This document shows, piece by piece, positions 1 to 64,000 of a stretch of DNA of 64,000 nt. How positions within the stretch are numbered: the first letter of the stretch is position 1; the number at the start of each line of letters is the position of its first letter. Below the pieces are notes generated by a model that had not been told where the DNA came from, did no database searches, and saw nothing but the letters and a program-made list of their open reading frames with translations. The position numbers and the translations under genes were made by a program. Origin of the DNA: Candidatus Geothermocultor quzhuomuensis (GTDB taxonomy: Bacteria > Actinomycetota > Aquicultoria > Geothermocultorales > Geothermocultoraceae); the NCBI GenBank assembly GCA_015711795.1, contig JACVJC010000002.1, positions 58,115-122,114 of the forward strand. Direction: 5' to 3'.

Positions 1-18
1 CGAGGAGGCTCAAGGATA

Positions 19-909
19 TTGAATCTGTTAGAAAAACTGAAAAAGGGGTTGAGCAAAAGCCGCTATCAAATTAGGGGAAGCATTACTTCTTTAATTAATC
101 GAACGAAAAAAATTTCTGAAGAGACCTGGGGTGATTTAGAGGAAATTCTTGTTCAAGCAGATGTTGGAGTTGAGACAACTTTAAAATTGATTCAATCTTT
201 GCGAGAGAAAAGGGTTTCAAAGGAAAATCTTTTGGCTGAACTAAAAGAAGAAATCCTCAAAGATTTAGATAACCAAAATTCTTTAGAGTTAAAAGAGGGG
301 CTTAATATATTACTGATTGTAGGAGTTAATGGGACAGGGAAAACAACTTCAATTGCCAAAATTAGTTACTTATATAAGAAAAGAGGAAAGAAAGTCATTT
401 TAGCTGCGGCTGATACTTTTAGAGCTGCAGCAATTGAACAGCTAGAGGAATGGGCAAAAAAGATAGAAGTTGACTTGGTGAAACATCAAAGAGGGGGTAG
501 CCCTGCAGCCGTTGTTTATGATGCTGTTGAAGCTGCTTCAAAGAGAGATGCTGACCTTCTTATTATTGATACAGCTGGTCGCCTCCATACTTACTCTCAT
601 TTAATAGAAGAATTAAAGAAAATAAAGCGGGTGATTTTAAAGCTTTCACCCCAAGCTAACTTAAAAATCCTTTTAGTTCTTGATGCTACCTTTGGTGAAA
701 ATGCACTTTCCCAAGCAAAAACCTTCCAAGAAGGATTAGGACTTGATGGAATTATTTTAACTAAAATGGATGGAACAGCCAAAGGTGGAATCGTTATTCC
801 ACTGCGAAAAAAATTAGGCATTCCCATTAATTTTCTTGGGATTGGAGAAAACCTCGAAGATTTGGTTAGTTTTGAAGCCAAAGCCTTTATAGAAGCTCTC
901 TTTTCTTAA
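19..909 (+). CDS. ftsY: Signal recognition particle receptor FtsY (SRP GTPase)
   Basis: G1 loop GVNGTGKTTSIAKI, DTFRAAAIEQL, DTAGRLH, TKMDGTAKGG motifs; TTG start after GAGGAGG. Confidence 0.96.
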   Translation: MNLLEKLKKGLSKSRYQIRGSITSLINRTKKISEETWGDLEEILVQADVGVETTLKLIQSLREKRVSKENLLAELKEEILKDLDNQNSLELKEGLNILLIVGVNGTGKTTSIAKISYLYKKRGKKVILAAADTFRAAAIEQLEEWAKKIEVDLVKHQRGGSPAAVVYDAVEAASKRDADLLIIDTAGRLHTYSHLIEELKKIKRVILKLSPQANLKILLVLDATFGENALSQAKTFQEGLGLDGIILTKMDGTAKGGIVIPLRKKLGIPINFLGIGENLEDLVSFEAKAFIEALFS

Positions 910-3900
910 TCACCTTTTCTAGGTTCTTCTAGAGCTTCACCTTTTTCCATCGATTTCAAGGCTTCAAGAGCGATTAATCGGATTTTCCTTTTTTTGTCTT
1001 TAGTTAATCTTTTAAGACCTTTAATTGCTTCTTCATTCTTAAAATGACTAAGCGCCCAGGCACATGCTGTTCTGACATCCTCACTCTTTGACCATTTTAA
1101 AAGGAATTTTTTTTCAAAAAGAGCTTTTAATAGGACTGGAATTGAGGACTCGTCTCCAATTTTCCCTAAAGTTAAACAAATTTCTATTTGTATAGGTTCG
1201 GGGGATGAATCTAAAAGTTCGTATAAGGAAGGGAGAGATTCTTTTGACTTAAGCTCACCTAGGGCTTTAACAGCCTCGAGGGCAACTGAAATGTTCTTAT
1301 CGTAAATGAAAGGGAGAATGTATTTTGCTTCTTCAGGTTGGGAAATTTTAGTAAATACATGGATAATTTTTTTTCTAATAAAGGGATTTGGGTGAGAGAT
1401 AAGTCTGGAAAAAGCTTCAAGAATTTGGGGGTTGCTAATTGAACTGAGAATGTCAATCAAAGCTATCAAAATTCTGGGAGAAGTTTTCGGAGTTAAAGCT
1501 TTTAAGGCAGGCTCAATAATTTTTTCCCTCATTAAATAAAGAGTTTTAACGATAATTTTATAAATTTCTACATCTTCTTTGGAAAGAAGTTCAATTAAAT
1601 TGGGAGCAGCCTTTTCCCCTAATTTTGCTAAAACAAGAGATGCCCCTTTTTGAGTTTCTTCGTTTCTTGATTTAAGGTCATTAATGAGGATATTGATAGT
1701 TTCGTTTTTAATTTTTTCCATTGCTTGGTTAACGGTTTCTTTTACTCTTTCAGCTTTTGCTTTTTTCTCTAACAACTCAAGAGATCGAGTTGCTTTAGAA
1801 AATTCCCCTCCTTTAATTTCTTGGACAATTTGTTTAGTTAAAATATTGACAAGAGGTGAAAGAACTTCATTTTCTTCTTCCTCTTCGATTATATGGTTCA
1901 AGCGTTCTGCCATTTGAATAAGGATATCCTTTTTCTTTTCCAGAAGCGGGCTTACTTCCTCAATTTTTTGAGCTATATCTTTTCTGTTAGGCGATGGATA
2001 ACTTAATTCATCAAGAAGCTTACTGATAATATTTTGAGTTAAATTTTCCTTCCCTTCTTCAGTTAAAAGTTGTTCAACTATTTTGGGAATTTCCTTTAAT
2101 CTTTCAGGTGTTAAGCTTTTTCTTAAAACTTCTTCTGCTTTTTGAGAAGCAACAAAGGGTGAGGTTTCTGGAGCTTCTTTTAACTGGTAAATTCCTCTTT
2201 TTTGGGCTAAGTCTATTAGCTTGTTCATAATTTTCTCAATTTCACTCTTTTTTATAGGTAATTCAGCTTTCCTCCCCGTCTCTTCGAGGGATCTTGCCAT
2301 TAATTTAGTTATTTTTTCAATTTTGTCATTGGGAAGAGTTGAAAAGATGATATCTTGAAAGCTTTCTTTGCCAGTTGTTTTTTTCAATAAAGAAACGATT
2401 TTTTCAGGGGCAAAAGAAGTGATAGTTTGACTAATTTGTTTATTTAATTTTTCTTGATCCTTAAGGTCAAGAGAGGATTTTAGTTTTTCCATTTTTTCAA
2501 GGATCTCTGCTGCCTTCTCTTCTTGAGATAAAATCTCGGAGAGAAAGAGAGAAAAGGAAGGTGATTGAGAAGGGCTAAGAAGCTGAATTAAGGCTTCTCT
2601 CCCTTCCTCCTCAGCAACTTTACCTTCCAAAACTTCACTTAAAATCTTTTGAAAATCGAGAGGAGAAGGGATAGTTTCAGGTATTTCTAGAGGAGGAATT
2701 TCTTTTGGCTGAATTGAAATTTTTGGTTCCCCTGCCTTGATCATCTCTTTTTCTTCTAGAGTGACATAGATTTTTTCATTTACTTTAATGTGAGTGATGG
2801 AACTTTCTTTAAGCAGAGCTTCTACGCCACCCTTTTCTTTAACAGTGGCAGGATTACTACTTAGCACCTTCAAAAGAGAGATAATTTCTTCTTCTGTTAA
2901 CCCTTTTTTAAAGGTGATACTTTTGATTCCTTGTTCAATAAAAATAGATGTAACAGCGGAAACATAAGTTTTCCCTTTTGCGTCAAGTTCATCTCCTTCT
3001 ACTAAAAGTTCTTTTTCCACTTCGCTCATTGTAAGGGAGCCCCTTTCATTTAAAAGGGGATTTAGGTTTTGTAAAGCTGTTTCAATAGAATCAACGATTA
3101 AGTGACTGGTTGGAGGATAAAGTTTGAGATTGATAAGAGCGGCTCTAAATGAGCGAAGAAATTCAGAAGTTTGCTCCAATTCCTCCCGGCTTAGGGGCTT
3201 TTTTGGTGGTATAACTTCTGGAGTGGGTAAAGAGGGAAGAAGCTGGTTTATCTTCTGCCAGATTTGATTGTGGTAAGAAAGAGCTTTTTCTCGATTATCT
3301 GACTTTGTAAAATGGTAAGCAAGAAAAGGAGCTGCTTCCTCAATCTTAGAAGCATAAAGCGCTTCGATAATTTCTCCAATTTTGTTGTGAAGAAGTTTCT
3401 TCTCTTTTTCTTCAACAATTTCAGAGAGCGCTTTTAATATTTCCTGACTTGTAAAATCAAACCTTTCATCACTTAAAGGTTTTTCTTCTTCAACTAATCC
3501 AATTTTTTTTATCTTATCAACTAGCTCAAGTACTTCGCTTTCACTTTTTTTACCTAATCCTTTAAGTATCTTTAAATCAATTCCTTTGCCTATAATTGAT
3601 GCTTGAACTAATGTTTCTTTAACCTCTTCATCTAATTTCTGGAGTCTTTGCTTAATTACATCTTTCAGGGTTGTTGGAAGTTTGCTTGGTTCAATTGAGC
3701 CAAATAACCAGCGGCCATTTTCAAAATAAATGAGTTTTTCCTCAACTAAAAGGTTAAGAAGCTGTTCAATGAAAAGGGGATTACCAGAAGTAATTTCAAA
3801 GAAAGTTTCGAGAAAGCTAGGCTCCAGGGATATTTGAGGGAAGTTTAATTCAATAATTTCTTTTGTCTTTTCTTTACTTAAGTTTTCAAGTGAAATTTCG

Positions 3901-5078
3901 TCAATAAGCCCTTTTTCTTTAAGCTCTTCTTTTATTTCTAAAAGCTTTTCTCCTTTAAACTCAAAAGGGGTGTAGGTAGCTAGAACAATAAGGGGTGATT
4001 GAAGAAGTGACTGAGCTAGAAGAGGGATTAATTCAAGTGATAACTCATCAGCTAATTGAAAATCGTCAATAGCGAGGAGGGTAGTTCTTTCTGTTGAGAT
4101 CTCTTTAAATGTTTTGATAATAACCTCGGGTAAACTTTCTCCACTTTCTTGAGAAGGGATTGGGAAGGCTAAATCTTTAAGTTCTGGTATTATTTTTAAT
4201 AAATCTTTTCCAAAAAGAGACAATATTTTTTGGGAAGTTTTGCTTTCTTTATTTTGAATAAGATAATTCTTAATAAGCGAGGCAAAGAGGTAGAAAGGTT
4301 CGAGCATTTTTATTTCTTCGCCTGATGTAAATAAGTAGGCAAAGCCCCTCTCTTCAGCTTTTTTGAGGATTTCAGTTAACAACCTTGTTTTACCAACTCC
4401 ATGTTCACCTTTAATTAAAGTGAAATTCCATTTACCTTGTTTAGCTAAATCAAGGAGAGAATTGATTTGAGATATTTGCTCATCTCGACCGACTAATGCT
4501 TTAAAACTAGGAAGAATTGGAGGGGCAACCTCTTTTGGTATTAAGGAAAAGAGAGAGACACGATTTCTTCCCATCTTTTTAGAGGCATAGAGAGCCTTAT
4601 CAGCTGCTTCAATTAAATCTTTTGCCGTTTGAGCGTCATCGGGGAAGGAAGCTAAACCAGCACTTAAAGTAACCTTAAGGTTAAACTGAGGAAGACAAGG
4701 GGTATCCGCAACAATTTGAACAAGTTTATTGAGAATTGGTTGAGCTTCTTCCTTTGATGTTTCTGGAAAAAGGATGGCAAATTCATCGCCAGCGTATCTT
4801 GTTACAATATCTTTATCTCTAACATTTTCTTTTAAAAGTAAGGCAACTTTGCTTAAAACTTCATCACCAGCTAAATGGCCATAAGTGTCATTAATTTCTT
4901 TAAAGTGGTCAACATCAATCATACAAAAAGAGAAGGGATAGTTTTTAGTTTGATTTTTTTTAATTATTTGAGGAAGTTGTTGGAAAAGATACCGCCGATT
5001 GTAAAGGTTAGTTAATTCATCTGTGAGCGCTAAATAGATTAAGCTTTCTGGTGAAGGTTTTAATTCGTTATCTTTCAT
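906..5078 (-). CDS. Large multidomain protein: N-terminal GGDEF diguanylate cyclase domain, AAA/STAND-type ATPase, C-terminal HEAT repeats
   Basis: RYAGDEFAILFPE (GGDEF-family site), P-loop GEHGVGKTRLL, C-terminal HEAT-like alpha repeats (NPQILEAFSRLISHPNPFIRKKIIHVF etc.). Confidence 0.85.
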   Translation of the reverse strand: MKDNELKPSPESLIYLALTDELTNLYNRRYLFQQLPQIIKKNQTKNYPFSFCMIDVDHFKEINDTYGHLAGDEVLSKVALLLKENVRDKDIVTRYAGDEFAILFPETSKEEAQPILNKLVQIVADTPCLPQFNLKVTLSAGLASFPDDAQTAKDLIEAADKALYASKKMGRNRVSLFSLIPKEVAPPILPSFKALVGRDEQISQINSLLDLAKQGKWNFTLIKGEHGVGKTRLLTEILKKAEERGFAYLFTSGEEIKMLEPFYLFASLIKNYLIQNKESKTSQKILSLFGKDLLKIIPELKDLAFPIPSQESGESLPEVIIKTFKEISTERTTLLAIDDFQLADELSLELIPLLAQSLLQSPLIVLATYTPFEFKGEKLLEIKEELKEKGLIDEISLENLSKEKTKEIIELNFPQISLEPSFLETFFEITSGNPLFIEQLLNLLVEEKLIYFENGRWLFGSIEPSKLPTTLKDVIKQRLQKLDEEVKETLVQASIIGKGIDLKILKGLGKKSESEVLELVDKIKKIGLVEEEKPLSDERFDFTSQEILKALSEIVEEKEKKLLHNKIGEIIEALYASKIEEAAPFLAYHFTKSDNREKALSYHNQIWQKINQLLPSLPTPEVIPPKKPLSREELEQTSEFLRSFRAALINLKLYPPTSHLIVDSIETALQNLNPLLNERGSLTMSEVEKELLVEGDELDAKGKTYVSAVTSIFIEQGIKSITFKKGLTEEEIISLLKVLSSNPATVKEKGGVEALLKESSITHIKVNEKIYVTLEEKEMIKAGEPKISIQPKEIPPLEIPETIPSPLDFQKILSEVLEGKVAEEEGREALIQLLSPSQSPSFSLFLSEILSQEEKAAEILEKMEKLKSSLDLKDQEKLNKQISQTITSFAPEKIVSLLKKTTGKESFQDIIFSTLPNDKIEKITKLMARSLEETGRKAELPIKKSEIEKIMNKLIDLAQKRGIYQLKEAPETSPFVASQKAEEVLRKSLTPERLKEIPKIVEQLLTEEGKENLTQNIISKLLDELSYPSPNRKDIAQKIEEVSPLLEKKKDILIQMAERLNHIIEEEEENEVLSPLVNILTKQIVQEIKGGEFSKATRSLELLEKKAKAERVKETVNQAMEKIKNETINILINDLKSRNEETQKGASLVLAKLGEKAAPNLIELLSKEDVEIYKIIVKTLYLMREKIIEPALKALTPKTSPRILIALIDILSSISNPQILEAFSRLISHPNPFIRKKIIHVFTKISQPEEAKYILPFIYDKNISVALEAVKALGELKSKESLPSLYELLDSSPEPIQIEICLTLGKIGDESSIPVLLKALFEKKFLLKWSKSEDVRTACAWALSHFKNEEAIKGLKRLTKDKKRKIRLIALEALKSMEKGEALEEPRKGD

Positions 5079-5438
5079 TTGAATCCCTAATAAATAAAAA
5101 ACTTAGGCTTTAATTTTATAATTGTAATTTATAAATCCTTTTCATAAATCCTCAACCTAGATCATTTTTAAATTCGAATATCGAAATTCTAAATTCCTGC
5201 TTGCAACAGAAAAGCGAAACAAATTTCAAATTTTATTTCCATTCGTATTCCTTCTTTCTCCCTTAATCCTATCTTTTCTTCCACCTTGGCCCAAAAAGCT
5301 TGAGCACTTTTAAAGGTAATTTATGTCAATATAATTATATCAATATTTGAATTGTTCCTCACCTATGATAAGTTATTAGAGGATAGAGAACAAGTAACAG
5401 GTAACAACAAATAACTGCTAATTGTGTTAGTTAGATAG

Positions 5439-6578
5439 GTGGGTAGTGTGAAAGATTTGCCTAGGGCTGTTCAGACATTTATTGAGTTAGTTAAGATTCC
5501 AAGTCCTTCTTTTAGAGAAAAAGATTTTTGTTTTCACCTTAAAAAAATTTTAGAAGAGTTAGGGTTGGAAGTATTTATTGATGATGCCGGAGAAAAGATC
5601 GGTGGCAATTGTGGAAATTTAATTGCTATTTTACCTTCAAATGAGCCATCTTATCCGCCTCTTTTGTTTAATTCTCACTTGGACACAGTTGAGCCATGCG
5701 ATGACATTAAACCAGTAATTGAGGGAGATTTAATTAAAAGTGACGGTAAAACTATCTTAGGAGCGGATGACAAAGTTGGAATTGCAGCTATTATCGAAGC
5801 ATTAAAGAGGGTGATTGAAAATAATTTAAATCATGGGAGGTTAGAATTAGTTTTTACAGTGGGGGAAGAAAAAGGGCTTTTGGGAGCGAAAAATCTTGAC
5901 CTATCGATTTTTCAAGCTCAAGCCGGCTTTGTTCTCGACTCAGAAGGGGAAGTTGGGAAGGTAGTCATTAAGGCTCCTTCACAGGATTATTTCAAAGCTA
6001 CTTTCAAAGGTAAAGCTGCTCATGCAGGCGTTTGCCCAGAAAGCGGCGTAAATTCAATTCAAATTGCTTCTCGAGCAATCTCCAAAATGAAATTGGGTCG
6101 GATTGATTATGAAACGACAGCTAACATTGGTTTAATCAAAGGAGGACTGGCAATTAACATTGTTCCAGAAGAAACTGTGATTGAGGGGGAAGCAAGAAGC
6201 CATAATGAGAGAAAACTAACTTGTCAAATCGAAAAGATGAGAAGAGAAGCTGAGAAAGAAGCTAAAAAAATGGGTGGGGAAGTGAAGGTAGAAGTAACTC
6301 GCCTTTACAATTCCTTTCATCTTGATAAAAAGAGCCTTCCCTTAAGAATTGCCTCAAAAGCCTTGAAGCTACTTGGTGTGAAACCTATATATTTTTCAAC
6401 CGGTGGCGGCTCCGATACCAACATCTTCAATCAAAAAAATATTCCTTGCTTAAGTTTAGGGGTTGGAGCTTCTAATGTTCATACAACTGCAGAAACAACA
6501 ACCATTAGTTCGCTTGAAAAATTAACTGCTCTCATTTTAAAGATAATTGAAGTGAGTAAGGATTTTAAAGATGGCTGA
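5439..6578 (+). CDS. M20-family metallopeptidase (peptidase T-like)
   Basis: NSHLDTVEP, GADDKVGIAAIIEAL, FTVGEEKGLLGA, STGGGSDTNIFN motifs. Confidence 0.88.
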   Translation: MGSVKDLPRAVQTFIELVKIPSPSFREKDFCFHLKKILEELGLEVFIDDAGEKIGGNCGNLIAILPSNEPSYPPLLFNSHLDTVEPCDDIKPVIEGDLIKSDGKTILGADDKVGIAAIIEALKRVIENNLNHGRLELVFTVGEEKGLLGAKNLDLSIFQAQAGFVLDSEGEVGKVVIKAPSQDYFKATFKGKAAHAGVCPESGVNSIQIASRAISKMKLGRIDYETTANIGLIKGGLAINIVPEETVIEGEARSHNERKLTCQIEKMRREAEKEAKKMGGEVKVEVTRLYNSFHLDKKSLPLRIASKALKLLGVKPIYFSTGGGSDTNIFNQKNIPCLSLGVGASNVHTTAETTTISSLEKLTALILKIIEVSKDFKDG

Positions 6579-7674
6579 AGAGAGAATCAATTTTAAAAAA
6601 GGAAAGGTCATTAAGATTATTAAAGCTTATGAGGGACTAACCTTAGTTGAAGTGAAAGTCGATGGACTTAAAAATCAAGCTATTAACTATGAGTATTTAA
6701 CTGGAGCTATTTCACCAGGTGATGAAGTTATTTTAAACACAACCGCACTTGACTTAGGGCTAGGCTCTGGGGGTTTCCATTTCGTTCTTTGGAATACCAG
6801 ATATTCTCGCTTAAGCTTTCCTGCTCCAGGTCATATAATGAAGCTGAGGTATACACCTTTTCAGTTAAAGTGCCTGGCTTTTGAAGAAAGGGAAAGCCCT
6901 TACCATTACGATATAAAAAATAAAGTAAATCTGGAAAAAATGCCCGTTATTATAGGTTCTCTTCATAGTCAACTTCCAGCTATTGCATTAACCTTAAAAA
7001 AACTTCTGCCTAAGTTGAAGATTTCTTATATTATGACTGATGGGGGAGCTTTACCCATTTATTTTAGTGACAATGTTAGGTATTTAAAAGAAAGAGGAGT
7101 AATTGATAAAACTATCACCATTGGAAATGCTTTTGGCGGTGACCTTGAAGCCGTTAATATCTATTCTGGTCTTATCGCAGCTAAAGAAGTGGTTCAGTCT
7201 GATGTTGCAATCGTCATTATGGGTCCAGGTATTTTAGGGACTGGGACAGCCCTAGGTCACACTGGTTTGGAGCAAGGAGAAATTATCAATGCAGTTAATA
7301 TCTTGAAAGGATTTCCCATTGCTGTTCCTCGAATGCATTTTAAGGAAAAACGAAAGAGACATTATGGTATAAGCCATCATACGATAACTTCTCTTTCCCT
7401 TATTGCTTTAACCCCTTGTGTTCTTCCTTTGCCTCAAATTGAGAGAGGTAAAATGGATTATGTTCTTAATCAATTAGAAGAGTCAGGCATTAGCTTGATG
7501 CATAAAATTGAAATTGTTGATGCTTCTATAACTTTATCGGTTTTAAAGGAGGTTCCTCTCAGTTTAAACACTATGGGGCGGGGAATTGATGAAGAACCAG
7601 AATTTTTCATGGCAGCTGGCTCTTCTGCCGTTTACTTAAGGGAAAAGCTAAAAAACAAAGAAAGTGAAAAGTAA
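6571..7674 (+). CDS. DUF3866 family protein
   Basis: Overall pattern (LGSGGFHFVLWN, GPGILGTGTALGHTG) recalled for DUF3866; overlaps the upstream peptidase ORF by 8 nt. Confidence 0.75.
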   Translation: MAEERINFKKGKVIKIIKAYEGLTLVEVKVDGLKNQAINYEYLTGAISPGDEVILNTTALDLGLGSGGFHFVLWNTRYSRLSFPAPGHIMKLRYTPFQLKCLAFEERESPYHYDIKNKVNLEKMPVIIGSLHSQLPAIALTLKKLLPKLKISYIMTDGGALPIYFSDNVRYLKERGVIDKTITIGNAFGGDLEAVNIYSGLIAAKEVVQSDVAIVIMGPGILGTGTALGHTGLEQGEIINAVNILKGFPIAVPRMHFKEKRKRHYGISHHTITSLSLIALTPCVLPLPQIERGKMDYVLNQLEESGISLMHKIEIVDASITLSVLKEVPLSLNTMGRGIDEEPEFFMAAGSSAVYLREKLKNKESEK

Positions 7675-7820
7675 AAGGGGAGTGGAGAGCAGCGAAAAGC
7701 GAGTTGAAAATGATGGGGCTAGCACCTTGCCCAGCTTAGGGATAAGTTTGTCAGAAGGGAGCGAAAAAGTAGGTATCAGATACTCGATGGAGAAAAGGTA
7801 AAGGGTAAAAATTAAAAAGG

Positions 7821-8393
7821 TTGGTGAGTATGGACAAAGTTAAAGGTTATAAAGTGCTCAATTCTGAGCTTAAATATCAAGGAATAGTTCTTAATGTCTT
7901 TCTTGATAAAGTAAAGTTCCCTAATGGTAAGGTATTTTTGAGAGAAGTTGTTAAGCATCGAGGAGCAGTTGGAATTGTTCCCTTAAATTTAAAAAATGAA
8001 GTTATTTTAGTTAGGCAATATCGTCATCCTGTTAGTGAGGAATTATTAGAGATTCCTGCCGGCTTGCTTGATAAAGGCGAATCTCCACTTGATTGTGTTC
8101 GTCGTGAAGTAGAGGAAGAAACTGGCTTTACTTGTTCTCAAATCATTGAAATGGCTAGATTTTATACTACTCCTGGCTGTAGTGATGAGACTTTTTATCT
8201 CTACCTAGGCTTAAATGCTCAAGCTGGTGAGAGAAGACTTGAAGAGGATGAGATAATTGAAGTGGAAACTTATCCCATTAAGAAGGCAATTGAGTTAATT
8301 AATCAAGGGAAAATAAAGGATGGAAAAACAATCATTGGTTTACTAATGGCTTACAACTATCTTCAGCAGAAGGAAGAGATAAGAGATGAATAA
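7821..8393 (+). CDS. NUDIX hydrolase, ADP-ribose pyrophosphatase-like
   Basis: Nudix box GLLDKGESPLDCVRREVEEETGF. Confidence 0.92.
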   Translation: MVSMDKVKGYKVLNSELKYQGIVLNVFLDKVKFPNGKVFLREVVKHRGAVGIVPLNLKNEVILVRQYRHPVSEELLEIPAGLLDKGESPLDCVRREVEEETGFTCSQIIEMARFYTTPGCSDETFYLYLGLNAQAGERRLEEDEIIEVETYPIKKAIELINQGKIKDGKTIIGLLMAYNYLQQKEEIRDE

Positions 8394-9270
8394 GGAGTTT
8401 AGAGAATACTTAAATTATTTGCTTGTTGAAAAAGGGGTTTCTCGAAATACATTTCAATCTTACCAAAGGGATTTATTAGATTATCTCTTATTTTTAAGAA
8501 AGAAAGGCTTATCTCTTAATAAGGCTCAAGATGAGGATTTAATAGCTTTTTTATCTCAAAAGAAATATTCACCCACAACAGCTAGGAGAAAAATCTCTTC
8601 AGTTAAGGGATTTTATCGGTTTTTACTGATGGAGGGAAAAATTACCCAGCTTAATTTAGATTTTTCTTTGCCCAAAATTCCCAAGAAATTACCTGAAGTC
8701 CTTACTATTAGAGAGATAAATAAACTTTTAAATACTCCTCAGGGAGATAGTCCAGTGTCTTTTCGAGACCGCGCTCTTCTTGAGGTTTTATATGGGGCTG
8801 GCTTGAGGGTTTCTGAACTTATTTCCTTAAATCTCGGAGACATTAGTTTGAAAAAGGGCAATTTAAGGTGTTTTGGCAAAGGGGCTAAAGAAAGAATTGT
8901 CCCCTTGGGAAGATATGCTATCCACGCTCTTTCCCATTATTTAGTTCGGGGGAGACCCTTGCTCGTTAAAGGCTTAAGAGAATCAGCTCTCTTTGTTAAT
9001 CAGCGAGGCAAGAGGTTAACCCGTCAGGGATGCTGGTTGATTTTAAAAAAATATGCAAAACAAGCAGGGATAAAGAAAATTCATCCTCATTCTCTTAGAC
9101 ACTCATTTGCTTCTCACTTGCTAGAAGGTGGGGCTGATTTACGCTCTGTTCAAGAGCTTTTAGGCCATTCAAGCATTACCACAACTCAAATCTACACTCA
9201 TCTGAGCAAAGGTAAATTGAGAGAGATTTATGAAGCAGCTCACCCCCGAGCGAGAATGGAGAAAGATTAA
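8386..9270 (+). CDS. xerD: Tyrosine recombinase XerC/XerD family
   Basis: GAGLRVSELISL, HPHSLRHSFASHLLEGGADLRSVQELLGHSSITTTQIYTHL catalytic motifs. Confidence 0.92.
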   Translation: MNKEFREYLNYLLVEKGVSRNTFQSYQRDLLDYLLFLRKKGLSLNKAQDEDLIAFLSQKKYSPTTARRKISSVKGFYRFLLMEGKITQLNLDFSLPKIPKKLPEVLTIREINKLLNTPQGDSPVSFRDRALLEVLYGAGLRVSELISLNLGDISLKKGNLRCFGKGAKERIVPLGRYAIHALSHYLVRGRPLLVKGLRESALFVNQRGKRLTRQGCWLILKKYAKQAGIKKIHPHSLRHSFASHLLEGGADLRSVQELLGHSSITTTQIYTHLSKGKLREIYEAAHPRARMEKD

Positions 9271-9273
9271 CCA

Positions 9274-10464
9274 ATGAGATCTCAACTTTTCAAAAGAGCT
9301 ATTATTATTGTTCTTGATAGTCTTGGCGTTGGTGAGCTACCCGATGCTTATTTGTATGGTGACGAGGGAAGCAATACTTTAGCTAACACAGCAGCGGCTG
9401 TTGGGGGTCTTAATTTACCTAATTTCCAGCGACTTGGACTGGGCAATATCGTTAAGGTTAAGGGTGTCTCTTCAGCTAGCCGGCCCTTGGCTTGTTATGG
9501 AAAAATGGCTGAAAAATCAGCTGGTAAGGATACTACAACTGGACATTGGGAGATGATGGGTCTTTATCTTGAGAAGCCCTTTCCTACTTATCCTAACGGC
9601 TTTCCTCCTCGAATAATTGAAGCTTTTGAAAAGAAAATTAAAACTAAAATTTTAGGTAATAAACCAGCCTCAGGGACGGAAATTATCCAAGAGTTAGGAG
9701 AAGAGCATTTGATAACGGGTTATCCAATTGTTTATACCTCAGCTGATAGTGTCTTCCAAGTTGCAGCACATGAGGAAGTTGTTCCGGTTAAAAAACTTTA
9801 TAGGATTTGCCAAATGGCAAGAGAGATTTTAAAGGGAGAAGATGCAGTAGGAAGGGTTATTGCTCGGCCCTTTATTGGTCAACCTGGCAGTTTTTCTCGA
9901 ACTGAAAGGAGAAAAGACTTTTCTCTTCCTCCACCTTCAAAAACTGCTCTTGATTATGCTCATGAAAATGGTATACCTGTCATGGGTGTTGGGAAAATAG
10001 GACAAATTTTTGTCGGAAGGGGAATCAGTAAAACTTTTCATATTACTAATAACCAGGAAGGGCTTATTAAAACAATCGATTTAATGAAAAAAATTAAGAG
10101 GGGAATCGTTTTTACTAATCTGGTTGATTTCGATATGCTTTGGGGCCATCGAAATGACCCTCAGGCTTATGCTAAAGGCTTGGAAGAAGTTGATAGCTTT
10201 CTTCCTCAAATATTTAATATTTTAAGGCAGGATGATGTTTTGTTCTTCACCGCTGACCATGGTTGCGACCCAACGACTAAAAGTACAGACCACTCTCGTG
10301 AGTATGTTCCTCTTTTAGTTCTAGGCTTGAGAATTCGTCAAGGGGTAAATTTAGGAATCCGTCAAACATTTTCTGATTTAGGAAAGACTTTATCGGAACT
10401 TCTCGGCTTTGAAGCAAAAATCGAGGGGAAAAGCTTTGCTTCAGAGATTTTAAAGCAACCTTAA
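9274..10464 (+). CDS. deoB: Phosphopentomutase
   Basis: [54 protein letters not shown]. Confidence 0.96.
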
Positions 10465-12401
10465 ACTTTTATGGGTATATCGAGCTTTATTTTTGTTCCC
10501 TTACCTGATTGGCTTTCAATAGTTATTTTCCCCCCGATAATACTTGCTCTTTCTTCCATGGCTAGCAAGCCATAGTGACCAGGAGCTTTCCTAATTACTT
10601 TTTTATCAAATCCAATTCCATCATCTCTGATTTCAAGCTTTAGCTTATCTTTATTAGTAAAGAACTTAATCCAAACTTGGCTTGCTTTTGAGTGCTTGAG
10701 AATGTTTATAAGAGCTTCTTGGATAATTCGGAAAAGATTAATTTCCATCTCTTTATTTAAAGAAGGGATTTTTTGGGGGAATTCAAAGTTGAATTTTATT
10801 TTTGAACTTGCAAAGTGAAGATTAACTATCTTTTTTATTGCTTCAACAAGTCCGAAATCGGGCTGGCGAACTGGCTCAAGCTGAGTGAGTAGGTCTCGTC
10901 CTTGCCTAATACTCGATTGAAGAATTTCTATCAACCTATTTCTTCGACTTAAAGTTTTTTGGTTGAGTTGCGAAAGGTCAAGAGATTGAAGAAAGTATGT
11001 AGTGGCAACGAGACTTTGAATTAAATCATCATGAATATCAGCAGCGAGCATAAGACGTTCTCTTTCCCTTGTTTTAATAATATTTTTAGTCAGTTCTCTT
11101 ATTTTATTCCTTTCAATTTTCAGTGCTTTTAGGGTTGCTCTGAGTTCTTTTTCTACTTTTCTTCGCGAAATACTAGAGACGATAATTTCCCCAACGGTCC
11201 GGAGGCAATCAATATCTTCTTTTGTCCAGCTTCGAACTTTTTTAGTTGTTGCTAAGCCAATGAAGCCGTAAAGTTTATCATTGAGGTAGAGTGGGGTGGC
11301 TAAAAAAGCTTTAACATTAAGAGACTTAATCATCTTTTTTCCCCAAAAGGCTTCCAGCGGCAACTTTTTGGTATCAGAAATAACAATATTTTCTTTTCTT
11401 TGAAGCTTTGACACCAGCCAGGGAAAGTTTTCCAGTTTTATCGGTGGGATTTTTTTCTTTTCTTTCTTTTCCCTGTGAGAAGTCCAAAGGTGGGTATTGT
11501 GTAGTTGTTTGCTGTCTTCTTTGAACTGAAAGAAATAACATAGATCAGCATCAAAGAGTTTTCCAAGATAAGAAAGGGCTCTTTTTATACCTAGGTCAAT
11601 TTCTTGGAGTTGGATAAACTCGCTTGAGATTTTACTGATAACTCTTTCTACCTCCAAATAGTGGTGGAGTTTTTCTTCATCCTCTTTACGCTTGGTAATA
11701 TCTTGAACTAATTCAATTACTGAAACGACATTTCCCCTTTCATCCTTAAGGGGGGTGGTTGTAACTTCAAAGAAACGAATTGTTTTACCAGTTGGTGTTT
11801 TGGTAATTGCTGAGTAGACTTTGCCATCTTTAAAAGTTTTAATTGTCGGGCAATATGAGCAAATCTTTTTTCGAGGCGGATCGTTAAAAGATTGATAACA
11901 AATGGGCTGGCTAGCTAAATCGATTTTTGGAAACCATTCTTTCATTTGGCGGTTCATATCAAGAATTTTCATTCCTTGCCCGATGATGCTAATCCCAAAG
12001 TTTATATTATCTTGAATTTTTTGGAGCTTATCCCGCTCTAAGCGAAGAAGATTTTCTAACTCTTTTTCAGCAGTTATATCTTTGACCTTGTGAACTGCTA
12101 ATTCAATTTCTCCTTTTTTGTCAAAAATGGGATAGACTTCAACTCTTAAGTACCGTCCGAGATTTTCAGCATAAAATTCGAGACTTTCACTCTTTTTGCT
12201 CTTAAGCATTTGCTTAAAAGAACAATTTGGGACTGGTTTATCACTTTGGTGGAAGAGACGGTAAAAAGTTTCTCCGATAATTTTTTCTTTAGGTATGCCA
12301 AGAAGGGAAGCGGTAGCTGAATTGGTTACAAGAATATGAAAATCGGAATCGGTGAGAAAGATACTTTCATCAATTACTTCGAAGATTTTCTCCCAAACCA
12401 T
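10461..12401 (-). CDS. PAS/GAF sensor histidine kinase, NarL-type (HisKA_3)
   Basis: PAS repeats, GAF-like region, [28 protein letters not shown] (HisKA_3) and HATPase motifs [23 protein letters not shown]. Confidence 0.9.
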
Positions 12402-12432
12402 TCTAACTACTCTCTAAATTTATCATATTTTA

Positions 12433-12488
12433 CTTATCAAAGTAAGTCTTATCAAAGTAAGTTTTCCGCTTATCAAAGTAAGTTTTCC
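12433..12488. repeat. Three direct copies of CTTATCAAAGTAAGT (12433, 12448, 12469); copies 2 and 3 extend to an identical 20-mer
   Basis: Read directly; each copy holds an internal inverted repeat ACTTA..TAAGT or CTTA..TAAG; lies 32-87 nt upstream of the sensor-kinase start. Confidence 0.95.
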
Positions 12489-12637
12489 TCAAAAGAGGAA
12501 TTTTGCTAAAAATAAAGAACGAAATTCAAAATTTACTCGCCTTAAAAAGTGATGATTTATAAGGGAACTTTCTGGAATTATGCCTTGACATTAAATGATG
12601 ATAAGATAGTTAGTAAATGAAAACAGGCTTATTTTGA

Positions 12638-13045
12638 GAGAAAGGGGGTGAAGGGGATAAAAAAGGACTTTGCTTTTTTCTGATCATCTCTTTAGCTTCC
12701 TTAAATCTTTCAGTAACTGTTAGTGGAACTACTACTCAAATAGTAGAAAACAATCGAATTGAGATAGCCATTGGGATTTCCAAGGAGACATTTACTAACA
12801 CTGATTCAGCTACTTATGTTGTTTTGGCTTGTTTCAATGCCTTTCCTGATGCTTTAGCTGGCGGTCCTTTTAGCAGCCAAGAAAACGCATCGTTACTTTT
12901 AACCCAGCCGTCAAATATTCCTTCAGTGGTCAGTAATTATTTTACTTCTCTTGGCTATAGTGGCAATGCTCCTCCTAAGCTTTATATCTTGGGTGGCGGA
13001 GATTACTATGATTTCTTATATAGCCAAGGTCCTGGTTGCTCATAA
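12638..13045 (+). pseudogene. Short secreted cell-wall-binding-repeat-2-like protein with no recognisable start codon
   Basis: Open frame from 12638 reads ..KKGLCFFLIISLASLNLSVTVSG (signal-peptide-like) then ATYVVLACFNAFPDALAGGPFSSQENASLLLTQ..LYILGGG (CWB2 signature); no ATG/GTG/TTG before the signal peptide in frame. Confidence 0.65.
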
Positions 13046-13270
13046 CCGATTGAAGCATAGAAGAAAATTAAGCTAAGGTTTAGTCTTAAATTAAGCAATT
13101 TAAAAACTTTTAACTTTACATAAACTTAAACTGAATTGTTTACAAGTCACAAAACGCAACTTAGAAGTGATGTTTAGATTGCCTCTTGCCTGCCTGTCGG
13201 CTGACAGGGCAAAGAGGAGTTTACTAACTTGCTTTCTGAACTTACTCTAAGCCATTCTAAAGGTGTAAAA

Positions 13271-14575
13271 ATGCGAGCATATGAAATTATTGCTAAGAAA
13301 CGAGACAATTTTCCCTTGAGTTATGAGGAGATTAACTTTATGATTCAGGGCTTTGTTGAGGGAAAAATCCCTGACTATCAAATGGCTGCTTTCTTGATGG
13401 CAGTTTTTATTCGTGGTTTAAGCCTTGAAGAACTTGTTAACTTGACTAGTTCGATGGTTTCTTCTGGTAAAACCATCGATTTAACTTTAGTTAAAGGAGT
13501 TAAAGTTGACAAACACAGCACAGGTGGTATTGGCGATAAAACCACCTTAGTTGTTGCTCCTCTTGTTGCTTCCTGCGGTCTCAAGGTAGCTAAACTTACT
13601 GGGAGAGCCTTAGGTCATACTGGTGGAACTATCGATAAGCTTCATTCAATTCCAGGTTTACGGACTGACCTTTCAACTGAAGAGTTTATTAATCAAGTTA
13701 ATCAAATTGGTATAGCTTTGTCTGAAGCGACCGAAGATATTGCCCCAGCCGATAAAAAAATTTACTCTTTGAGAGATTTAACGGCCACTGTATCTTCTAT
13801 CCCTCTCATTGCTTCCAGTGTTATGAGTAAGAAAATAGCTGGCGGAGCTGATAAAATTGTCATTGATGTCAAGTGCGGCTCAGGTGCCTTTATGAAGTCG
13901 CTTGAAGAAGCGGAAGAGTTAGCTCAGATTCTTGTTTTAATTGGGAAAAAAATGGAAAGAGAAACTCACGCTCTCATTACCAATATGGATGAACCTTTAG
14001 GTAAGGGAGTAGGAAATGCTCTCGAAGTAAAAGAAGCAATTGAGACTCTTAAGGGGAAAGGCCCCCCTGATCTTACTCAACTCTCTCTTCAAATAGCTTC
14101 TGAAATGCTGATATTAGGTGGAATTGCTTCTAATCAAGAAGAAGCTCAAGATATTCTCACTCAAAATATTATAACGGGCAAAGCAATTAAAAAGTTAGAA
14201 GAAATGATAAAATTTCAAAATGGTGATCCTGAGGTTGTAAAATTTCCCGAAAAGCTCCCAACCGCCTCACTTATTTCTGAATTCCCTGCCTCAGAAGAAG
14301 GTTATCTAACTACTATTGATGCTGAGAAAGTTGGCTGGATAGTTCATGACCTTGGAGCTGGAAGAAAAAAAAAGGAAGATAAAATTGATTACTCTGTGGG
14401 GTTAGTTTTTCATAAAAAAGTCGGTGATTATCTTAAGAAAGGTGACTTAATTGCTGAAATTCATGCTAATACTTATGAATCACTTGATTTGGCTGATACT
14501 AGGTTAGGGGAAGCAATTGTTATTAGCTCTCATAAACCTGCTCCAAAACCTCTTGTTTACAAGATTATCAAATAA
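13271..14575 (+). CDS. Pyrimidine-nucleoside (thymidine) phosphorylase
   Basis: DKHSTGGIGDKTTLVVAPLVASCGLKVAKLTGRALGHTGGTIDKL; start placed at ATG 13271 (MRAYEIIAKK). Confidence 0.95.
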   Translation: MRAYEIIAKKRDNFPLSYEEINFMIQGFVEGKIPDYQMAAFLMAVFIRGLSLEELVNLTSSMVSSGKTIDLTLVKGVKVDKHSTGGIGDKTTLVVAPLVASCGLKVAKLTGRALGHTGGTIDKLHSIPGLRTDLSTEEFINQVNQIGIALSEATEDIAPADKKIYSLRDLTATVSSIPLIASSVMSKKIAGGADKIVIDVKCGSGAFMKSLEEAEELAQILVLIGKKMERETHALITNMDEPLGKGVGNALEVKEAIETLKGKGPPDLTQLSLQIASEMLILGGIASNQEEAQDILTQNIITGKAIKKLEEMIKFQNGDPEVVKFPEKLPTASLISEFPASEEGYLTTIDAEKVGWIVHDLGAGRKKKEDKIDYSVGLVFHKKVGDYLKKGDLIAEIHANTYESLDLADTRLGEAIVISSHKPAPKPLVYKIIK

Positions 14576-14686
14576 AAATTGCTCTATCATGGTAGGTAAA
14601 TTTCAAGTGAGAGCATTATCAAAACATAAACCTTGATGTTTCCTTGGAAATGAGGTATAAGAAAGAAAATTTTAAGAAAGGGAAAT

Positions 14687-15577
14687 ATGAGTAAAATTTT
14701 AGATACTATTGGAAAAACACCAGTTGTTGAAATCACTAAGTTAAATCCCAATCCTAAGGTAAAAATCTTGGCTAAACTTGAAGGATTCAATCCAGCTGGT
14801 TCAGTTAAGGATAGAATTTGCCTCTATATGATTAAATATGCTGAAAAAGAAGGAAAATTGACCAAAGATAAAATAATTCTTGAAGCAACCAGTGGAAATA
14901 CAGGAATTGGTTTGGCAATGGTTGGAGCAATTAAAGGTTACACTGTTCAAGTAGTTATGCCTGAAACAATGAGTGAAGAGAAGAAAACAATTCTTAGAGC
15001 ATTTGGAGTTTGTATTATTTTAACACCAGGCGAAAAAGGGATGAGTGGAGCAATTGAGCGGGTAAAGGAACTTGCTAAAAATACCAAAAGGTATTTTGTT
15101 CCTAATCAATTTGAAAATCCTTACAATGTTTTAGCTCACTATGAAACAACTGGAAAAGAAATTCTTGAACAAGTAGGTAAGGTTGATGTCTTTGTGGCAG
15201 GAATTGGAACTGGTGGAACCATTACTGGAGTAGGACGACGCTTAAAAGAAGTTTATCCCCAAACAAAAGTTGTTGGTGTCGAACCTAAGCAAGGTTCAAA
15301 GATACAAGGACTAAGAAATCTTTTAGATTATACACCCCCCATTATCGATTTAAACCTAATCGATGAGAGAGTTATTGTCGAGGATGAATCGGCATTTGAG
15401 ATGACTAGAGAACTAACTAAGCGCGAAGGAATTTTTGTTGGCATTTCTTCAGGTGCTGCTATGGTTGAAGCTTATCGCCAAGCTAGTCTTTTAAAAGAAG
15501 GGGTTGTTTTAGTTATTTTTCCTGATCGAGGGGATAAATATTTAAGCACTGAATTATTTAGTGAACCATCTATTTAG
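14687..15577 (+). CDS. cysK: Cysteine synthase (O-acetylserine sulfhydrylase)
   Basis: PAGSVKDRICLYMI, EATSGNTGIGLAMV, GTGGTITGVGR, GISSGAA. Confidence 0.95.
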   Translation: MSKILDTIGKTPVVEITKLNPNPKVKILAKLEGFNPAGSVKDRICLYMIKYAEKEGKLTKDKIILEATSGNTGIGLAMVGAIKGYTVQVVMPETMSEEKKTILRAFGVCIILTPGEKGMSGAIERVKELAKNTKRYFVPNQFENPYNVLAHYETTGKEILEQVGKVDVFVAGIGTGGTITGVGRRLKEVYPQTKVVGVEPKQGSKIQGLRNLLDYTPPIIDLNLIDERVIVEDESAFEMTRELTKREGIFVGISSGAAMVEAYRQASLLKEGVVLVIFPDRGDKYLSTELFSEPSI

Positions 15578-15751
15578 TCTGATAACTAATTGAAGAGCAT
15601 AAGAATCTTAAATTAAAACCCAACAACTTTTGAGGATTTGAGAAAGAAAAAAGTAAGCACCGCAGCTAATAAAGGATTACTGTCAGACAGGCATGATAAA
15701 ATTAAACTTCAAAAGCGAAAATTTTTAATCTATTAAAGGGTAAGTTCACAA

Positions 15752-16420
15752 ATGTTAGAACCAGTAGTAGTTAAGGCAACAACTCTAGAAGATGCTTGGT
15801 TTCAGCTGATAAAAGAGTGTGTTGAAAAAGGCTATGTTTACACTATTGACCAGGGAAGTTATGCTGGGCAAAAAAGGAAGCAGCTTTACTCTGCTCTAGT
15901 TCATATAAAGTATCCCTGGACTCGTCCCTTAGCTCCTCAAATGCCCCCAAGTTGTCCCATTAATCCCCCCACCACAGATGAGAAAATTGAGGAATATTTT
16001 TGTGAGTATTTGATGAACCCAAAACTTTTACCTAATGAAGAGTACCGCTATTCTACCTGGATTGTTCCTCAAGTCGAAGAAGCCATTAAAAAGTTTAAGA
16101 AACATGGTTTTGGCACCAATCAGTGCTGTATCAATGTGGGTGATAGTGAGTCGGCAAAGCTTGATGACCCTCCTTGTCTCCGAGTGATTGATATGAAAGT
16201 GGTTGAAGGTAAACTTCACTTTCATGTTCTATTCCGTTCCTGGGATTTATTTGCCGCTTTCCCTGAAAATATGGGAGGGTTGGAACTTTTAAAAGAATAT
16301 GTCGCTTCCGAAATCGGTGCTGAGAATGGAGAGTTAAATGCCTATAGCGCCGGCTTACACTTATATGACCATTTTTGGAAATTAGCCGACCTCCGCCTTG
16401 GAAAAACCAGTAGCGAGTAG
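15752..16420 (+). CDS. Thymidylate synthase, archaeal-type ThyA-like
   Basis: RSWDLFAAFPENMGGLELL, YSAGLHLYDHFWKLAD; NQCCIN region. Confidence 0.8.
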   Translation: MLEPVVVKATTLEDAWFQLIKECVEKGYVYTIDQGSYAGQKRKQLYSALVHIKYPWTRPLAPQMPPSCPINPPTTDEKIEEYFCEYLMNPKLLPNEEYRYSTWIVPQVEEAIKKFKKHGFGTNQCCINVGDSESAKLDDPPCLRVIDMKVVEGKLHFHVLFRSWDLFAAFPENMGGLELLKEYVASEIGAENGELNAYSAGLHLYDHFWKLADLRLGKTSSE

Positions 16421-16487
16421 CTTGGAGCGAGTATAAAGAAAAATTACAACGTTTTATCTTATTAATCGGTAATTTTGGACAAATGAG

Positions 16488-16910
16488 ATGAAGCAGGTAA
16501 AACAGCGAGTTTTATTTGTTTGTTATGGGAATACTTGCCGGAGCCCAATGGCTGAGGGTCTTGCTAAGAAAATACTTGGCAATTCTTACCACATTGAAAG
16601 CGCTGGACTAATCACTCCAAGCTGGGATAATGCAGCTGAAAATGCTATTAGAGTTATGAAGGAAGATTTCGGTATTGATATATCTTCTCATCGACCCAGG
16701 AATATTGCCAGTGTTAACCTTGAGGACTTTGACCGCATTGTTGCTCTGGATTTATATGTAGGTGAGAGACTCGAAAGAGACTATCCATTTATTCAGGAAA
16801 AACTAGTTACATGGGAAGTCGAAGACCCAATCGGTCAAGACATAGAAGTTTATAGAAGGTGTGCAAAAGCCATTGAAAAACTCTTGATGGAAATAAGTCT
16901 TAACATTTAG
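16488..16910 (+). CDS. Low-molecular-weight protein tyrosine phosphatase / arsenate reductase-like
   Basis: VCYGNTCRSPMAEGLA (CX5R-type loop), VEDPIGQD. Confidence 0.88.
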   Translation: MKQVKQRVLFVCYGNTCRSPMAEGLAKKILGNSYHIESAGLITPSWDNAAENAIRVMKEDFGIDISSHRPRNIASVNLEDFDRIVALDLYVGERLERDYPFIQEKLVTWEVEDPIGQDIEVYRRCAKAIEKLLMEISLNI

Positions 16911-17159
16911 TTTTATGGATAAGTTTGGAAACCACCATTTTTAACTGAAAGGTAGGCTAGGGACCCCGGCTTTGATTCTGCGACGAGCAAGGAAATTGCT
17001 GGTTACTTTTTTAGTTGATAAAAAGTGGTGTTTTAAATCTTGGGCTCATTTTGGGGAAGGATTAAGTGAAGGGTGATTGATGGATTAATGGGTTTGCTTG
17101 ACAATCTTACATTTGTTTTGTAACTTTAAATTGTAATATTAGTTTGAGGAGTTGAGTTA

Positions 17160-17321
17160 ATGATTAAAATCGTTAAAGGAGCAACACTCCGTGGCTACTT
17201 TAGCGATGTACTAAATGAGGTTTTAAAGGGCAGAGGTTATTTTATTGTAACCAAAAGAGGGCGCCCTGTATCTGCCTTGGTAAATCTTGATTTTTTAAGC
17301 TTTTACCGGATGGCCAATTGA
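17160..17321 (+). CDS. Short Phd/YefM-type antitoxin-like ORF (53 aa, below ORF-track cutoff)
   Basis: MIKIVKGATLRGYFSDVLNEVLKGRGYFIVTKRGRPVSALVNLDFLSFYRMAN; upstream TTGACA-17-TAACTT at 17098-17126. Confidence 0.5.
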   Translation: MIKIVKGATLRGYFSDVLNEVLKGRGYFIVTKRGRPVSALVNLDFLSFYRMAN

Positions 17322-17353
17322 GCGGCAACTTAAAAATCTAATTAGCGTTAAAA

Positions 17354-17995
17354 ATGAATATGAGAAAAGCTGAGATTACTATCTTGTGCTTAGTTTTATT
17401 CTCTTTCCTGTTAGGTGTTTACTTTTATCCTCAAATGCCAGAAACAATGGCTTCTCATTGGAATGCTCAAGGAGAAGTAAATGGGTATATGTCTAAGTTC
17501 TGGGGATTGTTTTTGATGCCTCTTATTTTTCTCGGGCTTGCTTTGTTTTTCATTGCTATCCCCAGAATAGACCCATTAAAAGCAAATATTGAAAAGTTTA
17601 GAGAGTACTACGATCTTTTTATCATTTTGTTTTTTCTCTTCATGCTTGCCATTTACCTTCAAACAATTCTCTGGAGTTTGGGAATTAAAATAAGCCCTAA
17701 TGCCTTTTCCCCTGTTGGGCTTGGTGTCTTTTTTTTCTATACCGGTATTTTGCTGGAAAATGCCAAAAGAAACTGGTTTATCGGTTTTAGAACTCCTTGG
17801 ACTCTGAGCAGTGAGAAAGTGTGGGATAAAACTCATCAAATTGGTAGTAAACTCTTTAAGATTTCTGGCATAATCGCTTTCTTAGGAGTTTTTTTCCAAC
17901 CTCTTGCAGTTTATTTTGTTCTTATTCCAATTATTTCAGCCGTTACTTATCTAACTATTTATTCTTATCTTGAATATCAAAAAGAAGTACATTAA
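17354..17995 (+). CDS. DUF1648 / SdpI-family integral membrane protein
   Basis: FYPQMPETMASHWNAQGEVNGYMSKFWGLFLMP; NWFIGFRTPWTLSSEKVWDKTH. Confidence 0.88.
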   Translation: MNMRKAEITILCLVLFSFLLGVYFYPQMPETMASHWNAQGEVNGYMSKFWGLFLMPLIFLGLALFFIAIPRIDPLKANIEKFREYYDLFIILFFLFMLAIYLQTILWSLGIKISPNAFSPVGLGVFFFYTGILLENAKRNWFIGFRTPWTLSSEKVWDKTHQIGSKLFKISGIIAFLGVFFQPLAVYFVLIPIISAVTYLTIYSYLEYQKEVH

Positions 17996-18043
17996 TAAGG
18001 AAAAAGCTCTAAGATACTTTTAGCTTTCGATCTTAGGTGTGGT

Positions 18044-18799
18044 ATGAAAATATATGTTGGATGCTGTGGTATACCTCAAGGACTCTCAAAGTATTCTCAG
18101 GTTTTAAAAGTTGTTGAAATAAACTCTACTTTTTACAAGCTACCTCAGCTCAAAACAGTTCAAAAATGGAGGGAAATGGTACCAAAAGACTTCATTTTTA
18201 CAATTAAAGCTTATCAAGGAATAACTCACCCCATTACTTCGCCAACTTGGAGGAAAAGCGGGATTAGGGAGCTTGAGAAGTTAAAGGATAAAGTAGGTTT
18301 TTTAAAGCCAACCAATGAAGTTTTTCAATTTTGGAGTGAAACCTTAAAAATCTCTACAACTTTAAATTCTCCTATTTGCTTAATCCAACTACCAGCCAGT
18401 TTTAAGGAAAGTAAAGAAAACATAGAAAACGCTGGAGAATTTTTCTCTGCAATCGAGAGGAGAAAAGTTTCTATTGCTTTAGAGTTAAGAGGATGGAGTC
18501 AAGAAAGATTTAGAGAAATTTGTCAAAAATTTGATTTAATTAGTTGCACCGACCTTTTTGAGTCTGAGCCTCTTTGGTTTTCGGAAAGAGAAATTGGTTA
18601 TTTTAGGCTGCACGGGAGTTATGAAAAGGGAAGAATTAATTACAATTACAAATATACTCAAAAGGAATTAAAATGGCTGATTCGTAAAATTGAAAGTTTA
18701 CAAAAATTAAAAGAGGTTTACTGCTTTTTTAATAACTTTTGGATGTGGGAAGATGCAATTCAGCTTCAAAATCTTTTAAAAATGGAAGGGTATGAGTAA
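18044..18799 (+). CDS. DUF72 (YecE-like) family protein
   Basis: VEINSTFYKLP, PKDFIFTIKAYQGITH, ALELRGWS, YFRLHGS, CFFNN. Confidence 0.88.
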   Translation: MKIYVGCCGIPQGLSKYSQVLKVVEINSTFYKLPQLKTVQKWREMVPKDFIFTIKAYQGITHPITSPTWRKSGIRELEKLKDKVGFLKPTNEVFQFWSETLKISTTLNSPICLIQLPASFKESKENIENAGEFFSAIERRKVSIALELRGWSQERFREICQKFDLISCTDLFESEPLWFSEREIGYFRLHGSYEKGRINYNYKYTQKELKWLIRKIESLQKLKEVYCFFNNFWMWEDAIQLQNLLKMEGYE

Positions 18800-18940
18800 T
18801 TTATATTGGAGTGTTACTAACTTATCTAAGGTTTACATTTAATAACTAGAGTTACAATTTACTTTCTAAAATTATCCTTCAGGCATACTTATTATATAAT
18901 AAAGAAGTGACAACCTCCATAAGAGTGAAGATTTAAAGGG

Positions 18941-19111
18941 GTGAAAAAAATAGCTAAATATCGTTGTACTGTTTGCGATTATATCTATGACCCTGAGCTT
19001 GGTGACCCGGATTCAGGGATAAAACCAGGAACACCATTTGAAGATTTGCCAGATGATTGGGTTTGTCCAATCTGTGGTGTTGATAAGAATATGTTTGAAA
19101 GGGAAAGTTAA
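18941..19111 (+). CDS. Rubredoxin (56 aa, not in ORF track)
   Basis: GTG start; [47 protein letters not shown]. Confidence 0.97.
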
Positions 19112-19113
19112 GA

Positions 19114-20286
19114 GTGGGAGTTAGAGAAATAAAACCACGAATTTATTCAGTTGCTCTTATGGACTGGGATCGGAGATTATTTGATGGGCTTATACCTCTT
19201 CCAAATGGAACAAGTTACAACTCTTACTTGATAAAAGGGAGTCAAAGAAATGTTCTAATTGATACTGTTGACTTATCTAAAGGTCAAGAATTTATCGATA
19301 TACTTAAGAAGCAAGGAATCAATCGGATTGATTATGTTATTGCTAACCATGCTGAACAAGACCATTCTGGTGCTTTATCTCTTGTGCTTGAAGTTTACCC
19401 CAACGCTAAAGTAATAACTAATTCGAAATGCCAAGACATGCTGATGAATTTGCTTTTAATCCCTGAGAGTAAGTTTTTTACAGTCAAAGATGAAGGAACT
19501 ATTTCTTTAGGAGATAAAACATTAGAGTTTATTTTAACACCATGGGTTCACTGGCCTGAGACAATGTTGACTTACCTAAAAGAAGATAAAATCCTCTTTA
19601 CTTGTGATTTGTTCGGCTCCCATCTGGCAACTAGTTATCTCTGGGTAAGCGATGAAACAAAAGCTTATCAATCTGCCAAGCGTTATTATGCTGAGATAAT
19701 GATGCCATTTAGGAAAAGCATTAAAAAGCATCTCGAGAGGATTGAGGGATTGGATATTGAGATAATTGCTCCAAGTCATGGCCCTATTTACAACAAACCT
19801 CGTTTTATTCTCGATGCTTACAAAGATTGGGTTTCCGACGAAGTAAGAAGTGAGGTAGTTATATCTTATATTTCAATGCATGGTAGCACTGAGAAAATGG
19901 TAAAATACTTAGTTGATGCTTTAATTACAAGGGGCTTTATTGTAAAACCGTTTAATTTAACCCAAACCGATGTTGGGGAATTAGCGATGGCATTGGTTGA
20001 TGCCTCGACGATAATAATTGCTTCGCCTACGGTTCTAGTCGGACCCCATCCCCTTGTTTTTTATATAACTTATCTTGTTAATGCTTTAAAGCCAAAATTA
20101 AAATTCGCTTCTATCATTGGCTCCTATGGGTGGGGTGGTAAGATGGCGGAGCAAATTATTGGTCTGTTAAACAATTTAAAATTAGAGATTATTGAGCCAG
20201 TTATTGTTAGGGGGTATCCGAAAGGTGAAGACTTAAAAGCATTGGATAGATTAGCTGATGAAATTCAAAATAAACATGGGGGCTAA
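19114..20286 (+). CDS. FprA-family A-type flavodiiron protein
   Basis: NHAEQDHSGAL diiron ligands; SYISMHGSTEKMVKYLV flavodoxin domain; GSYGWGGKM. Confidence 0.93.
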   Translation: MGVREIKPRIYSVALMDWDRRLFDGLIPLPNGTSYNSYLIKGSQRNVLIDTVDLSKGQEFIDILKKQGINRIDYVIANHAEQDHSGALSLVLEVYPNAKVITNSKCQDMLMNLLLIPESKFFTVKDEGTISLGDKTLEFILTPWVHWPETMLTYLKEDKILFTCDLFGSHLATSYLWVSDETKAYQSAKRYYAEIMMPFRKSIKKHLERIEGLDIEIIAPSHGPIYNKPRFILDAYKDWVSDEVRSEVVISYISMHGSTEKMVKYLVDALITRGFIVKPFNLTQTDVGELAMALVDASTIIIASPTVLVGPHPLVFYITYLVNALKPKLKFASIIGSYGWGGKMAEQIIGLLNNLKLEIIEPVIVRGYPKGEDLKALDRLADEIQNKHGG

Positions 20287-20314
20287 ATCCTTTTTAGAAG
20301 GGAGGTTGAATTAA

Positions 20315-20689
20315 ATGGCTGAAAGATTACAAGTTTATAAATGTGAAGTTTGTGGACATGTTATTGAAGTCTTACATAGTGGCAAAGGGCAACTGGTTTG
20401 TTGTAATCAGCCAATGAAACTTATGGTAGAAAACACAGTCGAAGCTTCTTTTGAAAAACATGTACCAGTTATTGAAAGGACTGCGGATAGCATTAGAGTA
20501 AGAGTAGGAAGCATTCCTCACCCCATGGAGGAAGCTCACTATATTGAGTGGATTGAGTTAATCGCTGATGGGAATACTTATCACTGCTTTCTTAAGCCAG
20601 GTGATGTACCTGAGGCTATCTCGCAAGTAGAAGGAGAAAAGACAATGGCACGGGCTTATTGTAACCTCCATGGCTTGTGGAAGAGCTAG
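20315..20689 (+). CDS. Desulfoferrodoxin / superoxide reductase
   Basis: [22 protein letters not shown] (desulforedoxin centre), [30 protein letters not shown]. Confidence 0.95.
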
Positions 20690-21035
20690 AGATTTACTGT
20701 GATTAACAATAAAGTTCAAAGATTCAATTGAGAGGTTATAAGCACTCGACCTTGAACTTGGGAAGCGAATGTTTAATCTACCCAAAGTGTCCGAAAAGAG
20801 TTAAAAGCTTGGTTTTCCCCCTTGAAATCTCATCATGACCAAGTAAATTTCCTCCAACCCAAAACTCAAAAAGGATTTAATAAATTAAGCAAACAGCTAT
20901 TTAATTGTTAAAGTCACAATCCATCTCAAAATTATTTTAGCCGAAACAAATCCTTGAAAAGATATTTCAAAGAGGAGTAGAATTAACCACAATCAAAACC
21001 TTTCTTAACTTATAATTCCGTTAGAGGAGAAGGAA

Positions 21036-21752
21036 TTGGAGTTTGACTTTAAATTGTTGGAGGAATTACAAGATTTAGACTTAAAGATTGAAAAGATGGA
21101 AGAAGAGAAGTCAAACCTTCTTGAATTCAGTGAAGTTAAGGAATTAGAAAAAGAACTCCGTCACCTTAAAACTCTTTTTGAAGAAAAGGGAAATCAGCAT
21201 GGTAAGGAAAATCTCAAATTAAAAAAGTTGGAGGGAGAGTTAGATTTACTGGAGATAAAGATTCAAAAAGAAGAAAAAAGACTTTACAATGGGACAGTGT
21301 CAAACCCTAAAGAACTATCTTCTTTGGAGGGAGAAGTAAAGTTACTCAAAGCCAAGAAAGATTTTATGGAGACAGAACTTTTGATTCAAATGGATAAGGT
21401 AGATGCTCTTACCAAAGAGCAAAATGACCTTTCTTTAAAGGTGAGTGAGTACACCCAAAAAATCAAGGAAATGGAAGAAGAGCTTAAGAGAAAATTAGAA
21501 GAGGTTGAAAAGAGCCTAAATGCCTTTAAGGGTTCAAAATCTGAAATTACCCCGAAAATTCCTGATGAAATTTTAAAAGCTTATAACAACTTAAGAGGGA
21601 AAAAGAGCGGGCGAGTGGTGGTTGATTTAGAAGATGGTGTTTGCCAAGGATGTTTTATGGCTTTGCCCGCTGAAAAAGTTGACAAAATGATTTTACAGAA
21701 AGAGAAACTTTGGTTTTGCCCCCACTGCCAGAGAATTTTAATTGTAAAGTGA
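21036..21752 (+). CDS. Coiled-coil C4-type zinc ribbon protein (DUF164/CdsZ-like)
   Basis: Long coiled coil then VCQGCFMALPAEKV..LWFCPHCQRIL. Confidence 0.85.
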   Translation: MEFDFKLLEELQDLDLKIEKMEEEKSNLLEFSEVKELEKELRHLKTLFEEKGNQHGKENLKLKKLEGELDLLEIKIQKEEKRLYNGTVSNPKELSSLEGEVKLLKAKKDFMETELLIQMDKVDALTKEQNDLSLKVSEYTQKIKEMEEELKRKLEEVEKSLNAFKGSKSEITPKIPDEILKAYNNLRGKKSGRVVVDLEDGVCQGCFMALPAEKVDKMILQKEKLWFCPHCQRILIVK

Positions 21753-21753
21753 A

Positions 21754-22557
21754 ATGGAAAATAAAAGTAGAGATGTTCTTTTTCTTTATATTGATGGAGC
21801 TGCTCGGGGAAATCCAGGACCAGCTGGCATTGGCTTAGTTTTATTTGATGAGGAAGAGAGAGAAATTGAAAGTTATAATGAATTTATTGGAGTGAAAACT
21901 AATAATTTTGCAGAATATACTGCTTTAAAGATTGGTCTTGAAAAAGCTAAAAAATATAAGCCTTTAAAACTCACTATTTTTTCCGACAGCGAGCTTTTAG
22001 TCTCCCATTTAACGGGAAAATACAAGGTTAGAAGTTCTAACTTGTTAAAAATTTTTCAGGAGGTCAAGGAAAAGATAAAGGACTTCAATCAAGTTAAAAT
22101 TAAAAATATTTCCCGTGAAGAAAACTTTCGAGCTGATAAATTAGCTAATCAGGCTATCGATAATCATTTAAATCGCAATGAAAAGGAAGGAATATTTGAG
22201 CTAACTGTTAAAAGTCATTTTGACGCAGCTCATTTTTTGAGAGGTTATCCTGGTGAGTGTTCTAAGCTACATGGTCATACCTGGGAAGTAGAGGTAACAA
22301 TTGGTGGAAGGAAACTTAATGAGATTGAGATTTTATATGATTTTCGAGATTTAAAGCAAGAATTAAAAAAGTTATTAAATAAGTTTGACCATAAATACTT
22401 AAACGAAATTCCCCCTTTTGATAATATTTCTCCAACTGGTGAAAATCTAGCTCGCCAACTCTTTTATGAAATTGAGGCTCTTTTGCCGTCAGGGATTTTT
22501 TTAAAAGAAGTGAGTGTTTGGGAATCCCCTGAAGCAAAGGTTACTTACCATCGCTAA
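21754..22557 (+). CDS. Fusion: RNase HI-like N-terminus + 6-carboxytetrahydropterin synthase (QueD/PTPS) C-terminus
   Basis: N-term LYIDGAARGNPGPAGIG, NNFAEYTAL, FSDSELLV, NFRADKLAN; C-term FELTVKSHFDAAHFLRGYPGECSKLHGHTWEVEVTI, LYDFRDLKQ, FDHKYLN, PTGENLA, VSVWESP. Confidence 0.88.
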   Translation: MENKSRDVLFLYIDGAARGNPGPAGIGLVLFDEEEREIESYNEFIGVKTNNFAEYTALKIGLEKAKKYKPLKLTIFSDSELLVSHLTGKYKVRSSNLLKIFQEVKEKIKDFNQVKIKNISREENFRADKLANQAIDNHLNRNEKEGIFELTVKSHFDAAHFLRGYPGECSKLHGHTWEVEVTIGGRKLNEIEILYDFRDLKQELKKLLNKFDHKYLNEIPPFDNISPTGENLARQLFYEIEALLPSGIFLKEVSVWESPEAKVTYHR

Positions 22558-22669
22558 CCCAACAGCTAAACAGCACTCTGTTTAGTTACTTTGTTAGTCT
22601 GCTTGCTTGTTCGCCTAACGGCTGGTTAGCTGCTGGCTTGTTGGTTGGTCAGCCTATAGCTGAAGGAAG

Positions 22670-22849
22670 TGAGCCCCAAGTAGATTGGTAATTCTTACTT
22701 ACTTAACAGTTTCCATTTCGTGCTCTTCAAATTAAGGTTTTGCTCACCCCCCCGCGTTCGGGTGAGGAAACGCGGACAAAAACCTATTAGATTTTCAGAG
22801 CCGCTTCTGGTACCTGTTAAGGGTAAGAGCCAATACTTCTTGGGGCTCA
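22670..22849 (+). ncRNA. 6S RNA-like rod-shaped structured RNA (candidate)
   Basis: Nested stems: TGAGCCCCAAG/CTTGGGGCTCA (11 bp), ATTGG/CCAAT, TTCTTAC/GTAAGAG, TTAACAG/CTGTTAA, central bubble with 3' strand hairpin CAGA/TCTG, AGGTTTTG/CAAAAACCT, apical CTCACCC/GGGTGAG. Confidence 0.6.
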
Positions 22850-22927
22850 AACCAATCTTAAATATTGACTCCAAAGTTGTCAAGGATTTTTTTAATAAAA
22901 ATTTTTAATAGTTAGTTTAGTTAAAGC

Positions 22928-23062
22928 TTAATAAAAACGGGTAATTACTAGAACGAAGATAAAAAAAACAATAGTTATAATAGTAGCAATGATAAGACTT
23001 TGCCAGACTACTGGATCTTCTTTACGAACAAAATTTCTAACTACTTCAATAAACTTTTCCAT
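22928..23062 (-). CDS. Small single-pass membrane protein (44 aa, not in ORF track)
   Basis: AAAGGA-type SD then MEKFIEVVRNFVRKEDPVVWQSLIIATIITIVFFIFVLVITRFY. Confidence 0.5.
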   Translation of the reverse strand: MEKFIEVVRNFVRKEDPVVWQSLIIATIITIVFFIFVLVITRFY

Positions 23063-23110
23063 TTTCCTTTAAATATTCCTTTTTGGGAGACTCTTTAAAA
23101 CCTTTATTAA

Positions 23111-23182
23111 GCCCCCAGTGGGTTCTCGCCACGCAATCTGGCTATCAACCATGGGGGAGGGAAAGAACCCTCCAATGGAGGG
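23111..23182. other. Structured intergenic element of unknown class
   Basis: CCCCCA/TGGGGG + TGG/CCA, inner GCCA/TGGC, GGGTTC vs GAACCC (interleaved), CCCTCC/GGAGGG hairpin. Confidence 0.5.
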
Positions 23183-23315
23183 CAAACTAATCGTATCGGT
23201 TATTAAATTAAGTGTCAACCAATCTGAAGTGAAGCTTTAAAAAATTTTCATTTTGTCTTTGACCTTCAATTTTGTTAAAATAAGATTACTTTCTTTAAAA
23301 TTTTTGGTGAGCAAA

Positions 23316-23675
23316 ATGCTTCATATTGACTTTATCTCTTTTGGTAAGGTAGTAGTGAGTGGTCAATCATTCAAGGACATCTTGATAATTGAGGAGCAGG
23401 TAATTCCAAGGAACAAAGGGACTCTTAAGGCTATTTATGGAACAAGCCATTTGATTAGAAAAGAAGAAGTGGAAACACTTCTTAAAGGGAAACCTGAGGC
23501 AATTGTTATTGGAACTGGCTTTGCTGGAATGGTTAGGGTGGATAAAGATTTGATAAAAAAACTTGAAAAGAAAGGAAGTAAAGTTTACGCTCTTAATTCC
23601 CGAGATGCAGTTAATAAGTTTAATGAGCTTGCTGGTAAGAAGAGGGTAAATGCTTTAATCCATACTACCTGTTAA
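23316..23675 (+). CDS. Mth938-like domain protein (DUF498)
   Basis: IDFISFGKVVVSGQSFKDILII..AIVIGTGFAGMVRVDKDLIKKLEKKGSKVYALNSRDAVNKFNEL; start placed at ATG 23316. Confidence 0.8.
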   Translation: MLHIDFISFGKVVVSGQSFKDILIIEEQVIPRNKGTLKAIYGTSHLIRKEEVETLLKGKPEAIVIGTGFAGMVRVDKDLIKKLEKKGSKVYALNSRDAVNKFNELAGKKRVNALIHTTC

Positions 23676-23687
23676 ATAAGTTAAACT

Positions 23688-24728
23688 GTGATTTCTCCAA
23701 CTTACAATTTACCAACTATTAAGGAAGCGCTTCTCTACCGAAAGTTAAAAAAAGGAAAAGTTAAATGCGGTCTTTGCGAGAGAAAGTGTACTGTCTTTCC
23801 AGGCAAAAATGGGTTTTGTCAAGTCAGAGTAAATCTTAATGGAACTTATTACACTTTAGTTTATGGTAATATTGCAGCTCTTGAGAGCCGACCAATTGAA
23901 ATTAAACCATTTTTCCATTTTTATCCTGGTACAACTGCTTTAACTTTTTCAACATGGTCCTGTAATTTTAACTGCCCATGGTGTCAAAATTATACTCTTT
24001 CAAAGAGAAAGCTGGAATTAACTAGAGGTAATTATATTTCCCCAGAAGAAATAGTTAAGACAGCTCTTAATCATCAAGATGAAGGAATTTGTCTTAGTTT
24101 TACCGAGCCGACTTTACTCTTTGAATACGCATTAGATGTTTTTCCCCTCGCTCAAAGGAATAATCTTTACAACTGCATTGTTTCTAATGGCTACATGTCG
24201 TTAAAAGCTCTTTATTCTTTAAAGGAAGCGGGTCTGGATGGGATAAAAATTGATTTAAAAGGAGACGAAAAATTTTATCGGCAATTTGGCTTGGAAGCGC
24301 AAGTTGTTTTAAGAAATGCTCAAAAAGCAAAGGAAATTGGTCTCCATCTTGAGATTGTTAATTTGCTCATTACAGATTTAAATGATAGCGATGATTGCAT
24401 AGATTGGGTAATTGAGAATCACCTCAAATTTCTAGGCGAGGAAGTTCCTCTTCATTTTACTCGCTACTATCCTGCATACCAATATTTTGCTCCCTCAACG
24501 AGAATAGAGATTTTAGAAAAAGCTTATGAAAAAGCAAAAAAAGCTGGGGTTCTTTATCCTTACTTGGGCAATGTTCCTGGTCATAAAGGGGAGAATACTT
24601 ATTGTCCAAGATGTGGTTTCCTTTTGATGAAAAGGTATGGGCCCAATTTGATTAAGGTTAATCTTGATGGAAAAAGCTGTCCCAAATGCCATTTTAAGAT
24701 TTCAATAGTTTTAAAGAGTAAGGATTGA
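23688..24728 (+). CDS. AmmeMemoRadiSam system radical SAM enzyme (PflA-like)
   Basis: CGLCERKCTVFPGKNGFCQVR, STWSCNFNCPWCQNYTLS, FTEPTLLFEYALD, FLGEEVPLHFTRYYPAYQ, C-terminal CPRCG..CPKC. Confidence 0.9.
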   Translation: MISPTYNLPTIKEALLYRKLKKGKVKCGLCERKCTVFPGKNGFCQVRVNLNGTYYTLVYGNIAALESRPIEIKPFFHFYPGTTALTFSTWSCNFNCPWCQNYTLSKRKLELTRGNYISPEEIVKTALNHQDEGICLSFTEPTLLFEYALDVFPLAQRNNLYNCIVSNGYMSLKALYSLKEAGLDGIKIDLKGDEKFYRQFGLEAQVVLRNAQKAKEIGLHLEIVNLLITDLNDSDDCIDWVIENHLKFLGEEVPLHFTRYYPAYQYFAPSTRIEILEKAYEKAKKAGVLYPYLGNVPGHKGENTYCPRCGFLLMKRYGPNLIKVNLDGKSCPKCHFKISIVLKSKD

Positions 24729-25064
24729 AGAGGTACAGAAAATTTGAAGCTCGAAGCACCTGTCGGCCAATGTCAATGGTGTTAAGAGTTTACAAGTGGT
24801 ATTGTTAAGGTAATCAGCTATTGGCTTTGATTGAAGAGTATAGGGCAGATTAGCTCTGACAGGAGGGCGAAATTTGAAACAAAATATTAAATTAAATGAC
24901 TCAAAATTTTAAATATTTTTCCTTAAAATTGGAAAATTAAAAATAAATTTGTTTAGAGTTTCCAATTTCGATTTTAAGAAACCATGTTGATACGGGATTT
25001 AAAGCAACCAGAACTTACAATTTTTTTGGAATTATCCCTAGAATATAATTAATTTTGAGAGAAT

Positions 25065-26537
25065 ATGGCAAGAGATTTTGATGTTATTGTCATTGGGGCA
25101 GGAATTGGTGGTTTATCAGCTAGTGCTTTACTAGCTAGGCGAGGTTTTAAGGTTCTTCTTTTAGAGCAAGGAGCAAAAGCAGGTGGTTGTTGCCAAAGTT
25201 TTCAGAGAAACGGCTATCTCTTTGATGTAGGTTCTACTCTTTTTGCTGGGCTGGAAGAAGAAGGGGTATTACAAAGAATTCTTAAGGAGTTAAAGGCAAG
25301 GATTGTTTACCAGCAGGTAGATGGCAACTTTGGGATTCTTATCGGTGATAAGAAAATAAGATTTTTTTCTCAACGAGCAAGATTTTTTGAGGAAATTAGA
25401 AGATCTTTCCCAAAAGATTATCGAGAAATTCTAGAGCCTTATCCTAAATTTGAAGAACTGGCTGATTTAGTTTGGGATATTCTCAAAAAAGAGCCAATTT
25501 TTCCTCCTCACGGAGGGTATAGAAGTTTAATCACAAGGCATTTTAAAAAGTTGCAACCCCTTTTTATTTCTCAAAATTTGGTCGCTGGCAATCTTTTAAA
25601 AATTAAAAACCCGGAAATTAAAAGACTAGTTGATGGCTACCTATTTTTTAATACTCAAAGAGAGACAAGCCAAAGTGCGCTTTTAAATGCTTCTCTTGTC
25701 CTAACTCAGCACTTTAAAGGGCTTTTTTCACTTAGAGGAGGCTTGCAAACTTTCGTTTTAGCTTTGGTTGAAGCTATTAAGTCTAATGGGGGAAAAATTA
25801 GTTATCAAACGAGAGTCGATAAAATTTTACTTAAAAAAGGAGAAGCTTTTGGAGTGAGACTAGCTAATGGAGAGGTAATTTCATCTTGGTCGATTATAAG
25901 TGACGCCACCATTTGGAATACATTTGAAAAACTTTTAGATGAAGAAGAGGTAAATAAAAGAATAAGAAAGAAGCTAAGGCAAATACCTCAACCTTGGGGA
26001 GTTTTTTGTCTTTATTTAGGATTGAGCGAGAAGGCAATTCCTCCAAAACTGATGGACTTCAATCAAATTCACTTATCTAAAAATTCTTCTCATTGGGAAG
26101 GAAATACTTTGTTTATTTCTCTTTCTCCATTAGATGATTTTACTAGAGCGCCCCAAGGAAAAAGAGCGGTAACTGTTACTCAGCTTACTTTTTTAGATAG
26201 CTGGGCTCGGGATTCAACTTATCACCAGATGAAGGAAGACTATATTAAAAGAACTATTCGGTTATTGGAAGGAATTTTTTTCGATTTTAAAAGAAATATC
26301 GATTTTTTGGATGCAGCTACTCCTTGCACTTTTGAAAATCATACTTTAAGACCAAAAGGAGCTATCTGGGGTATCCCTCAGGTTCCACAATTTTCTGGCT
26401 TGAGAGGATTTCCTATTAAAACGGAGATTAAAAATCTTTTAATGGTTGGGGACTCAGTCTTTGTCGGCAAAGGAGTAGCTACTAGCGCTTTATCAGGCTA
26501 TTACGCAGCTAATTTATTGACTGACTATTTTATTTAA
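25065..26537 (+). CDS. Phytoene desaturase/CrtI-like FAD-dependent oxidoreductase
   Basis: VIVIGAGIGGLSASALLARRGFKVLLLEQGAKAGGCCQSF; C-terminal GDSVFVGKGVATSALSGYYAA. Confidence 0.88.
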   Translation: MARDFDVIVIGAGIGGLSASALLARRGFKVLLLEQGAKAGGCCQSFQRNGYLFDVGSTLFAGLEEEGVLQRILKELKARIVYQQVDGNFGILIGDKKIRFFSQRARFFEEIRRSFPKDYREILEPYPKFEELADLVWDILKKEPIFPPHGGYRSLITRHFKKLQPLFISQNLVAGNLLKIKNPEIKRLVDGYLFFNTQRETSQSALLNASLVLTQHFKGLFSLRGGLQTFVLALVEAIKSNGGKISYQTRVDKILLKKGEAFGVRLANGEVISSWSIISDATIWNTFEKLLDEEEVNKRIRKKLRQIPQPWGVFCLYLGLSEKAIPPKLMDFNQIHLSKNSSHWEGNTLFISLSPLDDFTRAPQGKRAVTVTQLTFLDSWARDSTYHQMKEDYIKRTIRLLEGIFFDFKRNIDFLDAATPCTFENHTLRPKGAIWGIPQVPQFSGLRGFPIKTEIKNLLMVGDSVFVGKGVATSALSGYYAANLLTDYFI

Positions 26538-26601
26538 AAAAAATTCCCAATTTTAATTTCAAATGGTATAATTTTCTAAATCTATAAGATAAGGTTTAAA
26601 T

Positions 26602-27702
26602 ATGCTCTTTTGTCCTAAGTGTGGTGCTCAAAATGAGGAGGGGTGGGAAAGCTGCGTTAAATGCCAGCGAGACCTGGTTAAAGCACAAAGCTCTATTGAG
26701 ACGGGCTTAAGTTGCTTGCACTGTGGTCGCGAAATTGAGAGAGAGTGGAGCTTTTGCCCAGGCTGCGGTCAGGGTATTGACTTAAAACAGTTTGAGGGAA
26801 AAAAGCCAGAAATTACTGAGCAAACCCAGTCAGAAACCTCTCCTTTACCAATTTTAATTGATGAAAAAACAAGGCTAACTCGAGAAAAAAGTGAAGCGCT
26901 CAGAACATATAGATGGTTAATCATAGCTGGTAGCTTAATACTCACAGGTCTTATAGTTAGCTTTGTTACCTGGTTTGCCATTGGGAGTCGCGCAATTTAC
27001 ACCAGTAATGCCTCTTCGATACTTCTTGGACTTAATAAAACCAAAGCTGACCTTCTGCAAATTACTGCAACTCTTTATCCTCAAGAAGGGGGAGTTCCTC
27101 AAGAAAGCTTAGTGGAACTCCGAACTTGCAGAGAAAAGTTTAATAATTTGTATGAGCTAGCAAACAAGCTCAAACCTCCTTCTGAAGCCCGAGAATCTCA
27201 TAAGCAATTAGTTGAAACCATATCGCAATGTTTATCAATTTCAGATAAGCTCGTAAGGGCTTTAGAAAATAATGACGCTGCTCTTTACGGAGAAGCACTG
27301 GCTGAACTAGATAAAGTTAGGGAGACACAAGTTGCCCCTGTTGGATTTCCTGCTATTTATATGGCTCAAGAAGTTACAGTAAAAGCTGACTTGTATCAAA
27401 TTAGGATGGATGTTAGGCGAATTGTTGCTACCGAGGAACCTCAACAAGGTGGAGGCAGCCAACAAGCCGTGAATGACCTTCAAGTCGATAAAGAAAAATT
27501 AGATAAATTGCTGAAGCAATTAAATTTACTAAAACCTTCTTCGGGTTCTGAGGAGAATCATCAGCGCTTGTTAGAAGTCGTTACTCAGTATCAAGGTATT
27601 GTCGAAAAGCTAATCAGGGCTTATCAAAGTAATGATACAAGCCTTTATTTTGAAGCCCTTCGTGAATTAGATAAAGCTGAGCAAATACCACTTGAGTTTT
27701 AA
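26602..27702 (+). CDS. Zinc-ribbon membrane protein with duplicated helical extracytoplasmic domain
   Basis: CPKCGAQNEEGWESCVKC and CLHCGREIEREWSFCPGC ribbons, one TM helix, two copies of an about 100-aa repeat. Confidence 0.75.
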   Translation: MLFCPKCGAQNEEGWESCVKCQRDLVKAQSSIETGLSCLHCGREIEREWSFCPGCGQGIDLKQFEGKKPEITEQTQSETSPLPILIDEKTRLTREKSEALRTYRWLIIAGSLILTGLIVSFVTWFAIGSRAIYTSNASSILLGLNKTKADLLQITATLYPQEGGVPQESLVELRTCREKFNNLYELANKLKPPSEARESHKQLVETISQCLSISDKLVRALENNDAALYGEALAELDKVRETQVAPVGFPAIYMAQEVTVKADLYQIRMDVRRIVATEEPQQGGGSQQAVNDLQVDKEKLDKLLKQLNLLKPSSGSEENHQRLLEVVTQYQGIVEKLIRAYQSNDTSLYFEALRELDKAEQIPLEF

Positions 27703-27840
27703 TATTGCTTGAATAAAGCCTTTCTTCAATACTTTAAAAATTGATAAACCGAAGCCATTTTGCCAAACTAAATTGTTTACTTGACTTGATTTGTTTTTGG
27801 TGTTAAGTTTAAGGTGAACTTTCAAATTTAGTTAAATTAT

Positions 27841-27904
27841 TGTGGGGTGCGAGGAATCACAGTCTCTAGTTTGGGCGCACTTGGGCTGTGAGGAGCAAAT
27901 AGTG
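27841..27904 (+). promoter_or_regulatory. Candidate riboswitch/attenuator 5' of the subtilase gene (possible c-di-GMP-II-like)
   Basis: Interleaved helices GTGCG(27847)/CGCAC(27876) and TCACAG(27857)/CTGTGA(27886); TTTGGGCGCACTTG and ATAGTGAAACCGACC sequence elements; followed directly by a terminator. Confidence 0.45.
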
Positions 27905-27932
27905 AAACCGACCCGAAGGTCGGTTTTCTTTT
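27905..27932 (+). terminator. Intrinsic terminator upstream of the subtilase start
   Basis: AAACCGACC-CGAA-GGTCGGTTT then TCTTTTT. Confidence 0.85.
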
Positions 27933-27969
27933 TAAGAAATCAAAATTTTGGAAAGGAGGTGACTGAAGG

Positions 27970-29187
27970 GTGAAGTTAAGAGTTTTTTTAGGAGTTGTTT
28001 TTATTATTGCCCTTGTTGTCATTTTTTATACCCTGGTGGGATTTGCTTTTGGAAGAAGTGGTAGGATGGAGCGAAAGATAGTTGTTTTTAAATCAGGTAT
28101 TTTGAACGAGCCAGCTCGAGAAGTTTTAGTAAAACAGTTTGGCGGGGTTAAGATTAAGGATTTGACTTTAATCGATGGAATGGCTGTGCTTTTACCACCT
28201 CAAGCAGAGGAAGCTTTAGTCCATCAGGCGGGAGTTTTAAGAATTGATGATGACATTATAGTTGAAGCTTTAATTAAGGGTGGCGTGGCTGGAAAACCAG
28301 CTCCTCCTCAACCAGTTGAAAGTTTACCTTGGGGTGTCAATCGAATTGATGCTGACTTAGCATGGGGCACGAGTACGGGTGACCCGATTAAAGTTGCTAT
28401 CATTGATACTGGAATTGATTTAGCCCATCCTGATTTGAAAGCCAATATTAAGGGTGGATACAATGCTATTAATCCAACCAAATCTCCTAATGATGATAAT
28501 GGCCATGGCACTCATGTAGCTGGAATTGTTGCTGCCATCGATAATGAAATTGGAGTGATTGGCGTTGGTCCACAAATTGACCTTTATGCAGTCAAAGTTT
28601 TGAGTCGCACCGGTTCTGGCTACCTCTCTGATGTGATTGAAGGACTTGACTGGGCAATTTCTAATGGAATGCAAGTTGTTAATATGAGTTTGGGCACAAA
28701 TACTGATGTTCAATCTTTCCGCGATGCGGTAATACGAGTTAGTCAAGCTGGTATTATTCAAGTCGCTGCTGCAGGCAATAATTCTGGTGGTTCAGTTACT
28801 TATCCAGCGGCTTATCCAGAAGTAATTGCTGTTTCTGCTACTGATTCTAGTGATTTAATTGCTTCTTTTTCTTCAGTTGGTCCTGAGATTGATTTAGCGG
28901 CACCAGGGGTAAATATTTATTCAACCTATAAAGGTTCAACTTATAAAACATTATCAGGGACTTCTATGGCTTCTCCTCATGTCGCTGGAACAGTAGCTGA
29001 TATTTTAGCAACACCAGCTCGAGCTCCTTATGACAGTAATCTCAATGGAGTTTGGGAACCATCTGAAGTAAAAGCAGTTTTACAGGCAACAGCTGATGAT
29101 TTAGGAGTAGTTGGTTTTGATAATTATTATGGCTACGGCTTAGTCGATACCGAAGAAAGTGTCACGGGAATTCAAACTAATCTCTAA
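27970..29187 (+). CDS. S8 subtilisin-like serine protease, secreted
   Basis: VAIIDTGIDLAHPDL, NGHGTHVAGIVAA, SGTSMASPHVAG; N-terminal TM/signal segment; SD AAAGGAGGTGA. Confidence 0.96.
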   Translation: MKLRVFLGVVFIIALVVIFYTLVGFAFGRSGRMERKIVVFKSGILNEPAREVLVKQFGGVKIKDLTLIDGMAVLLPPQAEEALVHQAGVLRIDDDIIVEALIKGGVAGKPAPPQPVESLPWGVNRIDADLAWGTSTGDPIKVAIIDTGIDLAHPDLKANIKGGYNAINPTKSPNDDNGHGTHVAGIVAAIDNEIGVIGVGPQIDLYAVKVLSRTGSGYLSDVIEGLDWAISNGMQVVNMSLGTNTDVQSFRDAVIRVSQAGIIQVAAAGNNSGGSVTYPAAYPEVIAVSATDSSDLIASFSSVGPEIDLAAPGVNIYSTYKGSTYKTLSGTSMASPHVAGTVADILATPARAPYDSNLNGVWEPSEVKAVLQATADDLGVVGFDNYYGYGLVDTEESVTGIQTNL

Positions 29188-29252
29188 GGAGAGAGCTAAG
29201 TAGCCAAACAGCTTATAAATCTGTAAAGCTTTATATGTGATATAATAATTGT

Positions 29253-29655
29253 GGGAAGTAGACCGGGTGGTCACTCCCTGATAATAAAGCTTATCAGGGA
29301 GAGGAAAGTCCGGGCTTCACAGGGCGAGGTGGCTGCTAACAGCAGCTCGTTGTGAGACGAGGAAAGTGCCACAGAGAGCAAACCGCCTCTTATTATGTTG
29401 AGGTAAGGGTGAAAGGGTGGTGTAAGAGACCACCGCTCTGGTGGTAACATCAGAGGCATGGTAAACCCCACCTGGAGCAAGGCCAAATAGAGAAGGAAGG
29501 TTATCTGCTTTGAGCGGAGAGCCTGCCATGTTGCCCGCATGGCTATAACTTCTGGGTTGGCTGCTTGAGTCCAATGGCAACATTGGACCTAGATAGATGA
29601 CCACCACCCCTTGTTAAAAATGGGGTACAGAACCCGGCTTATAGGTCTGCTTCCC
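29253..29655 (+). ncRNA. rnpB: RNase P RNA, bacterial class A
   Basis: GGGAAGTAGACCGGGTGGTC..GAGAGGAAAGTCCGGGCTTCACAGGGC.., GAGGAAAGTGCCACAGAGAGCAAACCGCC, GGTGAAAGGGTGG, terminal ACAGAACCCGGCTTATAGGTCTGCTTCCC; TATAAT at 29241. Confidence 0.95.
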
Positions 29656-29874
29656 TTTTTTAGTTAGAAGTTAACAGTAAGGAGAGAGCAGAAAATAGTT
29701 AGCAGATAGCAGTGAGCAGACTGAAGAGCTGAAGCTTGTCCCTTCATTGCATTCAAGGCAAGCTTTAGGCCGAAGCCCTGAGTAAAGCGAAGGAACTAGG
29801 GATTAAAAGGTAGGCAGGGCAGATAGGTCGGGCAGTCAAAATTTATTAGTTTAGTGTCTTGTTTATTGATGATA

Positions 29875-29890
29875 TATATGCTAGCATATA
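29875..29890. promoter_or_regulatory. 16-bp perfect palindrome TATATGCTAGCATATA, putative VapB/RHH operator
   Basis: Perfect inverted repeat ending 4 nt before the antitoxin ATG. Confidence 0.7.
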
Positions 29891-29893
29891 AAG

Positions 29894-30133
29894 ATGAGGC
29901 GCACTATGATTTATTTAAAAGACAATCAATATACTCAGCTCGTGAAGCTAGCTAAAGAGGAAAAAAGGAGCTTAGCCGAGCTTATTAGGCTGGCGGTTGA
30001 TTCTCTTCTAAAAAAGAAAGAAAGAAAAATTAATTATCTTTCAATTGTTGGTATTGCTGAAGGTGAACCAGGGCGAATCTCTGAAAATGCGGAATCCTAT
30101 TTAAAGGAATTGTTTCAAAAGAAAAAAGAATGA
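29894..30133 (+). CDS. Ribbon-helix-helix antitoxin (VapB-like)
   Basis: MRRTMIYLKDNQYTQLVKLAKEEKRSLAELIRLAVDSLL RHH pattern; 4-nt overlap with the PIN gene. Confidence 0.78.
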   Translation: MRRTMIYLKDNQYTQLVKLAKEEKRSLAELIRLAVDSLLKKKERKINYLSIVGIAEGEPGRISENAESYLKELFQKKKE

Positions 30134-30546
30134 TTTTAATTGACACTGGTGCCATATATGCAATTCTTGATAAAAATGATGCAAATCACAAAAGGGCAGT
30201 TGACTTATATCGTTCAGTCGCTGGTAAAGAAGAACTAGTTTTGCTTTCGCTAGTTTTAGTTGAAACTTGGTTTTTGTTAGATTCCAGGCTGGGCAGTTAT
30301 GTAGCAAGCCGTTTTATTTCTTCAGTTAATGAAGGAATCTTTAGTTTTCATGAGATAAGTTTGGATGACATCTCACGAGCCATTGAGATTGAAAAGAGGT
30401 ATAAAAGAGCGAAGTTTGGTTTAATTGATTCTGTCTGCTTTGCCTTTGCTGAAAGAAAAAATATCAGGGAAATTTTTACATTTGATAATCACTTCTCAAT
30501 CTATAAACCAAATCATGTGAAGCAATTTAATATTTATCCTTTTTAA
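30130..30546 (+). CDS. PIN-domain toxin (VapC-like)
   Basis: MILIDTGAIYAILDKND, VETW, FGLIDSVCFAFAERKNIREIFTFDNHF acidic residues. Confidence 0.85.
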   Translation: MILIDTGAIYAILDKNDANHKRAVDLYRSVAGKEELVLLSLVLVETWFLLDSRLGSYVASRFISSVNEGIFSFHEISLDDISRAIEIEKRYKRAKFGLIDSVCFAFAERKNIREIFTFDNHFSIYKPNHVKQFNIYPF

Positions 30547-30561
30547 GCTGACCGGTTTTCT

Positions 30562-31833
30562 TTAGAAATTTTTGAGGTTATACTCTTTTTCCAATGAATT
30601 AGCCATTATGCTTGCTTTCCTTATTTCTTCATAGGAAAAAGATTGATTTGAGATGATGTAGTGGGGTGGAGCATCATAAAATACTAGTCCTAATTTTTGA
30701 GCATTTTCATGAAGATGAGTTCCGGGTAAAACATGAAGAGTTGAAAAAATTATGGTTGAAGGTTTAAGGTTAAAAACAAATTTGATAGATTTAACGAAAC
30801 TGAAAAAATTATCTCCAGGCAAGCCAATAATTAAGTCAGAAATAACCTTGATATCATTCTTGAGCAAAAGTTCGATGCCCTTTTTAAATTTGCTTTTATC
30901 AAATTCCCGTTTAACATTTCTTAATACTTGAGCATTAATCGTCTGAGGCCCAGTTTCTACACTAACGACATTGGCTTTTTTGAGCAGTGAAACGGTTGCC
31001 TTATTAACTTTTTCGCAAGCAATCTCAATGGTGTGGAGTTTAGTATCAAATTTGTTTAACTTTGAAATCATTGAGGAAAGCTTCTTGACATTTTTTTGAT
31101 TGAGATTAAAAACGGGGTCGATGAAGGAAAAACTCTTTACATTTTCTTGGCTTAGGATAAATTCGAGATCACTTTTAACCCTTTCATCAGAGAAGAATCT
31201 AAGTTTAGGATAATTTTTCCCTTCGTAGCAGTAAGCACAACTGAAAGGGCAACCTCGGTATGTTTCAAGGTAAGTTACTTTGTCTTGAGGAACTATTGTT
31301 TTAGTTAAAAAAGGAGAGGGAATTTCATCGAGATTTTCTATTAAAGGTTGGTCAGGATTAGAGAAGATTTTGCCATTCTTTCGGTAAGAAATTCCTTTGA
31401 TCTTTTCTAATTTTCCCTCATTAAGTGCAAAATGCTTAATAATTTGGGAAAATGTAACTTCACCTTCACCCCTAACGATAATGTCAATTGCAGGATTTTC
31501 TTGAAGATATTTTTTACTAATCGGACCTACTTCAGGTCCACCCAAAACAATTTTAATTTCAGGGTTTAACTGTTTAATTAAAGGAGAGAGTTTTAAAATT
31601 TTTTCCATATTCCAGCAGTAACAAGAGAAACCTACGATTTTGGGGGAGATACGAGAGATGGAAAATAAAGCTTGTTCGATATCATTGCAATCTTTACAGA
31701 GGTCAAGTATATCGATAATTACCCTTTCCCGTATTAACTTATCCTTAAGGGCATAAGCTTTTAAATAGCCAAAAGCCAGAGAAAAATTTCCACAAACATT
31801 AAAGGTTAAAAGCAATACCTTAGTTTTATTCAT
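30562..31833 (-). CDS. Cobalamin-binding-domain radical SAM protein
   Basis: N-term B12-binding-like fold (ISPKIVGFSCYCWNMEKIL..KIVLGGPEVG), TYRGCPFSCAYCYEG radical SAM CX3CX2C; start placed at ATG 31833. Confidence 0.85.
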   Translation of the reverse strand: MNKTKVLLLTFNVCGNFSLAFGYLKAYALKDKLIRERVIIDILDLCKDCNDIEQALFSISRISPKIVGFSCYCWNMEKILKLSPLIKQLNPEIKIVLGGPEVGPISKKYLQENPAIDIIVRGEGEVTFSQIIKHFALNEGKLEKIKGISYRKNGKIFSNPDQPLIENLDEIPSPFLTKTIVPQDKVTYLETYRGCPFSCAYCYEGKNYPKLRFFSDERVKSDLEFILSQENVKSFSFIDPVFNLNQKNVKKLSSMISKLNKFDTKLHTIEIACEKVNKATVSLLKKANVVSVETGPQTINAQVLRNVKREFDKSKFKKGIELLLKNDIKVISDLIIGLPGDNFFSFVKSIKFVFNLKPSTIIFSTLHVLPGTHLHENAQKLGLVFYDAPPHYIISNQSFSYEEIRKASIMANSLEKEYNLKNF

Positions 31834-32689
31834 TTTTAAGCACCTCAATATAGCCAATCTTTTCTCTTTTTGAAACGGGCTTAAATTCTTCTGCACCGTT
31901 CTTTTCTAAGTAGTCTTGGATAATACCGGGACAAACTAAATTGTAAGAGCACTTAAGACAGTTTTTATTTTTTTTATAAAGCCAGTTAAAGGGTTGATAA
32001 AGCTCAAGCACATGATGTTCATATTTTTTCATTAAGCATAAAGGAATTTTTTCCGTTAGAATCCAGATACGATTTAGAATGCTTAAATCTATAGCATTTT
32101 TCACAAAGGGCATTACTTCGCTTATTTTAAGGTTAAGGTCAGAAAAAGAAAGAATGATTTTATCTACTTTTAAAGGAATGACAAACTTAACTATCTCTTC
32201 AATATTTTCAAAATTTTCTTTTGAAATAGGAATTCTAATAGTGATGTGGGGGCTGAAGGGTTGATTATTGAGGTTATTTATGCTTTTCAAATTGTGAATC
32301 CCTGAAACTGTCTGCCAAAAGCTTCCCAAAGTTTGAGTAATTGAATCATGTTGGTAATTGTAATAACCATGAAGTTTGATTTCAAAGATGAAATTGCCAC
32401 TCTCAATAGCTGCGCAGGCAAAATTCCAGTCAGAAAAAGCTCTCCCGTTAGTGACAATCTTAATCCTTTTAAAGTTTCTCATTCTTGCTATTGATATTAA
32501 CTCAAAGAAGTCTTCTCTTATTGTTGGTTCTCCTCCAAAGAATTCAATATTTTCATCACCAGGAGAGTTTTCTATTTCTTTTCTTATCTCTTCAAATGGC
32601 CTCTGTTCTCGAGATATAAAAAGGTATTTGCAGTTTACACAGTTATTATTGCAGGAACTTCCGACAAAAATTTTTTTATATTTAATCAT
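31826..32689 (-). CDS. Radical SAM protein with SPASM-like C-terminal cysteines
   Basis: VGSSCNNNCVNCKYLF CX3CX2C, FFGGEPTIR, NCLKCSYNLVCPG. Confidence 0.82.
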   Translation of the reverse strand: MIKYKKIFVGSSCNNNCVNCKYLFISREQRPFEEIRKEIENSPGDENIEFFGGEPTIREDFFELISIARMRNFKRIKIVTNGRAFSDWNFACAAIESGNFIFEIKLHGYYNYQHDSITQTLGSFWQTVSGIHNLKSINNLNNQPFSPHITIRIPISKENFENIEEIVKFVIPLKVDKIILSFSDLNLKISEVMPFVKNAIDLSILNRIWILTEKIPLCLMKKYEHHVLELYQPFNWLYKKNKNCLKCSYNLVCPGIIQDYLEKNGAEEFKPVSKREKIGYIEVLKNE

Positions 32690-32848
32690 CTTCTAGCTTT
32701 TCTCCTACTTCACGGTGATTTTTTCAATAATACCTAATAAGCTTGGGGTTAGCAAATTAAATCTTTGGGCTAACAAATGAACAAGCAACAAGTTGAGGGA
32801 GGATTAAGGTAGGGTAAAGTAATTGCCATCCATTTTATTGAGCTTCAT

Positions 32849-34459
32849 TTATAGATTGAAGTAATGGGCTTCTGTCTCAAGGGAATACGAGCGAACATTT
32901 AGAGCCCCCTCATTTGATAAAATTTTAAACTCAAAAGTTGCTGTTTTACCGGGCTCAATTGTGTTAGTAGAAGGGTAGGTAAAATCAACGCCAACCACTG
33001 TATCAGTTGAACTGTAAAAAGTTCCAATGATTTTAATGAAGTAAGCCTTTGAGTTTCCTGTGTTTTTTATTTCCCCATGGACAAAGTAATTTCCAAAGTC
33101 GTCTCTTGATGCCCAATGATTAGTAATCTGAATGTTTTTATCTGGAGGTTCTTGCGTTGTTTGATAACTCACTCCCAATCGATATGTTTTCCAGCCTTCT
33201 TCTAAGGAGATGAAACTTGTTTCAAAAGGGCTTTTTTCTGATGGTCCAATGATATCCCTAATAGTGTAGGTAAATTTAGTTGCTATAGCGACATTAAGCT
33301 TGTTGTAAAAAGTGGCATTGATTTTAGTAAATCTTATATTACTTGAAGTTTCATTCTTAACCTCCCCGACTAGGTGAAAAGTTCCGTGGGAATCTTGATA
33401 AACTCGATGACTAGTAATAACAACTCCACTTGGTTGGGGTTGAGTAGTTGAAGTAATGACACCTGTTTCAATCCAAAAAGCAATGTCTTCTGAGATAACA
33501 CCAGTTCCACCTAAAATAATTGAGTTTAAAATGGAGGTGCGTTTTTGGTCCATCCAAATCTTGGAAATTTCAGGTGGAGGAGTTTGCTGGCTTATTAAAA
33601 GAAGAGGGGAACCTTTCTTTCCAGCTAAAGCCCCGCCAGTTAAAGCATCAGGATAGTCTTGACCTGTGGCTACATAAAGGGAATTTAAATTTAAACCAAG
33701 CTGAACCGAATAATTAATTATCGCTATGTTAGTTTCGTATCTATTGTTACCTGAAAGTCTAGTAGGGTTAGGAAGTTGGTTTTGAACATTTTCCGAAATA
33801 ATCCCTGCTCCTCCAAGGATGATTGTTTTGGTTATTGCTAAAAAGCTTAGGGCTTTCTTAGTTGAAGAGGGAATAGAATCTTTGGATACCAGGAGGATAG
33901 GGTACCTTTTAAATGAAACAAGAGGGGAGATGGAAAGAGCATCTGGAAAATTAAAGCCATTAGTAATGATAGCAGTTTTATCAGGAATAGACCCTTTTAA
34001 TTTTTCCTTTAAAGATAAGGCAATTTCCTGGGCAGTTGCAAATCTATCCTGACCAGAAATTCTTTTTACGGAAAGACCAAGGGAAAGCAGTTCATTAGTG
34101 ACATTATTAGAAACAGCTCCTTCCCCTCCTAGAACAAAAGCATTTTTTGCTTTTAGTCTTTTAATTTCTTCTTTGACACCTTGAGGGAGGGAATTCTTTT
34201 GAGTGAGGAGGATAGGAGCTTCATAAGCACCAGCCAGGGAAGAGCCAGCTAAAGCATCTGCGAAGCCTTCACCTGTAGCAATAAAAACATAATCACAAGA
34301 ATTCCAGCCATTGTAAGAAATTTCAGTCGAAGTTGTATAGCGATCATTTCCAGTTAAGCGGGTTACAGAAATATTTTGAGCAAAGGAGAGGGGTGGAAAG
34401 ATTAATTTTAAGGTGAGGAAAAAGACCAATAATTTCTTGGATTTGGTAAGTTTTTTCAC
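32849..34459 (-). CDS. Secreted protein: signal peptide + three cell-wall-binding repeat 2 modules + two FxLYD-like domains
   Basis: VTRLTGNDRYTTSTEISYNGWNSCDYVFIATGEGFADALAGSSLAG..; repeats at RISGQDRFATAQEIA and RLSGNNRYETNIAI; two VVITSHRVYQDS/IQITNHWASRDD FxLYD-like units. Confidence 0.88.
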   Translation of the reverse strand: MKKLTKSKKLLVFFLTLKLIFPPLSFAQNISVTRLTGNDRYTTSTEISYNGWNSCDYVFIATGEGFADALAGSSLAGAYEAPILLTQKNSLPQGVKEEIKRLKAKNAFVLGGEGAVSNNVTNELLSLGLSVKRISGQDRFATAQEIALSLKEKLKGSIPDKTAIITNGFNFPDALSISPLVSFKRYPILLVSKDSIPSSTKKALSFLAITKTIILGGAGIISENVQNQLPNPTRLSGNNRYETNIAIINYSVQLGLNLNSLYVATGQDYPDALTGGALAGKKGSPLLLISQQTPPPEISKIWMDQKRTSILNSIILGGTGVISEDIAFWIETGVITSTTQPQPSGVVITSHRVYQDSHGTFHLVGEVKNETSSNIRFTKINATFYNKLNVAIATKFTYTIRDIIGPSEKSPFETSFISLEEGWKTYRLGVSYQTTQEPPDKNIQITNHWASRDDFGNYFVHGEIKNTGNSKAYFIKIIGTFYSSTDTVVGVDFTYPSTNTIEPGKTATFEFKILSNEGALNVRSYSLETEAHYFNL

Positions 34460-34643
34460 ATTAGGTCCCTTTAATTACTTTTAATTAAGGAGAATAAAAT
34501 TAAGAATTTAAATGAAATCTTATGCCCTTAAGAAAAAATTGTCAAACAATAATGTTATAATTGTTTCAGCTTCTTTTATTATGGTAAAAAAAGTGATATT
34601 CTTAAAAGGAATAAGCTCCTGAAAATGGAGGGAGGCGAAGATA

Positions 34644-35420
34644 ATGAAATGTCCAGTTTGTGGCAATGAGATGAAGGAAGGAGAAGAACATTGCTCAGTT
34701 TGTGGAGCTAGGATTGTTAGTGAGGCGGAGGCGCCTACTGTTCCTTCAGAGCAAGTAAGGGAAGGTGTTTCTGCTGGAGAAGAAAGACCAGAAGAAATAG
34801 CCAAACCAGCTGAGGAAGTTCCTCCTTTTGAAACAGGTCCACCTGAGGCAGGTCCACCTGAGGCAGGTCCACCTGAGGCAGGTCCACCTGAGCCGGTGAA
34901 GGAGGAAGAAAAAGTATTTGAAGGAGTTGCTCCACAGGAAGTTATCCCAACTCCATCAGAAGCAATGCCCCCAACTCCTTCAGCTCCATCCGAACCAGTT
35001 ATCGGGCAACCTCCAGCTGTTGAAGAGACAAAAGTACCTGAACCTTCTGAACCTGCACCAGTGGAAGGTACTCTACCAACTACTCCTACTTATGAATCAA
35101 TTTCTCCACCTGTTACTGAGCAACCTCAACCACCTGTTGAGCCTTTATATGCACCACCTACAGAGCCAACAGTAGCTAGACCATCTGAACCAACTCCTCC
35201 ACCTGAAGCAGTTCAACCAGCTGTTGAGCAACCTCCAACAGCGCCTGAGGTAGTGGCACCAACTGAGCAAGCAGTCGCCCCTGTAGCAGAGGAGGTTGCT
35301 CCACCCAAGAAAAAGCGAGGAATATTTCGTTACCTTCTTATTGCTTGGGTAATTATTATGATCCTGCTTGCTCTTGTTTTAGTAACAATTATTGCCTTTC
35401 CTAATCTCCTTTCCCGTTAA
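34644..35420 (+). CDS. N-terminal zinc ribbon, long Pro/Glu-rich linker, C-terminal TM anchor
   Basis: CPVCGNEMKEGEEHCSVCGARI; PPEAGPPEA.. low complexity; YLLIAWVIIMILLALVLVTIIAF. Confidence 0.75.
   Translation: MKCPVCGNEMKEGEEHCSVCGARIVSEAEAPTVPSEQVREGVSAGEERPEEIAKPAEEVPPFETGPPEAGPPEAGPPEAGPPEPVKEEEKVFEGVAPQEVIPTPSEAMPPTPSAPSEPVIGQPPAVEETKVPEPSEPAPVEGTLPTTPTYESISPPVTEQPQPPVEPLYAPPTEPTVARPSEPTPPPEAVQPAVEQPPTAPEVVAPTEQAVAPVAEEVAPPKKKRGIFRYLLIAWVIIMILLALVLVTIIAFPNLLSR
34836..34895 (+). repeat. 15-bp minisatellite GGTCCACCTGAGGCA x4 (last unit ends GAGCCG), encodes GPPEA
   Basis: Read directly, in-frame tandem array. Confidence 0.95.
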
Positions 35421-35495
35421 AACCATTTTGAAACTTTTATCACCTTCTTTCGTTTAATTCGATAGAGAAATTAAAAGGGAAGGAGGTAAAGGAAT

Positions 35496-36200
35496 ATGAA
35501 AAAATTTCTTGCTGGTGTTCTTGTTTTGCTTCTTATTTTTCCAGCCTTAGCTATGGCAGCTGAAGAATCAGGTAAAGAAGCTGTTTTATCTGAATCAATT
35601 TCTTTAACCGAGACCTCAGTAGGAGAAACTACTGAAACAACACAACTACCTAAATCAGCTCTTTCAACTACAGAGACAACTCCTCCTGCTTATGTTATTA
35701 GTATTTTCAGCTATCAAATAATTATTGTCCCGCCAACTCAAGAGGGTGAGTCTGTCTCAATTGGTCTTTTTAAAGTTAGTGAGAGCGGAGAAGGTGAAGA
35801 AATTGCTAATTTTACAGTTGGCGGAATTGTTGGTAAGGCTGTTTCGGCTGCTGCTAGAGCAATAGCCCCTGGTGTTGAGCATGGTAAGGTAGTTAGTGCT
35901 TATGTCCATAAAATAAATGAAGAACGAAAGAAAGCTCGAGAGGAAGCAAAAGAGGAAAAGAAGGAAGAAAAAAAAGAAGCAAAAGAGGAAAAGAGAAAGG
36001 AAAAAGAGCTTAGAAAGAGGGAAAGAAAGGAAGAGACAACTGAGACTGTTCAAGAGGAAGAAGCTGATTCAACGGAAATAATAAAAGGAAAAGTCGAAAA
36101 GGAAGGTAAAGTTGAAAAGGAAGGAAAAGGTAAAGGTGATAAAGGAGGCAAGGGAAAAGATAAAGGCAAAGAAAGCGAGAAAGAGACTGAAGAAGATTAA
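35496..36200 (+). CDS. Hypothetical secreted protein with Lys/Glu-rich C-terminus
   Basis: MKKFLAGVLVLLLIFPALAMAAEE signal peptide; KEEKKEEKKEAKEEKRKEKE tract. Confidence 0.65.
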   Translation: MKKFLAGVLVLLLIFPALAMAAEESGKEAVLSESISLTETSVGETTETTQLPKSALSTTETTPPAYVISIFSYQIIIVPPTQEGESVSIGLFKVSESGEGEEIANFTVGGIVGKAVSAAARAIAPGVEHGKVVSAYVHKINEERKKAREEAKEEKKEEKKEAKEEKRKEKELRKRERKEETTETVQEEEADSTEIIKGKVEKEGKVEKEGKGKGDKGGKGKDKGKESEKETEED

Positions 36201-36224
36201 ATAAGCTGCTTACTTTAAAACTGC

Positions 36225-36254
36225 AAAGCCCTCGACCGATCGGGGGCTTTTTAT
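36225..36254 (+). terminator. Intrinsic terminator
   Basis: AAAGCCCTCGACCGATCGGGGGCTTTTTATT. Confidence 0.8.
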
Positions 36255-36676
36255 TCTAAGGAAATAATTCGCGCAATTCTTGAAAGAGGATGACCCTTAG
36301 CTTTAATTTCTAGGGAATTAAACCAGCCAAAGGGGGTTCTCGTTACTTCAAAACCTTTATTTTTTAATTTTATCTCAATTTTTTTTAGGAGATTGAGAGC
36401 AGTTTCAGGGCTTGAGAGTTCTCCAAAAAGATGAGCGAAAGAATGAAGGACTACTTTTTTCACTCCAAGTAGAGCCAAGTGATTTTCGATTTCTTTTACG
36501 GTTTTTTCCGCTACCAGTTCAGGATTAGTTTCGTCTTTTTTCTCGGAACTAGCCAGGATAAGGAGGGCATCAGTGACTTCAGTTACTGGGTTGTCATATT
36601 CTTCAATCACTTTCGAGCGCCCTTTTTCCGTTATTGTGCATTTAAAATATTCTACATGCCAGCCTAGAAATCTCAT
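36251..36676 (-). CDS. Free-standing archaeal-type threonyl-tRNA synthetase editing domain
   Basis: HSFAHLFGELSSPETALNLLKKIE..GFEVTRTPFGWFNSLEIKAKGHPLSRIARII pattern; no synthetase core in the ORF. Confidence 0.75.
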   Translation of the reverse strand: MRFLGWHVEYFKCTITEKGRSKVIEEYDNPVTEVTDALLILASSEKKDETNPELVAEKTVKEIENHLALLGVKKVVLHSFAHLFGELSSPETALNLLKKIEIKLKNKGFEVTRTPFGWFNSLEIKAKGHPLSRIARIISLE

Positions 36677-36801
36677 TTTTCACCTTCTTTAACGATATCA
36701 TAATTGACCTTCTCGAGTAATTCTAGAAGGCATTTAATAAGCTGAACAGATGGCATGGGAGCAAGTTCTTTGGTAGGATATTTGAGGGGAAATAAAACAA
36801 G

Positions 36802-37590
36802 GTGAGTCGCATAGTTAAAGTTTGCTGTGTGCAAATGGATATAGCTTTGGGAAAGCCACAAGAAAATCTGGGAAAGACTTTGCGAAAAATTGATGAAGCT
36901 AGTAAGGATTCTCCAGATATTATTTGCTTGCCTGAGCTTTTCACCACAGGTTATTACCTTGAAGAAGCCAATGATTTAGCTGAGCCAATTCCTGGAGCAA
37001 CAACTGAGGCACTTTCAAAAAAGGCTAAAACCATTAACTCTTTTATAATTGCTGGTAGTATCCTAGAAAAAAGTAGCAACGGGATTTATAACACTAGCGT
37101 AGTTATTAACCTAGAAGGCAAAACTGTTGGGAAATACAGCAAAATTCATCTTTTTCCCCTTTTTAATGAGGACAAGTATTTAAAAGCCGGGAATGAAAGT
37201 TTTTGTTTAGATTTAGGGATAGCAAAGATTGGCATAATGATTTGCTACGATTTGAGATTTCCCGAACTTGCAAGAAAATTGGCTCTTCAAGATGGAGAAA
37301 TTCTCTTTATTCCATCAGAGTTTCCTAATCCTCGCCTTTCCCATTGGCGCCATCTTTTAATTGCTCGGGCAATTGAAAACCAGCTTTTTGTTGTTGGAGT
37401 AAATCGAGTTGGAGAAGATGAAAAAACAAGTTATTTCGGGCACTCGATGATTGTTAACCCCATGGGAGAAGTTCTTGTAGAAGCAGATGAGAATGAGAAA
37501 ATTATTTACGCGGAAATAAATTTAGATGAAATAAAGAGAGTTCGTTCTTCGCTTCCCACCTTGACCGAACGCCGCCCCGAAACTTACTAA
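36802..37590 (+). CDS. Carbon-nitrogen hydrolase (nitrilase/omega-amidase superfamily)
   Basis: CLPELFTTGYY, GKYSKIHLFP, IGIMICYDLRFPELAR Glu-Lys-Cys motifs. Confidence 0.93.
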   Translation: MSRIVKVCCVQMDIALGKPQENLGKTLRKIDEASKDSPDIICLPELFTTGYYLEEANDLAEPIPGATTEALSKKAKTINSFIIAGSILEKSSNGIYNTSVVINLEGKTVGKYSKIHLFPLFNEDKYLKAGNESFCLDLGIAKIGIMICYDLRFPELARKLALQDGEILFIPSEFPNPRLSHWRHLLIARAIENQLFVVGVNRVGEDEKTSYFGHSMIVNPMGEVLVEADENEKIIYAEINLDEIKRVRSSLPTLTERRPETY

Positions 37591-37663
37591 CTGAAAAGTG
37601 ATGAGTAAACACTAAACAAGATGAAGAGCTAAAGTTGAAAGTCACTGATCATGAACAACGAAG

Positions 37664-38377
37664 CTATAAATAAACAAAGAGTTCTTCGAGGGTGGATATC
37701 TTGGGGCAGGTGGGGCAATTGGCTTCATTAAATTTGCCCCAGCGGTTAATTAAGATGGGCTTTAAGCCAACTTTTTCTGCTCCTTCGACATCGGCATACC
37801 AGTGGTCACCAACATGAAGAGTTTCTTCAGGAAGTGAGCCAACTTTTTCTAGACCAAGCTCAAAAATTTTTGGGTCAGGCTTGGCTATTCCAACAGCCGC
37901 TGAAGCAAAGATAAATTTAAAATATTTATCAAGTTTCAAGCCTTGAAAGATATGCTTGAGACGACTATCCCAGTTAGAAATAACTCCAAGCTTGAGACCC
38001 CTCTTTCTCATTTTATTTAAAGCTGGAATAACATCAGAAAAGGGTCTCCATCTTTCTGGTTTGCCAAATTCTTGGTAAATCAACTTTCCAAAGTAACAGC
38101 TATCGCCATCAATTCCCACCAATTCCATCCAGTAACGGTACATATCTGTCCAGACACCAGAAGCTCCTTCTTCAGTTTTCCAAAAGCTATCATCACGCCA
38201 ATAAATTTCTTCGTAGTAATCATTAACTTTAGGAAGGGTATCTTTTAACCGGCTTAAATCTACTTCTATTTTATGTTTGATTAAAACCTCTCTAGCTACC
38301 TCTTCTACAGAGGGGTAGGGAAAAAGTAAAGTATTTCCCACATCAAAGAAGATTGCTTTCACTTTATTCAACTCCAA
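37664..38377 (-). CDS. HAD-superfamily hydrolase
   Basis: IFFDVGNTLLFPYPSV, KLGVISNWD, GIAKPDPKIFE, HVGDHWYADVEGA. Confidence 0.9.
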   Translation of the reverse strand: MELNKVKAIFFDVGNTLLFPYPSVEEVAREVLIKHKIEVDLSRLKDTLPKVNDYYEEIYWRDDSFWKTEEGASGVWTDMYRYWMELVGIDGDSCYFGKLIYQEFGKPERWRPFSDVIPALNKMRKRGLKLGVISNWDSRLKHIFQGLKLDKYFKFIFASAAVGIAKPDPKIFELGLEKVGSLPEETLHVGDHWYADVEGAEKVGLKPILINRWGKFNEANCPTCPKISTLEELFVYL

Positions 38378-38423
38378 TCATAAAACTTTCAATTTAATAG
38401 TAACTTCGAAGAGTGACATAAAA

Positions 38424-39392
38424 TTAATCATATCTTTTTTGTATCCTTTTAAGTTCTTCTAAAAACTTCTTGGTCAAATTAGGTGGTTCAAGAATTTTTG
38501 CTCGATCACGATAAGGTAGAACACATTGTTTAATTAACCAAGGATAATTATTTCTATTAACTTTTAGTGTTAAAATACACTTCCCATCGGGAAATTCTTC
38601 AATTCGGCGCTTACTCCATTTGTCTTTAATTAGCCAGGCAATCTCTTTACTGTATAGTATTTTAACCGTTACATCATCTGGTGATTCAATATAACTTTGA
38701 TTAATTAAATTTTCAATCTTTAAATCTTTTGGCTTCTTAAATTTTTTTTCAGTGGGGGTAAATTCCTTTATTCGGTCAATTCTGAACTTTTTAACAACTT
38801 TATCTTGATGACAAAAACCAATCAAATACCAAGTGCTTCGAGCTAGTACCATTTCGTAAGGGTCAACTTCTCTTTCGGTGATTTGGTCTTTACCTAAACC
38901 GTGGTAAACAAGTTTTCCTGTGACATTTTTTTTAATGGAATAATCGAGATTTTTTAATATTTCTTCACTAGTGTTAGGTTCGACAGTCATACCAACAAGC
39001 TTAAAGTGTTGGTCAACTTGTTTAATTGCTTCATGGGAAAGGGCTCCTCTCACTTTATTAATTACACTTTTCATGGAATCGATAAGTTCAAGATTAGATT
39101 TTTTAAGGAGCTCTGCTCCCATAAGAATTGCAACAGCTTCTGATGAAGAGAGGCTTACAGGCCGGGATAAAAAGTCAGCAAATTTTATTTTTACTTGGTC
39201 GTCTTGAATATCAACATCAATTAAATCATAGGGGGTATATTCAGGTAATCCACAAAGGCTAATTGTTTCCAAAAGATGGAGTATTTTTTTTCGTTCTAAC
39301 TTAAATTTGCGACAAAGATCGTTAATCTTTACACCCTGATGTTGAACAATGTATGGAATTAAAAGTAAAGCTTCTCTTATTTCTTCCACCAA
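38424..39392 (-). CDS. WYL-domain transcriptional regulator (PafC-like)
   Basis: EVDPYEMVLARSTWYLIGFCHQDKVVKKFRIDRIKEF WYL pattern. Confidence 0.85.
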   Translation of the reverse strand: MVEEIREALLLIPYIVQHQGVKINDLCRKFKLERKKILHLLETISLCGLPEYTPYDLIDVDIQDDQVKIKFADFLSRPVSLSSSEAVAILMGAELLKKSNLELIDSMKSVINKVRGALSHEAIKQVDQHFKLVGMTVEPNTSEEILKNLDYSIKKNVTGKLVYHGLGKDQITEREVDPYEMVLARSTWYLIGFCHQDKVVKKFRIDRIKEFTPTEKKFKKPKDLKIENLINQSYIESPDDVTVKILYSKEIAWLIKDKWSKRRIEEFPDGKCILTLKVNRNNYPWLIKQCVLPYRDRAKILEPPNLTKKFLEELKRIQKRYD

Positions 39393-39397
39393 GTCAC

Positions 39398-40408
39398 CTA
39401 ATATAAAGATTCAATAGATTTAAGGATTTTTTTCATCTCTTTTCTTAAGTGAGTTGGTTCTAAGATTTCAATATCATTTCCCAAGGTTAAAGCAAAATCA
39501 ATAAAATTTGAGAGGTTAAAAACCCTTACTTTAACAGTACTGCTTCCATCAGGAAAATCCTTAAGCTCTAGGCTATTTTTAAAAATTCTCTTAACCCAAA
39601 ATGATACTTTGGGAGAGAGCCAAACTTTCACTTGTTCTTCTTCATCTTGCTCATATTCCCAAGGTTGGATATCATGATATTTTTCAGGACGAAAATCTTG
39701 AGGAATTTCAAAGTCAGGCTCCACGCTTTTTCTTGTGATTATTTTTAAATTTCTCATTCGTTCGACTTTATATGTTCTGATGTGTTGATGAAGGTGACAG
39801 AATCCAACTAAATACCATGACCATCTTTCGTAAAAGATATGATAGGGGTCGACCTTCCTTTGGCTGGTTTCTCCTGTTTGAATATAGTAATAGGAAAAAG
39901 TAATCCTTTTACGGTTTCTAATTGCTTCGTCGAGTATTTCAACATATTGAGCAACTCTTTCATGGTAGCGGGAGGAAAAATCAAAGTATCGAGGGAATGA
40001 CTCTCTTGCCTTTTCTTCATTAATTTCACTTTCAGGAAAAGTTGAAGATATTTTTAAAAGAGCACTTTCTAAGTTTTCTTGGAATGGATAGCCGCGTTGT
40101 TTAGCTAAGAAATAAAATAAGCTTTGTAAAGCAATAATTTCTTCAGGGGAAAAGCTAATATCAGGCAAATAGCGTTTTTCTAAAGGAATAAGGTAACCTC
40201 TTTCCGATTCTGGAACATTACCAATATAGTCAATCTGAATGCCTAATTCAATTAGTTCTTTTTTATCTCGGTGAAACATTTGGTGGAGAGCTTCAAAGGT
40301 TTTTCCTTGGTATCCTAAGACTTTGTCTCCAATCTCTTCTAGCGATACAGGTCTTTTTAAAGAATAAAGGAAGCTGAGGAGATTAAGTTGCCTTTCAATT
40401 TTCCTCAT
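39398..40408 (-). CDS. WYL-domain transcriptional regulator (PafB-like)
   Basis: N-term wHTH (FHRDKKELIELGIQI); KVDPYHIFYERWSWYLVGFCHLHQHIRTYKVERMRNL. Confidence 0.87.
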   Translation of the reverse strand: MRKIERQLNLLSFLYSLKRPVSLEEIGDKVLGYQGKTFEALHQMFHRDKKELIELGIQIDYIGNVPESERGYLIPLEKRYLPDISFSPEEIIALQSLFYFLAKQRGYPFQENLESALLKISSTFPESEINEEKARESFPRYFDFSSRYHERVAQYVEILDEAIRNRKRITFSYYYIQTGETSQRKVDPYHIFYERWSWYLVGFCHLHQHIRTYKVERMRNLKIITRKSVEPDFEIPQDFRPEKYHDIQPWEYEQDEEEQVKVWLSPKVSFWVKRIFKNSLELKDFPDGSSTVKVRVFNLSNFIDFALTLGNDIEILEPTHLRKEMKKILKSIESLY

Positions 40409-40652
40409 TCTTGAAACACCATGCCTTTAATTTTTAAGATACCATACCTATTTTTATTTTTCTATTAGGTTTTCTTAAGGTGTTTAATTAAGATATGTTA
40501 AGAAATAAAAAGAGGGAAGGGCTTTAGATCTCTTATTTATTGAAAGAATTAAAACTTCATCGTCTTTAAATAGAAGTTGTTGAGAAAGCCAAAATATGTA
40601 AAAATATATCAGTATTATTTAAGATGAAAGTTAAAATTGGAAGGAGATAGGT

Positions 40653-40877
40653 TTGCTGACAGTAGTAATTGTAATTCATATTTTAGTTTGTCTCGGTTTG
40701 ATTGTGGCGATTTTGCTTCATTCGGGGAAAGGAAGTGGGCTTTCTCCTTCCATTTCAGGTAGCTTGTCAACTTTTGCTGGAACAACTCTCATTGAAAAGT
40801 ATCTTGACCGAATTACCATTGGTTTATCAATTGTCTTTGCCGTCACAACCATTATTTTGGTCATTTACTTAAAATAA
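40653..40877 (+). CDS. secG: Preprotein translocase subunit SecG
   Basis: ILLHSGKGSGLSPSISG..FAGTTLIEKYLDRITI, two TM helices. Confidence 0.9.
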   Translation: MLTVVIVIHILVCLGLIVAILLHSGKGSGLSPSISGSLSTFAGTTLIEKYLDRITIGLSIVFAVTTIILVIYLK

Positions 40878-40930
40878 TTTTAAAAAGCCAAAAATTTAAA
40901 AAGCTGTTAATTGAAGCGGAGTTTAATTTT

Positions 40931-42604
40931 TTGAAAAAAAATTCTCTATGGTTAACAATCTTTATAATTACTGCTTTATCAGTCTCTGTTGTCGCTGGCT
41001 GCCAAAGGAAGGAAAAACTCTCCAGGGAATCTTTAACTGAGGGAAAACCTGTTAAAGGGGGCCAAATTATCTATGGAATGCTTGAGGAACCTGATAAACT
41101 TGACCCCTATAGCTCTCAAATGCTTTCTTCCGCTAATGTTTGCAACCTTTGCTTTGATGGCTTAATTAAGGTTGATAATGAGTCAAGGGTAATTTCCTGG
41201 TTGGCTGAAGAGGTTCCGACCATTGCTAATGGGGGAATATCGGAAGACGGCTTAACCATTACTTATAAACTTAAAAAGGCTATCAAGTGGCAAGATGGCA
41301 AGCCTTTAACTTCGGGTGATGTCAAGTTTACCTGGGAGGTAATAATGGGTAAGCATGGCAAATACACCCCTGTTACAACAATTGGCTATGATAGGGTGGA
41401 ATTAGTTAAAACTCCAGATGAAAGGACGGTTATTTTTCATCTCAAAGAAGTTTATGCTCCTTTTGTTAATACCCTTTTTCAATTTGCGATTTTCCCAAAG
41501 CACCTTTTAGAAAAATCTCAAGACCTCAATAAAGACTCTTTTTTCCGAAGGCCAGTTGGATCAGGTCCATTTAAAATAAAAGAGTGGAAAAGTGGAGAAT
41601 ATATTATTGCTGAAGCTAATAGCAACTACTTCTTGGGTCGACCCAATCTAGATAGAATCATTATCAAGTTTATTCCTGACGACAATACTCTTTTTACACA
41701 AATGAGGACAGGTGAAATTGATGTTTGGGAAATGGTTCCGCCAACGATGAGTCAACAAGCTGAACAAATTAAGGAAGCAAAACTTTATAAAACAACTGCT
41801 GTTAATTATGAAAATTATGCCTTTAATCATAGCAACCCAATTCTTTCAGACAAAAGGGTAAGAAAAGCTCTTTGGTATGGAACGGACATTAAAACAATTT
41901 TAGAGAAGCTTTATCCCGATTCTGACCCCAGCATTGCTGTTACTGACCAATATCCTAAAAGTTGGGCTTATAACAAAAACTTAAAGCCTTATCCTTACGA
42001 CCCTCAAAAAGCTAAGAAATTACTGGAAAAAGCAGGGTGGAAAGATGTTGATGGCGATGGTATTAGGGAAAAGAATGGGAAGAAACTCACTCTTACAATC
42101 TCAGCTCCTAGTGGCAAGAAAGATAGGGAGCAGAAAGAGGAAATTTTACAGGAGCAGTGGAGAAAAATTGGGGTTGATTTAAAGATAAAGAATTATGACT
42201 CTTTAACTCTTTTCGGTTCTTTTGAAGAGGGGGGAATCCTTACCACTGGAAAGTATGATGTTGCTATTTTTGCTTGGATAGCGGGGGTTGACCCTGATGA
42301 CTCTTCTTTATGGAGCATCGATCAGATTCCATCAAAAGAAAATCCCTCAGGGCAAAATTCTTATTTTTATCGAAATCCGAAGATTGACAGACTTTGTAAA
42401 GAAGCAGTAAAAACAATGAATCAAGAGAAACGCAAGAAATATTATTGGCGAATTCAAGAGATTCTCTACGAAGATGCTGTAACTATCTTTGAAAGATATT
42501 GGGTTGATTTAAACTCTGCTACCCTAAAACTTCATCAGTTTAAGCCTAATCCAACTAACCAAGGGCATATGTGGAACGTTTACGAGTGGTGGAAAGAAAA
42601 GTAG
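40931..42604 (+). CDS. Peptide ABC transporter substrate-binding lipoprotein
   Basis: Lipobox VSVVAGC; SBP_bac_5 pattern ITYKLKKAIKWQDGKPLTSGDVKFTWE. Confidence 0.94.
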   Translation: MKKNSLWLTIFIITALSVSVVAGCQRKEKLSRESLTEGKPVKGGQIIYGMLEEPDKLDPYSSQMLSSANVCNLCFDGLIKVDNESRVISWLAEEVPTIANGGISEDGLTITYKLKKAIKWQDGKPLTSGDVKFTWEVIMGKHGKYTPVTTIGYDRVELVKTPDERTVIFHLKEVYAPFVNTLFQFAIFPKHLLEKSQDLNKDSFFRRPVGSGPFKIKEWKSGEYIIAEANSNYFLGRPNLDRIIIKFIPDDNTLFTQMRTGEIDVWEMVPPTMSQQAEQIKEAKLYKTTAVNYENYAFNHSNPILSDKRVRKALWYGTDIKTILEKLYPDSDPSIAVTDQYPKSWAYNKNLKPYPYDPQKAKKLLEKAGWKDVDGDGIREKNGKKLTLTISAPSGKKDREQKEEILQEQWRKIGVDLKIKNYDSLTLFGSFEEGGILTTGKYDVAIFAWIAGVDPDDSSLWSIDQIPSKENPSGQNSYFYRNPKIDRLCKEAVKTMNQEKRKKYYWRIQEILYEDAVTIFERYWVDLNSATLKLHQFKPNPTNQGHMWNVYEWWKEK

Positions 42605-42614
42605 GGAAGTAACT

Positions 42615-43571
42615 TTGGGGTTTTATTTAAAAAGGAGATTGCTTCAAACGATACCACTTCTTTTAATAATTGCAATTCTTTGTTTTATTCTAATTCATCA
42701 AACGCCAGGGGGTCCTCTTTCCGTTTATACTTTTGGCAGAAAGATTGCTCCTAGGGATATTGAAAGAATTAAGGATTCACTCGGATTAAACAAGCCATTA
42801 TACTGGCAATTTTTTTACTGGCTTCGACAAGTTGTTTTTTATGGGGATTTAGGCTATTCTTATGTAACCTGGCAGCCAGTGAGTAAATTAATTTGGGAAA
42901 GACTTCCTAACACAGTGATTCTTATGTTTTCTGCGCTTTTTCTCTCAATTCTTTTTGCTTTCCCCATTGGAATTTTTTCTGCTCTTAAAAAGTATTCTTT
43001 ATTTGATTATGTTGCAACTACTTTTTCCTTTATTGGTTATTCGATTCCTATTTTTTGGCTTGGCTTAATGGCTCAATTGGTTTTCTCAGTGAAGTTAGGT
43101 CTTTTGCCAAGTGGCGGGGTTAGAACACCAGGATTACCTTTTAATCTCCTTGATCGTATAAAGTATCTTGTTTTACCCAGTTTTGTTTTGGCTTTAACTT
43201 TTATTGCTAGCTGGAGCCGTTACATGCGCGCTAGTCTTTTGGGGAAACTTAGAGAGAATTATGTGATTACGGCGAGGGCTAAAGGGTTAAGTGAAGTGGC
43301 TATTCTTTTTAAACATGTTTTAAGAAATGCTCTCATTCCAGTTGTGACTATCGTAGGCTTGCAGCTTCCTCTCATTTTTAGCGGGGCTGTTATCACTGAG
43401 ACTATTTTTGCCTGGCCTGGGATAGGACGCCTTTTGTTTCATGCTTTGCTTCGACGAGATTATCCTCTTATTCAGGGGATTTTGCTCATCTCATCTTTAG
43501 TTGTCATTTTAAGCAATCTTTTGGCTGATATAGCTTATGCTTATATTAATCCCAGGATTCGATATGAATAA
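42615..43571 (+). CDS. Peptide ABC transporter permease (OppB/DppB)
   Basis: FILIHQTPGGPL, RAKGLSEVAILFKHVLRNALIPVVTIVGLQ. Confidence 0.94.
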   Translation: MGFYLKRRLLQTIPLLLIIAILCFILIHQTPGGPLSVYTFGRKIAPRDIERIKDSLGLNKPLYWQFFYWLRQVVFYGDLGYSYVTWQPVSKLIWERLPNTVILMFSALFLSILFAFPIGIFSALKKYSLFDYVATTFSFIGYSIPIFWLGLMAQLVFSVKLGLLPSGGVRTPGLPFNLLDRIKYLVLPSFVLALTFIASWSRYMRASLLGKLRENYVITARAKGLSEVAILFKHVLRNALIPVVTIVGLQLPLIFSGAVITETIFAWPGIGRLLFHALLRRDYPLIQGILLISSLVVILSNLLADIAYAYINPRIRYE

Positions 43572-44442
43572 AAGAGATAAAAATTTAACTATCTCAACTT
43601 TCCCTACAGGAATTTTTCTTGAGGTTTGGAGAAGATATAAAAGACACAAGATGGCTTTGGTCTGCTCTTTCATCCTCATTTTTCTTTATTTATTAATGAT
43701 TTTAGCTCCTTGGATTACCCCTAACCCCAACCAACAAGACCTATCCAATAGATACTCTCCACCTAGTCTAAAACACTGGTTAGGTACAGATGAACTCGGG
43801 AGAGACTTTTTGGCTCGCTTGATTCATGGAGCTAGGGTTTCTTTGACAATTGCTTTTACAGCTGTTTTAATTGCTTTACTTTTTGGAATATTGGTTGGCT
43901 CCATCGCTGGTTATTATGGTGGATTTATTGACAATTTTTTAATGAGGTTTGTTGATATTATGCTAACTCTCCCTGAGCTTCCTCTACTTTTAATTTTAGC
44001 TGTCTTGATTGGGGCAAATTTTCTTACTATTTCCCTTTTTATTGCTGCTTTTTCTTGGATGACCGTTGCTCGTTTAGTTAGAGCTGAATTTCTTGGTTTA
44101 AAGAAAAAAGAGTTTATTGAGGCAGCCATAGCGCTTGGAGCTTCAAGCTGGAGAATAATTTTTCGTCACCTTTTACCCAACTCTTTAGCACCAGTAATTG
44201 TTGCAGCTACTTTAGGGATTGCTGATGCTATTTTAATCGAGTCAGCTCTTAGTTTTTTAGGTTTTGGAGTTCAACCACCTACTCCCAGCTGGGGAAATAT
44301 GTTAACAAATGCACACGATTTCCTTTGGCGAGCTCCTTATCTTGCTATTTTCCCTGGTCTTTTTATTGCTTTAACTGTTTTATCCTTCAACTATGTTGGT
44401 GATGGCTTGAGAGATGCTCTTGACCCTTTTTTAAAGGAGTGA
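43537..44442 (+). CDS. Peptide ABC transporter permease (OppC/DppC); true start probably ATG near 43564
   Basis: HWLGTDELGRDFLARLIHGARVSL, EAAIALGASSWRIIFRHLLPNSLAPVIV. Confidence 0.94.
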   Translation: MLILIPGFDMNKRDKNLTISTFPTGIFLEVWRRYKRHKMALVCSFILIFLYLLMILAPWITPNPNQQDLSNRYSPPSLKHWLGTDELGRDFLARLIHGARVSLTIAFTAVLIALLFGILVGSIAGYYGGFIDNFLMRFVDIMLTLPELPLLLILAVLIGANFLTISLFIAAFSWMTVARLVRAEFLGLKKKEFIEAAIALGASSWRIIFRHLLPNSLAPVIVAATLGIADAILIESALSFLGFGVQPPTPSWGNMLTNAHDFLWRAPYLAIFPGLFIALTVLSFNYVGDGLRDALDPFLKE

Positions 44443-44449
44443 AAGGACG

Positions 44450-45445
44450 ATGCAACCTTTAATTGAGGTTGATAACTTAAAAACTTATTTTTTCTTAAAT
44501 GAAGGAATCTTAAAGGCAGTTGATGGCGTCAGTTTTTCTCTAAAGAAAGGAGAAGTTTTAGGAATAGTTGGTGAATCAGGTTGCGGGAAAACTGTTACTG
44601 CTCTATCAATTCTTCGTTTAGTCTCTCCACCAGGCCAAATTGTTCAAGGGAAAGTTCTTTTTAAGGGGACGGATTTAATTACCTTAAAGGAAGAAGAAAT
44701 GAGAAAAATCAGGGGGAACCGAATTGCTATGATTTTCCAAGATCCGATGACTTTTCTCAATCCTTCTTTTAACATTGTTAATCAAGTAAGCGAAGTTATC
44801 CTCCTTCATCAAAATGTTTCAAAAAAAGAAGCTTTTGAAAAAGGAGTTAATTTGCTTGAGAAGGTCGGAATACCCCGAGCCAGGGAGAGAGCTTTTAACT
44901 ATCCTCATCAATTAAGTGGAGGGATGAGGCAACGAGTAATGATTGCTATGGCTCTTTCTTGCCAACCTGATTTGCTTTTAGCTGACGAACCAACAACAGC
45001 TTTAGATGTAACCATTCAAGCTCAAATACTTGATTTGATTAAAGAAATTCAAAAGGAGACACATTCTTCTCTTATTCTTATTACTCATAATTTAGGATTA
45101 GTGGCAGGAGTTTCTTCTAACTACGTGATGGTGATGTATGCAGGGCGAACAGTTGAATATGGACGAATTGAGCAAATATTTTATCATTCAGCCCATCCTT
45201 ATACCTTTTCTTTATTGAAGGCTTTCCCTCATCTTGACCAAGGATCCAAAGTTAAATTTAAGCCAATCAAAGGTTTACCACCTAATTTAATTAATCTTCC
45301 TGAAGGTTGCTCTTTTAATCCAAGATGCGAATGGGCGAGAAAAAAGTGCCTAAAGTTAGCTCCGAAGCTGGTGGAAATTTTCCCAGAGCATTTAGTTGCA
45401 TGCCATTTCCCCCTCCTTCGTAGCAGACCTTCTTCTCGTAGTTGA
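44450..45445 (+). CDS. Peptide ABC transporter ATPase (OppD/DppD)
   Basis: [46 protein letters not shown]. Confidence 0.95.
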
Positions 45446-45618
45446 GGTGAATGAATGTGAAGATGGCTTTCCTGGGGCTTTAGGGGGCGAAGTTAAGTGT
45501 GTTTCGGAGGGTGTCACATCAGTACTTTTTTCTCTATTAGTGGAGTGGTGATAAAAATACCATGGGGATGTGGCAAGGAGGGCCCCACATTGGAACTTAA
45601 TCTTAAAGGAGTTAAAGG

Positions 45619-46611
45619 GTGAAAGAGATTCTTCAAGTCGAAAATGTGACTAAAAAATACTTATTTTCTAGAGGGTTAATTTTTCAAAAGAAGATTAGTG
45701 AGATTAAAGCAGTTGATAGGGTTTCTTTTTCAATTGAGAGAGGAGAAACATTTGGCTTAGTTGGTGAAACCGGTTGCGGAAAATCAACCATTGCTCGTCT
45801 TATTTTAGGCCTAATTCAACCTGACAAGGGGGACATATATTTTGAAGGTCAGAACATTAACTTAATTTCTAGAAGGAAACTTAATCTTTTGAGAAGAAAA
45901 ATGCAACTTATTTTTCAAGACCCTTTTGCTTCTTTAAATCCCCGAATGACAGTAGCTGAAATTATCTCTGAGCCATTTATCATCCATAATGTAGGAACTA
46001 AAAAAGAGAGAAGGAAGAGAGTTTACGAGCTTTTAGAAATTGTTGGATTAAATCGTGATGATGTAATGAGATATCCTCATGAATTTAGTGGAGGACAACA
46101 GCAAAGGATTGGAATTGCTCGAGCTTTGGCTCTTTACCCCCGCTTAATTGTCTGTGATGAACCAGTTTCTGCTTTGGATCTTTCAATTCAAGCTCAAATC
46201 TTAAATTTGCTTATTGAGATTCAAGAAAGATTTAAATTAACTTACCTTTTTATTTCCCATGATTTAAGTGTGGTTAAAAATGTAAGCGACCGTGTTGCTG
46301 TTATGTATTTAGGGAAGATAGTTGAGTTAGCTAAGACCTCAGAGATCTATAATTTTCCTTATCATCCTTATACAAGGGCTTTAATTTCAGCCATTCCTCA
46401 GCTTAGCCCTCGTCAGGAAAGAAGACAAAGAATAATTTTAAGGGGCGAGGTACCTAAGGGGGAGGAAGGTTCTTCTGGCTGTCGCTTTGCTAGTCGCTGT
46501 TGGAAAAAAGAAGATATTTGTATTGATGTTGAACCTAAATTTCAAGAGTTTTCACCAAATCATTGGGTTGCTTGCTACTTTCCAGAGGTTTCTCGTTATC
46601 TGACATTTTAA
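45619..46611 (+). CDS. Peptide ABC transporter ATPase (OppF/DppF)
   Basis: GETGCGKSTIARLILGL, FSGGQQQRIGIARALALYPRLIVCDEPVSALD. Confidence 0.95.
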   Translation: MKEILQVENVTKKYLFSRGLIFQKKISEIKAVDRVSFSIERGETFGLVGETGCGKSTIARLILGLIQPDKGDIYFEGQNINLISRRKLNLLRRKMQLIFQDPFASLNPRMTVAEIISEPFIIHNVGTKKERRKRVYELLEIVGLNRDDVMRYPHEFSGGQQQRIGIARALALYPRLIVCDEPVSALDLSIQAQILNLLIEIQERFKLTYLFISHDLSVVKNVSDRVAVMYLGKIVELAKTSEIYNFPYHPYTRALISAIPQLSPRQERRQRIILRGEVPKGEEGSSGCRFASRCWKKEDICIDVEPKFQEFSPNHWVACYFPEVSRYLTF

Positions 46612-46753
46612 ACAGCGGGGTTGAAAAGCAACAACTCAAACCGCAAAATTTAAGTTGGGCTTAGTTAGTAGTATTCTTAAGAGAAATTTGATAAAATTTA
46701 ATTACTTATTAGCTGTTGAACTCGTGAGTTTGTAATTTTTTGCAAGTTAGTGT

Positions 46754-46840
46754 GTCGGAGTGGCGGAATTGGCAGACGCGCTGTCTTGAGGGGGCAGTGC
46801 TGGCAACAGTGTGCGGGTTCAAATCCCGCCTCCGACACCA
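46754..46840 (+). tRNA. tRNA-Leu (GAG), CCA encoded
   Basis: Acceptor GTCGGAG/CTCCGAC, anticodon loop TTGAGGG, long variable arm, GGTTCAAATCC T-arm. Confidence 0.95.
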
Positions 46841-46981
46841 AAAATAAATATGGGTTAAAATAGAGATTTTTTTTTTAACTGTTAATAATTTTGTTTTTAC
46901 TTGCTAATTGTGTAATTTTTTGATACTTTTTTAACTATATTTTAAAGATGGTTTGTGAAGGGGCAGAAAAGTTGGTAAGGG

Positions 46982-47701
46982 ATGGCAGAGGTTAGGAAAG
47001 AAGTAGAAGTAAGTCATGATGTAGATTTAAATTTAATTAAGAAGGTAAAAAGGCAAAGAAGGCTTATCTTTATTTTAATTTTAATTAGCTTAATTTTGTT
47101 TTATTACATTTGTTTTGAAAAATATCAAGAAAGAGTAAGAAAAATTCAACTTGAACGAGGCCAAGGCCTCATTACAATTGGCCAATACGAAAAAGCCATT
47201 ATTGAAATAAAAAAAGCAATTTTACTTCGCCCTAATGACCCTTTTGCTCATTTTCTTTTAGCCCAGAGCCATTTAGCCAGAAATCAGTTAGAAGATGCTC
47301 GAAGAGAATATGAGGTGGTTGTTTCGCTTGGAAGTGCTAACGCTGATACTTACTTTAATTTAGCCTTTATTTACCGGATTAAGGATGATGAATATAAGGC
47401 AATGAAATACGCTAAAAAAGCAATTAAATTAAAACCAAATTATACAGCTGCTCATTTACTCTTAGCTGATGTATATGTGGCACTTAAGAAGTGGAAAGAG
47501 GCTCTTTTAATCTATGATAATTTAGTTACATATAAGCCTCCGGGCTGGAATATAGCTGAATTTTATATTAGGAAAGGGCTGGTTCACGCTGAATCAGGAG
47601 ATATGGAAAGTGCTCGACAGGCTTGGCTAGAAGCATTAAAAATTGACCCTAAAAGCAAGGATGCAAGCCGTCTTATTAAGGAATATAAAGGCTCAAAGTA
47701 A
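46982..47701 (+). CDS. Membrane-anchored TPR protein
   Basis: N-terminal TM; several TPR units (AHFLLAQSHLARNQLEDARREYE..). Confidence 0.85.
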   Translation: MAEVRKEVEVSHDVDLNLIKKVKRQRRLIFILILISLILFYYICFEKYQERVRKIQLERGQGLITIGQYEKAIIEIKKAILLRPNDPFAHFLLAQSHLARNQLEDARREYEVVVSLGSANADTYFNLAFIYRIKDDEYKAMKYAKKAIKLKPNYTAAHLLLADVYVALKKWKEALLIYDNLVTYKPPGWNIAEFYIRKGLVHAESGDMESARQAWLEALKIDPKSKDASRLIKEYKGSK

Positions 47702-47789
47702 TTTTGCAGCTTACTTTATTGCTCCCTTAAAATGGAGAAATTTATAAGAGTGTGTTAAGATATTAGAAAAAATATGGAGGCTAAGGGAA

Positions 47790-48143
47790 ATGAAAAAATG
47801 GACTTTAATTTTATTATTTATATTTTTTATATTTTTACTTTTTAATGTCGGATGCCTTGGAAAGGAGAAAGTAAAATTTTTTAAAGTTACTGAAAAAAAT
47901 TTAGTGGCTAGCCCCTCTAGTAAAGCGATTGTAGAGGGAAAAATTAGGAATGAGGGGAAGGAAAGCATAAATACTGTTTTAATAAAGGCTCAGTTGATTG
48001 AAGAAGGCGGTAACATTTTGGAGGAACCATATGAAATGGTTGGACCAATTCAGCCAGGGGAAGAAATTCCATTTAAACTCAATAGCTATACTGATTATTA
48101 TCGAGTCAAGAAATTTAAAGTTTTTATCGACTCAGCTGATTAA
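47790..48143 (+). CDS. Small lipoprotein with FxLYD-like domain
   Basis: Lipobox FNVGC; SSKAIVEGKIRNEGKESINTVLIKAQLIEEGGNIL..VGPIQPGEEIPFKL. Confidence 0.7.
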   Translation: MKKWTLILLFIFFIFLLFNVGCLGKEKVKFFKVTEKNLVASPSSKAIVEGKIRNEGKESINTVLIKAQLIEEGGNILEEPYEMVGPIQPGEEIPFKLNSYTDYYRVKKFKVFIDSAD

Positions 48144-48191
48144 GCTAAAAGAGTCCCCAAACTTTTTTATCTTTTTTAGGCGAGTGGAGGG

Positions 48192-48833
48192 ATGTTTTTG
48201 TCTAAATTAAAAATTCTTCTCGCTGATGACCACAAATTAATCAGGGAAGGAATAGGGTTACTTTTAAAAGATATTCCTAATATAGTGATTGTCGGCGAAG
48301 CAACTAATGGAAAAGAAGCGGTTGAAAAAGCTAATGAATTAAAACCGGACCTAATTTTAATGGATGTTCAGATGCCAGAAATGGATGGTTTAGAAGCAAC
48401 AAGAAGGGTAAAAGAAAATAACCCTATGACTAGGGTAATTATTTTGACAGTTTTTGGGGAGGAAGAGTTAGTTAAAGAAGCAGTGAGGTCTGGCGCTGAA
48501 GGTTATATTTTAAAGGATGTTTCTCGTGGTGAATTAATTCGGGCAATTCAAGAAGTAAGTGAGGGGAAAGCTCACATTCATCCTAAAGTTGCAAGGAGCA
48601 TTTTTGAGGGTTATCTTACTTTAACTTCAATTAAGAAAAAAGGCTTAACCGAACGGGAAAGAGAAATTCTTAACCTTATGTCCCAAGGGAAAACAAATAA
48701 AGAAATAGCTAGTGAGCTTTCTTTAAGCATCGAAACAATAAAAACTCATATTAGAAATATTTTTGAGAAGTTAGAAGCAGTAGATAGAGCTCAAGCAGTA
48801 GCAATTGCATTAAGAAAACATTTATTACAGTAA
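48192..48833 (+). CDS. NarL/FixJ-family response regulator (LuxR HTH)
   Basis: ILLADDHKLIREGIGLLL, DLILMDVQMPEMDG, LTEREREILNLMSQGKTNKEIASELSLSIETIKTHIRNIFEKL. Confidence 0.97.
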   Translation: MFLSKLKILLADDHKLIREGIGLLLKDIPNIVIVGEATNGKEAVEKANELKPDLILMDVQMPEMDGLEATRRVKENNPMTRVIILTVFGEEELVKEAVRSGAEGYILKDVSRGELIRAIQEVSEGKAHIHPKVARSIFEGYLTLTSIKKKGLTEREREILNLMSQGKTNKEIASELSLSIETIKTHIRNIFEKLEAVDRAQAVAIALRKHLLQ

Positions 48834-48858
48834 AAGCAATAGGAAAGAGAGGAAGATA

Positions 48859-49557
48859 ATGGACGAAGAAGAACGAGAAAAAAAGAAAGAAGGGGAGGGA
48901 AAAGAGAAAGAGGGTCAAGAAAAATACAAGGTGCTTGAAGTTTTCGGTTTAGAATTGAAAGTTTCTAATCCTCGTTTAGCTAAGCTTTTAACGATGGAAG
49001 CTAAAGATGTACTTACTACTGATATAAGAGAATTAGGGGATAAAATAAGAAAAGCCGAAGCAGCGGTAGAGAAAGAGGGCATTAGCTCATTATCGGAAAT
49101 TTCTTCTTTAGAAAGTTATCATCAAGCTGTTGATTTTCTAGGACGGTCTCTTGATTTTGAAATTGACCTTAAAGGTATTTGGCGTTCCTCAACGGGTATA
49201 TTTTTATTAATTCACCCTGTTTTTGGTAAAGTAACATTCGAGAGAGCCAAAGAATATGTTATCGAGTTAGGAGAAAAGATAGAAGACTTTGGAGATGTAA
49301 GTGCTGGTCTTTTTGTTGTTACTGACAAACTAGCCTGTGACATTTTTAAAGCAGCTATAAGGGAGGAGAATCGATATCATCAAATAAGGGTTATTTCATA
49401 TGAAAATTTAGCGGCCATTTCAGCATTTAAGGAAGGGAAAGTTTTAACTCATAAGCAAGTAGTGAGCCTTTTAGTTCCCCTAGTAGAGATTGATGTTGGA
49501 GAATTAATTGATGTTATAAAAGCAATTTCCTCTTCTCATCGCAAACCTTTGGGATAG
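48859..49557 (+). CDS. Hypothetical protein, charged N-terminus, no recognised family
   Basis: Good SD (GGAAGA), long ORF co-directional with the response regulator. Confidence 0.55.
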   Translation: MDEEEREKKKEGEGKEKEGQEKYKVLEVFGLELKVSNPRLAKLLTMEAKDVLTTDIRELGDKIRKAEAAVEKEGISSLSEISSLESYHQAVDFLGRSLDFEIDLKGIWRSSTGIFLLIHPVFGKVTFERAKEYVIELGEKIEDFGDVSAGLFVVTDKLACDIFKAAIREENRYHQIRVISYENLAAISAFKEGKVLTHKQVVSLLVPLVEIDVGELIDVIKAISSSHRKPLG

Positions 49558-49628
49558 ACATAGTTCAAAATCTTGAAAAAAAAATTTCAGTTGGTAAAAT
49601 TTTAAGGTTGAGATTTGAATTTAATTGA

Positions 49629-49704
49629 GCGGATGTGGCTCAGTTGGTAGAGCATCACCTTGCCAAGGTGAGGGTCGTGGGTTCAAGTCCCATCATCCGC
49701 TCCA
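49629..49704 (+). tRNA. tRNA-Gly (GCC), CCA encoded
   Basis: GCGGATG/CATCCGC acceptor; anticodon loop TTGCCAA. Confidence 0.95.
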
Positions 49705-49977
49705 GAAATAAAAGTTTATTGTGATTTTTTGTTTTGCCCCATTTAATATCTACCAATCAAGGGATTTTAGTTTTAAGTTGATAAGCTTTATTCCAATTTT
49801 CTTGCAGGTAAGCCTGCTCAATGTAGTCAAGCGGTGAAACACAAATTGGATGTTGGGTAAAAATCCTGAAAATCTTTGTATTGAAATAAAAAAGTAATCG
49901 GCATTTATATTTATATATATGCTAAAATAAGATGAGTATTTTTGCATTATCAAGCTTTTTACCTAGCTTTTAATGAC

Positions 49978-50052
49978 GGCGGCGTGGCCGAGTGGCTGAG
50001 GCAGGGGTCTGCAAAATCCCGTACAGCGGTTCAATTCCGCTCGCCGCCTCCA
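49978..50052 (+). tRNA. tRNA-Cys (GCA), CCA encoded
   Basis: GGCGGCG/CGCCGCC acceptor; anticodon GCA. Confidence 0.94.
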
Positions 50053-50210
50053 GGCAATCCCATAAAATCCTGAGGGTTTTAAAGACTAAAGAATCCTATA
50101 AAACGAAGAAGGATAGTTTTCTTCTTTTTTTATTTCTCAAATTGCTAAAATCTTTGATAGTTTGTATAATTCACTCAATAGGTTTCGAGGGCTAATGTTT
50201 AATAAATTTT

Positions 50211-50285
50211 GGGCGCTTAGCTCAGAGGGAGAGCGCTTGCTTGACGCGCAAGAGGTCATAGGTTCAAGTCCTATAGCGCCCACCA
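50211..50285 (+). tRNA. tRNA-Val (GAC), CCA encoded
   Basis: GGGCGCT/AGCGCCC acceptor; anticodon loop TTGACGC. Confidence 0.95.
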
Positions 50286-50458
50286 TTTTTCTTTTTTGAA
50301 GCTAAGGATGATAGGCATTTGTCGCTGAAAATTATTTAGGGTGCTTTCTTAAAGCTTTTGTTATTCCTTCTTTACTTTTTGGGATTATCTTTTTGTTCTT
50401 GGTTTACTTTTACTTGAGTATTTACTCTCCTCAAGAATTATGTTATAAATAAAATCTA

Positions 50459-50503
50459 CCTTAACTCAGATTATCGAGCGCCCGACGATTTTCTTGGTTA
50501 AGG
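50459..50503 (+). promoter_or_regulatory. Candidate rpsO leader hairpin
   Basis: CCTTAAC..GTTAAGG closing stem with internal ATCG..CGAT, just upstream of the rpsO SD. Confidence 0.4.
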
Positions 50504-50523
50504 AATAATAAAAAGGGTGTAAC

Positions 50524-50790
50524 ATGCTAGAAAAAGAGGAAAAGGCTAAAATTATCAAGGAATATCAGCAGCACGAGAGTGACACTGGCTCTCCAGAGGT
50601 TCAAATAGCTCTTTTGTCCAAAAGAATTAATAACCTAACTGAGCACTTAAAAATTCATAAAAAAGACTATCTTTCGCGCCGAGGGCTTTTAAAGATGGTT
50701 GGCAAAAGAAAGAGACTCCTTGATTACCTTAAAGATTCTGACATTAGTCGCTATCGAGCTATTGTTAAAAAGCTTAATTTAAGAGGTTGA
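50524..50790 (+). CDS. rpsO: 30S ribosomal protein S15
   Basis: [53 protein letters not shown]. Confidence 0.98.
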
Positions 50791-50839
50791 CTTTATCTAT
50801 CATTTGTGTTAATTTTTTTTTAATTTAATATTTTGGGAA

Positions 50840-51106
50840 AGTCAGCGAAGGGGAAGAGTAAACTAAAATATACCTCCAGCGAGTAGGGGATGGTGAAAGC
50901 CCTACGGTAAATATTTTAGTTGAATGGGCCCCAGAGACACAAACCGAAAGCTAAAATCGAGTAGGCTTTGTCGGTATCTCTTCCGTTATAAGAGAAGGAT
51001 ATAAAACCTGATAAGCAGGGGAGTATCCTAGTGAGCGGGGTTAATCCAAAAAGGGTGGCACCGCGGGAGAAAATTACCTCTCGTCCCTATAGATGAGAGG
51101 TTTTTT
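50840..51106 (+). promoter_or_regulatory. T-box leader of the trp operon (tRNA-Trp-specific predicted)
   Basis: T-box core AAGGGTGGCACCGCGGGA at 51051; terminator ACCTCTCGTC..GATGAGAGGTTTTTT; stem ACTAAAATA/TATTTTAGT with TGG (50925) as likely specifier. Confidence 0.93.
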
Positions 51107-51122
51107 GTTTTTAGGGGGTAAA

Positions 51123-52595
51123 ATGTATCAACCATGCAAGAGTGAATTTAAGAAGTTAGCTCAAAAATATAATTTAATTCCCGTTTATAAGGAAATAATC
51201 TCCGATATTGACACACCCGTTTCTGCTTTCTTGAAGCTGGTTGAGGGGGAAAATGCTTTTCTTCTTGAAAGTGTCGAAGGGGGAGAAAAGCTTGGACGGT
51301 ATTCTTTCTTGGGGAGCAATCCTTATCTTGTGGTAACTGTAAAAGATAAAGGTGTAAGGCTTAGTAATGAGGGATTAGATGAAATAAGGAAAATAAATGA
51401 CCCCTTAAGGGTAGTTGAAGAAATTATCTCTCTTTATCGACCAGCTATTTTGCCTGATTTACCACCTTTTCAGGGTGGAGCAGTTGGCTATTTAAGTTAC
51501 GATGCCGTGAGATATTTTGAGGATATTCCCAGAGAAGCAAATGATGACTTAGGACTTCCCGATATGATTTTTATGTTTACCGATACCATTCTCATTTTTG
51601 ATCATTTAAAGCATAAAATTTATGCTGTTGCTAATGCTAGGGTTGATGGAAACAAAGATGATTCATATGATAAAGCAATTGGCAAGATTGACTTATTAAT
51701 TGAGAAGCTTCGTCAACCTTTTTCTCATTCACTTTTCCCTGATTTAAGAATGAAATTTAATGGAAACTCAGAAACTAATATCAATCATCAAGATTTCATA
51801 GCTAAGGTTAAGGAAGCTAAAGATTACATTTTAGCCGGTGATGTTCTTCAAGTTGTCCTTTCTCAAAGGTTTTTAACTTCAATCAAATCTCAACCCTTTG
51901 ACATTTACCGAATTTTAAGAACAATTAACCCCTCTCCTTATATGTATTTTTTAAAGTTTAAGGAGCTTAATTTAATTGGTTCATCACCTGAACCTTTAGT
52001 AAAGGTAGAAGGGAGAAAGGTTATTACTCGACCAATTGCTGGGACTCGTCCGAGGGGGAAAAATCTTGAGGAGGATAAAAAGCTTGAGAAAGAACTTCTT
52101 TCCGACCAAAAGGAAAGAGCCGAGCATGTTATGCTGGTTGATTTAGGGCGAAATGACTTAGGAAAGGTTTGCGAATATGGCACAGTTAAAGTTGATGATT
52201 TAATGTTCATTGAAAAATATTCTCATGTCCTTCATATTGTTAGCCAAGTAAGTGGGGTTATTAAAAAAGGAAAAACTTCTTGTGATGCTTTGAGGTCAGC
52301 TTTTCCAGCTGGAACAGTAACTGGTGCACCTAAAATAAGGGCAATGGAGATAATTGATGAACTTGAACCCACTTTAAGAGGCCCCTATGCAGGAGCAGTT
52401 GGCTATCTGAGTTATTCTGGAAACTTGGATACTTGTATCACCATTAGGACAGTAGTGGTAACAGGAAACAAAGCTTATATTCAAGCAGGAGCAGGAATTG
52501 TGGCAGATTCAGTTCCGGAGAGGGAGTATCAAGAGACAGTTAACAAGGCTCAAGCTCTTCTCTCAGCTATTTATATGGCGGAGGAATTGGTATGA
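51123..52595 (+). CDS. trpE: Anthranilate synthase component I
   Basis: [46 protein letters not shown]; start moved to ATG 51123 with SD TAGGGGGT. Confidence 0.96.
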
Positions 52596-53185
52596 TTTTA
52601 GTTATCGATAATTACGATTCTTTTACCTATAATTTAGTTCAATATCTTGGTGAGTTGGGAGCAAATTTAAAAGTTTACCGAAATAACAAAATAACCTTGA
52701 ATGAAATTGAAGATTTAAATCCAACCCATATTGTTATTTCACCAGGACCTTGTACCCCTAATGAAGCAGGAATTTCTATGGAGATTATTAAGAAATTTGC
52801 TCCAAGGATTCCAATTCTTGGTGTTTGCTTAGGTCATCAAGCTATTGGTCAAGTTTTTGGAGGAAAGGTTGTTCGAGCCCCCTCCCCTGTTCACGGTAAG
52901 ACTTCATCTATCTTTCATGATGGCAAGACTATTTTTCAAGGGGTTTCTAATCCGTTTATTGCTACTCGTTATCATTCTTTAATTGTTGAGAAAAAAAGTT
53001 TGCCTGACTGCTTAGAGGTTTCAGCTCAATCAGAGGATGGTTTAATTATGGGGTTAAGACACAAGGAATTTTTAACAGAAGGAGTTCAATTTCATCCTGA
53101 GTCGGTTCTCACTCTAGAAGGGAAAAAGATATTAAGTAATTTCTTAAAGATTAAATTGAAATCAAAAGTTAAGGTGAGGGGGTGA
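52592..53185 (+). CDS. trpG: Anthranilate synthase component II (glutamine amidotransferase)
   Basis: [46 protein letters not shown]. Confidence 0.96.
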
Positions 53186-53190
53186 ATTGA

Positions 53191-53514
53191 TTGCTTTACC
53201 GAGAAGGCTTAACTGATAGTGGTTATAATTTCCAAGTCGAAATTTTAAGTTTGGTTGATGATTTTTGCACCTGGCTTGAAGAGCAAGGGTATAAGTTCGA
53301 GAGTGAAATCCAAATTGCTCTAATGAGTTTTTTTGTCCTTTTAGAGTTAAGAGAAGCTCTTAATGAGTTAATCAATGATTATCAAAAATTACCAGTTTTT
53401 AAAAATCTTTCTCCTTTAGAAGCATATGAAACCCTAAAAAGAGAAATGGAAAAGGAAAGAAAGAAAGTGGTTAATTTTAAAACTAGAAAAAAGCGTGGAG
53501 GTGATAGAGATTGA
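53191..53514 (+). CDS. Hypothetical protein inserted between trpG and trpD
   Basis: TTG start 6 nt after trpG; 4-nt overlap with trpD start; no recognised motif. Confidence 0.6.
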   Translation: MLYREGLTDSGYNFQVEILSLVDDFCTWLEEQGYKFESEIQIALMSFFVLLELREALNELINDYQKLPVFKNLSPLEAYETLKREMEKERKKVVNFKTRKKRGGDRD

Positions 53515-54530
53515 TTCGAGAAGCAATTTCAAAAGTTGTTCACGGTGAAAAATTAAGTTTACCTGAGGCTTCTTTAGTAATGGAAGAAATTATGAGTGGT
53601 CAAGCAACAGATGCTCAAATTGCCTCTTTAATAACAGCTTTAAGAATGCGGGGAGAAACGGTTGAAGAAATCACTGGTTTCGCTAAAACAATGCGCCAAT
53701 TTGCCCAGAAGATTTATCCAAGGGAGAGGAAGTTAATTGATACCTGTGGTACTGGTGGTGATGCTGCTTGTACCTTTAATATTTCTACTGCTACGGCTTT
53801 TGTTGTAGCTGGAGCAGGCCTGGCCGTGGCTAAGCATGGTAATCGCTCAGTTTCAAGCCATTGTGGAAGTGCTGATGTTTTAGAGAGACTGGGAGTTAAG
53901 ATTGATATTCCTCCAAAAGAAGTAGCTCGTTGTATTGATGAGATTGGGGTTGGTTTTCTCTTTGCACCCACTTTTCATTTAGCAATGAAATATGCTATTG
54001 GGCCAAGAAGGGAAATTGGTATTCGAACCGTCTTTAATATTCTAGGACCTTTAACTAATCCAGCTGAAGCTTCACATCAAATTTTAGGTTGTTATGACCT
54101 TAATTTATTGCCAATTTTAGCTCAAGTATTGGGAAATTTAGGGGTTAAACATGCATTAGTTGTTCACGGAGCTGATGGTCTTGACGAATTATCAATCACC
54201 GGTGAAAGTGATGTTTGTGAGTTAATTGATGGAAAGGTGAAGTCTTTTAAAATATCTCCAGAGGAACTTAATCTTAAGAAAGCAAATTTAAGTGAGATTA
54301 CTACCCAAAATATTGATGAAAATGCAGAGATTTTAACATTAGTTCTTAAAGGTAAAGAGGGGGCTCAAAGAGATATTGTTCTTTTAAATTCAGCAGCTGC
54401 TTTTCTCGCAGCTGAGAAGGCGAGAACTTGGAATGAAGGGATAGAAATAGCAGCTAATTCAATTGATAGTGGCCAAGCTTATCAAAAACTTAAAGATTTA
54501 ATTGAGTTTACCAATAAAGTGGGCAAATAA
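53511..54530 (+). CDS. trpD: Anthranilate phosphoribosyltransferase
   Basis: DTCGTGGDAACTFNISTATAFVVAGAGLAVAKHGNRSVSSHCGSADVLE. Confidence 0.97.
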   Translation: MIREAISKVVHGEKLSLPEASLVMEEIMSGQATDAQIASLITALRMRGETVEEITGFAKTMRQFAQKIYPRERKLIDTCGTGGDAACTFNISTATAFVVAGAGLAVAKHGNRSVSSHCGSADVLERLGVKIDIPPKEVARCIDEIGVGFLFAPTFHLAMKYAIGPRREIGIRTVFNILGPLTNPAEASHQILGCYDLNLLPILAQVLGNLGVKHALVVHGADGLDELSITGESDVCELIDGKVKSFKISPEELNLKKANLSEITTQNIDENAEILTLVLKGKEGAQRDIVLLNSAAAFLAAEKARTWNEGIEIAANSIDSGQAYQKLKDLIEFTNKVGK

Positions 54531-55303
54531 TGTTAAAAGAAATTTTAGCTACTTGCAAAAGTCAACTTGAAAAAGTAAAAAAGGAAAAGCCCCTTTTGGA
54601 AGAAGAAAGGGAAAAAGCTTTCCTTCAAACTTCTCGAAATTTCAAGGAGGCAATTAGTAAGGAGAAGATAAGCTTAATTGCTGAGATAAAAAAAGCCTCA
54701 CCTTCCAGAGGGGTGATAAAAGAAAGATTTAATCCCTTGGAAATTGCCTTAGCTTATCAGGAAGGAGGAGCTCAAGCAATTTCTATTGTCACTGAACCCC
54801 ACTATTTTCAAGGTTCTTTAGCTTATCTTAAGATGGTTAGAGAAAAAATATCTTTGCCGATTTTAAGAAAGGATTTTATCTTTGACCCTTATCAAGTTTA
54901 TGAAACAAAAATTTCGGGAGCTGATGCTATTCTTTTAATTGCCAAGATTTTAACCTTAGAAGAGTTAAGTTTTCTTATGGAACTTTCAAGAGAACTAGGC
55001 TTAGATGCTTTAATTGAAGTCCATGATGAAGAAGATTTAAGGAAAGCTCTAACCGTTAATGCTAGTATCATCGGTATTAATCACCGTGACCTAAATAGCT
55101 TTACTATAAATTTAAGGATTTCGGAGGATTTAATTAAAAAGATTCCTTCAGGAAAGGTGGTGGTTGCTGAGAGTGGGATTAAAACTTCTGAAGATGTAAG
55201 CTACTTGCGAAAATTAGGTGTTAATGCAATTTTAGTTGGCGAAGCATTAATAGAATGTTCTGATGTTAAGGCTAAAATTACTGAGTTAGTGAGGGGAAAC
55301 TGA
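54530..55303 (+). CDS. trpC: Indole-3-glycerol phosphate synthase
   Basis: IAEIKKASPSRGVI, PILRKDFIFDPYQVYE, IGINHRDLNSF, VAESGIKT. Confidence 0.96.
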   Translation: MLKEILATCKSQLEKVKKEKPLLEEEREKAFLQTSRNFKEAISKEKISLIAEIKKASPSRGVIKERFNPLEIALAYQEGGAQAISIVTEPHYFQGSLAYLKMVREKISLPILRKDFIFDPYQVYETKISGADAILLIAKILTLEELSFLMELSRELGLDALIEVHDEEDLRKALTVNASIIGINHRDLNSFTINLRISEDLIKKIPSGKVVVAESGIKTSEDVSYLRKLGVNAILVGEALIECSDVKAKITELVRGN

Positions 55304-55336
55304 AAAGGAATAAATAAAGCAAAGGGGGAAGGGTAA

Positions 55337-56689
55337 ATGGATGAAACGAAAATTATTTTGAGTGAGAAGGAAATGCCAGAAGCTTGGTATAATATTTTGC
55401 CTGATTTACCTAAGCCTTTGGATCCACCTCTTCATCCTGCAACTAAACAACCAGTTGGGCCTCAGGATTTAGCTCCTATTTTCCCAATGGAGTTAATTAA
55501 GCAGGAAGTCAGCATGGAGAGATGGATTGAAATTCCTGAAGAGGTAAGAGAAATTTATAAGCTTTACCGACCAACTCCACTTTTTAGGGCAAGGAGACTA
55601 GAGAAAGCTCTTGATACACCAGCTAAGATTTATTACAAGTATGAGGGTTGGAGTCCTCCTGGTAGTCATAAGCCCAATACAGCGATTGCCCAAGCTTACT
55701 ACAACAAAAAAGAGGGAGTTAAGCGATTAGCAACTGAAACAGGGGCTGGGCAGTGGGGTAGTGCTCTTGCTTTTGCTTGTAAACTATTGGGTCTTGAGTG
55801 CACTGTTTATATGGTGAAAGCGAGTTATCATCAGAAACCTTATCGGCGCGTTCTAATGGAAACTTGGGGCGCTAGGGTTATCCCGAGTCCCAGCGATTTA
55901 ACAAATTCAGGTCGGAAGATTTTGGAAGGTGACCCAGAATGTCCTGGAAGTCTAGGGATAGCTATCAGTGAGGCTGTTGAGGATGCCGCTACTCATGAGG
56001 ATACTAAATATTCCTTAGGGAGTGTTTTAAATCATGTCCTTTTACACCAGACTATCATTGGGCTTGAGGCAAAAAAGCAACTTGAAAAGGTTGGAGATTA
56101 CCCCGATGTCATTTTTGGGTGCATTGGCGGTGGTAGCAGCTTTGGGGGGATAAGCTTACCTTTTGTTAAGGATAAACTTGAAGGAAAAAATATTCGCTTA
56201 GTAGCGGTCGAGCCAACTGCTTGCCCTACCTTAACTAAAGGTGTTTACGCTTATGACTTTGGAGACACTGCTCAAATGGCACCTATTATTAAGATGTATA
56301 CCTTGGGGCACACATTTGTTCCAGCTCCAATTCATGCGGGTGGCTTGCGCTATCACGGGGATGCTCCAATCATTTGTTCCCTTTATAACCAGGGGATTGT
56401 TGAAGCAGAAGCTTACTATCAAAACCCTGTCTTTGAAGCTGCACTTTTATTTGCTCAAGTTGAGGGGATAGTTCCAGCACCTGAATCAGCTCATGGTCTC
56501 AAGGGAGCAATTGAGGAAGCCAAAAGGTGTAAGGAAAGTGGGGAGAAGAAAACAATTTTGCTCAATCTTACTGGCCATGGCTACTTCGATTTATCCGCTT
56601 ACGATAACTATCTTTCCAAGAAACTGGAAGATTATGAGTATCCAGCGACCAAAATCGAAGAAGCTTTAACCCACTTACCCATCATATAA
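55337..56689 (+). CDS. TrpB2-type tryptophan synthase beta-like protein
   Basis: [33 protein letters not shown] (TrpB2 N-term), [39 protein letters not shown]. Confidence 0.92.
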
Positions 56690-56819
56690 GACTAAAGACT
56701 GGAAAAAAAGAAAGAGTTGGCTGTCTAGTGTAACTTTAGACTTCAGTTTATAGGCTAAATATGGGTTAAACTACATTTATAGGAGTTTAGAGGAGCAATA
56801 ATTAAATAGCAACAAGCAA

Positions 56820-57485
56820 ATGGTTTACATTAAAGTTTGTGGGATTACAAACTTGGAGGACGCTTTTTTAGTAGCTGAACTGGGGGCAAATGCAATTGGC
56901 TTTGTGTTTGCCCCTAGTTCTAGAAAGGTTGAGCCCGAAATAGCTCAAGAGATTATAAGGAAGCTTCCTCCATCCATTGATAAAGTTGGTGTCTTTGTTA
57001 ATGAGGATGAAACTAAAGTAAAAGAAATAGCTTCTTTTTGTTTTTTAAACTCTCTTCAGTTTCATGGTGAGGAGGACCCGATTTATTGTTTAAATTTTGC
57101 TCCGAATTTTAAAGGAAAAATTATTAAAGCTTTTAGAATAAAAGAATATGACAGCTTAAAAAGTATCTTAGAAAAGGTGAAGGAGTTTCAAGTTGATGCT
57201 TATTTATTAGATACCTATGATAAAGAAGTTTATGGAGGAACAGGAAAAACTTTTAATTGGGATATTGCAGTTGAAGTCAAGAGATTAGGTAAGCCAGTAA
57301 TCCTTTCTGGTGGCTTAAATCCGCAAAATATCACTGAAGCAATTGAAAAAGTTAAGCCTTATGGGGTTGATGTGAGTAGTGGGGTTGAGACTTTTCCTGG
57401 CAAAAAAGACCCCGATAAATTGAGGGCATTTATTAAGGCTTGCCTGCAGACAAGTAGCGAGGAAGACCTGAAACCAAGAACTTAA
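56820..57485 (+). CDS. trpF: Phosphoribosylanthranilate isomerase
   Basis: KVCGITNLEDAFLVAELGANAIGFVFAPSSRK, GGTGKTFNWD, LSGGLNPQN, GVDVSSGVE. Confidence 0.95.
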   Translation: MVYIKVCGITNLEDAFLVAELGANAIGFVFAPSSRKVEPEIAQEIIRKLPPSIDKVGVFVNEDETKVKEIASFCFLNSLQFHGEEDPIYCLNFAPNFKGKIIKAFRIKEYDSLKSILEKVKEFQVDAYLLDTYDKEVYGGTGKTFNWDIAVEVKRLGKPVILSGGLNPQNITEAIEKVKPYGVDVSSGVETFPGKKDPDKLRAFIKACLQTSSEEDLKPRT

Positions 57486-57538
57486 AACTAAACTTGACCC
57501 TAAGAAATTAGCGAGTCACAAGTTAGGAGAAACGAGAA

Positions 57539-58735
57539 ATGATGTTACCAAACAAAAAAGGTTATTTTGGTGAATTTGGTGGCAAATTTGCCCCAGAAAC
57601 CTTAATGAGTGCTTTGGAAGAATTAGAAAAAGCTTATTTTTATTTTAAGAAAAACCAAGATTTTCAAAGAGAGCTTAATTATTATTTAAAAGAATATGCC
57701 GGTCGACCCACTCCTTTATATTTTGCAAAGAAGCTTTCCAAACACTTTAAAAAAGGCAAAATTTATTTAAAGAGAGAGGATCTTCTTCATACAGGTGCTC
57801 ATAAAATTAACAATACTATTGGTCAAGCCCTTTTAGCTTTAAAGATGGGCAAGAAAAGAGTAATTGCAGAAACAGGAGCTGGTCAACATGGAGTAGCAGT
57901 AGCCACTGCTTGTGCTATCTTTGGGCTTAAGTGCCAAATTTATATGGGCGAAGAAGATATGGAAAGACAATCCCTAAATGTTTTTAAGATGCAACTTTTA
58001 GGAGCTGATGTTATTCCTGTTTCTTCAGGGAGTAAGACCTTAAAAGATGCTATTAATGAAGCTATGAGGGACTGGGTGACTAATGTCAAAACGACATTTT
58101 ATCTTTTAGGTTCAGTGGTTGGACCTCATCCTTATCCCCTAATTGTTCGGGATTTCCAAAGGATAATTGGCTTGGAAACCAAAAGGCAAATTTTAAAAAA
58201 AGAAAAAAAGCTACCTGATTATATTTTAGCTTGTGTGGGCGGGGGAAGTAATTCAATTGGTATTTTTCATCCGTTTATTGGCACTTCAACCAAGCTTATT
58301 GGGGTTGAAGCAGCAGGATTAGGCCTTAATACTAACTTGCACAGTGCTTCATTACTCAAAGGTAAAAAAGGGGTTCTTCATGGAGCATTGAGCTACATTT
58401 TGCAAGACAAATTTGGTCAAATCAAAACTACTTACTCAATTTCAGCTGGTCTTGATTATCCTGGTGTAGGTCCTGAACATGCATATTTAATGGAAAAAAA
58501 ACTGGCTACCTATGTTGCAGTGACTGACAAAGAAGCTCTTGAAGCTTTTCACCTTCTTTCTCAAACTGAGGGAATCTTACCAGCTCTTGAATGTGCTCAT
58601 GCTTTAGCTTATCTTAAGCATTTATCTCCTTATTTGAAAAAGGACCAAATTGTGGTGGTTAATCTTTCAGGCCGTGGTGATAAAGACATTCAAATTATTC
58701 AAAAGGAAACTGAAAAGAAAGTTGAGCCGAATTAG
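57539..58735 (+). CDS. trpB: Tryptophan synthase beta chain (TrpB1)
   Basis: [56 protein letters not shown]. Confidence 0.97.
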
Positions 58736-59519
58736 AGAGAAGTTTCGCCAATTAAAAAGAGCAAATCGAGCTGCCTTTATTCCCTTTCTAACCGCTGGTT
58801 ATCCCAATCTTCAATCCTTCCTTGATTTAATAAGGGTACTCGCATCAAATGGAGCTGATATCATTGAAATTGGATTGCCTTTCTCTGACCCACTAGCGGA
58901 TGGCCCAACTATTCAGAGGTCATCTCAGATTGCTCTAGCTCAAGGAGTTAACTTACCGCTAGTCTTTGAGATGGTCAAACAGCTTCGGGAAGAGATAGAT
59001 TTACCTTTTGTTTTAATGAGTTATTACAATCCACTTTACAAGATGGGAATAACCAAGTTTTTTAGTGAAGCTTCTAAGGCAGGCTTTGATGGGGTTATTG
59101 TTCCCGATTTACCAATTGAGGAAGCTAATTCTTGGGTAAAAAAAGCAGCTAACAAGATTGACCCTATCTTTTTAGTTGCTCCAACTAGCACTCTTCTAAG
59201 GATAAAAAAGATTACTTCTTTTTCGAAAGGTTTTGTTTATTGTGTTTCTTTAACTGGTATCACTGGGGAAAGAGAAAAACTTCCTCTTGGACTCAGAAAA
59301 TTTATTCTTCAAGTTAAAAGTGTTACTGAGAAGCCAGTGGCCGTTGGTTTTGGTATATCTAATCCTTTTCAAGTCCGAGAAGTTGCTCAAATTGCTGATG
59401 GTGTAATTATTGGAAGTGCTATAATAAACCTAATTGATTCAGAGAAGAGCAGGAAAGAGCAAATTAAGATTTTAACTTTATGGATTAAAGAGATAACTTC
59501 TTCATTGGTAAGAGAGTAA
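58722..59519 (+). CDS. trpA: Tryptophan synthase alpha chain; likely TTG start overlapping trpB
   Basis: [58 protein letters not shown]. Confidence 0.95.
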
Positions 59520-59534
59520 AAATCTTAGATAAAA

Positions 59535-60386
59535 ATGGAGAAAAGGGTTTTGGAAAAAGAAGTTCAATTAGAAAAGGATAAAAATAATACTAAGAGTGAA
59601 TCGGAAGAAATATGGTTTAGGTGTAGTGCTTGTCAGGAGCTTATTTACCGTAAGGATTTTGAAAAAAACTTTAAAGTTTGTCCTAAGTGTGACCATCATT
59701 TCCGATTGGGGGCCCTTGATAGAATTTCTTTCTTAATAGATGAAGGCACTTTTGAGGAAACAGATGCAGGTTTACGTTCAGTTGATTTCTTGGGATTTAA
59801 GGGAGCAAAAACTTATCTTGTGAGTTTAAAGCAAGCAGAGGAAAAGACTAAGCTTAAAGAAGCAGTTATAACAGGAATAGGAAAGATAGGCGGAAAACCT
59901 GTTGCTTTTGGTGTGCTTGATTTTGATTTTATTGGAGGGAGCATGGGGTCAGTTGTTGGTGAAAAAATCACTAGACTTGTTGAGAGAGCTATCGAAAACA
60001 ACCTTCCTTTAGTGATTGTTTCAGCTTCTGGTGGAGCACGGATGCAGGAGGGAGTAATTTCTTTGATGCAGATGGCGAAGACATCAGCAGCTATTAAACG
60101 TTTTTCCCAAGGGAATAAACCTTTTATTTCAATTTTAGCCAATCCGACATCAGGAGGAGTAACAGCTAGTTTTGCTAGTCTTGGCGATATAATCCTTGCA
60201 GAACCTGGAGCATTTATTGGTTTTGCTGGACCCAGGGTTATTGAACAAACAATCAAGCAAAAATTACCTAAAGGTTTTCAAACAGCCGAATTTATGCGTG
60301 AACATGGAATGGTGGATAAAGTAGTTCATCGAAAAGAATTAAAAAAAACCATTATCCAACTCTTAACTTTTCTTACGGAGAAATAA
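59535..60386 (+). CDS. accD: Acetyl-CoA carboxylase carboxyltransferase subunit beta
   Basis: WFRCSACQELIYRKDFEKNFKVCPKCDHHFRL zinc ribbon; SASGGARMQEGVISLMQMAKTSAA. Confidence 0.96.
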   Translation: MEKRVLEKEVQLEKDKNNTKSESEEIWFRCSACQELIYRKDFEKNFKVCPKCDHHFRLGALDRISFLIDEGTFEETDAGLRSVDFLGFKGAKTYLVSLKQAEEKTKLKEAVITGIGKIGGKPVAFGVLDFDFIGGSMGSVVGEKITRLVERAIENNLPLVIVSASGGARMQEGVISLMQMAKTSAAIKRFSQGNKPFISILANPTSGGVTASFASLGDIILAEPGAFIGFAGPRVIEQTIKQKLPKGFQTAEFMREHGMVDKVVHRKELKKTIIQLLTFLTEK

Positions 60387-60387
60387 T

Positions 60388-61347
60388 ATGCGCCGTTTTG
60401 CTTATGATTTTGAGCGAGCCTTAGTTGAGCTAGAAGAAAAGTTAGATGATTTGAAAAAGTCCCCTTCAGTGCAAAATCCAGAAATTGCAGAAGAGATTGC
60501 TTACTTAGAGTCTCAAATAGAAAAGTTACGGGAAAAAACTTATGCTAACTTAACTCCTTGGCAGAAAGTAAGAATAGCCAGACACCCTGACCGTCCTCGG
60601 ACACTCGATTATGTTGAGCATATTTTCCATGATTATCTTGACCTTCATGGTGATCGTTTGTATAGCGATGACCCTGCAATAGTTGGGGGTTTTGCTTTTC
60701 TTGATTCCCAGAAGGTGATGATTATCGGTCACCAAAAAGGGAAAAATCCTAAGGAAAATGTACTAAGAAATTTTGGTATGGCTCATCCAGAAGGTTATCG
60801 AAAAGCTCTTCGTTTAATGAAACTAGCCGAGAAATTTCATCTACCTCTTATTTCTTTTATTGACACTCCAGGGGCATACCCTGGAATTGGAGCTGAAGAG
60901 AGAGGTCAGGCAGGTGCAATTGCTTTGAACTTATTTGAAATGAGTGCCTTAAGGACTCCAATTATTGTAATTAATATTGGGGAAGGAGGAAGTGGAGGGG
61001 CACTAGCAATTGGTGTGGGAGACCGCATCTTTATGCTGGAAAATGCTTATTATTCAGTAATAACACCTGAAGGGTGCGCCTCGATTCTTTACAATAATGC
61101 TTCAAAGGCAGAAGAAGCGGCAGAAGCTTTAAAGCTGACCGCTGAATCTTTATTTGAGTTAGGTTTAATTGATGGGATAATTCCTGAACCACTTGGAGGA
61201 GCCCATCGTGACCCTCATTTCGTCAGTTTGAAGTTAAAAGAAACTCTCAGTTCAACTATTAAAGAGTTAGTAAATATCCCCCTTGAGCACTTAGTGGAAG
61301 AACGTTACCAAAGGCTGCGCAAGATTGGCTTCTACAGAGAAGAATAA
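60388..61347 (+). CDS. accA: Acetyl-CoA carboxylase carboxyltransferase subunit alpha
   Basis: VRIARHPDRPRTLDYVEHIFHDYLDLHGDR, DTPGAYPGIGAEERGQAGAIA, GEGGSGGALAIGVGD. Confidence 0.97.
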   Translation: MRRFAYDFERALVELEEKLDDLKKSPSVQNPEIAEEIAYLESQIEKLREKTYANLTPWQKVRIARHPDRPRTLDYVEHIFHDYLDLHGDRLYSDDPAIVGGFAFLDSQKVMIIGHQKGKNPKENVLRNFGMAHPEGYRKALRLMKLAEKFHLPLISFIDTPGAYPGIGAEERGQAGAIALNLFEMSALRTPIIVINIGEGGSGGALAIGVGDRIFMLENAYYSVITPEGCASILYNNASKAEEAAEALKLTAESLFELGLIDGIIPEPLGGAHRDPHFVSLKLKETLSSTIKELVNIPLEHLVEERYQRLRKIGFYREE

Positions 61348-61442
61348 CCTCATTTATAACCAAGTTCCATTTTTGCTTGGAAGTGGTAGGTTGCAATCAG
61401 CATATCATGAAGAATAATTACAAATTAGAGTATTAAGGCGGT

Positions 61443-61819
61443 TTAAGGGAGCAAATGAAGCAAATCAGAGACGGTGACGATAGCTATTCCTTTATAATTT
61501 TTAATTTTTGGATATGTTTATGACTACTGACAATTAAATTGACCTTACCTCCAGGGGCACATTCCAAAATACGGTTAACCGGCTTATAAGCCAAAAAGTG
61601 AAGTTTAACTTAGGATTTAAGAATTATACCAATTCAACTTATTCTTTTTAAAATTGTAATGACATTTTCCTCAAGTTATTTGTGGTTTTCCTTAGGATAG
61701 CTGGGGAGGTAAATAAGATAATCTTTTTTGTATCCCAAGAAGATAGGCTTCTTCAAATTTACTACTGGGAATAACAAATGTGGAAACAAAAACATTGTGT
61801 CAAAGACAACCTTTATCAT
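61443..61819 (-). pseudogene. Decayed PIN-domain toxin (COG1569-like) with multiple frameshifts
   Basis: On the minus strand, shifting frames give MIKVVFDT + NVFVSTFVIPSSKFEEAYLLGIQKR + PAILRKTTNNLRKMSLQF + PVNRILECAPGGKVNLIVSSHKHIQKLKII + GIAIVTVSDLLHLLP-stop. Confidence 0.75.
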
Positions 61820-61900
61820 TATCCTTCTCAAAAATAATCTTTTCCACTTGCTTAACCTTAAATATTCAGGTATGTTTTTAAGTAGGTTTTAGGTGAAAAT

Positions 61901-63421
61901 ATGAGAAAGAGAGACATCATAATAATTGCTCTCACTTTAACAGCAGGCTTGCTCTTTTGTATATGGTTAGTTAAACCACAAATTTTTAAGATTGGGGAGG
62001 AAAAAATGGGAGCTTTTTTCAAGAGACCTTCAAGGATTAGAGAACCATTTGCCGCTAAGATTGGGTTTTATCCTAGTGATGCCGAAAGCTTAAAACGAAC
62101 TATAAACTCTTTATTAGAATCAGCTCCACTTGAAAAAATTCCAGGTGAAATTGTAGCTTTAATTGTTCCTCATGCTGGTTATCAGTATTCTGGAGGAGTT
62201 GCTGCTTATGCATATCGTCAGATATATGATAAAAATTTCGATTGCGTTATCATTATAGGTCCTTCTCACCGGGCCTATATCGATGGCATTTCAATTGGCG
62301 AGGAAGATTACTATAACACTCCCTTGGGCTTAGTCCCTTTAAATGGAGATATTGCTCTTGAGCTTAATAAAGCAGGTAAAAAAATATTTTTTGATTCAAC
62401 TGCTCATGCCCAAGAGCACTCAGTAGAAGTTCAAGTCCCTTTCCTTCAAGCAACTCTTAAAGATTTTAAGATTGTTCCAATAGTAATGGGCAATCCAACA
62501 TGGTCAAATGTAGAAGAATTGGCTAAAGCCCTTGTTGAGGTAGTTAAAGAAAAAAGTATTTTAATCATTGCCTCTTCAGATTTTTCTCATTATTATCCTT
62601 ATGATCAGGCAGTGAAGATGGATAAGATTGCCCTAGAAAATATTGAAAAGATGGATGCCAAGGCTCTTTATCAAGCTCTTGAAGAAGGTCGTTGTGAGCT
62701 TTGCGGAGCTGGTCCCGTTTTAGCTGTACTAGAAGCGGCTAAAAAATTGGGAGCTGATAAGATTAAAGTTCTCAAATATGCAAACTCAGGAGATATTACC
62801 GGGGACAAAAGCGGAGTTGTTGGTTACGCGTCGATAGCTATTTATAAAGGTACACAGACTAAGCTCAAGTCAGAAAAATGGTTGGGGGAGAAGGAGCAAA
62901 AGGAATTACTTAAAATAGCTCGAGAAACCTTAAAGTCTTACCTTCAAGGAAAAGGCAAACCCCAGTTTGAAGCAAAATATCGACAACTCAAAGAAAAATA
63001 TGGGGCTTTTGTTACCCTTGAGAAAAATGAACAATTGAGGGGATGTATCGGGCATATTGTGGCTGATAAACCACTTCTAGAGATAATTCCTGAAATGGCC
63101 ATAGCTTCGGCAACTCAAGACCCACGTTTTCCTCCAGTTAGTTATGATGAGCTTAAAGATATTAAAATTGAAATCTCTGTTCTCTCGAAGCCAGTAAGGG
63201 TAAAGGACCCCAACGAGATAATTGTTGGCCGTGATGGTTTAATCATTAGAAAAGGATTTTACTCCGGGCTTCTTCTTCCTCAAGTGCCAGTTGAGTGGGG
63301 CTGGAGCAAAGAAGAATTTTTAACTCAAGTTTGCTTAAAAGCTGGTTTGCCTGGAGACGCTTGGAAAGAAAAAGACGCCGAGCTTCAGCGCTTTAGTGCT
63401 CAAGTTTTTAAGGAAGAGTAG
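61901..63421 (+). CDS. AmmeMemoRadiSam system B-A fusion: TM anchor + Memo-like domain + AMMECR1 domain
   Basis: Memo: IVPHAGYQYSGGVAAYAYRQI, IIGPSHRAYIDGIS, AQEHSVEVQVPFLQ, SSDFSHYYPYDQA; AMMECR1: GAFVTLEKNEQLRGCIGHI, ASATQDPRFPPVSYDEL; N-term IIIIALTLTAGLLFCIWLV. Confidence 0.92.
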   Translation: MRKRDIIIIALTLTAGLLFCIWLVKPQIFKIGEEKMGAFFKRPSRIREPFAAKIGFYPSDAESLKRTINSLLESAPLEKIPGEIVALIVPHAGYQYSGGVAAYAYRQIYDKNFDCVIIIGPSHRAYIDGISIGEEDYYNTPLGLVPLNGDIALELNKAGKKIFFDSTAHAQEHSVEVQVPFLQATLKDFKIVPIVMGNPTWSNVEELAKALVEVVKEKSILIIASSDFSHYYPYDQAVKMDKIALENIEKMDAKALYQALEEGRCELCGAGPVLAVLEAAKKLGADKIKVLKYANSGDITGDKSGVVGYASIAIYKGTQTKLKSEKWLGEKEQKELLKIARETLKSYLQGKGKPQFEAKYRQLKEKYGAFVTLEKNEQLRGCIGHIVADKPLLEIIPEMAIASATQDPRFPPVSYDELKDIKIEISVLSKPVRVKDPNEIIVGRDGLIIRKGFYSGLLLPQVPVEWGWSKEEFLTQVCLKAGLPGDAWKEKDAELQRFSAQVFKEE

Positions 63422-64000
63422 AGGAAAAAAGCACTTGATACTGTGAGAAGACTAGTAAGAAAGAGTGTTTTTAAAACACCATAAATTGGGATGAGAAAAG
63501 CGCTGGCTAAAAAGGCTCCAATACAAGCACCAAATAAGTCAACTCCATAAATTTTACCTGCAATTTTGCCCAGTGTTTCTCTTTTTTTAAGAATTATTCT
63601 TAAAGAGAGTGGGAATTCAAATCCAACAAAAAACCCAGCTAAAAGGGTGAGAGAACTAAAGATAAGTTCGGGCAAAAAGAGAGGAAAACTTGTTTTTCTT
63701 AATATGAGAAGGAAGATGATTAGGGCAAAAAGATAAATACTTAAAGCTAACTGAGTTATCAAAAGAAGACCTTTACTATCTTTGAGTATTTCAACCTTCC
63801 TCTTCGATAAATAGCTGCCAATTGATAGTCCAAGCATGAATCCAGCTATAACTAAACCAACTTTTGCGTAAATGTATCCATAAAAAACTTGGAAAGAGTA
63901 GATGAGGATGATTTCTACGACCATTCCAGCTAAACCTGTTATCCAAATTAGAGATAAGATGGGAAATTCTTGTGAAAACCGAGTTCGAAAAGCAAAACCG
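63400..64000 (-). CDS. Membrane protein related to spermidine-synthase-associated TM domains; 5' end beyond window
   Basis: Frame stays open upstream of ORF-track ATG: GFAFRTRFSQEFPILSLIWITGLAGMVVEIILIYSFQVFYGYIYAKVGLVIAGFMLGLSIGSYL; GKIYGVDLFGACIGAF. Confidence 0.65.
   Translation of the reverse strand, partial: GFAFRTRFSQEFPILSLIWITGLAGMVVEIILIYSFQVFYGYIYAKVGLVIAGFMLGLSIGSYLSKRKVEILKDSKGLLLITQLALSIYLFALIIFLLILRKTSFPLFLPELIFSSLTLLAGFFVGFEFPLSLRIILKKRETLGKIAGKIYGVDLFGACIGAFLASAFLIPIYGVLKTLFLTSLLTVSSAFFLYSSLKT

Follow-up and report, generated by a model that had tools for sequence, protein, structure and literature searches.

A structured RNA of deep-branching Actinomycetota that resembles 6S RNA in outline only

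The window (the whole 64,000-nt stretch of Candidatus Geothermocultor quzhuomuensis DNA analysed here) contains an intergenic segment at 22670-22849, between a plus-strand ORF in which RNase HI and 6-pyruvoyl-tetrahydropterin synthase (PTPS) are fused (21754-22557) and a DUF498 ORF (+) whose start codon is that at 23253 or a later one. The initial annotation had drawn this segment as a long rod, and the rod is borne out; the plus strand folds at -74.5 kcal/mol (z -5.8), far more stably than its dinucleotide shuffles, none of 200 of which folds as well. The complementary strand reaches -79.0 kcal/mol (z -6.6 against dinucleotide shuffles); the two strands therefore fold about equally well, and the choice between them has to come from other evidence than folding. 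The features of the locus are as follows.

21754-22557, plus strand: RNase HI-PTPS fusion (Pfam PF13456/PF00075 and PF01242), convergent with the RNA; a syntenic marker outside it.
About 22848 to 22666, minus strand: structured RNA, window copy (diverged paralogue), matched by model R2 and a row of alignment A4.
22878-22883, minus strand: -35 box TTGACA; TTGAC stands at the corresponding place in 41 of 46 members.
22855-22860, minus strand: -10 box TAAGAT after a 17-nt spacer, assigned from promoter scores; transcription start predicted near 22848.
22834-22847, minus strand: closing stem P1, 5' strand; 97.7% of cells paired, 7 of 14 pairs changed on both sides.
22672-22685, minus strand: closing stem P1, 3' strand; same P1 pairing data.
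22800-22813, minus strand: inner loop and helix, 5' strand (GUACCAGAAGCGGC); near-invariant A4 columns, with helix 4 covarying U-A/G-C/A-U.
22709-22725, minus strand: inner loop and helix, 3' strand (GAGCACGAAAUGGAAAC); conserved A4 columns and covariation.
23112-23157, minus strand: conserved second hairpin element CCCCCAUGG...CACUGGGGG, inside a small unit upstream of the window RNA.

The small unit (23218-22928, minus strand) consists of a promoter, TTGACA-N17-TACGAT (23218-23190), the hairpin and a 44-codon ORF with a single transmembrane segment (23062-22928, minus strand), for which Pfam gave only a sub-threshold match to DUF5654. The second hairpin element had no Rfam match in the loci scanned; the same hairpin starts within a few nucleotides of the 3' end of the structured RNA at eight loci (L044, L047, L048, L113, L124, L138, L153 and L176). 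Elsewhere in the window, a c-di-GMP-II-GAG riboswitch (27836-27922, 45.3 bits) lies upstream of an S8-type peptidase-like ORF (27970-29187), and RNase P RNA occupies 29255-29657; in L044 and L048 RNase P RNA is found about 500 nt from the structured RNA.

A BLASTN search of relatives gave one convincing match, in another family and at the same syntenic place after a PTPS gene. Model R1, built from the window copy and this homologue, had matches in 15 genomes of the class, among them the two it was built from, and in a single genome of another class. Model R2 matched 26 of 36 Candidatus Aquicultoria genomes, 36 of 398 genomes of the phylum (these 26 included) and 65 of 201 sampled Coriobacteriia, often with two copies per genome, while the sampled Actinomycetes genomes held no convincing member; the E-values of the covariance models are rough, owing to short calibration. 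Several genomes carry two to four copies. Family f32 has weaker, shorter R2 matches, which share the closing stem. In the window, R2 matched the minus strand at 22848-22664 with 61.1 bits, a score owed in part to construction, since A4 includes the window copy among its 46 rows; the plus strand gave no R2 match. The recovery of other members by R1, which was made from the window copy and a single relative, is an independent test of the membership of the window copy.

A DNA pattern derived from the conserved core was scanned over 85,462 species genomes and returned 64 stretches. Where both closing stem and promoter are present, the label is nearly always Actinomycetota (Coriobacteriia, Ca. Aquicultor, Ca. 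Oleimmundimicrobium and unclassified actinobacterial MAGs), a few standing under vaguer labels such as 'unidentified bacterium'; in the NCBI taxonomy Aquicultor and Oleimmundimicrobium belong to Candidatus Aquicultoria. The matches in Lachnospiraceae and others (L064, L070, L071, L079 and more) have neither closing stem nor promoter, several lie in coding sequence, and they look like chance matches. Two record names look doubtful, namely those of L103 (Slackia heliotrinireducens) and L110 (Aeromicrobium): the genome of L103 corresponds to one from the window's class, its 6S coordinates being those of G002, and the L110 locus is of Coriobacteriia type.

Alignment A4 holds 46 members, aligned from sequence alone. 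The 29-pair structure was picked by inspection of A4 and its sequences are related, not independent, so that the controls flatter it somewhat; with this proviso 95.2% of its cells are standard pairs, against 82.3% after shuffling and 28-49% when the structure is slid along the alignment. Covariation in relatives, which the initial annotation had proposed as a check, is strong: 193 cells are changed on both sides, compared with 69.6±8.3 in shuffles, double-sided changes occur in 17 of the 29 pairs, and the covariation score is 0.472 against a control value of 0.227. Pair 8-200 is A-U in 23 members, G-C in 22 and C-G in one, while pair 55-150 is U-A in 25, G-C in 20 and A-U in one; judged from the alignment, such pair types would be hard to obtain without real pairing. 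The earlier proposal that an RNA gene of about 180 nt, structured and unannotated, lies here is thus supported by strong covariation, its 11-bp closing stem is real and kept in homologues with compensatory changes, and its TTAACAG/CTGTTAA helix is present.

The strand is the opposite of the one first assumed. G-U cells outnumber A-C cells in A4 (191 against 26), which places the RNA on the minus strand, and nearly every homologue read has TTGAC-N17-TA...T just before the closing stem on that strand; upstream of members the promoter has a mean of 2.9 mismatches in 12, whereas shuffles average 5.4 and the opposite strand 6.1. The G-U excess and the widely shared TTGAC box together settle the strand as minus.

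The rod is built of a conserved terminal-stem module (P1 and a purine-rich loop), a conserved inner loop (GUACCAGNAGC/GAAANGGRAA) and a variable arm that ends, in most members, in a GNRA-type tetraloop. P1 holds a G-U pair retained in 43 of 46 members, and the outer loop is, as a lead only, a candidate loop-E (GAAA/AGUA). The initially described central bubble, with its CAGA/TCTG hairpin, is not conserved across homologues. There, an asymmetric loop of conserved sequence is flanked by two C-G pairs that do not vary and by a covarying helix that carries a bulged A; these CC/GG pairs, which interrupt the conserved loop, and the covarying helix leave the 46 members without a conserved large open central bubble of the kind by which 6S RNA mimics an open promoter.

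The source genome has at least three copies of the structured RNA. The copy on C26 (139 bits) is canonical in sequence and lies beside an RNase_H_2 exonuclease; that on C14 (62 bits, 94 nt) keeps the stem module, with the core deleted. The window copy stands at the shared syntenic place but has diverged (61 bits), having lost 5 nt near P3 and the GAAAG loop. It nevertheless retains an intact promoter, P1 and core, and it has the features that define the family: P1 with covariation, the conserved inner loop and a promoter 5' of P1. As a paralogue it has diverged with compensating changes, and it might be decaying.

The initial annotation had called the RNA 6S-like on the strength of its outline, and as family membership this does not hold. 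The Rfam search that it suggested gave no match to RF00013 at E<=10 on 22500-23260 and none at the gathering score on the window. The canonical 6S gene of the source genome lies on another contig (G000:C7:17948-18136, 74.6 bits), so that the window RNA was rejected as the 6S gene of its genome; R2 scores at most 4.7 bits on that gene and gives noise on two further 6S loci. Of the two observations that the initial annotation had jointly taken to tell against itself, a 6S gene elsewhere was found and a lack of conservation here was not, the locus being conserved. A second, diverged 6S RNA, like 6S-2 of B. subtilis, that binds the RNA polymerase holoenzyme as a promoter decoy would account for the similar length and rod outline and for the independent sigma-A-type promoter. 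It would also fit the way in which the two RNAs track one another in Aquicultoria, where 6S occurs in 27 of 36 genomes: 24 have both RNAs, 7 neither, 3 only 6S and 2 only the structured RNA (Fisher p 0.0004), a co-occurrence that is only suggestive, as the genomes do not count as independent cases, a single family supplying five of the seven with neither, and as incompleteness plays a part too. In Coriobacteriia, however, 6S is found in 181 of 201 genomes whether or not the structured RNA occurs (most below Rfam's gathering score), and the sequence-conserved loop with its invariant pairs takes the place of an open bubble; we regard a second 6S RNA as unlikely. In family f6 (G005, G017, G022, G028 and G030) neither an RF00013 6S RNA nor the structured RNA was detected in the five genomes.

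An actinobacterial RNA of the Ms1 kind, binding core RNA polymerase and unrelated to Ms1 or too diverged for detection, appears similarly improbable. The phylum is shared, as is a rod with a conserved inner loop; the RNA has its own promoter of the sigma-A type, as does, reportedly, Ms1 (PMC4191392), and further types of RNA polymerase-binding RNA in bacteria are anticipated by the authors of PMC11077062. Against this, Rfam Ms1 (RF02566) has no match in the window or in the members scanned, and on a genuine Ms1 (L166, 296 bits with RF02566, found through a published probe sequence; PMC4191392) R2 scores only 4.4 bits with filters off, so that Ms1 membership was rejected. Ms1 is, moreover, about 300 nt long and was found in species without a detected 6S (PMC11077062), in contrast to the present case, where a 6S gene exists.

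The genomic context bears on the remaining alternatives. Most copies are convergent with an RNase HI/PTPS/C4 zinc-ribbon cluster in both classes; RNase HI is a neighbour in 37 of 51 loci and PTPS in 31 of 51, always on the 3' side of the RNA and on the opposite strand, and a DtxR-type gene lies on the 5' side in 23 of 51. RNase HI and PTPS, a single ORF in the window, are encoded separately at those Coriobacteriia loci that were read. That the place of the RNA is shared by two classes suggests inheritance by vertical descent. A cis-acting leader or terminator structure would suit L113 and L176, where two short, diverged copies directly precede a 40-44-codon membrane ORF homologous to the 44-codon ORF of the window, in the order promoter, RNA, hairpin, ORF and all in one direction; on account of these loci some members may be leaders. 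In most members, however, the first gene that can be recognised beyond the 3' end runs convergently, as does the PTPS gene that follows the window copy; most members are therefore not leaders of a downstream gene, and such a role is highly unlikely as the general explanation. A MITE-like mobile element with folding terminal inverted repeats, which a stem joining both ends and two to four copies in several genomes might recall, can be dismissed: the neighbourhood is constant across two classes, the promoter lies outside the stem at a fixed distance, the G-U pair in P1 breaks DNA palindromy and the inner helix covaries, and a mobile element was rejected on this synteny and these G-U pairs.

We favour the reading that 22848-22666 (minus strand) holds the gene of a structured RNA of about 185 nt, transcribed on its own, that probably acts in trans through a bound protein. 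Its own promoter, TTGACA-N17-TAAGAT (22883-22855), would drive transcription of an RNA predicted to fold as a rod with constant P1 module, conserved inner loop and variable arm. Three features suit an RNA that binds protein: unpaired bases that do not vary, a G-U pair kept in P1, and paralogues of modular build. From the conservation of the unpaired bases and of the P1 wobble we infer that a protein may be bound through the conserved stem and loops, and the bound RNA could work as a decoy or scaffold. RNA polymerase would be one possible partner, although nothing here singles it out. The window RNA is a diverged member of a conserved family of deep-branching Actinomycetota. More tentatively, this family may be an undescribed class of protein-binding RNA, ancestral to Coriobacteriia and Ca. 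Aquicultoria, with a constant terminal stem and exchangeable inner modules, forming a ribonucleoprotein distinct from, and beside, that of 6S.

Nothing in Rfam 15 matches the family, and a small literature search found no relevant report of such an RNA in Coriobacteriia or Aquicultor; its novelty is meant in these two senses. Class-level conservation, strong covariation, frequent presence in two copies per genome and absence from Rfam point to a ribonucleoprotein or regulator that has gone unrecognised in deep Actinomycetota. RNAs that serve RNA polymerase in this phylum (Ms1, CoRP, 6S) are an open topic, to which the structured RNA adds a defined candidate.

Among known systems, Y RNAs have a terminal stem as a possible protein handle and a variable inner part. 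The structured RNA is like these and the Ro-binding YrlA in both respects; it differs in having no tRNA-like part and no Rfam match, and a Y RNA was rejected as no TROVE (Ro) protein was found in any of 36 Aquicultoria genomes. With Ms1 it shares an actinobacterial setting, a rod shape, a conserved inner region and a sigma-A-type promoter, but Ms1 is much longer, R2 has no match on it, and the carriers of the structured RNA have 6S. With 6S (SsrS, RF00013) it shares a length of about 180 nt, a rod with closing stem and its own sigma-A-type promoter; it differs in lacking any sequence or model match and a conserved open bubble, and in co-existing with a canonical 6S RNA in most of its carriers.
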